From positions 1 through 34,864 of IMG/VR virus record IMGVR_UViG_3300003322_000611: 34,864 bases of DNA, one strand, 5' to 3'. Of this stretch, positions 1 through 34,864 are shown piece by piece (within the stretch, counting starts at the first letter, position 1; each line of letters begins with the position of its first letter). Below the pieces are notes generated by a model, which was not told the DNA's origin, ran no database searches, and saw only the letters and a list, made by a program, of their open reading frames with translations. Made by a program: the position numbers and the translations under genes. The DNA comes from a virus.

Positions 1-422
1 GGCCGGAAATATACCGGCACCCGGCGCCGCTCTTTGGGGGCAATTTCATCATAGAACTGGGCCACCCGTTTTTTAAGCTCTTCAAAGATCGGCATTGACT
101 GAACGAATGCCGCGCCCTTGTTATCGTAGTTTGTGTGGCAATCTCCACAACCAAACCACCGGTTTAACAGATGTGTTGCCACTGACGGGCAGCCGCTGGT
201 CTCGTTTTTTGGGATAATATGGCAGATTATAGCGGCCGGGTTTATGGCTTTGGTACCTGCCAACGGTTTGCCGCAATTTTCGCAAACTTTGGGCGCCTTT
301 GCCAGTTGGCTGGCGAAAAATACGCCCTTTGCTTTCTTTTCCTGGCGCTTTACATCGGGTGGTTTGACGCCTTTTAACTTCATTTCCTGGCGTTGCTGCC
401 AGTATGGTTTTTGGTTGCTCAT
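1..422 (-). CDS. HNH-like zinc-binding protein, 3' end cut by window edge
   Basis: Open from an ATG at 422 to the window edge (at least 140 codons, no stop), so the C-terminus is missing. The visible part has a basic N-terminus, then a CENC pair near residues 47-50, a CHIIP motif near 71-75, and an N-R-W-F-G-C-G-D-C-H stretch near 93-103. Two Cys pairs with interspersed His and Asn resemble the zinc-supported HNH or NinG-like nuclease fold of phage recombination regions. Its ATG overlaps the stop of the upstream exonuclease as ATGA, implying translational coupling. Fold assignment is inference; that it is a real gene is well supported by the coupling and the Cys/His pattern. Confidence 0.7.
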   Translation of the reverse strand, partial: MSNQKPYWQQRQEMKLKGVKPPDVKRQEKKAKGVFFASQLAKAPKVCENCGKPLAGTKAINPAAIICHIIPKNETSGCPSVATHLLNRWFGCGDCHTNYDNKGAAFVQSMPIFEELKKRVAQFYDEIAPKERRRVPVYFR

Positions 423-1048
423 GCGCTTTTAAATTGCGGTAAGGTTATAACGCCGCGCCTTACCAGTTCAAAAAATGAAAGGCGACACGCGGCCACGTCG
501 TTACCCGCGTCGTGCGCGCCTTCAAAACTCGAATTGAATAAGCATTTATAAAGCTCTTCTAAACGCGGCCATTTATATGGCTGGCGGGAATTGAACCGGC
601 CACGGTTGGGAAATGGCACTTTACAAAAATCAACGGTTGTTTCCATGGTGCAAATTTTCGCCCGGGCTGGGTTGGGTTTTGCTTTCTTTTTGTAACGTAT
701 CATTTCAGCGCCTAAAATTGGGTAATCAAAACCCAGGTTGTGCGCTACCAGTATGTCCGACGCGTCCAGGTGGCTAATAAATTCGTCCAACACTTCCGGC
801 ATGGGCCGGCCCTTTGCCTGGTTCTCTTCCGTGCTATAGCCGTGTTTTATCCAGAATTCCTCCCTGGGTATTTCCCAGCCATCTGGCTGAATAAGGAATT
901 TACCGGCGCCATTTACCTGGCCGGTTTCTAGGTCGGCGCGCTCCCAGGCTAACTGAATAACCCGCGGCCAATTGTTTAGGTCCTGCATGGGCGCCTTGTA
1001 GTTCCTGGGCGTACCGGTTGTTTCCGTGTCGAAAAATGTTGCATTCAT
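419..1048 (-). CDS. DEDDh 3'-5' exonuclease (DnaQ / Pol III epsilon-like)
   Basis: 209 residues with all three motifs of the DnaQ-like exonuclease superfamily: ExoI FDTETTG (D7, E9), ExoII AHNLGFD (D108) and ExoIII HDAGND (H179, D184), the last marking the DEDDh subclass. Such enzymes remove nucleotides from DNA or RNA 3' ends using two metal ions. No polymerase domain is attached, so it is a stand-alone nuclease. Context (initiator, SSB, YqaJ exonuclease) suggests phage DNA replication or repair, or host nucleic-acid breakdown. Preceded by a GC-rich hairpin and coupled by ATGA to the next gene. Family assignment is secure; exact substrate is unknown. Confidence 0.9.
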   Translation of the reverse strand: MNATFFDTETTGTPRNYKAPMQDLNNWPRVIQLAWERADLETGQVNGAGKFLIQPDGWEIPREEFWIKHGYSTEENQAKGRPMPEVLDEFISHLDASDILVAHNLGFDYPILGAEMIRYKKKAKPNPARAKICTMETTVDFCKVPFPNRGRFNSRQPYKWPRLEELYKCLFNSSFEGAHDAGNDVAACRLSFFELVRRGVITLPQFKSA

Positions 1049-1066
1049 GTTGTGAGCTTTTTAACT

Positions 1067-1134
1067 GGGCGGCCAGCCCGGCTGCCGCCCGTACATCTTA
1101 AAGCTGGCATTTTGCAGGTTTATGCCAAACCTGC
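1067..1134 (-). other. Two hairpins in the 119-nt leader of the exonuclease gene
   Basis: The gap 1049-1167 has no gene. It holds an inverted repeat with arms 67-73 and 84-90 of the 1000s (GGGCGGC / GCCGCCC) and a second 8-bp stem 1114-1121 / 1127-1134 with a 5-nt loop. Neither is followed by a good U tract on the minus strand, so they look like mRNA-stabilising or translation-control hairpins rather than terminators. Confidence 0.45.
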
Positions 1135-1167
1135 CGGGCACTCTTCTGCTTATTCGGGTTTTAATAA

Positions 1168-1974
1168 TTATTCGGCAGGCTCTTCAATTTCACCCCCTGG
1201 CGCGTCCGCGGATTGCGCCACTTTCTTTTTACGGCCACCTTTGGGCTTTGCGGGTGGCAGCGCGGGCGTGTTGGGTGTTTCGTCCAATACTTCCGCTTCC
1301 TCATGATCGGCGGCCGCCACGCGCTTCATGGCTTCCGGGTCAGCGGGTAAAATTTTAGCCGTTGATTCCTGGCGTTTTTTATTCAGTTCAAAATATTCCT
1401 CTGTAACGTCATGCAGGCCTTTAGTATCGGACTTAAAAACGGGCTTTTCCGGTTCCGCAATCTGCATTTTGGTAACCGGTTTATCTTCGAACATGTTTAA
1501 CTGGCCATCGGTACCACGCTTTACACCTTCATAATACTTGTGCAACTCTTCATCAACACGCGTTAACCGGTCGCGTAGGTCGTCCATGAAGGTGTAGCGG
1601 GTTTGTTCGCTTTCTTCAAAAAGGTAATAGGGGGTATTTGAATTATAGGCCTTCCCATTCCATAACAGCCGGGTGCCGGTAATAGTTACGCCTTCATTAT
1701 CGCCGCCAATGGAGTAACTGGAAACTTTAAAACCCTCGATCAATTCGTCCTTATAGTTGGCAATATCCTTAACCGATTTTAAAGGTATTTGTCCGGTCAT
1801 AACCGCAAAGTGAATTATTAACGCGTCGAATGCCTTTTTTAAGTCCGGGTGAATGGGGGCGTTAAAAACTTCGCTACCGCTTGATTTGGTGCCATTTTCG
1901 GCCGTTTTGGTAAAGGAAATTTCAACCTTTTCCCCTCCCTTTACCAGTTTGGCCTTGTCAATAGTTAACAACAT
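1168..1974 (-). CDS. Phage protein of unknown function, acidic tail
   Basis: 268 residues. The first 150 or so look like a folded alpha/beta domain; the last 100 are low-complexity, rich in Glu, Lys, Pro and Ala, with a basic GGRKKK patch near the C-terminus followed by an acidic end (GGEIEEPAE). I do not recognise the family. Start at 1974 overlaps the stop of the upstream 98-codon gene by 17 nt, consistent with one operon running from the promoter at 4214. Likely an early DNA-metabolism accessory protein by position only. Confidence 0.7.
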   Translation of the reverse strand: MLLTIDKAKLVKGGEKVEISFTKTAENGTKSSGSEVFNAPIHPDLKKAFDALIIHFAVMTGQIPLKSVKDIANYKDELIEGFKVSSYSIGGDNEGVTITGTRLLWNGKAYNSNTPYYLFEESEQTRYTFMDDLRDRLTRVDEELHKYYEGVKRGTDGQLNMFEDKPVTKMQIAEPEKPVFKSDTKGLHDVTEEYFELNKKRQESTAKILPADPEAMKRVAAADHEEAEVLDETPNTPALPPAKPKGGRKKKVAQSADAPGGEIEEPAE

Positions 1975-2254
1975 GTTTTTTGGTTTTTATTATGAATTTT
2001 CTAAATAAAAGCAGCTCCTTTGATAGTTCGTTTTCGGGTTTGTAGGTCCTAAAATTGAAAATAAATTGACGTTTTTTCATATCTCCATGATCTGACACCC
2101 GTATCAGTACGCCAAACATTTCCAGGTAGGCGCTTTGGCCGGTGAACTGTGAAAATGTTATAGTATAATCAACTGAAAAATAGTTCAATACACCTATAAC
2201 GCGGGATAACAGTTTATTAAAGGCGTTACGCCTTTTTTTTCCGTAACTCTTCAT
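1958..2254 (-). CDS. Small basic phage protein, unknown function
   Basis: 98 residues with a strongly basic N-terminus (MKSYGKKRRN) and basic C-terminus (KTKKHVVNY), aromatic-rich middle. No recognised domain. It overlaps both neighbours (29 nt with the upstream 119-codon gene, 17 nt with the downstream 268-codon gene), which supports its reading frame. A nucleic-acid-binding role is possible from charge alone. Confidence 0.6.
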   Translation of the reverse strand: MKSYGKKRRNAFNKLLSRVIGVLNYFSVDYTITFSQFTGQSAYLEMFGVLIRVSDHGDMKKRQFIFNFRTYKPENELSKELLLFRKFIIKTKKHVVNY

Positions 2255-2585
2255 CTTGTTTTCGGCTTTCGGTTATGGCTTCCTTACTTTCACCATACTT
2301 TACCAGGTAACGGCTAAGGTCTTCCATCATGCCGTCCATTGTTTTGGCCCTGTTTATTATCTCGTTTATCCGGGCTTCGTGGTCAACCTTTACACTTACT
2401 TTGTCGGTGTATACGTAATCAATGCCGGGCTTTATGGGGTTGCCTTCCTTGTCTTTGATAATGCCGTTGTAAATCAGTTGGCGGCCCTCGCAGGTCTTTT
2501 GCTCTTCCTGTTCCTCCCAGGCTTCGGCCAGCAATGGCAAAAGGCCGTCAATAAGTTCGGCCCTTTTATCTGCTAATAGTATCAT
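2226..2585 (-). CDS. Small helical phage protein, unknown function
   Basis: 119 residues, largely helical and charged; Lys-rich C-terminus (ELRKKKA). Contains no motif I recognise. Lies 48 nt downstream of the 515-codon coiled-coil gene, with a GC-rich hairpin between them, and overlaps the next gene by 29 nt. Belongs to the operon led by the promoter at 4207-4214. Confidence 0.65.
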   Translation of the reverse strand: MILLADKRAELIDGLLPLLAEAWEEQEEQKTCEGRQLIYNGIIKDKEGNPIKPGIDYVYTDKVSVKVDHEARINEIINRAKTMDGMMEDLSRYLVKYGESKEAITESRKQDEELRKKKA

Positions 2586-2599
2586 AAGCGAAGGAATAA

Positions 2600-2623
2600 G
2601 GCCGGACGTAACGCCGCCCGGCC
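2600..2623 (-). other. GC-rich hairpin between genes
   Basis: Inverted repeat GGCCGG / CCGGCC (2600-2605 / 2618-2623) directly upstream of the ATG at 2585. The downstream tract on the minus strand (TTATTCC) is too mixed for a strong terminator. It matches a recurring habit of this genome of placing a GC hairpin just before a start codon. Confidence 0.4.
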
Positions 2624-2633
2624 AGGTTTAAAA

Positions 2634-4181
2634 TTATTGAATGTTGTCTAAAACCAGTGTAAGATCCTCCACGGCGCCAGCCACGGAACGATCGAAAGCG
2701 GCAAAAGCCTGCTGTAACTTATTATCGGAAATTTCTGGCTTTTTACCCATGGCGGCGGCAAAATTGCGCAACCACTCATTTAACCGGTCTCGATCTGAAA
2801 GGGCAGCCTGTCGGGCGGTTTCGGCTTCCTGGTCTTTGCGCTGCTTGATCTGGTCCTGCATTTTCAAACCGTTTTCCAGCTCCAACACAAGACCCGCCAC
2901 TTCCATGGCCCAGGGTTCCGCGTCAAAGTTTTCCAGTTGGCTTTTGGTTACAAAAAGCGGCGCAATGTCGGTATAGTTAAAAAGCCTTTTAAATGAGCCG
3001 TCCGCTTGTTCCTTCATGCCAAAGTGCGCGAATAATTCGGCTTTCCGGTTTACTATCATGTTGCGGCGCTCTTCTGCCTCTTTGCGGTCCTTTTCAGCCT
3101 GTTCCAGCCGTTTTAATTCAGCCCGTTCCTTTTCCTGGTCTTTGGCCTGTTGGGCGCCTTTCAGCTTTTTAACCTCTTCCGTAACGTTATTTAATTCGGT
3201 TTCCCAGTCCTGGCCTTCCAGGGTTTCCACTTTTGCCCGGTGAATAATAAAGTTGCCACAATCCAGGGTTTTGAACTCCCACACATGCGTGCCAAAGTTG
3301 TAGAACATGCCCAGCGCTTCCAGGTGGTAGGCCCTGGCCTTTGTCCTAGCTTCCATGGCTTCCTTCTTTTGGCGGTCGATCGCTGCCTGCTGCTCTTCCA
3401 TCTCCCTTTTTTGAGCGTCCAGCTTTTTCTGCATCTCTTCCTGTTCTTTGCGTTGGGCTTCCAGGCGGTCGGCCTCTTCTTTTTTCTTTCGTTCCTCTTC
3501 CGCTTTGGCGGATACAATAGTGGCGTTTTCCTGCGCTACCCGCGCCAGGAATGTGGCATAATCTTCGTCGGTCATGGTTTTAAGGGTAACCACGTCCATG
3601 CTTATAGTCGCCCCAATGGCGTAATAGTTGCCATTAAAGGCCATTCCGTTGTCCAGCAATTCAGCCACACGCCCCTGCAGGCGCGCCTGGGCTTCCCGTT
3701 CAGCCTTTTGCTTTATAGCCTCTTTTTCGGCTTCTATGCGGTCCAGCTCTTCCTTTAGCGGGGTTTCAACCTCTTCCAAAAGTTCGGTTAAATCGCGCTT
3801 TTCCTTATCAATAGCCTGGGTAATTTCCAGATAATCGGCTTTAATAACCTTATGTTTTTTATCCACTTCCAGGCGCTTGTTGCGTACTTCCTGCCATGCC
3901 TCTTTTACCTTTTTTTGGCCTTCCTTGTCGTCCACGCCGGCAATAGTAAGGCCCTTATACAATTCCTTTTTTTCAGCAATCCAGGCACGGCCCACGTCAA
4001 AGCGCGCCACTTCCTGGGCGGCTTTTTCTTTTGTTGTTAATTGGGCCGGTGGCTGCATAATGACCGGGGGTGGTAATTGGGGTATTTCTTCAATCGGCAG
4101 ATCAGTAGTTTTGTTGCCTTCAATAAGCTGGGCGCTGGGTTTTTTTGCGCCTTTTTTTGCTGTTGTTGTAGCTTTTGCCAT
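2634..4181 (-). CDS. Coiled-coil protein with three copies of a small domain
   Basis: 515 residues. Residues 85-165 and 220-280 are long charged coiled coils, as is 345-375. Between them I see three related segments at about 171-216, 283-334 and 379-433, each with the pattern R...L...GM, an aromatic strand, an Ile, then L.....W/Y...L..V. The N-terminal 50 residues are Lys/Ala/Pro-rich and probably flexible. Coiled-coil proteins of DUF1351-like type sit near recombinases in other phages; similarity here is suggestive only. Its own promoter (TATATTTG at 4207-4214) with a pair of operator palindromes shows it is a regulated early gene, first of the leftmost operon. Function unknown; a DNA-processing scaffold is a guess. 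Confidence 0.8.
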   Translation of the reverse strand: MAKATTTAKKGAKKPSAQLIEGNKTTDLPIEEIPQLPPPVIMQPPAQLTTKEKAAQEVARFDVGRAWIAEKKELYKGLTIAGVDDKEGQKKVKEAWQEVRNKRLEVDKKHKVIKADYLEITQAIDKEKRDLTELLEEVETPLKEELDRIEAEKEAIKQKAEREAQARLQGRVAELLDNGMAFNGNYYAIGATISMDVVTLKTMTDEDYATFLARVAQENATIVSAKAEEERKKKEEADRLEAQRKEQEEMQKKLDAQKREMEEQQAAIDRQKKEAMEARTKARAYHLEALGMFYNFGTHVWEFKTLDCGNFIIHRAKVETLEGQDWETELNNVTEEVKKLKGAQQAKDQEKERAELKRLEQAEKDRKEAEERRNMIVNRKAELFAHFGMKEQADGSFKRLFNYTDIAPLFVTKSQLENFDAEPWAMEVAGLVLELENGLKMQDQIKQRKDQEAETARQAALSDRDRLNEWLRNFAAAMGKKPEISDNKLQQAFAAFDRSVAGAVEDLTLVLDNIQ

Positions 4182-4206
4182 AAAAATGTAATGATTTATT
4201 TACGGG

Positions 4207-4214
4207 CAAATATA
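4207..4214 (-). promoter_or_regulatory. Bacteroidota-type promoter -7 box
   Basis: TATATTTG matches TAnnTTTG. It lies 26 nt from the ATG at 4181, the same distance as at the promoters of the genes starting at 14511, 13065 and 9009. Two operator-like palindromes lie immediately upstream. Confidence 0.65.
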
Positions 4215-4221
4215 TCAAAAT

Positions 4222-4245
4222 AGAAACATTCCCGAAATTATTTCG
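4222..4245 (-). promoter_or_regulatory. Tandem operator pair, 11-bp offset
   Basis: Plus-strand sites AGAAA-CAT-TCCCG (4222-4234, imperfect) and CGAAA-TTA-TTTCG (4233-4245, perfect palindrome) overlap by two bases and are offset by 11 bp, one DNA turn. They lie in the region expected to contain the -33 element of the promoter at 4207-4214. Same family as the sites near 9041, 13121 and 14546. Confidence 0.6.
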
Positions 4246-4255
4246 GCCTTATTTT

Positions 4256-4651
4256 TTAAACTATTTCGACATTTATTTTATGTATTGCCAACATTAAGGC
4301 TTTTTTAAGGCGGAAAACCGCCAGGCCTTCTGTGGCTTCGCTCTTTACATCTTTCACCCGAAAAGTGCCATCCGGGTAGTATAAAACAAAATCGGCCTCA
4401 TATGTACAGATCAAAACCCCGTTAACGATTAACGGAAACGATACATGGCATTCGATTTTAGTAATTTCACCGGCTTTTTTAAGCATTTTGCAGCGGCCGT
4501 AATACTGGCTTTCCTTTTTGCTGTCGAACTTGATACCGTCCACAACCGTGGGCGTGTTGTTGTATTTTAGGCGGGGCGCGGTATTTTTTTTACGCTGTTC
4601 CTGTTGGTAGTAGGCCTGATATTGCTCAGGCGTCCAGCTTTCCTGTTTCAT
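4256..4651 (-). CDS. DUF1064-like PD-(D/E)XK nuclease-fold protein
   Basis: 131 residues from the ATG at 4651. The DUF1064 pattern is visible: FDSKKE with the conserved Glu near residue 50, YEADFVLYYPDG (Asp near 91) and VKDVKS (D-x-K near 104-106), then a Leu/Lys-rich helix. E...D...DxK is the PD-(D/E)XK nuclease arrangement. The family is common in phage replication regions. A longer frame upstream to 4705 exists but adds an unlikely N-terminus inside the previous gene. Overlaps the preceding gene by 26 nt. A structure-specific or junction nuclease role is inferred from fold and place, not shown. Confidence 0.8.
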   Translation of the reverse strand: MKQESWTPEQYQAYYQQEQRKKNTAPRLKYNNTPTVVDGIKFDSKKESQYYGRCKMLKKAGEITKIECHVSFPLIVNGVLICTYEADFVLYYPDGTFRVKDVKSEATEGLAVFRLKKALMLAIHKINVEIV

Positions 4652-5345
4652 TGTTTTTAAATTTTTGTCGTAAGTCGGACCCAATACCAGAAATTGCACC
4701 GGCAACGCTGGTTAGTTTATAATCCAGGTCGTTACCGGCTGCCCGATCTTCTGGCGTGTTATACACCTGTTTTGTTGCAATGTGGGGCGCCTGCACTTCC
4801 TGGCGCTCAATTTCCTGTTCCTGCATGGCTATCTTCGTATCCCGCCGTTCGGCATAATAGGCGTCGGCCATTTCCGTAATGGTGGTCAGGTCAATACGTT
4901 CGTAAACTTTTACCAGTTTACCCCTTTTTGCAAGGGCAAACATCATTGCATAATCTTCAAGGCGAAAATTTCCCGCCTCTTCCATCAGCATGGCGGCAGC
5001 TTCAAGGATCTGATCCTCGTTCATATTCCTAGCCACGTTAATACTGGCGCAATAATCCCGGACCATTACGGCAATAAGCAGCAATACAACCGGCTGCCCG
5101 TTATCTTTTATGAGGTCCCTAATTTGCGGGTAACGAACGACGCCCAGGTAATCCGGTTTCCCCTCAGGAAATAACTGTTTTACCGCCATACCGTACGCCA
5201 GCTTTGCCACCTGGCGCTCTTCCGGCGTTTGTTTATCATTGCCCAGCGCCACCATACACTGCCGCAATTGTGTGTGCAAGGCTGGCGGTTGATACGTTGC
5301 CACCTGTTGGCCCACTGTTTCCGGTTTGCTTTTTTGAATGCCCAT
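4626..5345 (-). CDS. Replication-region protein, possible helicase-loading accessory
   Basis: 239 residues, mostly helical. A conserved-looking core near 120-165 includes FRLEDYAMMFALAKRGK and a Tyr-rich helix, a pattern I associate with proteins encoded beside replication initiators in Bacteroidota mobile elements. No Walker motif is present, so it is not an AAA+ loader. Start at 5345 gives a 110-nt overlap with the initiator; an internal Met at 5255 would cut this to 20 nt, but the N-terminal residues look like genuine protein. Helicase loading is inference from position only. Confidence 0.65.
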   Translation of the reverse strand: MGIQKSKPETVGQQVATYQPPALHTQLRQCMVALGNDKQTPEERQVAKLAYGMAVKQLFPEGKPDYLGVVRYPQIRDLIKDNGQPVVLLLIAVMVRDYCASINVARNMNEDQILEAAAMLMEEAGNFRLEDYAMMFALAKRGKLVKVYERIDLTTITEMADAYYAERRDTKIAMQEQEIERQEVQAPHIATKQVYNTPEDRAAGNDLDYKLTSVAGAISGIGSDLRQKFKNNETGKLDA

Positions 5346-6201
5346 TTTTTAACTGGGTTATGATATTTTGAATATTCGAATTTATGTCTATCAGCCTGGT
5401 TTTAGTCTGTAAAAACCCGTCCAGGCGGTGCCAATTATTTAGCACATATTGCCACGCCTCATGCGCTTTATCTTCCACAGCCTGGTCGCCTGGGTGGGTC
5501 AGTCCATCTTTTGAAATTCTATCTAAAGCAATTTTTTTAAAATAAGCTACAAGGCTGTTAGTAGCCGCGCCGCTGGCTTTGCCATAAGGCGGGGGCGCTC
5601 CGGTTAAATTTTTAAAAAACGCGTCGTATGTGGCTGTAAATCGCTGGAAAATGCCCAATTGTTTGGGTTCGTCGTCGCCGGCCTGTTTTTTAGGTTTCTT
5701 CTTTGGCTGTTCAACCGGTGGCGGATCTTCTGCTGGGGGCCCTGTTATATCGTTAGATATAACAGGAATAGTTTCTTTAAGAGTACTTTTTTCAATAGTA
5801 CTTTGTAGTACCCCGGTTTTCCGTTCCCGCCTTTTCAGGTGTGGATTTTTCGGCGTCGGTATTTTCGAAAGCGAATTTTCCGCATCCGAAAAATCCGCAT
5901 GTTTGCTGGGGTCGTCACAAACAAAGTAGTTGATTTCCGGCAATTTTCCACGTCCTGACCCGTTTGACTTTACACAGATTATAAATTTTTTTTCTTCCAA
6001 TTCCTGCCATGCCCGGTTAATGGCATCCCGGCCTTCAGGTAATTTTTGATATATCCAATTTTTGTGTAAAACCCAATCCCGGGGCAAGCTCATAATAAAG
6101 CAAAGCAACCCCATTGCGCGGGCGGAAAGGTCAGATTTAAAAATAACATTACTTAGCAGCGTGTAGTCCCGATCTGGGTAAGTCCTATTGATACGGTTCA
6201 T
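5236..6201 (-). CDS. Replication initiator / replisome organiser with N-terminal winged helix
   Basis: 321 residues from the ATG at 6201. Residues about 10-75 match the winged-helix domain of phage and plasmid initiators: a Y...LSNVIF strand, LSARAMGLLCF helix, LPRDW, and a recognition helix around GRDAINRAWQELEEKKF. A Pro/Lys-rich linker (about 140-185) leads to a C-terminal helical domain, the usual DnaD/DnaB-loader layout. An in-frame upstream ATG at 6270 would add 23 residues, but that segment forms the arm of a long inverted repeat and is not typical of the family; its 21-nt distance to the -7 box keeps it possible. Followed by a probable partner gene with a long overlap. Confidence 0.8.
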   Translation of the reverse strand: MNRINRTYPDRDYTLLSNVIFKSDLSARAMGLLCFIMSLPRDWVLHKNWIYQKLPEGRDAINRAWQELEEKKFIICVKSNGSGRGKLPEINYFVCDDPSKHADFSDAENSLSKIPTPKNPHLKRRERKTGVLQSTIEKSTLKETIPVISNDITGPPAEDPPPVEQPKKKPKKQAGDDEPKQLGIFQRFTATYDAFFKNLTGAPPPYGKASGAATNSLVAYFKKIALDRISKDGLTHPGDQAVEDKAHEAWQYVLNNWHRLDGFLQTKTRLIDINSNIQNIITQLKNGHSKKQTGNSGPTGGNVSTASLAHTIAAVYGGAGQ

Positions 6202-6219
6202 AAGGGAATAGAAAAGAAA

Positions 6220-6325
6220 AACCGCTTTGAAAAAGGCCGTGCGGGGCCGTAATCCAAAACGGTAAATCATTACATTTTATAAAGTCAACGCAAATATAAC
6301 GCCCGCACGGGTCATAAAAGCGGTT
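6220..6325 (-). other. Long nested inverted repeat upstream of the initiator (origin or leader RNA)
   Basis: Two perfect 9-bp arm pairs are nested: 6220-6228 with 6317-6325 and 6237-6245 with 6302-6310, separated by an 8/6-nt internal loop. The 56-bp AT-rich centre carries TATATTTG (6291-6298) and a small 5-bp stem. On the minus strand the outer arm runs straight into a TTTTTCTTTTC tract just before the ATG at 6201. It could be an attenuator or terminator for read-through RNA, or a cruciform-forming replication origin. Confidence 0.6.
6291..6298 (-). promoter_or_regulatory. Promoter -7 box for the initiator operon
   Basis: TATATTTG on the minus strand fits TAnnTTTG. No clear -33 TTG is seen at the usual spacing. 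It sits inside the loop of the long inverted repeat 6220-6325. Confidence 0.5.
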
Positions 6326-6356
6326 ATAGGAAAAAGAAAGTAAATATAAGGGGAAA

Positions 6357-7382
6357 TTATTTCGTTTTGTTCAAAAACCTACGCACACCGTTGGAGTCCC
6401 CCTTCCATGATACGTAGCCGTTGGCGCCAAAGTCCAGACGGTCAGCGCCTTCCTGGCCCAAAACATTTTTTAACGTGTTTTCGTGTAGCTGTTTGGTTTC
6501 TTCAACCTCTTTTATCCGGTCTTTGGCTTCTCGGTGTGCAACGGCATGGGCCAGTTGTTCGGGCGTGCCTGGGCGTTCGCCTGGTAATGCTATTTTATAC
6601 TTTTCCTTTAAGTACGCATTGAAAGCGTCGGATCCATCCGGCTCAGGTTCCAGGCTTTGCAGCGCTGCGGTAAGTTCATCCACGGCGGCCCGGTTAAAAT
6701 TCCGGTCGGCCTCGAAACGCTGGGTTATGATCTTTCGGCCCTCTTCCACCTTATCCCAAAACTTTTTAGTAACGTCCAGGATGCTGTCAAAAATTACCGT
6801 GTTGGGCTCGAACGGCAAAACGAAAAATTCCCGGTTGTCCTTTAAAATCCCGCTTTCGCCGTACTCAAATTCACAAACCCCGATCTGCGTTTGTACCTGC
6901 ACCACATACCCAGGCGGAAAACCGGCCTCCCATTTATCGGCCTCATAACCGCCGATCGTTTTTAATTCCAGGGCACCGTTGCCACGGCCTTCAAACTGGT
7001 TAATTTCCCGGTCCAGCGATACGAATAACCAGGGATATTTTGGATTGTGCGCGTAGGCGTTCACGCGCTTACACCGGCGTATTTTTCGGCCGGCCCGGTA
7101 GTTCACTATCATTTGTTCATGGCCGGGGTTTTTAGGGTCCCAGTGTTCCCATAACGTGGCTAAAAAAGGTTCCTGTTCTTTACCCAGGAACTGGCTAATG
7201 TTTTCCACGTTAAATCCCAGGTCTTCCCCGATCTTTTCGTAAAAGAGCTGTATACTGGCTTTGTACGGGCTTAAACCCATAACGACGGCCACCTCACTGG
7301 CGCCGATACCTTGTTTACGATAACGCAACCAGTCCTCCTGGCTCATGTTAAGAGTGGGTACCAAACGAATGCTTGATTTCAT
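6357..7382 (-). CDS. YqaJ-type viral recombinase exonuclease
   Basis: 341 residues. N-terminal WLRYRKQGIGASEVAVVMG is the signature opening of the YqaJ / lambda exonuclease-like family. Catalytic PD-(D/E)XK residues follow: LGKEQEP (E69/E71), SLDREI (D124), ALELK (E139, K141) and QVQTQI (Q162-Q166). The C-terminal third is a charged helical tail. It would degrade one strand of double-stranded ends to make 3' single strands for the annealing protein encoded just upstream (7822-8703), as in Red-type recombination. The 439-nt gap before it holds a promoter and structured RNA candidates. Assignment by motif is strong. Confidence 0.9.
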   Translation of the reverse strand: MKSSIRLVPTLNMSQEDWLRYRKQGIGASEVAVVMGLSPYKASIQLFYEKIGEDLGFNVENISQFLGKEQEPFLATLWEHWDPKNPGHEQMIVNYRAGRKIRRCKRVNAYAHNPKYPWLFVSLDREINQFEGRGNGALELKTIGGYEADKWEAGFPPGYVVQVQTQIGVCEFEYGESGILKDNREFFVLPFEPNTVIFDSILDVTKKFWDKVEEGRKIITQRFEADRNFNRAAVDELTAALQSLEPEPDGSDAFNAYLKEKYKIALPGERPGTPEQLAHAVAHREAKDRIKEVEETKQLHENTLKNVLGQEGADRLDFGANGYVSWKGDSNGVRRFLNKTK

Positions 7383-7447
7383 GTAATGATTTTAAAAAGG
7401 TGAAAAATAAAAAATTGGTTGGTACTTCGCGCGAGAATCTAAGTTAT

Positions 7448-7544
7448 AAAAAAGGGCTGCAATCTTCGCCGCGGTCCGTTCGTGGGTTATGCAACTTGCA
7501 GGAATGCCCAAATATAAAACGGTTCGGTTACTATCATGCAGCCC
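7448..7544 (-). ncRNA. Candidate structured RNA B / attenuator before the exonuclease gene
   Basis: Nested stems: 8 bp (7454-7461 with 7537-7544, GGGCTGCA / TGCAGCCC), then a symmetric 14/14 internal loop, 5 bp (7476-7480 with 7518-7522), 4 bp (7483-7486 with 7507-7510) and 3 bp (7490-7492 with 7498-7500). The minus-strand 3' side is followed by T6 (7448-7453). It looks like a terminator for transcripts entering from the annealase gene. A tRNA was considered and rejected because there is no T arm. Confidence 0.4.
7509..7516 (-). promoter_or_regulatory. Promoter -7 box for the exonuclease gene, with TSS-proximal palindrome
   Basis: TATATTTG matches TAnnTTTG; no -33 TTG is evident. A perfect 11-bp palindrome TGCAA-G-TTGCA (7490-7500) begins about where transcription would start, an operator-like position. 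The leader to the ATG at 7382 would be about 120 nt, much longer than at the other early promoters. Confidence 0.45.
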
Positions 7545-7650
7545 GTAAAAAAATAAAAAGGGCGCCAACATTCTGTTATTCAGTTTCCGGTTATTGAGTG
7601 CTTTAAAAGCTATCCACAAAGCCGGTACGTTTGGCAGGGGAACGCCCTTT
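7545..7650 (-). ncRNA. Candidate structured RNA A upstream of structure B
   Basis: An 8-bp pair (7643-7650 with 7557-7564, AAAGGGCG / CGCCCTTT) encloses shorter nested pairs GCCAA/TTGGC, CCGG/CCGG and GCTTT/AAAGC. On the minus strand it ends in a TTTTTATTTTTTT tract. Size (about 94 nt) and layout resemble structure B directly downstream. No ORF of convincing coding character covers it. Structure is by eye only. Confidence 0.35.
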
Positions 7651-7651
7651 G

Positions 7652-7675
7652 AAAACCCGGCCCTTTTACGGCCGG
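7652..7675 (-). terminator. Weak terminator-like hairpin after the annealase gene
   Basis: CCGGCC / GGCCGG (7657-7662 with 7670-7675) with a 7-nt loop, followed on the minus strand by GTTTTC. Stem is strong but the U tract is short. Confidence 0.4.
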
Positions 7676-7821
7676 CTGTCCGGGTATATGACCAGGGCCG
7701 TATCTTCCTGGTCCTTCACCGGAGGTAACCTTTGAACAGGCACCGGATGTTGACCATTGCCCGCCTGTTCGTGGCGTGTCCCGGCCTTTACGGTAGGCCA
7801 TCGGGTTACCAGCCAATTTAT

Positions 7822-8703
7822 TTATGTCGGCATTTCATCGGCTTGCTTGCCGTTTGCCTTTTCCTGAGCTTTTTTTATAGCGTCTTCTGTGGCTGTAGTT
7901 GCTTTGTCTGCCTTTTCCTTTGGCGTTTTTTTGTCCGGGAATAATTCGGCCACTGTGCCTTCCTGGTTCTTAATCAATGTACACATACCACGCAATACCG
8001 AAAGTTTTTCCAGGTCAATATCTTCAATAGCTTTTAATCCCAACGCCCTGCAAATTTGATCGTCTTTTACTCCCAGGCTATGCAGATAATCTAGCGCTTT
8101 TTTACGCCTGGTTGGCAGCGTTTCTGCTGTCCCTTTTGCCACTTCCTTAACCTTTTCGTAAATATCTGCAACCAACGCGCTGGGCACTACTTTAAAAACG
8201 GCGTTTCTGAAAGCAATGGCGCAGGCTGCGTTACCGGTAACCACCTGCATGTCTTCGGTCATTGTTTGCATTCTGCCGGTCTTTTTACCGCCTTCATATA
8301 CGTTTTGCAAAATGGAGCGTTTTACTTCCAGCGTTATACATGTGTTTGTTTCCAGATCATGGCAAATACCTTGCGCGGTAATCGTCTTACCGTCGTTGTG
8401 AATTACACGCATACCTGCTCGTATATTACCATAAGAGCCGACCACAATTTCGGCCAGGCGAACGCTGGGCCCTTCTAGGGTTTTGTTCCCGCGCGGGAGC
8501 GCGTACGCGCATGACTGGGCAACGTCTTCGTTAATGGTCGCTATGCTCATGGTTCGGTCCATGAATGCCTTTATTGATCGGGGAAACGCTTTTGCCGTCG
8601 CAATTTGCGTATCAATCTCAGCCTTTAAAACAAGACTGAGCGCCGCCTCGTCTTTCAAAACTTCCACGCTATCCACCTGGCTAACATTTTCGTTTTGGTC
8701 CAT
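7822..8703 (-). CDS. Putative single-strand annealing recombinase
   Basis: 293 residues. Central features include SIATINEDVAQSCAYALPRG, a GPSVRLAEIV helix and a strand pattern ending in a Met-Gln-rich segment, then SALVADIYEKVKEVAKG and a C-terminal LGVKDDQICRALGLK helix pair followed by a Lys-rich tail. I place it with RecT/Rad52-type annealing proteins because of this helical C-terminal pattern and because it is the gene before a YqaJ exonuclease, the classic pairing. Identity to a named family is not certain. It is coupled to the HTH gene (27-nt gap). The reading frame stays open for 50 codons after its stop, to 7666. Confidence 0.6.
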   Translation of the reverse strand: MDQNENVSQVDSVEVLKDEAALSLVLKAEIDTQIATAKAFPRSIKAFMDRTMSIATINEDVAQSCAYALPRGNKTLEGPSVRLAEIVVGSYGNIRAGMRVIHNDGKTITAQGICHDLETNTCITLEVKRSILQNVYEGGKKTGRMQTMTEDMQVVTGNAACAIAFRNAVFKVVPSALVADIYEKVKEVAKGTAETLPTRRKKALDYLHSLGVKDDQICRALGLKAIEDIDLEKLSVLRGMCTLIKNQEGTVAELFPDKKTPKEKADKATTATEDAIKKAQEKANGKQADEMPT

Positions 8704-8730
8704 AAATGGGAATTGTAAAAGGGTTAAAAA

Positions 8731-9009
8731 TTACTTTTTCTTAGCCTCTACCTGGTCGGCCATGGCTATAAGTTCGTCCGCTTGCTTTTCTTCTTCCTTC
8801 AATCGCTCCATGAAAAAAGCGTTGATCTTATCGGGCAGCTCAGGGAGTGACACATAGCCATAAATCAACGCCTTATCAATTACCGGGCGGCTATAACCCA
8901 GTTTTTCGGCCATTAGTTCGGGGTCTCCTTTGCGGCGTAACTTCTGCCAGGCGTCGTGTAGTTTTTGCGATACTGTGCGCGTCCATTCGCGTTTGCTGGT
9001 TCTTGCCAT
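8731..9009 (-). CDS. Helix-turn-helix DNA-binding regulator
   Basis: 92 residues from the ATG at 9009; an upstream ATG at 9048 lies within the promoter and is rejected. Residues 29-52 (DPELMAEKLGYS then RPVIDKALIYGYV) form a plausible helix-turn-helix: helix, Gly turn, recognition helix starting at S40. The C-terminal 30 residues are a charged helix suited to dimerisation. Its own promoter has operator-like palindromes of the type seen at three other early promoters, so self-regulation and control of the early regulon are reasonable inferences. Whether it represses or activates is not visible. First gene of the unit with the annealase. Confidence 0.65.
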   Translation of the reverse strand: MARTSKREWTRTVSQKLHDAWQKLRRKGDPELMAEKLGYSRPVIDKALIYGYVSLPELPDKINAFFMERLKEEEKQADELIAMADQVEAKKK

Positions 9010-9035
9010 TGGGTTTAAATTCTTTGTTATTGCTC

Positions 9036-9064
9036 CAAAATTAAACATTTCCGAAACAAAACAA
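9036..9064 (-). promoter_or_regulatory. Promoter of the HTH regulator and annealase unit
   Basis: -7 box TAATTTTG (9043 to 9036), 18-bp spacer, -33 TTG (9064 to 9062). The ATG at 9009 is 27 nt downstream of the -7 box. Operator-like sites overlap the spacer and lie just upstream. Confidence 0.65.
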
Positions 9065-9097
9065 AAACATTTTTATTGCCATATAGAAACTATTTCG
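9041..9097 (-). promoter_or_regulatory. Operator-like palindromes at the regulator promoter
   Basis: Plus-strand AGAAA-CTA-TTTCG (9085-9097, one base from the consensus) and a degenerate TTAAA-CAT-TTCCG (9041-9053) whose starts are 44 bp apart, four helical turns. The degenerate site overlaps the -7 box. Confidence 0.5.
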
Positions 9098-9140
9098 GCG
9101 TTTGTAAAAACATCCTAATTTTTCAAAAATTATGAACCAA

Positions 9141-9177
9141 TAAAAAAGCCTGGGCCACCATTGTAGCGCCAGGCTTT
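9141..9177 (-). terminator. Intrinsic terminator of the SSB operon
   Basis: Perfect 9-bp stem AAAGCCTGG / CCAGGCTTT (9169-9177 with 9145-9153) and a 15-nt loop, with a T-rich tract at the minus-strand 3' side. It follows the stop at 9209 and precedes the promoter at 9043. Confidence 0.75.
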
Positions 9178-9208
9178 CAGTTATGCCAATTTGTACCCTG
9201 TAAATATA

Positions 9209-9529
9209 CTAAAATTCACTATCCAGAAACCCGTTTAAAAAAGCCTGGCAGCATACCTCCGACGCCTGCTTGCTATTTACTGTTAAACAGTTAAGCGCCT
9301 TGTTTAGCCTTTCAATACCAACAAGGGGACCGGCAACCGAACCCAGGCCAATATTCATACTACATTCGGCCTTTGTTGGCGGGTCGGTGTCCAATACTTC
9401 AAAAGACGCGACGCCGCAAAATTTGACCGGTCCGGCTTTTACAATGATGTGGTACGCGTTGGGCTCGTTTTCGTGGCGCTTCAGGAAATTAAATATAAGA
9501 TCAGGGCCAACGTATAAAATGCGCTCCAT
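9209..9529 (-). CDS. Phage protein of unknown function, Cys-containing
   Basis: 106 residues, mixed alpha/beta, with Cys at four places including a CC pair near residue 93. No recognised domain. Last gene of the operon that starts near 13065; its ATG at 9529 overlaps the stop of the preceding gene by one base, indicating coupling. A terminator follows at 9141-9177. Confidence 0.65.
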   Translation of the reverse strand: MERILYVGPDLIFNFLKRHENEPNAYHIIVKAGPVKFCGVASFEVLDTDPPTKAECSMNIGLGSVAGPLVGIERLNKALNCLTVNSKQASEVCCQAFLNGFLDSEF

Positions 9530-10002
9530 TACCGAAAGTTTAGTTTTTCAAAACCGCCTTCCCGGACCAATTGGAGGCCCTGTTGGCTTTCCTCACAAAG
9601 GGCAATCAGTTCGCGCGTGTTAGCCAGTTGCGCCTCCAGATCCTGCAAACGCTTCGCCCTGGCCTTGCTCAGTTCGTCCAGGATAACCGCCGCGATCTGG
9701 TTCTGGTCCTTCGCGTGAAAACTGTGCAAGGTTGGCAAAAGGTTTTGCAAAAACTCTTCCGGTGTGGGCTGGCGGGTGTTCCTGGTCATGCCTTCCGCAA
9801 TGGCCTTGCCGTCTTCAACGCCGCGGTCGTACGCCTTTTCTTCCCGGCGTTCCATTGTGTTATTGAGGTCGTCTGGCCACCGGCCGTCCGTCCCAATAAC
9901 ATATACCTTTTCGCCTGGCGTTAATAATAAATATTCTTTACCTGCTGGAATGGTTACCTGGCGCGCGCGTTTACGGGCCTCGTTTGTTTGTCCTTTTTCC
10001 AT
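9529..10002 (-). CDS. Phage protein of unknown function with C-terminal coiled coil
   Basis: 157 residues. The N-terminal 45 residues look like a small beta domain (IPAGKEYLLLTPGEKVYVIG), followed by a charged linker and, from about residue 115, a clear coiled coil rich in Leu, Ala, Arg and Glu. No enzymatic motif. Co-transcribed with the SSB gene upstream and coupled to the 106-codon gene downstream. Confidence 0.65.
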   Translation of the reverse strand: MEKGQTNEARKRARQVTIPAGKEYLLLTPGEKVYVIGTDGRWPDDLNNTMERREEKAYDRGVEDGKAIAEGMTRNTRQPTPEEFLQNLLPTLHSFHAKDQNQIAAVILDELSKARAKRLQDLEAQLANTRELIALCEESQQGLQLVREGGFEKLNFR

Positions 10003-10040
10003 TGTAATAGTTGGCCGTATTGAACCGACGGCGGCGGGTT

Positions 10041-10178
10041 TTAACGGTTTGCTTTCCTGCTTTGTTTTTGGAGCCTGGCGCGGCTTTGGCGCCGTTTAAA
10101 CCACTTTTTACCAAAGTGTAATGTATAATACCCGGTTTGCCCTTTTTCGGTGGGCGCGTGAAAAATCAATTGTTTCAT
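10041..10178 (-). CDS. Very small basic protein (45 codons)
   Basis: ATG at 10178, stop at 10041. The product begins MKQLIFHAPTEKGQTGYY and ends in a run of Arg, Lys and Gln. It starts 2 nt after the stop of the 77-codon gene and fills a gap otherwise empty, the same tight packing as its neighbours. Strong positive charge suggests nucleic-acid binding. No family recognised. Confidence 0.5.
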   Translation of the reverse strand: MKQLIFHAPTEKGQTGYYTLHFGKKWFKRRQSRARLQKQSRKANR

Positions 10179-10180
10179 AA

Positions 10181-10414
10181 TTACCAATTTTTAATATTAA
10201 AAAGTTTCATGTAATCCCTGCGTAAGGTTAGATAAATGTCAACGTAATATGTGTTTTTTTGGTAGGTAAGCAGCGGCCTGGCGTATCGTTCAATAAAATC
10301 CTCAACCGCCTGGTTGCGGCTGTCCAGGCTCCACATGGCCGCAATTTCAGCCCGGTACATGTATACAAATTCGTGCCTTTCGGCCCGCCGTTCTTTTGTG
10401 CTGCGGTGTCTCAT
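10181..10414 (-). CDS. Small phage protein, unknown function
   Basis: 77 residues, Arg- and Tyr-rich (N-terminus MRHRSTKERRAERHEF, C-terminus TLRRDYMKLFNIKNW), probably all helical. Follows the SSB gene by 2 nt. No recognised domain; charge would allow DNA or RNA contact. Confidence 0.6.
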   Translation of the reverse strand: MRHRSTKERRAERHEFVYMYRAEIAAMWSLDSRNQAVEDFIERYARPLLTYQKNTYYVDIYLTLRRDYMKLFNIKNW

Positions 10415-10416
10415 GT

Positions 10417-10836
10417 TTAAAAAGGAAGATCATCGTCGCCGGCGCCTTCAATCGGCGGCGGTTGTTTCCATTGGTCCTGGTTCCCTTGCGCGGGTGCCTG
10501 GTTTTGTGGTGGTATTCCACCGGTTTGCTGGCGCGTGCTGGGTGCCGGCTTTGCGCCTCCAACCTTTATAATATTCCAGCATTTCAGGGTGTTTATAATG
10601 CCATCTTTGCCTTGCTTGCTTTTGAACTTTTTACCCCTTACATCCACTTTACATTCCACTATGTCGCCCCGTAAAAAGTTGTCCAGCATGTTGGCGTCGC
10701 CCTGGTGGAACTCAATTTGGTAATGGTTCGGGTACTGTACATCTTTTTCTAGTACCCAGGCAACGCGCTTTTCAAAGTTGCCGAAAATTTCAGCGGGGAA
10801 AATGTCGGTTAATTCCCCTTTGATTATTATTTGCAT
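10417..10836 (-). CDS. ssb: DUF3127-type single-stranded DNA-binding protein
   Basis: 139 residues. The first 90 form an OB-fold-like beta domain as in DUF3127 proteins (MQIIIKGELTDIFPAE, then KRVAWVLE and GDIVECKVDVRGKKF). A Gln/Pro/Gly-rich linker leads to the acidic tip DDDLPF, the hallmark of SSB C-termini that recruit partner proteins. DUF3127 is the SSB-like form found in Bacteroidota and their phages. It would coat single strands in replication and in exonuclease/annealase recombination. Overlaps the upstream gene by 10 nt. Confidence 0.85.
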   Translation of the reverse strand: MQIIIKGELTDIFPAEIFGNFEKRVAWVLEKDVQYPNHYQIEFHQGDANMLDNFLRGDIVECKVDVRGKKFKSKQGKDGIINTLKCWNIIKVGGAKPAPSTRQQTGGIPPQNQAPAQGNQDQWKQPPPIEGAGDDDLPF

Positions 10837-11195
10837 TCTGTACGTTTTGGAAGGTTATTTAAAAACATGTGTATGTGTTCGCCGGTCACTTCTGCGCGCT
10901 GGGCAATTTCCCCAACCAGATCATGCAGGACGTTCACAGTGTCGGCAGTTGGTAACTTCTTAAATATTTCATCAAAAGCGTTTGCCTTCACCTGGGTAAT
11001 GCTGACCGTCCACATAATGTCGTCGGGTCCCAGGTGTAACGGCACTTTGACCGGGCAAACAACCACATTACCCACAACACTGGCCAGCACACGCACGGTT
11101 TCCGCCTTTGTTTCGTGCTTATCCTGCAACCAGATAAAGAACGCCAGCCAGCTATCAAGTCCCAAATATTTGCCGATTTCGTATTTAGTAATCAT
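10827..11195 (-). CDS. Phage protein of unknown function
   Basis: 122 residues, mixed alpha/beta. N-terminus MITKYEIGKYLGLDSW, C-terminal helix with HIHMFLNNLPKR. No motif recognised. Overlaps the SSB gene by 10 nt and shares one base with the preceding gene, so it is embedded in the same translationally coupled chain. Confidence 0.6.
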   Translation of the reverse strand: MITKYEIGKYLGLDSWLAFFIWLQDKHETKAETVRVLASVVGNVVVCPVKVPLHLGPDDIMWTVSITQVKANAFDEIFKKLPTADTVNVLHDLVGEIAQRAEVTGEHIHMFLNNLPKRTECK

Positions 11196-11470
11196 TACTC
11201 CGATAATTTTGTTCCTTCGGCTACTTCTTCCAGCCTGTAGTTGTCGCCAAAAATCATACGTTCCCGGCCGTTATAAACTTCCCTCAAATTAATAAGGGCG
11301 TCGCCGTATTTATCCAAAACGGTTAAAATGTCGGCGCCTGGCTCAATGGTAACCTCGAACATTTTGCAAAACGTTTCGAATGTTGGTCTTTCGGTCCATA
11401 AGGCAACCAGGTTGTTACGGGGTTGGTCGTAATTGTTGGCGACCGAAAACAGGCAGTATATTTTTTTCAT
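11195..11470 (-). CDS. Small phage protein, unknown function
   Basis: 91 residues; begins MKKIYCLFSVANNYDQP and contains an alternating hydrophobic pattern typical of a small alpha/beta fold. No recognised family. Start lies 2 nt after the previous stop; the stop overlaps the next ATG. Confidence 0.6.
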   Translation of the reverse strand: MKKIYCLFSVANNYDQPRNNLVALWTERPTFETFCKMFEVTIEPGADILTVLDKYGDALINLREVYNGRERMIFGDNYRLEEVAEGTKLSE

Positions 11471-11472
11471 GG

Positions 11473-11829
11473 TTAAAAAATGTTAAGTAGTTCCGCAATG
11501 GTTTTATTAATCGCTGTCAGGTATTCCAGGCCCTCATCGCTGGGCCTATCCATGTAATGCCTTGCCGCTTCCTGGCGGCGTAATAGGTACGGGATAAGTG
11601 AGCCAAAGAGTTGCAGGCCGTCGCCGTGGGCTATTATTTCAGCCTGTCGCGCCCGGTCGTCTAATTGGGTGGCTGTCATGGCGCCGGGTTCAGGAATGGC
11701 TTTTAATGCCGTATCACGCAATAAGGATGCGGCTTTTTTTGCAGCGTCTTCATAAGCATTTGAAACATTGGCGATCCTTATAATACCATAAATAACATGG
11801 TAAGCCTCATTTACTTCTCCCTTTGTCAT
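11473..11829 (-). CDS. All-helical phage protein, unknown function
   Basis: 118 residues, predicted almost fully helical (AYHVIYGIIRIANVSNAYED, then Arg/Glu-rich helices). No catalytic motif. Sits 5 nt after the lipoprotein gene and 2 nt before the 91-codon gene. Confidence 0.6.
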   Translation of the reverse strand: MTKGEVNEAYHVIYGIIRIANVSNAYEDAAKKAASLLRDTALKAIPEPGAMTATQLDDRARQAEIIAHGDGLQLFGSLIPYLLRRQEAARHYMDRPSDEGLEYLTAINKTIAELLNIF

Positions 11830-11834
11830 TGCTT

Positions 11835-12251
11835 TTATTTTAGGTCAAAAAATATGCAATCAGTAGTGCCAGACGGCACCACAATGGCCACCTGCTTGTT
11901 TGCCATCGGGTTGTCTTTATCCAGATAATCAACATTGTAATTGCCTGGCTTCAATTGCACCATACCAAACCACGCGGAGCTGCAGGCCGGCTGGCTGGCA
12001 CTGTATGTTATACGCCCGTAATCGGTGCCGGACACCTTCGCCGTAATCACTTTGTAGCTGGTTACGGCATTGGTGGAATAAAACCGCACATTCACCTTCG
12101 CGGGCGCGGGCGGCGTTGGGTTATCAACTGACTTTTTGCAGCTTACGATCGCCAGGAAGGCGACAAAAATCAAAATTCGTTTCCAGTACCGGAAACAAAT
12201 ACACTGTCTAACTGGGTACCCACAACGGGCACAACGTCCGTAATTTTTCAT
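11835..12251 (-). CDS. Phage lipoprotein with N-terminal Cys cluster
   Basis: 138 residues from the ATG at 12251, whose ATGA overlaps the stop of a hidden 33-codon ORF; this coupling decides the start. The first 19 residues hold CxxC and CxC (RCARCGYPVRQCIC), zinc-ribbon-like. Then come Lys/Arg, a hydrophobic segment (ILIFVAFLAIVSC) ending in a lipobox, and CKKS as in Bacteroidota lipoproteins. The mature part (about 95 residues) is beta-rich, with two further Cys. It should be anchored in a membrane after lipidation. Phage lipoproteins often block superinfection; that role is inference. A Cys cluster ahead of a signal peptide is unusual. Confidence 0.65.
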   Translation of the reverse strand: MKNYGRCARCGYPVRQCICFRYWKRILIFVAFLAIVSCKKSVDNPTPPAPAKVNVRFYSTNAVTSYKVITAKVSGTDYGRITYSASQPACSSAWFGMVQLKPGNYNVDYLDKDNPMANKQVAIVVPSGTTDCIFFDLK

Positions 12252-12349
12252 TTTAGTTTTTTTGGCTGGCGGCAGATCCATAGGTGGCCAATAACGCGGG
12301 CACCGATCAGGATGCAGGCCGCCAGGGTGTTTAATAAAAAAAATCTCAT
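12248..12349 (-). CDS. Hidden 33-codon membrane peptide
   Basis: ATG at 12349, TGA at 12248 overlapping the lipoprotein ATG. The product MRFFLLNTLAACILIGARVI continues to a basic end (RQPKKLK): one hydrophobic segment plus positive tail, a single-span membrane peptide. It starts 18 nt after the preceding stop. The overlap and its composition support translation; short length keeps confidence moderate. Confidence 0.5.
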   Translation of the reverse strand: MRFFLLNTLAACILIGARVIGHLWICRQPKKLK

Positions 12350-12367
12350 GGGGCTGGTTGGTTGGGT

Positions 12368-12619
12368 TTAGTAAGGTAAACGGGTCCAAAATAGCATTTC
12401 CCCCGCTTCGTACGGGTCAAACCGGCTATTGCGCCAAATACTGGCATACTGCCACGGGTGGCGGTTCCTTTTGGTATGCCGATACATAAATAAAAGTAAC
12501 TTTTCCAGGTTGTTGCCGTTCAATTCGAACTTATCCGGCCGGCCCTCTTTTTTATACTCGTCTTTAAGTATCAGTAAAACCTGGTATTTGGGTTTTCGCT
12601 TCTCTTTGGAAGTACCCAT
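12368..12619 (-). CDS. Small basic phage protein, unknown function
   Basis: 83 residues with a Lys/Arg-rich N-terminus (MGTSKEKRKPKYQV), then a helix-rich body with several Trp and Arg residues. No domain recognised. Starts 2 nt after the stop of the 56-codon ORF at 12622. Confidence 0.6.
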   Translation of the reverse strand: MGTSKEKRKPKYQVLLILKDEYKKEGRPDKFELNGNNLEKLLLFMYRHTKRNRHPWQYASIWRNSRFDPYEAGEMLFWTRLPY

Positions 12620-12621
12620 AA

Positions 12622-12792
12622 TTATATGCTTTGGGGTTTACGTTTTGCCGCAATGGCGGCCGCCATGCGGTTCTGATTGTGCCAGAATTTAAGCTCTTCG
12701 GCAATCTCTTTTTTCTCCCGTTTGGTCGGTGCGGTAATGTATTCGATAAACAAGCGGGTAGTGCGGCGTTGGTTTCGTTCTATCTGTGTCAT
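12622..12792 (-). CDS. Small basic protein (56 codons)
   Basis: ATG at 12792, stop at 12622. Product begins MTQIERNQRRTTRLFIEYIT and is helical, ending RKPQSI. Packed 2 nt before the next gene. It lies directly after two strong hairpins and a T6 tract, so its expression may depend on read-through of that terminator-like element. Confidence 0.6.
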   Translation of the reverse strand: MTQIERNQRRTTRLFIEYITAPTKREKKEIAEELKFWHNQNRMAAAIAAKRKPQSI

Positions 12793-12811
12793 TGTTTGGA
12801 GAATTGAAGGT

Positions 12812-12875
12812 TAAAAAATGGGCCCCGAGGTCACCACAGGGCCCGCCCGCTGGAACTTTGCGGGAAACCAGCGGG
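12812..12875 (-). terminator. Double hairpin with U tract (attenuator-like)
   Basis: First stem CCCGCTGG / CCAGCGGG (12868-12875 with 12846-12853); second hairpin 12820-12844 with GGGCCC arms and an inner GGT/ACC; then T6 at 12813-12818. It follows the 62-codon gene, but the next ATG is only 21 nt beyond the U tract with no room for a new promoter, so partial termination is likely. Confidence 0.6.
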
Positions 12876-12876
12876 G

Positions 12877-13065
12877 TTATTTTTGTTCCGCCTTTATAGC
12901 GTCACGCTTGCGCTTTAAGGCGTCCCAATTCGTTTGTATATTCTCATATTGCAAATAGTCGTCGGCCGTCATATTGTTGGTGTCAAAATTATACTTGTGG
13001 TTAAGCTCCTGTAAACGGGCTTCCAGGGTGTGCATTTCGGCGGTAATCTGTTGTAATTCGGTCAT
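12877..13065 (-). CDS. Small coiled-coil protein led by a regulated promoter
   Basis: 62 residues from the ATG at 13065, which sits 30 nt from a TATATTTG box; longer upstream frames run through the promoter and are rejected. Product is a coiled coil (MTELQQITAEMHTLEARLQE) with a Lys/Arg-rich end (KRKRDAIKAEQK). First gene after an operator-controlled promoter and followed at once by a double hairpin, so it may be made in larger amounts than the genes after it. Function unknown. Confidence 0.7.
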   Translation of the reverse strand: MTELQQITAEMHTLEARLQELNHKYNFDTNNMTADDYLQYENIQTNWDALKRKRDAIKAEQK

Positions 13066-13094
13066 GTTGCAAAGTTTTTTCGTTATTCGATACA

Positions 13095-13102
13095 CAAATA
13101 TA
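13095..13102 (-). promoter_or_regulatory. Promoter -7 box of the SSB operon
   Basis: TATATTTG fits TAnnTTTG, 30 nt before the ATG at 13065. The -33 zone is occupied by an operator palindrome and has no clean TTG. The leader shares the strings ATTTGTGTATC and AAAAACTTTGCAA with the promoter at 14539. Confidence 0.6.
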
Positions 13103-13120
13103 ATCCCTTTTATCAAAAAC

Positions 13121-13144
13121 CGAAACATTTTCGAAATTATTTTT
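13121..13144 (-). promoter_or_regulatory. Tandem operator pair, 11-bp offset
   Basis: CGAAA-CAT-TTTCG (13121-13133, perfect) and CGAAA-TTA-TTTTT (13132-13144, left half intact) overlap by two bases with an 11-bp offset, the same arrangement as at 4222-4245. Confidence 0.6.
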
Positions 13145-13162
13145 ATAGCCAGGGCGAAACAT

Positions 13163-13192
13163 AACAGAAAAGCCCCGGGACGAAACCTGGGC
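13163..13192 (-). terminator. Terminator after the methyltransferase gene
   Basis: GCCCAGG / CC-GGGC stem with a small internal mismatch (13172-13192), followed by TTTTCTGTT on the minus strand. Lies between the methyltransferase stop (13221) and the promoter at 13102. Confidence 0.55.
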
Positions 13193-13220
13193 CGATCATT
13201 AAACCGTACCAATTAATATT

Positions 13221-13907
13221 TTAAGGGTTCGCATCAAAAAACGCTTTGGCAAAACCTGCCGGCGTGTTGCTGCGTAATGTCTTTGTTTTTTCGCTTTTAC
13301 CGCCCGTTTTAGCCATGATCTCAGACGTTTTGTAAATACGCCCATTGGTTGACTGGGCCACCGTTATGGGCTCCACAGGGCGCCTGGTTAAGTTCGTATT
13401 GAACTGCCCCCAAAGAATTGTTTTTTTGGTGTAGGGGTCGCCATAATCACAAGGGTTAAAACTCATTGCCCGGTACTTCGCCGCGTGCGGTACCAACTTT
13501 TCCAGGCGCCCTGGCGGGTTCTCCATAACCCAAAATTTCCATGGGAAAAGGTCGCGGAAGATCAGCACCACATCAACCAGGGCGGCCGCGTAATCGCTCA
13601 GGGTCCAATCCGGCCCGTATGGCTCAGGCGCCGGGGTTGTGTCCTTCATTGGCCAGTACTGCGCGCCTGCGCTGGAAATATCTGTACAGGGCGGCGCCGC
13701 AATAAGGCCCCACGGTATATAGCCGTTTTCCTGGGCCTCTTCAATATCCATCTGCAACCGGTTAAGCATGGTTAAAATACAACCCTCTTTTTTGTAGTCC
13801 CATAAAAGCGTAGGGTAACCGGCTTTAATGTAGGGCCTGGGCCACCTGCCGCTGTAGTCGTATATACTAACTATTAACCTTTGTTCCGGGTACAATGGAA
13901 GTTTCAC
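13221..13907 (-). CDS. Compact C5-cytosine DNA methyltransferase-like protein
   Basis: 228 residues. Motif I-like region near 14-36 (SIYDYSGRWPRPYIKAGY then LLWD), motif IV APPCTDISS with the catalytic Cys at 74, motif VI ENPPG (E129-G133), a CDYGDPYTKKTILWG stretch (153-167) typical of phage cytosine methyltransferases, and a C-terminal RSNTPAGFAKAFF (212-224) in place of motif X. It lacks a long target-recognition domain, and PPC is followed by T where Q is usual. It probably methylates phage DNA at the C5 of cytosine, perhaps against host restriction. The start overlaps the 83-codon gene by 41 nt. Confidence 0.75.
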   Translation of the reverse strand: MKLPLYPEQRLIVSIYDYSGRWPRPYIKAGYPTLLWDYKKEGCILTMLNRLQMDIEEAQENGYIPWGLIAAPPCTDISSAGAQYWPMKDTTPAPEPYGPDWTLSDYAAALVDVVLIFRDLFPWKFWVMENPPGRLEKLVPHAAKYRAMSFNPCDYGDPYTKKTILWGQFNTNLTRRPVEPITVAQSTNGRIYKTSEIMAKTGGKSEKTKTLRSNTPAGFAKAFFDANP

Positions 13908-14118
13908 GTGCTAAAAATTTAGGAAGATCAAAAAACCCAACGGCCTGAAACGTCGCCGCTGGGCTGCCGGCGAACTGCTGCAAAATCTCATTTAAAAACT
14001 GCTTAATATTTTCGGGCGTTGGGTCCAATTGCTTTATGGTAATGCCCAGCAACTTTTTGGGGTCAATGGTCAATTTCAGGATTTTAAAGGCCTGTTTTTC
14101 TGCTTTAGATAGTGGCAT
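13867..14118 (-). CDS. Small phage protein, unknown function
   Basis: 83 residues, Lys-rich N-terminus (MPLSKAEKQAFKILKL), then helices with several Gln and Phe. No known domain. Overlaps the methyltransferase start by 41 nt, so the two may be translated together. A terminator-like hairpin lies just before its ATG. Confidence 0.6.
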   Translation of the reverse strand: MPLSKAEKQAFKILKLTIDPKKLLGITIKQLDPTPENIKQFLNEILQQFAGSPAATFQAVGFFDLPKFLARETSIVPGTKVNS

Positions 14119-14137
14119 TGAAATAAGATTGAGGTTT

Positions 14138-14165
14138 AAAAATGGCCGGGGCGTAACTCCCGGCC
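14138..14165 (-). terminator. Hairpin with U tract between early genes
   Basis: GGCCGGG / CCCGGCC 7-bp stem (14159-14165 with 14144-14150), then ATTTTTAAACC. It ends only 20 nt before the ATG at 14118, so it acts as an attenuator at most. Confidence 0.55.
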
Positions 14166-14175
14166 GGCTCCCGTT

Positions 14176-14511
14176 TTAAAGTGTCTGCCCGTACGCGTCG
14201 GGGTACTCTTCAAAAAAACCACCTGTTAAGCTGCCGTAATAACTGCTATGCTGAATAAAAACCTTCTTTATTGAAATGACTTTAATCGGCTGTTCAATGG
14301 CCTTTTTCTGGCGCTCTTCCACTTCCTGGGTGGCAGCGGCAAGCAGGGTTTCGTCGTATGTCATGAACTTAAAGCCCTGGGCTTCCATTGCTTCAAACGC
14401 GGCGTTATCCATTGCGTGACGTGAAACCGCTACATATTCGTTGTTTTTAGTAAAAAACACGTCGCCGGTACCGTTTTTAAAAGCCTCATTTACTGTTTTA
14501 TACGTTGTCAT
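14176..14511 (-). CDS. First early gene, unknown function
   Basis: 111 residues from the ATG at 14511, 28 nt from a TAAATTTG box; frames starting at 14610 run through the promoter and terminator and are rejected. Product begins MTTYKTVNEAFKNGTGDVFF and contains a beta-alpha pattern with YVAVSRHAMDNAAFEAMEAQ; Tyr/Phe-rich end. No family recognised. First gene downstream of the lysis terminator with a strong operator-controlled promoter, so a candidate immediate-early protein. Confidence 0.7.
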   Translation of the reverse strand: MTTYKTVNEAFKNGTGDVFFTKNNEYVAVSRHAMDNAAFEAMEAQGFKFMTYDETLLAAATQEVEERQKKAIEQPIKVISIKKVFIQHSSYYGSLTGGFFEEYPDAYGQTL

Positions 14512-14538
14512 TTTGCAAAGTTTTTGTTTTGTGATACA

Positions 14539-14569
14539 CAAATTTAGAAACATTTTCGAAACGAAACAA
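14539..14569 (-). promoter_or_regulatory. Early promoter with -33 and -7 elements
   Basis: -33 TTG (14569 to 14567), 20-bp spacer, -7 TAAATTTG (14546 to 14539). This is the best match to the Bacteroidota consensus in the window and is the first promoter after the late terminator. Confidence 0.7.
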
Positions 14570-14592
14570 GTGTTTTGCCCGAAATATTTTCG
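14546..14592 (-). promoter_or_regulatory. Operator palindromes at the first early promoter
   Basis: AGAAA-CAT-TTTCG (14546-14558) abuts the -7 box, a CGAAA half-site follows at 14557 (11-bp offset), and CGAAA-TAT-TTTCG (14580-14592, perfect) lies upstream of -33, 34 bp from the first site. Confidence 0.6.
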
Positions 14593-14594
14593 AC

Positions 14595-14626
14595 AATAAA
14601 AACCCGGCATTGAGTTGCCGGGTTTA
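14595..14626 (-). terminator. Strong terminator ending the late (lysis) operon
   Basis: Perfect 10-bp stem AAACCCGGCA / TGCCGGGTTT (14616-14625 with 14600-14609), 6-nt loop, then TTATTG on the minus strand after extra T residues. It separates the endolysin gene (stop 14666) from the early promoter. Confidence 0.85.
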
Positions 14627-14665
14627 ACTAAAACTAATTATGGTGATCCGAAGAAAGAAGCCAGG

Positions 14666-15166
14666 TTATGCCAAAGTAACGAATCCGTTGGTGTCCATAT
14701 TATTGGCATTGTGTAACGCTAAAAGATCGCGCCAGCTTTTACCGAAAGTCATTTCAAAGTGCGGCAGGTCCTTAAAGCTCACCCAGTCGCCGCCCCACTT
14801 AAACCCATGTTTTTTAAAGATTAAAACAACTTCCATCCAGTCGCTTTGTTTATCACCGTCCCAGTCTTTTTTAAAGTCCCAGTCCAGTCTTTTACCATCG
14901 ATCATTAATGCGCCATCCAGGGCAACGCCATAATTGTGGAAACTTTGCCCCGGCTTCGCGTTGGTAACCTTTTGGCCGCCTGCTGTGCGGCCCTGATCAT
15001 AAAGTGCCTGTTGTTCCTGAAATGTTCGCAGGGTACTGGTTATAATCAATTGAGCCCGGCCGGTTAATGCCTGGTTGGCCTCAATGAATGCCGCGCGCGC
15101 GTGTTCGCGCACCTGCGGGTGTAGCTTTTCAATCAATGCTAAACTGGGTTTGTGTAGTTCCGCCAT
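14666..15166 (-). CDS. M15-family peptidase endolysin
   Basis: 166 residues from the ATG at 15166, chosen because it overlaps the stop of the preceding 33-codon ORF as TAATG; a longer frame from 15244 would run through that ORF. Zinc-site motifs of the VanY / M15C group are present: SFHNYGVALD (His near 91, Asp near 98) and PHFEM (His near 149), plus the GGDWVSF signature of phage L-Ala-D-Glu endopeptidases. It would cut peptidoglycan cross-links at the end of infection. No signal peptide, so it needs holin help. Last gene of the late operon. Confidence 0.9.
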   Translation of the reverse strand: MAELHKPSLALIEKLHPQVREHARAAFIEANQALTGRAQLIITSTLRTFQEQQALYDQGRTAGGQKVTNAKPGQSFHNYGVALDGALMIDGKRLDWDFKKDWDGDKQSDWMEVVLIFKKHGFKWGGDWVSFKDLPHFEMTFGKSWRDLLALHNANNMDTNGFVTLA

Positions 15167-15267
15167 TATAAAAAGAGTTTTAAAATGAATGTCCAAAGGA
15201 CGAATGAAATTATAATGATAACCAACCAGGTGGTCGGCTTCCAATAGCTGCGTTTTCTCGTTGTCAT
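15166..15267 (-). CDS. Hidden 33-codon single-span membrane protein in the lysis cassette
   Basis: ATG at 15267, 2 nt after the upstream stop; TAA at 15166 overlaps the endolysin ATG. Product starts MTTRKRSYWKPTTW (basic, cytoplasmic) followed by a strong membrane span LVIIIISFVLWTFILKLFL. The fit between neighbours and the charge pattern support a real gene. Possible holin, antiholin or small lysis partner; the role is inference. Confidence 0.6.
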   Translation of the reverse strand: MTTRKRSYWKPTTWLVIIIISFVLWTFILKLFL

Positions 15268-15269
15268 GA

Positions 15270-16016
15270 TTAACGTGTTAATTGATGGCCTACAATACCG
15301 CCCAGGATGGCAAACGCTGCCGGTTTACCCCATCGGTGCCACCACGTTGGACCGGTTGGCGCCTGTATGGTTGTAACGCCCAGGGTCGTAATTGCGGGAT
15401 TGCTGTTTAACACCTGTATGGTGCTTTTACGGCCCAGGTTTAAAAACCCGGTCTTTTCGGTCAGGGTTCTAAAATGTACCGTGTTTTGCACTGTAATGCT
15501 GTCCACCCACACGCCCACGCGCGTTACGCGCCCGCGCATCTGTAACGTACTATCCCAGTACATAAACGGTTTCGGTACCCGTATGTAATTACTGTCACAG
15601 GGGCCTGCAGTGTGCGTGGTGTCCAGCTTAGTAAAGTCGCCGGCGTCTTCAATAAAGGGCGCAAACTTTGGCCCGCTGTTGTACTCCTGAATAATGCGGG
15701 CGTAGCTGTTAATAGTTTTCACGCGGTTTTCATCGCGCTTTTTCAGGTTAAAAATGGTGTCGGTTAGTTCTTTTAGTTGCCGGGAGCTTTCGGCCTTCAA
15801 TACCTGGTTTTCGATAATGATCTGGCCCTTTTCATTTTCGAACTGCCGGGCCTGCCTGGCTACGCTGTCCAGGTCCAGGCGAAGATCCGCCACGGCGCCG
15901 CGCTGTCGGTTACACGTGAATAACGATAACAGGAACAGAACAACCAGAAAAGGCAACGCCCAGGGGGCTGCCTGGGCGTATACCTGTTTAAAATTAATTG
16001 CTTTCATTTTTGCCAA
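15270..16016 (-). CDS. Spanin-like membrane-anchored coiled-coil protein
   Basis: 248 residues. N-terminal membrane anchor (WALPFLVVLFLLSLFTC, about 18-35), then a coiled coil to about 95, a beta-rich region with an internal VGVWVDSI stretch, and a hydrophobic Gly-rich segment at the extreme C-terminus (PAAFAILGGIVGH). Anchor plus periplasmic coiled coil next to holin and endolysin fits a spanin, which would join inner and outer membranes in lysis. The C-terminal second hydrophobic part resembles a one-chain (u-)spanin. This is inference; a phage tail-region protein of other role is possible. Confidence 0.5.
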   Translation of the reverse strand: MAKMKAINFKQVYAQAAPWALPFLVVLFLLSLFTCNRQRGAVADLRLDLDSVARQARQFENEKGQIIIENQVLKAESSRQLKELTDTIFNLKKRDENRVKTINSYARIIQEYNSGPKFAPFIEDAGDFTKLDTTHTAGPCDSNYIRVPKPFMYWDSTLQMRGRVTRVGVWVDSITVQNTVHFRTLTEKTGFLNLGRKSTIQVLNSNPAITTLGVTTIQAPTGPTWWHRWGKPAAFAILGGIVGHQLTR

Positions 16017-16030
16017 ATGTTTAAATAAAG

Positions 16031-16315
16031 TTACGGTTTTATTTCTTCCGGCCCCGGCTCTACGATTGTGGTTTTAAGTTCCGTTGTCGTTTGTGCTTTC
16101 CTGCTTGTAGGTGCGAAACGTTCCAGTACACTGCTACCCATACCGCCCAGCGCCAGCCATAGCGTGGCATCAACCAGGACCGGGTCAATTTTTACGTCGA
16201 TAACCGCGTCCGCAATGGTAACGCCAATAACTGTAAGGCCTGCCAGGGTTGCAAGTAGGCGTTTATGTGATTTCCCAGTGTTAGGGCTTATCAGGTCAAT
16301 AAAAAGGTTGCTCAT
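16031..16315 (-). CDS. Holin-like two-span membrane protein
   Basis: 94 residues with two hydrophobic segments (about 20-40, LLATLAGLTVIGVTIADAVI, and 48-64, VDATLWLALGGMGSSVL) and a soluble charged tail ending EEIKP. Size and topology match class II/III phage holins, and it lies in the lysis cassette, 5 nt after a second holin-like gene. Pore function not proven. Confidence 0.6.
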   Translation of the reverse strand: MSNLFIDLISPNTGKSHKRLLATLAGLTVIGVTIADAVIDVKIDPVLVDATLWLALGGMGSSVLERFAPTSRKAQTTTELKTTIVEPGPEEIKP

Positions 16316-16319
16316 GGGG

Positions 16320-16637
16320 TTATTTTTTAAACAGGTAAGAAAGCAATAAAGAGAAGAGGGCCATTACTACCGCCCCGGATGCGCCCCACATCACATTAAC
16401 ATGCCACCGGTTCTTGCTGGCGTCGGCCTTTATCTCGATAAGGTCCTGTCTGATTTCTTTAAAATTAGTTTCCAGCTCTTCAATGCGTCCGACTAAACCG
16501 CCATCTTTGGCAATTTCCGAACCCATTAAAGCCAGGTACATTTTATCAATTTTATTTCCCTGGTCTGCCATGCTTATTTTGATCTGTTCAATGTCAACTT
16601 GCATGTGTGTAAACTGTCTTTTTTCGTCGTCTGTCAT
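16320..16637 (-). CDS. Coiled-coil protein with C-terminal membrane span (XhlA-like)
   Basis: 105 residues from the ATG at 16637 (an alternative ATG at 16673 adds 12 residues). Residues 5-75 form a charged coiled coil; the last 25 (VMWGASGAVVMALFSLLLSY then LFKK) are one membrane span. This is the layout of haemolysin XhlA-type lysis accessory proteins. Next to the two-span holin candidate and endolysin. Role inferred from layout and position. Confidence 0.6.
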   Translation of the reverse strand: MTDDEKRQFTHMQVDIEQIKISMADQGNKIDKMYLALMGSEIAKDGGLVGRIEELETNFKEIRQDLIEIKADASKNRWHVNVMWGASGAVVMALFSLLLSYLFKK

Positions 16638-16721
16638 AGCCCAGGTTTTACCGTTTTTAAGTGCAGTAATCATATACCACTAATTTCAGGCCGGGTAATG
16701 TTTAGGGTCGGACTAACGGGG

Positions 16722-16745
16722 TTAAAAATACCCGCCAAAGGCGGG
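16722..16745 (-). terminator. Terminator after the second LamG gene
   Basis: CCCGCC-ttt-GGCGGG stem (16731-16736 with 16740-16745), then TATTTTTAAC on the minus strand. Just downstream of the stop at 16757. Confidence 0.7.
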
Positions 16746-16756
16746 GGGTTCTTAAA

Positions 16757-18397
16757 TTATATACCTCTACTATCTGCTCGATTGCCTGAAACTTCTTTCA
16801 GGTCCCAGTAGGATATAAAGGTATTGTAGCTCTCGTTTTTATACGTATCGGATAATTCCGCATATTCCAGCGCTGCCCCTTGTTTGTTTGTTCCATAATC
16901 AACGATGGAACTACCAGCGCTTTCATCCATTTTGTGCCTTATTAATGGGCTGGTTGTCGCGCTTGATCCGCTGGAAAGGTTAGCAATATCGCCGGTGGTA
17001 AGTGCATAATCGAAATATTGCAATTCAGCCAGCTTGCCCATATAACCCAATCCATGCGCACCATCCCAATATTTGGCAACTTGGTTTAGTGTCAGTAAAT
17101 GCCCGGCCTGATCTTGTGGGCCGTCGGTGCTTTCCACGTTATCCCAATAGACGCGGGTGTTCCCATCTGCACCCCTGACCACAGCCAAATGATGCCAGGT
17201 ATTTACCGTAATTGTTGGTACTGCATAGTCTTTAAATGTGCTGGCGTCGTTCGTTTGCACACGAATCGTGTGATCGTCTTGAATTTTAATGTAGGCGCTG
17301 GAACTCCCTGAATGACCTATTAAAACGCCGTTAAAAGCTCCCGGCTTTATCCATAGGCTTATGCTACTGCCTGTCTCGTACATGATGGCGGCTTTTGTAA
17401 AATCGTAAAACCCGCCGTTAAAATTGACTGAACGAACGTTTGCGGAAATTGCGGCCGGCACATCGGCGTCGTGTGAGTATGTACCAGACAGTGTCCCCGG
17501 GTTCCCACCTGGGCTGCCTCCATTGAAAAAATAATCCCGCTGACTTTGGCTTAATGTTCTTTTAAATAAGCCGATAGATTTTAATGCCCCATCCATATAA
17601 GAACAACATTCGGCCATGTCGCCGCTAGCGCTCCCAACCCCACCAACCGTAAACGGCGTGTCTGTTCCGTTGGATGTATTCTCCGCAAATGATAGCGTAT
17701 AAATGTGCTGGTTATCAACTTGGATGTTAGTTGTTTTGGCCACATGATCGTACCACCCGCACACAAAGTACCATTTATCAACTTCGGGGAGTATTGGGAA
17801 TACTGCCGGACGGGTCGTAAAGGCTGCCGATTCAATTTGAAAAACGAACCCGTTATAAAGTGGGTAATAACCCATATAATATTCGGATCCGGCCTGGGTA
17901 GCGTTATCGTCTTTACAGGCAATAACCATCGGTAAAGTGGGAACGCTTGAAAATTTCACCCAGCCCATCAGTGTAAGGCTATTTACGGATGCTGAATAAC
18001 CATTGGTTGGATTAATACGGAGCCGGTCATTGGTGTGACATACTAAAGCCTGTTCGCTGGCTGCTATGAAAGTTGCGGCTTTGGTGGCGTTATAATCTTC
18101 ACTTCCCGGGATGTTTTGGGGTAGCAAATTATTGGCAGCGGGAATTATAATAGAATCTAAGGGGGGAACCAAAACGGCCGTTAAGTCCATGTCCACGGCA
18201 GGCACAATGTAATAACCTTCGTTTTCCTCAAACCCAGAAATTGCATTTATAACGCGGCCCGGTATGTAACTAAGTAGCGGATTACCCACCTTGTAAATTA
18301 TTCGTGTGTTTAAGCTGGTAATTCCAGCCGCTGCAAAACTAATATCCGTTTTAGCCACGCAAACGGCTGGAATGTTTGCAAATAAATTGTTAGCCAT
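16757..18397 (-). CDS. Tail/receptor-binding candidate with two LamG domains
   Basis: 546 residues. Residues 1-82 are an anchor domain closely related to that of the upstream gene (PGRVINAISGFEENEGYY matches PGRAINGISGFEAGKGYY). LamG-like (concanavalin A-like) modules follow at about 110-300 and 318-475; the second matches the single module of the paralogue. The chain ends abruptly after SYWDLKEVSGNRADSRGI, which looks like the opening strand of a third module. LamG folds bind glycans or proteins, so an adsorption or virion-decoration role is plausible. Ends at a terminator. Confidence 0.75.
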   Translation of the reverse strand: MANNLFANIPAVCVAKTDISFAAAGITSLNTRIIYKVGNPLLSYIPGRVINAISGFEENEGYYIVPAVDMDLTAVLVPPLDSIIIPAANNLLPQNIPGSEDYNATKAATFIAASEQALVCHTNDRLRINPTNGYSASVNSLTLMGWVKFSSVPTLPMVIACKDDNATQAGSEYYMGYYPLYNGFVFQIESAAFTTRPAVFPILPEVDKWYFVCGWYDHVAKTTNIQVDNQHIYTLSFAENTSNGTDTPFTVGGVGSASGDMAECCSYMDGALKSIGLFKRTLSQSQRDYFFNGGSPGGNPGTLSGTYSHDADVPAAISANVRSVNFNGGFYDFTKAAIMYETGSSISLWIKPGAFNGVLIGHSGSSSAYIKIQDDHTIRVQTNDASTFKDYAVPTITVNTWHHLAVVRGADGNTRVYWDNVESTDGPQDQAGHLLTLNQVAKYWDGAHGLGYMGKLAELQYFDYALTTGDIANLSSGSSATTSPLIRHKMDESAGSSIVDYGTNKQGAALEYAELSDTYKNESYNTFISYWDLKEVSGNRADSRGI

Positions 18398-18399
18398 TA

Positions 18400-19257
18400 T
18401 TATGGGTTATCATTCAGGTGATAAACTGCTGTTGGAGTTGCCGCAACACTATTGCCAGCGGCTAAAATCGCTATATCAGAACCGCTTAACGCCGTGTCAT
18501 ATGTTAAGTATTCAGCGACCTGACCTGGCAGCCATAAACCTGAGGAACCATCCCAGTACCTGCCGATTTGGTCTATTTCCATATCTGAAACAACAATATG
18601 ACCACCTGATGAACTTTCTGTTCCATTCAAGTACAGGCGGCCGGTTCCACCAACTTGCGTATAGGCTAAATGATACCACGTGTTTATGCTCATTGATGGT
18701 ACCGTATAATCAAAAAATTCCCCTGAATTTATGCCCTGTACGCGTATAGCGGTCGGGGATTGAACTTTAATATAACTGTTCGGATTGTTTGACCGACCAA
18801 CAATCACCCCGCCGGTTGCGGTATATTTAAACCAAATACTTATTGTACTAGCGGAAATTGGATAATTTATCATTGAAATTAATGATGCGTACCCAGTCGA
18901 ACCGTCACATATTAAGGATTTTACATTTTCTGAGATTGCCGCCGGCACGTCACTGGTATAGCTGGCACCGCCATGTAATACAGGTTGCAAACCACCTGAT
19001 GTACCTTCACCCCCATCTAAAGGAGGCACAACATACGTTTCTAGGTCCATATCAATTTTAGCGACCATATAATACCCCTTACCCGCTTCAAAACCGCTTA
19101 TTCCATTTATAGCGCGGCCGGGCACGTAGCTTTTTAAAGGGTTGCCCACAACATAAATTATTTCTGTGTTAAGGGCAGTAATTCCAGCGGTCGCAAATGA
19201 AACCGTTGATTTCGCAACGATCGCATTAGGCGCCCCGCCTACAATATTGTTTGCCAT
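18400..19257 (-). CDS. Tail/receptor-binding candidate with one LamG domain
   Basis: 285 residues. Anchor domain 1-82, Gly-rich linker 82-100, one LamG-like domain about 105-265 with the typical STISIWFKYT, INTWYHLAYT and QIGRYWDGSSG strands. Ends in VYHLNDNP, again resembling the first strand of a missing module. Paralogous to the 546-codon gene 2 nt downstream, from which it differs by lacking the first LamG module. Likely displayed on the tail; substrate unknown. Confidence 0.75.
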   Translation of the reverse strand: MANNIVGGAPNAIVAKSTVSFATAGITALNTEIIYVVGNPLKSYVPGRAINGISGFEAGKGYYMVAKIDMDLETYVVPPLDGGEGTSGGLQPVLHGGASYTSDVPAAISENVKSLICDGSTGYASLISMINYPISASTISIWFKYTATGGVIVGRSNNPNSYIKVQSPTAIRVQGINSGEFFDYTVPSMSINTWYHLAYTQVGGTGRLYLNGTESSSGGHIVVSDMEIDQIGRYWDGSSGLWLPGQVAEYLTYDTALSGSDIAILAAGNSVAATPTAVYHLNDNP

Positions 19258-19264
19258 GCTGGGT

Positions 19265-19297
19265 TAAAAGATTAAGGGCCGCCTGATCAGGCGACCC
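19265..19297 (-). terminator. Terminator between the 281-codon tail gene and the LamG pair
   Basis: GGG-CGCCT-GATC-AGGCG-CCC stem (19276-19297, one G-U pair), then TTAATCTTTTAACCC on the minus strand. Confidence 0.65.
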
Positions 19298-19315
19298 ATG
19301 TGTTGGAAATATTGT

Positions 19316-20161
19316 TTAGAATGACACGGTGCCGTTGGCAAATTGCCCGGTATGAACTACGCCCGCTTTGTCGGTATACTTGAAGTATTGGCCGGTGTAA
19401 TCGGTCGTAAAATCAACGGTAATTTCTTCCACGCTGCTAACTTCTATACTCATGCTCTGAGGTGTGCCAACCGCTGGCGAAATGGCATTAAATTCGAACA
19501 ACTGGTCCGCGTCAGTTGCGGCAACTGTACCCGACACGCCGGCGGCGCTGTCAGTTGTTGCGGCTGCAAAATCCAGTGTTGTGTCAAAGGAAGTCGGCAC
19601 GCTTGCACCTGAATAAATCGGGCTAATGCCGCGTTCCGGGTGGAATTTAGAGCGCCATGTAAATACGCCAACAATAGTTTCAATTTCATCCCGGCCACGG
19701 TTCAGCACGTTGTTAGCGCTTACCCGTACCACAATACCCTCATTGCCGCCATAGATAAAACCGCCTTCGGTTTCGTACCATATGCGGAACTCTCCGCCGC
19801 ATTCCAGGCCGCGCATAAAGTCGTAGTTTGCCTGGCTCACGTCGTCAATGGTAAAGTTTATTGTGTGGTCTTTACCGATCGTAACACGTCGGCCGTTTGA
19901 AATTTCTTTGAATACATCGGCCGCCGCTGGCTTGTCACCGATAACGGTTAAAGGGCGAATGTAGTCGTTGCCTGTTGTGCTGCTTTGGCTCAGACGGGCA
20001 AGCCATTCGGTGGCACTCAGCCAGTTAGTAAAAGGCGCGGCCGCCTTTTTGGCAATAAAAATGCGCCGTATTTCGCTGTACACTACCGTAGGCGCGCAAG
20101 TGTCAAAACTCACCACCGGGAGCGTAAAGTCGCAATTCGACGGGCATGTAGGTGTTGGCAT
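19316..20161 (-). CDS. Abundant virion protein candidate (possible major tail protein)
   Basis: 281 residues, beta-rich, starting MPTPTCPSNCDFTLPVVSFD. The last 90 residues look like an Ig-like beta domain (SMSIEVSSVEEITVDFTTDY). No family recognised with certainty. It has a separate promoter box (20198-20205), its own terminator, and an 18-bp leader identical to that of the capsid gene. These features suggest high, independent expression and so a major structural role, for example the tail tube, although the place downstream of the tape measure gene is unusual for that. Confidence 0.6.
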   Translation of the reverse strand: MPTPTCPSNCDFTLPVVSFDTCAPTVVYSEIRRIFIAKKAAAPFTNWLSATEWLARLSQSSTTGNDYIRPLTVIGDKPAAADVFKEISNGRRVTIGKDHTINFTIDDVSQANYDFMRGLECGGEFRIWYETEGGFIYGGNEGIVVRVSANNVLNRGRDEIETIVGVFTWRSKFHPERGISPIYSGASVPTSFDTTLDFAAATTDSAAGVSGTVAATDADQLFEFNAISPAVGTPQSMSIEVSSVEEITVDFTTDYTGQYFKYTDKAGVVHTGQFANGTVSF

Positions 20162-20170
20162 AACTCTTTT

Positions 20171-20188
20171 AATTTAATGGGTTAGTAA
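20171..20188 (-). repeat. 18-bp leader shared with the capsid gene
   Basis: Plus-strand AATTTAATGGGTTAGTAA, 10 nt from the start codon; the same 18 bases occur at 32351-32368 upstream of the major capsid gene. Confidence 0.7.
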
Positions 20189-20197
20189 ATTCAGATT

Positions 20198-20205
20198 CAA
20201 ATATA
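20198..20205 (-). promoter_or_regulatory. Promoter -7 box for the 281-codon tail gene
   Basis: TATATTTG on the minus strand, 37 nt before the ATG at 20161. No clear -33 element. No early-type operator nearby. Confidence 0.45.
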
Positions 20206-20220
20206 AAAACTTTATAGCTG

Positions 20221-21072
20221 CTATACCATGTTATCGGCACAGCCCTTTTTAACCATGGCAATGTCGGCGTAAAAAAGAACGTCCACCACCGAAAGCGCCC
20301 CTGAAGCCTCCAACGCGCTGTTTACTTTCACGCCTTCCAGCACTCCCGCCCGGACTCCGTGCTTTGTAACCACTTTAATAGTGCTGTGCAAAGGCATAAC
20401 ACATAGCGCCTTTTTTACAAAATCAGGTACCGCCAACGTTATACGGTAAGGAATTACTACTTTTTGAAAAGTTGTTATTAATTCGTCGTTGCCGTCTCGG
20501 GTACCGTCTTCGGTTATTTCTGGCTCACTGGCATGTATAAAAGTATCTAGGTATAAAACATTTTTAAATTTCGGTATGCCCTGGCTGTCTTTGTTGTTAT
20601 AAAAAATGGGTCTTATATCGCTGTCATTATACCACTGCAATTTTAGATATGGAATAAAATTGTCATTCGCTATATAAAAAAAGTCCTCTGGTACAAAAAA
20701 CATTTCTGAATAGTAAATAGTACCATCCGGGAAAGTCAATTTGCTATAAAAATAACCTGCTGGCATAGCCAACCCGGCCAACTGCTCCCCATGATAGCAA
20801 AAATATTCGCGCCCTTCTTTGATAGTTGTATAAATCAAATAAATATCGGCTGAAATATCGGCCACAAGCGTTTGGCTGTTAATTTCAAACACTTCCCATG
20901 TGGTAGGCGGTGCCCCGCCGGCCGGATTTTTATAAAATTCAAAAGGCAATAGCGCATCCGCTGGGCTTATTAATTGATAGTCGCAAATCGTTGCGGTATT
21001 GTCATTATACCGGTTTTGCTTTTCAATTTTATCATACCAGGGAAACGCTACGGGTAATTCGTTGTAAAGCAT
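20221..21072 (-). CDS. Tail-region structural protein, unknown function
   Basis: 283 residues, beta-rich and aromatic-rich (MLYNELPVAFPWYDKIEKQN; YIYL-type strands). No recognised domain, no membrane segment. Lies 4 nt after the large repeat protein and before the promoter at 20205, in the place of distal tail or baseplate proteins. Confidence 0.65.
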   Translation of the reverse strand: MLYNELPVAFPWYDKIEKQNRYNDNTATICDYQLISPADALLPFEFYKNPAGGAPPTTWEVFEINSQTLVADISADIYLIYTTIKEGREYFCYHGEQLAGLAMPAGYFYSKLTFPDGTIYYSEMFFVPEDFFYIANDNFIPYLKLQWYNDSDIRPIFYNNKDSQGIPKFKNVLYLDTFIHASEPEITEDGTRDGNDELITTFQKVVIPYRITLAVPDFVKKALCVMPLHSTIKVVTKHGVRAGVLEGVKVNSALEASGALSVVDVLFYADIAMVKKGCADNMV

Positions 21073-21076
21073 AGTT

Positions 21077-24000
21077 TTATATTATTGTGTATAAACCTGG
21101 TTGTGTTGTTATTGTATCGCTCCAATATATAACCTGAGTACCAAAACAATCGGTTTCATTATGGTAAAATTCATAATTCGAGCCTCCAAATAAATCGAAT
21201 TGTGTGCCGTTGACCGCCTGGGTGTAATCGCTGGAAGTCGGTGACCCTGACAGGTGGCCGCGGGTTATCCTGTAATTTACAAACAGGCCCAGGCCCGAAA
21301 CATCCAGGGGGATAGTGCCCGCACTGTTGGCATAGAAAAACAGCCTATAAATAGCGGTATTGCTTTCACCTAAATATTCAGGTCCCTGGCTGCATTCACC
21401 ATAAATAAAGCCATTATTTACATTGACCTGCTGTAACTTAACATATACGTCAGGTAAAACGCGGATTGTAACCGTTGCGGTATCGCTTCCGCTGCCGTTG
21501 TTGGCGGTGTAAACAAATGTATCAATACCGGTAAATCCAGACGGCGGGAAATAAGTAAATGAGCCATCCGACGCCATGGCAACACTTCCGCCGTTCGCCG
21601 TTGCAATAGTTCCGGCGGCCGCGGTCAACGTTCCTACGCCCGTGGTATCGTTACTCAGGACGCCAGGCGCGCCAATGCTTAAACTTTGGTTACGTCGGGT
21701 AACATAAATACCGTCGTCATTGGCAACCGGGTTGTTAGGGTCCCTTACATCAATGGTCACGGTGGCCGTGTCGGTTAGTCCTGGCGTGTCAATGATCGTA
21801 TAAGTAAACGTATCAATACCCACATACCCGGTCGGCGGTGTGTAGCTAAATGAGCCGTCAGCATTTACTGTTACCGTTCCGCCCTGGGCGCTGGCCGTGT
21901 CGTAAGTGTCCAAAGTAAATGCAACGTCATCGCTATCGTTTGCAAAAACGCCAGGCGCCGAAATGTTCAGCGTTATATTTTTTGAAGCTATGTAACTGTC
22001 ATTATTTGCCACCGGGGCTGTGTTGGGCGGCCTCACTGTAATAGCTACCAGGGCGTTATTACTAACCTGGCTCCAATCGTCTTTAATGTTATACAAAAAA
22101 TAATCGTCGCCCGTGTACCCGGTCGCTGGCGTATACAATACGGTGCCATTGAGCTGTACCACCGCGGTGCCGTGCATGGGCGCTAAAACAATGGTCGGAA
22201 AACTAAGCGTTGCGCCTGCATCGGGGTCGTAATCGTTACCCAGCACATTGATGAAAAGGGCAATATCTTGGTTAGTAATAACGGTATCGTTTACGGCCAC
22301 CGGCGCCGCATTTTGGGTTAACCCCTGATCTGCCGGGTAAAGCAGATCAACTTCTAGGGTTTCGTTCTTGAAACTAAATGTTGCTTTGTCCACCGTACCC
22401 TGGCCCAGCGCCGTGGTTATAATATCATCCGGATTAAAGGCATCCCCACAGCACAACGGGATGGTTATTTTTTCGCCTTTTTTGGTTGGTTTGGTACTGA
22501 AAAAAGTGGTTGTTTGGTAATTCATTACCCCCACACTGAGCGGCCGGTCCCACTTGTGGTAGTCCCTGTGAAGTTGTGCCCAGGCAAGTGAATTGTTAAG
22601 GCTGGCGCCGCCTAATATGGACGGTTCAGAAATAATAAAATAGTTGGTGCCGTCGTAATCGGCAGCCACAAACACAAAGCCGTCGTCGCTCACAACCTTA
22701 CTATCTGGCTGCGGGTTGCTTAGGCATAATTCCACATCGGTGGTAACCTTATCAACGGCATATGTCTTAATTGCATCCCGGGAGCTTTGCGCCACGCATC
22801 CGCCGCTGTAGGTAATCGGGGCGCCCTGAAAATCGCCAAAACCGGCCTCCATATACTTAAATTCTTCGCGCGCGGGTATGTCTTCGTTTTGGTAATTGTA
22901 TTTCCGCTTTCCAACCATGTACGGCGCCCAGCGTGGCTGGGTTAGGTCGAAACCCTGGTTTTTTGAGAAATACGAAACGTGTTCCATCCTGATAATGTTA
23001 CCCACTACCCGCCAACGTAGGTTAAACATATTTATCAGGGCTTCAAAAAGTTTTTCCCAGCTTATCAGGGCTTTGGCGGCGTTGCCGGTCACTGTGGGAC
23101 GCTTTACGTCCGACTTTTGAAACAGGGTTATAAAACGGGTTTTCGAGCGCTGGCCGGTTACGTAGTTAATAGTACTTACAATGTCGGGGTTGATCTGGAA
23201 AAAGTTTGAAACAAACGTTTTGCCTGGGCAAAATGAGTTTACAAACATGTTAATAACGTCGGCCAGGGGCACGCCGTTGTCAATGGCTACGTTTGTGGTG
23301 GTGTCGCCTATTATGCTACACGTCCAGTCTGTTTCCTCGTAACCGCTGCCATAGTTGGGCACCGTAAAGACGCAATTAAACAGCCGGGCCGCCCGCGCAT
23401 ATTTCTGGTTTCCGCCTGGGCAGGTGTCCTCAACTAAAATCCAATCCGGGCCAGGTGAAGGAAACCCGCACGCCACGGTAGTAACTTCACGGGCCCAGCT
23501 TGTGGACGTATTACAATCATAAACTCCGCCACCTATATAAGATTTAATAAAATGTTGATTATAGACTACCCAGCCCTGTGAATCTGGTGTACCGCTGCCA
23601 CCCCATTGGCTGTTGTTCATACACGCGGGGTCGGTATCGCTCCCGCTTCCGCTGGTGCTGTAGGTTACTTTTTCAATCGTAATGTTAGTGGGGTTAATTA
23701 AAACGGTGCGGCGTATACCTATATTTTGCAGTAAATTAAGTTCGGTACCCTTGTTTTCGTCAAAACATTGTTGCTGCTTTATGTCGTCTAACTTTATTTC
23801 GAGCTGGCAGCGGTCCAGGTCCCAGGTACCGTCGTTGTTGCTCATTCGCCCGCTGAACCATGGCACCCAGGCCGAACCGCACCAACGCTCTACGGTAATA
23901 TTCACAAAATCACAGCGGTAAATTGATCGTTCGAGCTTTAAAAGGTTTTGGTAAGCGCTGCCGGTAAATACTATTTTGCTGGGCAACTCGTTTTTATAAT

Positions 24001-24124
24001 CCAACTTTCCGCCAACCTCCCGGTTCCATTCTATTGTAAAATTACTTTCGCCCAGGGGCTGCACTTGCAGCACTCCCAGGCGGTTAGTAACTACGTATCG
24101 AAATTTATTAGTTACGGTCTTCAT
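21077..24124 (-). CDS. Large tail tip/hub candidate with three cadherin/Ig-like (tandem-95) repeats
   Basis: 1015 residues. Residues 1-600 form a Cys- and Trp-containing structural region without a motif I can name; place after the tape measure gene suggests a tail tip or hub. Three repeats of about 96 residues begin near 605, 701 and 798, each with the pattern APVAxxD...LxxD....GTVxxxxxGxxxYTPxxGYxGxDxFxYxIxD, the tandem-95 / cadherin-like Ig fold known from adhesins. About 125 C-terminal residues follow. Coupled to the tape measure gene by ATGA (24121-24124). Repeats likely mediate surface contact or extend the tip. Confidence 0.75.
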   Translation of the reverse strand: MKTVTNKFRYVVTNRLGVLQVQPLGESNFTIEWNREVGGKLDYKNELPSKIVFTGSAYQNLLKLERSIYRCDFVNITVERWCGSAWVPWFSGRMSNNDGTWDLDRCQLEIKLDDIKQQQCFDENKGTELNLLQNIGIRRTVLINPTNITIEKVTYSTSGSGSDTDPACMNNSQWGGSGTPDSQGWVVYNQHFIKSYIGGGVYDCNTSTSWAREVTTVACGFPSPGPDWILVEDTCPGGNQKYARAARLFNCVFTVPNYGSGYEETDWTCSIIGDTTTNVAIDNGVPLADVINMFVNSFCPGKTFVSNFFQINPDIVSTINYVTGQRSKTRFITLFQKSDVKRPTVTGNAAKALISWEKLFEALINMFNLRWRVVGNIIRMEHVSYFSKNQGFDLTQPRWAPYMVGKRKYNYQNEDIPAREEFKYMEAGFGDFQGAPITYSGGCVAQSSRDAIKTYAVDKVTTDVELCLSNPQPDSKVVSDDGFVFVAADYDGTNYFIISEPSILGGASLNNSLAWAQLHRDYHKWDRPLSVGVMNYQTTTFFSTKPTKKGEKITIPLCCGDAFNPDDIITTALGQGTVDKATFSFKNETLEVDLLYPADQGLTQNAAPVAVNDTVITNQDIALFINVLGNDYDPDAGATLSFPTIVLAPMHGTAVVQLNGTVLYTPATGYTGDDYFLYNIKDDWSQVSNNALVAITVRPPNTAPVANNDSYIASKNITLNISAPGVFANDSDDVAFTLDTYDTASAQGGTVTVNADGSFSYTPPTGYVGIDTFTYTIIDTPGLTDTATVTIDVRDPNNPVANDDGIYVTRRNQSLSIGAPGVLSNDTTGVGTLTAAAGTIATANGGSVAMASDGSFTYFPPSGFTGIDTFVYTANNGSGSDTATVTIRVLPDVYVKLQQVNVNNGFIYGECSQGPEYLGESNTAIYRLFFYANSAGTIPLDVSGLGLFVNYRITRGHLSGSPTSSDYTQAVNGTQFDLFGGSNYEFYHNETDCFGTQVIYWSDTITTQPGLYTII

Positions 24125-27100
24125 CCCTTTTTAATTTTGGTTGTTTTGTTGCCCTCTTTGGTGTAAAAATGGGTATCGTCTTCCCAGCGTTCCACGCGCG
24201 CTCGTTCCTTGTCGGCCAGATACTTAACGTTTTCGCTTATGGCCAACACATCGCCGCTTATATCAGTCCCGCGACTTTCGCTTAATAAGCTGGTTTGGCG
24301 GTAGTCGTCGCGTTCTCGAACAATGCGTAACACCTTTTCCGGCGCGTCGGTACTTAACCGGATGCCCAGCCCTTCCAGCATATCCCGCAGCGCGTCTTCA
24401 TTCATGCCGGCCAGATCATCGTTATTAATCGCTTCCAATAAGTCCGCATATTTGGCCGTGCTGCTTTTGTTGGTCACGTATTCGCCGCCCTCCAATTCCA
24501 CCACGCCGCCGCCATCGATTGCCCGGTATTTACGGCCGCCCTGGGTGTGTGGTTTACCATCGATGTAACCACCGCCACCAAACGCCTGCTTTTGGTCATT
24601 AACAAGCTGGAAGGCCTTCACTTTGGCAGTAATAAATGCGCCGGTCATTAGGGCAATGGTAGCAATTGCCAGCGGCACGCCTACAAATGGAATAGCTGCC
24701 AGGGAATTGAAAATTTTAGCCGACGCCGTTATGAGGTTGGACGCCTGAACCGCGGTGTCTATAACCAGTTGGGCCTTCTGTAAGGCAATTTGTTTACGTT
24801 GCAGCTCTTCGGCCTGTTTTACTTCCTCTTCGCGGGCCTTTTTCTTTTCGTCAATTTCGGCCTGTATAGCATCTACGTTGTTGGCCAGGCCTTGCTCTCT
24901 TAGGTCCTTTTCCTTGTCGAGCTGCTCTTCCAGATCGTCAATACTGTCGTCAATTTGATCAATGGCTTCCTTTTTCTTATCAATTTGCCGTTGGTACTGT
25001 TCGACAATAAAACCGGTAATCTGGCTAATACTGTCCAGCATTTGCTTGGCCGCGTCCTGCACGGCCGCGCGCTGCTCTTCGGTAAGTTCACCCAGGCCTA
25101 ACAGGTCGAACCAGTCCACTCCGCCGTTGGCCTTGCTTTCGGCTTCCACGGCCTGGCCTAACGCTTTTTTAAGTTCCTGTACTGTTTTGGTAGCTTGTAA
25201 AACAACGGTGGAATTTTCGGCATTACCCTGGTCTAGTAACGCCTGGCGGGCTTGTTCGGCAAACTTGATTTTAACCTTTAATATTTCGACCTGTTTTTTC
25301 TCTTCCAGGCCGGGCAGATCGGGTAAAAATTTGGTGGCCGTTTCCACTTCCAGGACCGCCCGCTCTTCCTCTTTGGCAATGGCTTCGTTGGTAAATTTAT
25401 CCTGCGCTTTTTTCTGTTCCCTGACCTGGGCGTCGTTCAACTGGGCTATAAGTTCATCCCGTAGCGCGGTTTCGTTTTTAAACTGTTCCTTTATTTCGGC
25501 TTTCTTTTGCTCATATCCCAGGCGTATGGTTTCGATCTCTTTTACAATGCCTTCCTCTCGGGCCTGTATGGTCAGTTCCTGGGCTTTTAACTGAATGGCT
25601 GCAGTGTCGGTGGCCTCTTTGGCGTTAATGTCGGCCAGTTGTTTGGATAACCCGGCTTTGATGGCTTTAATAGCGTCCTGTTTGGTTTTTTCAGCCTTTA
25701 CACTCAGGGATTTTTCGGCCTCCAATTGGGCAATTTGCTGGTTTGCCGCCTGCGTAACCTGGGCGCGCTCTTTGGCGTAAGCGTCTGTAATGGCTTCAAT
25801 TCGGGCCTTTTCCAGTTCAGCGGTAAACTTTATTTGCTGTTCCAGCACCTTTTTACGCTCTTCGGCCTCTTTTTTAGCGGCTTCAGTCTGCTTTTTTTCC
25901 AGTTCTGTAGCCTCTTTAACCCGCTGGCCATCCCGTTCAATTTTCTTTATCTGTATTTCGTTAGAATCGTCCGCGATCTGCTGCTGGCGTTTTATTAGTT
26001 CGTCTTCCAACTTTTTATTGTCTTCCGCTGACAGGAGCCGGCGCTTATCCTGATCGTTGTACTGCTTTAAAAATTCATCAAAAGCGGCGCGCCGTAATGC
26101 CAGGCGTTCCTGTAAGGCTTTACCCTCTATCGTTGTAACCTCACTTTCCGCTTTGCCGGCGGCTTTAGCCTGGGCCACCTGTAGATCCGTACGGCGTTTT
26201 AAACTGGCTTCGTCTAGGTCCAATAAAAGTTTTTGATCTTCTAGGGCGTCGTTCAGGCTCTTTGTGGCCTTTTCCGCGTCGTTGCTGCTACTGCTGAACG
26301 CTATTAAAGCGGTAACCAGGGCCGCAATACCTACCAGGATGGCAGTAACGGGGTTAGCCAGCAAAGCGGCGGTAAAGCCTTCGGTGGCGGTTGTGGCGGC
26401 CACTGTCGCGCCAGCTTCGGCGCCTTCCGCTGCTGCCAGGGCTGTAGTGGATGCAACGGCCCCCGTTTGAGCACGTGACATAAGTAACACACTCAGGGTG
26501 CTGTCCTTATTCAACGCATTGGCAACGGCCTGAATGCCTTGTAATACCGCCATTGCGCCCGTAACCTTTTGAATGGTTTTATTTACCTCTTCATTTTCGC
26601 CACCAAACAGCGCGGCCGCTCCCTGGGCTGCTGCAAACCCGCCGGCTAACGCGGTCATAGCTTCCACGCCGGCGTCTATGTATTTGGTGTCACTGGCCAG
26701 CACACGCACGCACGCGGAAACGTCCCCGATCTGGTCCTCCAATTCACCCGCGCGGACGGCCATATTTATAAACTCCTGGCTGTCGCCGTGGCCTGCTAAC
26801 TCCATTTCCGCCATGGCTGCCTTCAGTTCCCGTAATTGGCCCTTTAGGCTCTTTTGTTTGGTTTCGGCACCTCCCGCCGCTTCGCCCAGGCCTTCCAGGA
26901 AACCGTTGGCGATCTCAATCTGCGCGTTTAAGGCCTGCCACTCTTCACTATTGGGGTCTAGTTGTGCCAGTTGCTTCTGCGCCTCTTCCAATACCTGGTT
27001 TAATACCTTCAATTCGTCGGCGCCATCGGCTAATGCTTTTTCGAATTGTTCAAGTTTTGCGGCCTCAATATTAAACTTTATGGGCTTGTTAGCGTTGGCG

Positions 27101-27432
27101 CTGAACTTCGCCAGCATATCCGAAAACTTTTGCACCTTCTTTTCAAAATCCCCGCTGGTGGTGTTTTTACCACTCAGGGCCGCACCCAGTTCTTTACCCA
27201 GGGTTTTGGCGGCTTCCCGGAGCTGGGCGGCTTTTTCGGCGTCAACGGTTAGCTGGGTGTTTAGCTTTTCGCCTGCGGTGGCGGCATCGTTAAAGCCCTT
27301 TTGCATACTCTTAGTTGCTTCTACAACATTGGCGGCGGTTTTGTCAATACCGCCGTCAATGTTATTTAACTCCTTAAAAAATGGGGCTGAATCAATACCG
27401 AACGGGATCACGTAGTCGTTATTTCCTGCCAT
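24121..27432 (-). CDS. Tail tape measure protein
   Basis: 1103 residues from the ATG at 27432; the longer frame to 27495 lies inside the chaperone extension and is less likely. The longest gene of the window, with long Ala/Glu/Lys/Gln-rich coiled coils over most of its length and two hydrophobic segments (about 345-375, ANPVTAILVGIAALVTALIA, and about 910-940). Length, composition and place directly after the frameshifted chaperones are typical of tape measure proteins, which set tail length and enter the cell with DNA. The C-terminal part carries a Gly-rich GGGYIDGKPH stretch. Starts 14 bases before the chaperone stop. Confidence 0.9.
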   Translation of the reverse strand: MAGNNDYVIPFGIDSAPFFKELNNIDGGIDKTAANVVEATKSMQKGFNDAATAGEKLNTQLTVDAEKAAQLREAAKTLGKELGAALSGKNTTSGDFEKKVQKFSDMLAKFSANANKPIKFNIEAAKLEQFEKALADGADELKVLNQVLEEAQKQLAQLDPNSEEWQALNAQIEIANGFLEGLGEAAGGAETKQKSLKGQLRELKAAMAEMELAGHGDSQEFINMAVRAGELEDQIGDVSACVRVLASDTKYIDAGVEAMTALAGGFAAAQGAAALFGGENEEVNKTIQKVTGAMAVLQGIQAVANALNKDSTLSVLLMSRAQTGAVASTTALAAAEGAEAGATVAATTATEGFTAALLANPVTAILVGIAALVTALIAFSSSSNDAEKATKSLNDALEDQKLLLDLDEASLKRRTDLQVAQAKAAGKAESEVTTIEGKALQERLALRRAAFDEFLKQYNDQDKRRLLSAEDNKKLEDELIKRQQQIADDSNEIQIKKIERDGQRVKEATELEKKQTEAAKKEAEERKKVLEQQIKFTAELEKARIEAITDAYAKERAQVTQAANQQIAQLEAEKSLSVKAEKTKQDAIKAIKAGLSKQLADINAKEATDTAAIQLKAQELTIQAREEGIVKEIETIRLGYEQKKAEIKEQFKNETALRDELIAQLNDAQVREQKKAQDKFTNEAIAKEEERAVLEVETATKFLPDLPGLEEKKQVEILKVKIKFAEQARQALLDQGNAENSTVVLQATKTVQELKKALGQAVEAESKANGGVDWFDLLGLGELTEEQRAAVQDAAKQMLDSISQITGFIVEQYQRQIDKKKEAIDQIDDSIDDLEEQLDKEKDLREQGLANNVDAIQAEIDEKKKAREEEVKQAEELQRKQIALQKAQLVIDTAVQASNLITASAKIFNSLAAIPFVGVPLAIATIALMTGAFITAKVKAFQLVNDQKQAFGGGGYIDGKPHTQGGRKYRAIDGGGVVELEGGEYVTNKSSTAKYADLLEAINNDDLAGMNEDALRDMLEGLGIRLSTDAPEKVLRIVRERDDYRQTSLLSESRGTDISGDVLAISENVKYLADKERARVERWEDDTHFYTKEGNKTTKIKKG

Positions 27433-28173
27433 CTTGTTGGGTTTTTTGTTTGTAATAATCGCGTTCCTTTTCAACGCTGGCGTGCCATAGATCAAATAAT
27501 TTCCAGAACTCGAAAACGTCGGTTTTTTTTATGCGGTCGTATTCACTTTTAATGCCCCCGGCCATGTTCCACCATGTTTCCCGCCACATGTTCCGGGTTG
27601 CTTGCACTTGTAAATAAACAGGCTTTGAAGCGTCCAGCCCTTTGTTCTTTTTTTGGTTCTTTAGCTGGCCGCTATTGCGCTGCCCTGCTGGCCCGAAATG
27701 ATGCGGGTAACTGTCTGATAGATTTCTATATAACCATTTATTGAACTGGACGCAACATGAAAAAAATCCCGCATATCCATTTTTTCCGCCTTCCAGTCGT
27801 TTATTTTTTTGGTGATCATATCCTGCGTGAACGCGCTTCGGTCTTCGTCTTCCGCGTTGATGTACAGCGCGCATATTTTCAATACAAGGGGCTCGCGTTC
27901 GTGTAGCTTGCCCATACCTCGAATAAGATCATTAAGCAGGACCGCGGCGTCGGCGGGCTTTTGCTTGTTTAACAGGTTGTAAGCGCTTTGCATCTTATCA
28001 AAAAACGCTTTGAAGGTTATACCATACCCCATTTCTTTTTCAAGTATTTGAGCTTCGGCATACCGTTCGATTGTCAGGCCGCCCTCGATAAAATACCGGG
28101 TTCCGTTTGCCTCGAAAATCCCGGTTTCCAGATCAATGCGTTTTAATGGTTCTTTTGCTTTCAGTGCCTCCAT
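27419..28173 (-). CDS. Long tail assembly chaperone made by -1 frameshift (gpGT-like)
   Basis: A -1 slip at the T7 heptamer 27760-27766 joins codons 1-138 of the short chaperone to 113 codons of the overlapping frame, giving about 251 residues. The extension is Lys/Gln-rich then aromatic (FWKLFDLWH), ending QDGRK. No start codon of its own is needed. This two-product arrangement before the tape measure gene is conserved in long-tailed phages. Predicted only from sequence. Confidence 0.7.
27661..28173 (-). CDS. Short tail assembly chaperone (gpG-like)
   Basis: 170 residues, helical after an N-terminal beta segment (IFEANGTRYFIEGGLTIERY). Stop at 27661 within the frame of the longer product. 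Position directly upstream of the tape measure gene and the -1 overlapping frame identify it as the gpG-type chaperone that loads on the tape measure during tail assembly. Sequence similarity to a named family was not established. Confidence 0.7.
   Translation of the reverse strand: MEALKAKEPLKRIDLETGIFEANGTRYFIEGGLTIERYAEAQILEKEMGYGITFKAFFDKMQSAYNLLNKQKPADAAVLLNDLIRGMGKLHEREPLVLKICALYINAEDEDRSAFTQDMITKKINDWKAEKMDMRDFFHVASSSINGYIEIYQTVTRIISGQQGSAIAAS
27760..27766 (-). other. Slippery heptamer for -1 frameshifting
   Basis: Seven T residues read GA-T-TTT-TTT in the zero frame, an exact X-XXY-YYZ site. After a -1 shift reading continues as TCA TGT TGC to the stop at 27419. Other A-runs upstream (near 27790 and 27815) do not fit the heptamer rule. 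Confidence 0.75.
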
Positions 28174-28175
28174 AG

Positions 28176-28517
28176 TTAGCGGTTTTCTATTTTTTTAATG
28201 ATCGGCGCCAGGATAATAGCGGTAAGAATGGCGCCGCAAATTGTGATTAAAAGGCCGGCAAGTATAGCCACCGGGTTACGGTAGCCATCCCAGGCGCCTG
28301 GCAGCTCAGTAAGTAGGTAACCCCAAAGGGCAAGCTGGCCCGATATACATTTTACGCAACCCCACACGGGCGCGAAAAACCAGCATTGCTCGAAGCGGTT
28401 GCCGAACCTGAACCACCAATTTAAAACAGGCTCATAAGCCAAAACGCCCCGGTATATGGCAGCCACAACGCCACAACCCATGGCAAGCGCGAAACAGTCG
28501 ATTAAAAGCGGAAACAT
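28176..28517 (-). CDS. Membrane protein with CVKC motif inside the tail module
   Basis: 113 residues from the ATG at 28517 (an upstream ATG at 28571 overlaps the previous gene). Three or four hydrophobic segments: about 2-22, 35-60 containing WGCVKC, and 85-108 (AILAGLLITICGAILTAIIL). The Cys pair beside a Trp/Gly helix recalls small DUF1360-like membrane proteins. A membrane protein between tail-completion and chaperone genes is unexpected; it may act on the host envelope rather than in the virion. Confidence 0.65.
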   Translation of the reverse strand: MFPLLIDCFALAMGCGVVAAIYRGVLAYEPVLNWWFRFGNRFEQCWFFAPVWGCVKCISGQLALWGYLLTELPGAWDGYRNPVAILAGLLITICGAILTAIILAPIIKKIENR

Positions 28518-28528
28518 ATGTTTAGTTT

Positions 28529-29149
28529 TTAGGTACACTTTTGCAAATTCCAGTTTATTCCGTTCAGGCATTGGGCTGGCGCCTGGTAAGTCGCGGTAAA
28601 ATCAATACCGAAAAATTCGAACGGCGGGCGCAAGTACTGGCGGGTGGTTTCATCATAGGTATATTTCCCAAACAGCGCCGGATCTTGCGGTGGTATACGC
28701 GCCACGTTCACGGCCAGCCTGGTAAACATACCCACGTTTTCCGGGTTTTGAGTTAAAAGCCTGTCCACAATAGTAGCCATACACCTGCCCGAAATTTCCA
28801 TATAGTCATTACCTACCAGGTTGGCCCGGTTCAGCCAGCAAATAAGGCGAAGACTGGAATTATAGGCAACCAGGCCATGCAGGCGCCCGGTAACCGCTAT
28901 ACCGTAATCCTCAAAATAGATAATTGATTTTCGGGAGCTGTCCGGTATTAAAGCCACTTCCGTGCCTACGCACGCGTCCGCGCCCGTGGCGTCATAGCTG
29001 ACCGGAAAACGCTTTGTAATAACTGCCGGGGCCGTTTCGTCGGCGTTGGGATCCGCTACCGTGACCGTTTGGGCCATGCCGGCCAAAAGATCAACAAACG
29101 GAAGCCCTGCCAGCTTCGTACGTAAAACCGTGGCCAGTTCTTTGTTCAT
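28529..29149 (-). CDS. Tail terminator/completion candidate
   Basis: 206 residues, alpha/beta: N-terminal helix (MNKELATVLRTKLAGLPFVD), central beta strands with YFEDYGIAVTG, C-terminal beta part with a Cys pair near the end. Length and order (after the neck candidate, before the chaperones) suit a tail terminator or a related connector protein. No family recognised, so role is from gene order. Confidence 0.55.
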   Translation of the reverse strand: MNKELATVLRTKLAGLPFVDLLAGMAQTVTVADPNADETAPAVITKRFPVSYDATGADACVGTEVALIPDSSRKSIIYFEDYGIAVTGRLHGLVAYNSSLRLICWLNRANLVGNDYMEISGRCMATIVDRLLTQNPENVGMFTRLAVNVARIPPQDPALFGKYTYDETTRQYLRPPFEFFGIDFTATYQAPAQCLNGINWNLQKCT

Positions 29150-29201
29150 TCGTCCATTTTTATGAAGTGATAAAAATATAAATGTCAGGTCGTTAGTAAA
29201 G

Positions 29202-29813
29202 TCATTGGGCGAAACTGTCTATTACTTTAACAACTTCGTCCATCACCACGTTGGCCAGCGTTTCGCGGTCTTCATCCTTTAAGGCTTTGCCGATAAAATC
29301 CCCGTAACGGTCCCGGTTCCAATTCATTTTATTTTGCGCTTCGGTGTTGGTAGCTCCCAGGGGTGCCAGATATACCTGCCCCTTTTGCTCCACCCGGACC
29401 GGTTGCATGTTTGCAAACATCTTGTTGCTGTATGAAAGGTCTGTGTGGCCGATTTGCAGGCCCTGGGCTGCCCTAAATTCCGCCCAATTGGTCATTTTAT
29501 CAAAATGGCCGGGGTCTTCCGTCTGGCCCTTTTTACGGCGTTTCTTTTTGGGTTCACCCTGGGCGCCGGTTTCGGTATTCACGCCGCGGTCCTGTAAAAA
29601 CTTAGTCCCTTTTTGGTTCAGCTCTTTACCGGTCAGAAACCAGGCGGGTATTTTGTTTTGTGAATACTTAACACCAAAACCGACCTCTTTTATGTTCCGT
29701 TCCGCCAGGGCTTTGGCCGAAATGGTCAGGATAACCGCAATTTCCGGGAGCTTTTCTTCCAGGGCGTGGCGTATCTGCTTTAATTTTTCCTTTAACTCGT
29801 TGAGGTCGGGCAT
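29202..29813 (-). CDS. Neck / virion morphogenesis protein candidate (HK97 gp10-like)
   Basis: 203 residues from the ATG at 29813; a longer frame from 29876 would run into the previous gene. N-terminal helices, a Lys/Arg patch near 90 (KKKRRKKGQ), then a segment around HTDLSYSNKMFANM and NRDRYGDFIGKAL followed by a C-terminal helix, the layout of phage virion-morphogenesis and HK97 gp10-type neck proteins. Fits the place after the capsid genes. Assignment is moderate. Confidence 0.55.
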   Translation of the reverse strand: MPDLNELKEKLKQIRHALEEKLPEIAVILTISAKALAERNIKEVGFGVKYSQNKIPAWFLTGKELNQKGTKFLQDRGVNTETGAQGEPKKKRRKKGQTEDPGHFDKMTNWAEFRAAQGLQIGHTDLSYSNKMFANMQPVRVEQKGQVYLAPLGATNTEAQNKMNWNRDRYGDFIGKALKDEDRETLANVVMDEVVKVIDSFAQ

Positions 29814-29818
29814 ATGCT

Positions 29819-30910
29819 TTAAGAATAAATACCAGAAATAAAAGGCTGGTTTGTTGTGTTGCGGCAAACGTAACAATTTGAATCTGCCACGTTAATGGCT
29901 GTTGATAGGTATAATAACCGTTGCTCATATTCGGCCCTGTAATGGTTGCGCTTACCCCACAGGTACTCGCGGGCCATCATAGTGTAGCGGCTTACGTCTG
30001 GCTGTTTTAAAACCTCTTCAATAAGCAGCTCCCCGGCTTTGAAATAAACGCAATAGGCCATAACCACCGCCACCGCGTCGTCGGCATCGTATTCGCGGCA
30101 AATTAACGCCTCACTATCGCAGCTAATTTTAACGTCCAAAATAAGGCCATGGCTAAACGCGTCGGTAATCTTGTCGTTTAGGGTGCTGGTATCGTTGAGC
30201 TGCACGCCCCGAACCGTTACGTAATTGCTGAACGGCTGTATACCACCGTTGCACGTGGAACAATTGATCCCGGTATCTTTTGGCTGTACGCCTGGCGCGC
30301 CTGAAAGGTCATACAGTACATAATATTCCACCGCGTTACCTTGGTACAAAAGCGGCAATTTAAGCGGGTTAGGGCCAATGTCAACCGGTATGTAATTGTT
30401 TGCGGTGGTGGTTACAGGGTAGCTGGCCACCTCTTCGCCCATAACGCTGCCGACTATTACCCGAAATATTTTTACCGTTACGGTTGCGGCGCCATTCAGG
30501 ACAATAAACAGGCGGTTAAGCATTATAACGCCGTCGCCTGCCGTATACGGGGTAATTTGCATTCCCTGCCATGGTCTGGAAACGCCCAGGGTTGTGGCGT
30601 AACTCATGCGGCCGATCTGCCCAATAAAATTAGGTTTGTCCTTTTTGTACTGATTATTCAGGGCCACAATTAGGTCGTTTTCCACTGTTTGGATGGCGTT
30701 GTCGCGGGCTCCTATTGCAAATTGCATGAAGGTTTTACAGGCGTCTATGCGTTGCAGGGCTTTCATGTGAACGCCGCCGGGCAGGTTGTCCATGAATAGC
30801 CCCGATTTCGACGCGCGTAACTTCGCCAGGTCGTCCGTGGTCAATCCCTGAACCACACACTGGCAATCTGATTGCGTTACGCCTACAACTTCGGTTAAAC
30901 ATTGCATCAT
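29819..30910 (-). CDS. Head-tail region structural protein, unknown function
   Basis: 363 residues from the ATG at 30910 (alternative starts at 30907 and 30970). Alternating helices and beta strands; CSTCNGG motif near 245 and a C-terminal CYVC pair, so metal or disulfide bonding is possible. Not recognised. Sits two genes after the capsid gene, where connector, adaptor or head decoration proteins are found. A TAAATTTG box with an operator-like site lies just before the start. Confidence 0.6.
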   Translation of the reverse strand: MMQCLTEVVGVTQSDCQCVVQGLTTDDLAKLRASKSGLFMDNLPGGVHMKALQRIDACKTFMQFAIGARDNAIQTVENDLIVALNNQYKKDKPNFIGQIGRMSYATTLGVSRPWQGMQITPYTAGDGVIMLNRLFIVLNGAATVTVKIFRVIVGSVMGEEVASYPVTTTANNYIPVDIGPNPLKLPLLYQGNAVEYYVLYDLSGAPGVQPKDTGINCSTCNGGIQPFSNYVTVRGVQLNDTSTLNDKITDAFSHGLILDVKISCDSEALICREYDADDAVAVVMAYCVYFKAGELLIEEVLKQPDVSRYTMMAREYLWGKRNHYRAEYEQRLLYLSTAINVADSNCYVCRNTTNQPFISGIYS

Positions 30911-30925
30911 TTTCGAAAAGTTTTC

Positions 30926-30933
30926 CAAATTTA
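30926..30933 (-). promoter_or_regulatory. Possible internal promoter with operator-like site
   Basis: TAAATTTG (30933 to 30926), 16 nt before the ATG at 30910. Between them CGAAA-AGT-TTTCC (30914-30926) differs by one base from the early operator consensus. No -33 TTG seen. Confidence 0.35.
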
Positions 30934-30959
30934 AAAGAAAAACAAACTGTTGGATTTTA

Positions 30960-31208
30960 TTAACTACCAAATTGCTCAGGTTCTGCTATCTCTTTTAACT
31001 CTTCGCGCCCGTCATTCCACATTAAATAATCGGCTACATCTTCTTTTAATATATCAATTGCCGGTTTGGATTTTGGGAATGTTTTGGTTTTCCAACCACC
31101 ACCCCAAAATGGATTGCCCGGTTCTGTTGACTTGTAAAAAATATTACAATGTGTTAATTCTGGCTCAATTAGAAACTCAACTTTAATAACTGCTGTTTTT
31201 GTGTTCAT
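30960..31208 (-). CDS. Small phage protein, unknown function
   Basis: 82 residues, beta-rich with an FWGGGWKTKTF stretch near 34-44 and a charged helix at the end. Follows the post-capsid terminator by about 20 nt. No family recognised; could be a small head accessory protein. Confidence 0.6.
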   Translation of the reverse strand: MNTKTAVIKVEFLIEPELTHCNIFYKSTEPGNPFWGGGWKTKTFPKSKPAIDILKEDVADYLMWNDGREELKEIAEPEQFGS

Positions 31209-31226
31209 GATATTTTTTTATTAAGG

Positions 31227-31261
31227 TAAAAGAAAAACCGGCCCCTTTTTGTGGGACCGGT
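31227..31261 (-). terminator. Terminator after the capsid gene
   Basis: 9-bp stem ACCGG-T-CCC / GGG-G-CCGGT with one G-U pair (31253-31261 with 31237-31245), then TTTTCTTTT on the minus strand. Its place after the capsid gene inside the late operon suggests partial termination that keeps capsid mRNA above downstream messages. Confidence 0.8.
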
Positions 31262-31302
31262 CGAAATTCCGCTTTTATCGGTGGCAAAACTGAAAGCCTT
31301 AA

Positions 31303-32343
31303 TTATGCGCCATGTGTATACGACATTACGCCGGTCGGTGTGTATGTATTTCCGCCAATCACTACCGGGCAACCTTCCGGGTTAAGGAAGATACCGCCGC
31401 GGGTTTTCAACTTCCAGGAATGTACAAGGTTTTCCTGGTTATTAACGGTAATACATTTCAGGCTGTAAAAAGCGTCGTATTTCACGCCAGGTATTACACT
31501 GGAAGGAACGGTATAACGCGTTTGCTGCACGGTACCCTCAACCTTTTGGGGCGTGTCGCTGTGCCTGTTCTTAGTGGCAAAAGCGATAGCGCTAGGTGAC
31601 ACTGCAAAAATGCTTTCGGTCACGCCAGACGGTCCAAAATTCCACTGGTCAAAGTACATACGCAATTGCTTGATACGTTCGGCATCGCCTTTACCTTCTG
31701 CGTTGCCAGCATTCAATAACGCGTTTGTCCATGCGGTCCACAAGTCGCCGTTATTGATGTAATACGTGTTGCTTCCCATCTTATTCAGAAGGGCGTCGTT
31801 CATGATCTCAGCAACAACCGAAAGGTTATAACTGGCGTTTGGTATGGTGGTGGTACCAGCGGCATACGTGTAAGGTAATGGGCTTACGTTGATACCGGAA
31901 AACGCTTTGAGTTTAACCAGCACTTGCTGCGCCCACCATTCGTCCAGGGCTTTGATGGCAAACGCCATAGCTTCAGCCGCTTCCTCTTCCACGCTGTAAG
32001 TGTTCGTCCTGGTCTTTTCTGCATTCACGGAAAAGGGCACCTCTTTACAAAGGTCCAGGTCATAATCCTTACCACCGCTTTCGATTTCGGGGCCGTTAAT
32101 ATCGCAATCGCTGGTACAATCCTGCACCGCTACCGCGCAAGGGTTCAAAAAGTTAACGCGGACGCTATTCTCTTTGCCCGGGTCGGTTAATTGGGTCATG
32201 CGGGCCGTGCTGTTTTGCTTAACGGCAACCGCTGCCGCGGCATTGGCCTTTTTATCGGCTGCCAGTCGGCTGTCGGCCCACATTTCCTCCGCTTTTAACT
32301 TTATGCGTACCAGGGCGGATGAACTAAAATCGCCTGCTGCCAT
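31303..32343 (-). CDS. Major capsid protein (probable)
   Basis: 346 residues, the expected size. It follows a scaffold-like gene and begins the usual head-to-tail order. Visible features: helical N-terminal arm (SALVRIKLKAEEMWADSR), a Cys cluster near 68-80, a long acidic helix (VEEEAAEAMAFAIKALDEWW) as in the spine helix of HK97-type capsids, and a beta-rich C-terminus. Strong leader with a repeated TTACTAACCCA motif and its own downstream terminator argue for very high expression. Identification is from context and layout, not from a named motif. Confidence 0.75.
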   Translation of the reverse strand: MAAGDFSSSALVRIKLKAEEMWADSRLAADKKANAAAAVAVKQNSTARMTQLTDPGKENSVRVNFLNPCAVAVQDCTSDCDINGPEIESGGKDYDLDLCKEVPFSVNAEKTRTNTYSVEEEAAEAMAFAIKALDEWWAQQVLVKLKAFSGINVSPLPYTYAAGTTTIPNASYNLSVVAEIMNDALLNKMGSNTYYINNGDLWTAWTNALLNAGNAEGKGDAERIKQLRMYFDQWNFGPSGVTESIFAVSPSAIAFATKNRHSDTPQKVEGTVQQTRYTVPSSVIPGVKYDAFYSLKCITVNNQENLVHSWKLKTRGGIFLNPEGCPVVIGGNTYTPTGVMSYTHGA

Positions 32344-32350
32344 GTTAAAA

Positions 32351-32388
32351 AATTTAATGGGTTAGTAATAAAAAAACTGGGTTAGTAA
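32351..32388 (-). repeat. Capsid leader with shared 18-bp element and direct repeat
   Basis: Eighteen bases (32351-32368) match the leader at 20171-20188. The 11-mer TTACTAACCCA (minus strand) occurs here twice, at 32358-32368 and 32378-32388, and once at 20178-20188. Confidence 0.7.
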
Positions 32389-32397
32389 GTACTTATT

Positions 32398-33324
32398 TTA
32401 AGCAGTTCCCTGCTTGCTTTCCTGTTCCCACACATTCAAAACGGTTGACCTGTCAGCGGCTGGTATTGTCGTATTGTTTACGATTGCCATTACTTCGTCG
32501 AACGTTTTGGGCTTCACTATACCGGCCGGATATGCCGCGCCACCGCCTCCACCTGCACCGCCAGATCCTTCATTTTTGCCGTTTCCACCGTTGCTTCCGC
32601 CGTTGTTTGCCTTAAACTCATAAAATCCACCCGCGTGGTCTTCAATCAGTTTATCAAATTCCAGGCTATGCCCGTGCCCGTCGTCTACAACTTTGCCGTC
32701 CTTCATTACCACAATGCGGTCGCCTTGCACCTCATAATCAAACTGTTTAAGGCCATCCAGGAAAGAACGTTGAATATTAGCGGCTACTTTGGCGTTTGCT
32801 GGAATAACCGGGTTCATGCCTGTAAGTTTCGCCAGGGCTTTGCTGGCTACTGTATTAAAGGTTTCGCCCTTTTTATACTGGTTTTCCCGCTCTGTTAATT
32901 TGGTTTCCCACTCTGTCTGAACCTGTTTTAACGCTGCTTTATGGGCTTTTTCAGCGTTCTGGTAAACCGGGTGCTTTTTTACATCGTCTTCCGTAACCTC
33001 TTTAGCGCCTGGTTTTGCCTTTGCCGCAATAATGGCCTCGATCAGATCGTTGCCGGTTGCGTCGCTTTCAACCTCGTAAACCTCGCGTAAGGTTTTTTCA
33101 AAGTCGGTTAAAACCTCCTTTTTCGCCTTTGCATATCCGTCTTGGAAAGTTTCGCCTTTTTTCGGCGTGGTGAGTTTTCCGATTCTGGCTACATCCCCCT
33201 CGATAACCTGGGTTTCGCCGTCTTCGTCCGTGGTTTCTTCTGAAAGAAGTTTATCAATTTCCGTCTTAGGCATTTTATAACCCTTGCCTAAAAGGGCCCG
33301 TAGTAATTTTTCAGCGTTTGCCAT
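32398..33324 (-). CDS. Capsid scaffolding protein candidate
   Basis: 308 residues. Acidic, Lys/Glu-rich helical protein with a coiled-coil region about 110-155, a globular middle, and a Gly/Asn/Ser-rich linker (about 245-270) before a conserved-looking C-terminal helix pair (KPKTFDEVMAIVNNTTIPAA). Charged helical character and place directly before the capsid gene fit a scaffold. No protease motif is visible. Ends 54 nt before the capsid ATG. Confidence 0.65.
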   Translation of the reverse strand: MANAEKLLRALLGKGYKMPKTEIDKLLSEETTDEDGETQVIEGDVARIGKLTTPKKGETFQDGYAKAKKEVLTDFEKTLREVYEVESDATGNDLIEAIIAAKAKPGAKEVTEDDVKKHPVYQNAEKAHKAALKQVQTEWETKLTERENQYKKGETFNTVASKALAKLTGMNPVIPANAKVAANIQRSFLDGLKQFDYEVQGDRIVVMKDGKVVDDGHGHSLEFDKLIEDHAGGFYEFKANNGGSNGGNGKNEGSGGAGGGGGAAYPAGIVKPKTFDEVMAIVNNTTIPAADRSTVLNVWEQESKQGTA

Positions 33325-33348
33325 AACAAAAATAGTTGATTGTTTGAA

Positions 33349-33537
33349 TTAAGAAAGTTTTTTTGATGCGGTGGCCGCTTGTTTTGCTTTCAGTGCCACC
33401 ACTTCAGGCGGGACCGGTACCGTTATACGCTCAAAAACACCCTGAAAATCCAGGGTGTTTTTTTTGAGCTTCCAAAGTTCGTACGGTATATCAGTTACCT
33501 GTCCCGTTGCTTTATTGCGGATTTTTACCGTTTTCAT
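33349..33537 (-). CDS. Small virion-region protein, C-terminus related to its neighbour
   Basis: 62 residues; core WKLKKNTLDFQGVFERI then PPEVVALKAKQA. The upstream gene ends in WKLLGGRNNKDGY and PPEVQALKQH, so the two share a small domain. A perfect 12-bp hairpin lies inside this gene (33433-33462). Function unknown. Confidence 0.65.
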   Translation of the reverse strand: MKTVKIRNKATGQVTDIPYELWKLKKNTLDFQGVFERITVPVPPEVVALKAKQAATASKKLS

Positions 33538-33538
33538 C

Positions 33539-34177
33539 TTAGTGCTGTTTGAGCGCTTGTACTTCGGGCGGTGCTGCCACCACTTCCGTATACCCGTCTT
33601 TGTTGTTGCGACCTCCTAACAGCTTCCAGGTTTGAGCGGTAAACACCTGTTCAATACCCTGCCGTTTGGCCACTACATAGCCGGGACCGTATAGGCCTAA
33701 TCTAATAGCATGTAAGCTGGCCGCGTCAGTGTTTTTAGACTGGTCCAGGGAAGCGTTTGCAGCTTCCTTTTGGCCTTCCATAACAGCCTTGTAAGCCTTG
33801 CGGGCAGCTTCCTGGGCTTCCCTTTCCCTTGCCTCGTATTCGCTTACTGCTGGCGCTTGTTGCAAAGCTGGCGCCTGGTTAGCCATTTCTTGGTTGGCTT
33901 TCCATTTAAGATACTCCGCATAATCTGCCGGCACACTACCTGCAGGGGCTTGTGCCTGGTTGGCTACGGGTGGCAGATTACTGCCAGGAAATTGGGTGCC
34001 CGCTGCCGGTTCGCCCTGAACGGTTTCAGTTTTGCCGGGCACGGTTTCGCCTTCTGGCGCCTTACCGGCTATTTCGGTGGCCTTGTCTTTTACGGCCTTT
34101 TGATCTACCGCGCCTTCGGCTGCCTTCAATACATCAGCTTCCAGGGCGGTGTTCTTTGGGTTAGTTTCCTTTGCCAT
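33539..34177 (-). CDS. Ala/Gln/Pro-rich protein with the shared C-terminal domain
   Basis: 212 residues. First 120 are low-complexity Ala/Gln/Pro/Glu-rich, then a helix with Ala/Arg/Glu repeats, then a C-terminal domain of about 45 residues shared with the following gene. The stop is 1 nt before the next start. Could be a head accessory or linker protein; not recognised. Confidence 0.65.
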   Translation of the reverse strand: MAKETNPKNTALEADVLKAAEGAVDQKAVKDKATEIAGKAPEGETVPGKTETVQGEPAAGTQFPGSNLPPVANQAQAPAGSVPADYAEYLKWKANQEMANQAPALQQAPAVSEYEAREREAQEAARKAYKAVMEGQKEAANASLDQSKNTDAASLHAIRLGLYGPGYVVAKRQGIEQVFTAQTWKLLGGRNNKDGYTEVVAAPPEVQALKQH

Positions 34178-34178
34178 T

Positions 34179-34607
34179 TTATGACTGTTTAAAAATGATG
34201 AAATACGAACCTACCAGGGCAATAAACAGCAATACCAGTTCCAGGTACCCGCCGTTTGCGCCCAATACTTTACGCACGGCCTTGTCCAGGGGTTGGTCGC
34301 CTTCAATTGCCCTTATAGGCCGGCGCCTGAACAGCTTTAAAGCGTATTCAAAGAAGATACGGCGATTAACAAGCAATGAAATGGCAGCCGGTAACACCTT
34401 CCAGGTAAGGCCCAGCGCCAGGGCTGAAACGCCCAACGCCAGCACGCAAATGCCGGCGTAATATATCCCGCTCCACCTATGCTCCAGGCGGTTAAGGGCT
34501 GCATAATTGGGCAGGCTGGGGTTCTTCATTGCTATAACATAGGTTTCCAGTTTTGCCTCGATCGTATTTATAACAATAAAAAACAGGTGTATAAAGGCTA
34601 AGATCAT
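34179..34607 (-). CDS. Multi-span membrane protein upstream of the head genes
   Basis: 142 residues with three or four hydrophobic segments (about 1-16, 49-70 with CVLALGVSALALGLTW, 70-82, and 120-138 with LELVLLFIALVGSYFIIF) and a basic cytoplasmic stretch (KLFRRRPIRA). No family recognised. Unexpected in a virion operon; it may act on the host membrane. Confidence 0.65.
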   Translation of the reverse strand: MILAFIHLFFIVINTIEAKLETYVIAMKNPSLPNYAALNRLEHRWSGIYYAGICVLALGVSALALGLTWKVLPAAISLLVNRRIFFEYALKLFRRRPIRAIEGDQPLDKAVRKVLGANGGYLELVLLFIALVGSYFIIFKQS

Positions 34608-34618
34608 AGCGTTAATTT

Positions 34619-34864
34619 TTAGAGTGGGAAAAGGGCGTCCAGGTCAGTTTTTGCGGCTTCGTATTGTTCGGGGGTTAGTTTGGTTTCATATGCGCTATTT
34701 TTCACCATGCCATAAAACGGTAAAACTGTAAGTAACAGGCCCGCCAACCAGATAGCTAATAAAACCAACCAGGTGCCCTGCTTTACTTCCGCTTCCAGGT
34801 AACCGATATAAACAAACGTTCCGATTAGCATAATTAAAACGCCGGCCAGTGCCCAGCCCCAACG
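34619..34864 (-). CDS. Membrane protein, 5' end cut by window edge
   Basis: The frame stays open to the window edge: residues before the Met at 34831 (RWGWALAGVLI) complete a transmembrane span with those after it, so the true start is probably outside. At least two spans (the second LVLLAIWLAGLLLTVLPF) then a soluble tail with LTPEQYEAAKTDLDALF. Ends 11 nt before the next gene. Confidence 0.65.
   Translation of the reverse strand, partial: RWGWALAGVLIMLIGTFVYIGYLEAEVKQGTWLVLLAIWLAGLLLTVLPFYGMVKNSAYETKLTPEQYEAAKTDLDALFPL

Follow-up and report, generated by a model that had tools for sequence, protein, structure and literature searches.

Conserved T_TTT_TTY slip site and probable -1 frameshifting in the tail assembly chaperone gene of an unannotated phage lineage, a likely distant relative of Bacteroidota phage chaperones

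Recoding of tail assembly chaperone genes is of a known kind. The G gene of bacteriophage lambda has the heptamer GGGAAAG at its slip site. In the account given in PMC5009743, lambda makes a short default chaperone, gpG, and a -1 fusion, gpGT, which adds a T domain, from a gene that adjoins the tape measure gene. For phage SPP1, a putative -1 shift at UUUUUUC has been described for the products 17.5 and 17.5*, with 112 of 173 residues shared (PMC6316719). In Flavobacterium phage 1/32 (F132_37 and F132_38; KJ018210), the chaperone likewise lies before the tape measure gene, and the two products are annotated by a joined frame.

The locus studied here lies in a phage sequence of 34,864 nucleotides (IMG/VR record IMGVR_UViG_3300003322_000611), the whole of which is referred to as the window. 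It shares the general arrangement of lambda, in which however the heptamer is different and the shift falls near the 3' end of G. As far as the SPP1 source describes it, the putative shift of that phage, like that of the window, falls within a chaperone gene that directly precedes the tape measure gene, and well before the short stop, even further upstream of it than in the window; the two are likened by description, SPP1 belongs to another host group, and the window has TTTTTTT with 32 codons after the slip. The chaperones of phage 1/32 and of PHROG 8914 in Bacteroidota phages are collinear with the G and T products of the window by profile comparison, but their recoding site is poly-A and in most members the unshifted product is the long form. 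What is new here is a well-supported case in an unannotated phage lineage, and the unusual part, seen by comparison, is that members of one family appear to have exchanged both the recoding device and the default form. The features of the window locus are as follows.

27661-28173, minus strand: zero-frame ORF of 170 codons (170 aa), predicted short default product, a G-like tail assembly chaperone
27760-27766, minus strand: slippery heptamer T_TTT_TTT, in frame GA-T_TTT_TTT-CAT (zero-frame codons GAT TTT TTT)
27419-27766, minus strand: -1 frame after the slip, FF plus 113 codons and stop, T-like domain of a predicted fused product of 251 aa
27661-27759, minus strand: dual-coded overlap of the zero-frame C-terminus (32 codons and stop) with the -1 frame
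27699-27715, minus strand: 17-nt block GACAGTTACCCGCATCA within the overlap, identical across four close relatives
24121-27432, minus strand: tail length tape measure gene (phrog_20660, E 3e-31), with its ATG at 27432-27430

The in-frame reading of the heptamer had been proposed in a sequence-only reading that named no strand, and it is borne out at these coordinates on the minus strand. The same reading had the -1 extension of 113 codons reach the tape measure start and had placed the slip site 32 codons before the short stop. Both statements hold: after FF the -1 frame begins SCCVQF... and runs to a TAA at 27419-27421, so that the -1 ORF extends 14 nt into the tape measure gene directly downstream, and the 32 codons are all sense codons. 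The tape measure start is kept in three relatives (L002-L004). The tail region also encodes a 1015-aa protein (21077-24124, minus strand) with three Big_9/cadherin-like repeats, which matches phrog_19383.

Relatives of the chaperone were obtained through a tape measure protein search (L002, L003) and through alignment searches (L004, L013-L017, and L116-L122). Together with the window, ten IMG/VR lineages make up the set of 11 lineages, which extends down to about 31% identity; four contigs with near-identical proteins (L014-L017) were counted once, repeat loci of the same contigs were dropped, and L003 is cut at a contig end and lacks its first ~50 residues. At the homologous FF codon pair, T_TTT_TTY is present in 11 of 11 lineages, as T_TTT_TTT in eight and as T_TTT_TTC in three (L002, L004, and L116); the L016 group has a run of T9 at the site. 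The conserved element is thus T_TTT_TTY and not T7 as such. The codon before FF always ends in T (GAT, GGT, AGT, or TCT) while its residue varies among D, G, and S, and across these genes T is the third base in only 11-40% of codons. Likewise, the first Phe codon is TTT in every lineage, though five of these genes use TTC equally or more. The -1 frame stays open for ~100-116 codons past the site in all 11 lineages, but in 10 of them it is open only from 9-45 nt before the heptamer, and the stretch that would allow a working shift in all 11 spans -9 to +46 nt around it. Loss of the heptamer with both frames kept, the outcome named beforehand as evidence against a shift, occurs in none of these lineages. 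The distance from the slip site to the short stop varies from 13 to 58 codons, so the position far upstream of that stop, while correct for the window (32 codons), is no peculiarity of it, SPP1 being similar. An A7 run at 27804-27810 was also considered as a slip site and rejected, as L002 retains it, L003 has AAGAAG, and L004 has CGTAAA.

Gene order around the chaperone pair was noted for some of these contigs. In L013, the tape measure gene (517-3687) lies upstream of the pair (4001-4725), the reverse of the usual order. In L016 (3968-8167), genes for a DNA methyltransferase, a PAPS reductase, and a ParB-like protein come after the pair on the opposite strand, and the tape measure gene is not among the five genes tested in this 8.4-kb locus. 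L015 is unlike L014 and L016 downstream of the pair.

Substitutions among four close relatives show constraint on both frames in the overlap, as judged by codon position. Upstream of the site, pairwise differences at zero-frame positions 1/2/3 number 129/99/265 (480 compared at each), and in the overlap they number 35/49/61 (174 each), so that third-position variation falls from 55% to 35% and second-position variation rises from 21% to 28%. In the block that encodes T only, differences at -1-frame positions 1/2/3 number 52/35/113 (252 each), the third position varying most. The 17-nt block GACAGTTACCCGCATCA was considered as an RNA element and rejected, since dual coding is enough to account for its invariance; it differs in more distant lineages.

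The programmed -1 shift in the tail chaperone gene put forward in the sequence-only reading is supported by the heptamer conservation, the constraint on both frames, the place just before the tape measure gene, and the collinear single-ORF homologues described below, and it remains the best reading by a wide margin. Very probably, a tail assembly chaperone pair of the gpG/gpGT type is made by -1 ribosomal frameshifting at T_TTT_TTT. Most ribosomes would read the 170-codon ORF and release the short protein G. In a minority, the Phe-tRNAs in the P and A sites would re-pair one base back, and these ribosomes would then read 113 codons in the -1 frame to give the 251-aa fusion GT, the T part of which would end at the start of the tape measure gene. 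If lambda is a guide, G in many copies and GT in few may associate with the tape measure protein and bring in tail-tube subunits. We infer that it is the ribosome and not RNA polymerase that slips, and the efficiency and function sketched here have the same standing. Tandem re-pairing is favoured because the conserved phase T_TTT_TTY, including the T of the preceding codon, is what it requires, and re-pairing of two Phe-tRNAs there fits every lineage. In E. coli constructs described in PMC5009743, A_AAA_AAG was far more shift-prone than U_UUU_UUU, and this weaker shifting counts against the frameshift reading. No common stimulatory RNA structure was found in the 110 nt downstream of the site across the 11 lineages, in which fold z-scores range from -5.0 to +1.2 and only two fall below -3 (a first set of four sequences gave -0.1, -2.0, -3.1, and -3.0). 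The 11 natural variants of one site offer material for determining what the ribosome in this host group needs in order to slip.

The same two products could arise if RNA polymerase slipped on the T run and added a base, with ribosomes reading the altered message normally. T7 is a mild polymerase slippage site, polymerase slippage is also possible on the T9 of the L016 group, and the distant A10 family described below is of the type thought to use it. The rule of thumb stated in PMC3711429 is Tn with n>8, however, and the six Ts followed by C in L002, L004, and L116 fall short of the usual length, which makes polymerase slippage less likely. What is conserved, moreover, is a reading-frame phase together with the T of the preceding codon, as tandem tRNA slippage requires. 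We regard polymerase slippage at this site as unlikely.

It is less likely still that T is an independent gene whose translation starts within the overlap by internal initiation or termination-reinitiation, without a frameshift. Possible -1-frame starts do occur before the heptamer, an ATG at 108 nt in the window and a TTG at 24-30 nt in L002, L117, and L119, but in seven of the 11 lineages the -1 frame has no ATG, GTG, or TTG from the stop that precedes it to the stop of the zero-frame ORF. The -1 protein is conserved in these seven all the same, and in single-ORF homologues the G and T parts are fused. There is also the case of a chance heptamer followed by an untranslated -1 ORF. A heptamer in a single genome is weak evidence because such motifs are frequent: the window's 42 main genes contain 83 of the form X_XXY_YYZ, and T_TTT_TTY occurs at six of their 27 FF codon pairs (T7 runs show no enrichment, with 35 seen in the window vs 54 expected from shuffles). 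The comparison across lineages nevertheless counts strongly against chance, as the heptamer is conserved in all 11, together with the -1 protein and a dual-coding pattern, and this explanation is the least probable of all.

Searches of protein families with the window products gave no direct match. Neither G nor the 151-aa -1-frame ORF (P0002) had a match in PHROGs at E<=0.1, unlike the L026 and FpV9 chaperones, which match PHROG 8914 directly. NCBIfam gave no match for G and the extension, and Pfam gave none above the curated cut-off for G. Weak Pfam matches of G (E 0.04-0.06) lie below the curated cut-offs and were taken as chance, as was a one-off Bacillus_HBL match (E 0.006) in one of six members. 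No match was obtained in viral contigs with P0001 or the extension alone as query, in genome contigs with tape measure or extension alignments, or in phage records by tblastn with G or T. AlphaFold2 gives window G (pLDDT 72) and the L026 chaperone (pLDDT 90) the same order of elements, namely two strands, then four helices, one strand, and two more helices; residues FF 137-138 of window G and KKK 132-134 of L026 both fall in the last helix. Among solved structures, neither model has a match beyond common helical arrangements (the best PDB row, Z 5.2, rmsd 4.3, and 57 aligned, is an unrelated protein), and no match of the window chaperone to lambda gpG was found in sequence or fold. The top BFVD match of window G, A0A088C3C2 (E 2.8e-3), ranks third for the Bacteroidota chaperone model. 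The three BFVD entries significant for L026 rank 1, 13, and 14 for window G, and two of them agree in length with the phage 1/32 products.

The window tape measure protein has distant matches in phages of Bacteroides, Parabacteroides, Croceibacter, and Elizabethkingia. In six of eight such records, a single ORF of ~250 codons, as long as the fused GT, lies just upstream of the tape measure gene and has an A9-A10 run at about codon 132; of the other two, P2559S has two ORFs, and the last begins with the tape measure gene itself. An IMG/VR search with an alignment of the six chaperones, using peptide patterns without the run, led to 146 confirmed stretches, and in 80 of the best 80 of these (L026-L105; 46 representatives below 80% identity), an exact A10 occurs at codon 131-132. 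Elsewhere in these ORFs lysine is encoded by 800 AAA and 812 AAG codons, the 80 ORFs have no second run as long as A9, and 283 kb of flanks contain two A9 and no A10. Both wrong frames close within a few codons of the run: the protein would end by residue 139 in 78 of the 80 loci with one A fewer and in 71 with one A more, and within 160 residues in all remaining cases in either direction. To judge by this pattern, A10 looks like a site of programmed slippage at which the long form is the default and the short form would come from the slip. In the open-licence literature searched (titles and starts of abstracts), no description was found of the A10 run or of T_TTT_TTY in Bacteroidota phage chaperones.

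A profile comparison of 53 A-run chaperones with 11 window-lineage proteins gave P 9e-6 for G (96 columns) and 1.1e-5 for the T part (53 columns), with G and T in the expected order; none of 100 column shuffles was as good for either. With six window-lineage sequences the values were 6e-4 (G) and 1.4e-3 (T). A first profile-profile comparison for T had been negative, and an HMM search with the A10-family profile against window-lineage ORFs gave no significant match to G, its best hit (E 0.02) being a T ORF. The single-ORF Bacteroidota chaperones, at ~255 aa, are collinear with the fused window product, and T aligns with their C-terminus. The window lineage would thus be only a distant relative of the PHROG 8914 chaperones. 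On balance, we lean towards the view that one family kept its two-product output but swapped recoding device and polarity. On the window side, the short form would be the default and the long form made by -1 ribosomal slippage on T_TTT_TTY; in the relatives, the long form would be read in frame and the short form would come from slippage, probably by polymerase, on the invariant A10. The comparison provides a direct test of whether tail assembly depends on the ratio between the forms, with either one as the default, and of whether slippage by polymerase can stand in for slippage by the ribosome within a single gene.

Among named phages, A10 is found in PDS1, B40-8, TCUEAP2, P2559Y, and PD691P4, and also in UZM3, BF486P1, BF698P3, and AS73P1; BF503P2 has A9 and FpV9 has A11. 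In three, the unshifted product is the short form.

L106:1483-2222: phage 1/32, A10 in another phase, long frame -1
L020:2226-2991: P2559S, A8, long frame +1
L108:1501-2254: BF8P1, A11, long frame +1, possibly a homopolymer sequencing error

A long frame at -1 in phage 1/32 and at +1 in P2559S and BF8P1 suits slippage in either direction. PHROG 8914, represented here by L026:934-1704 and L107:1492-2241, carries the label 'virion structural protein, head and packaging'. This label looks wrong, because several of its members bear the annotation of a tail assembly chaperone and are located before the tape measure gene.
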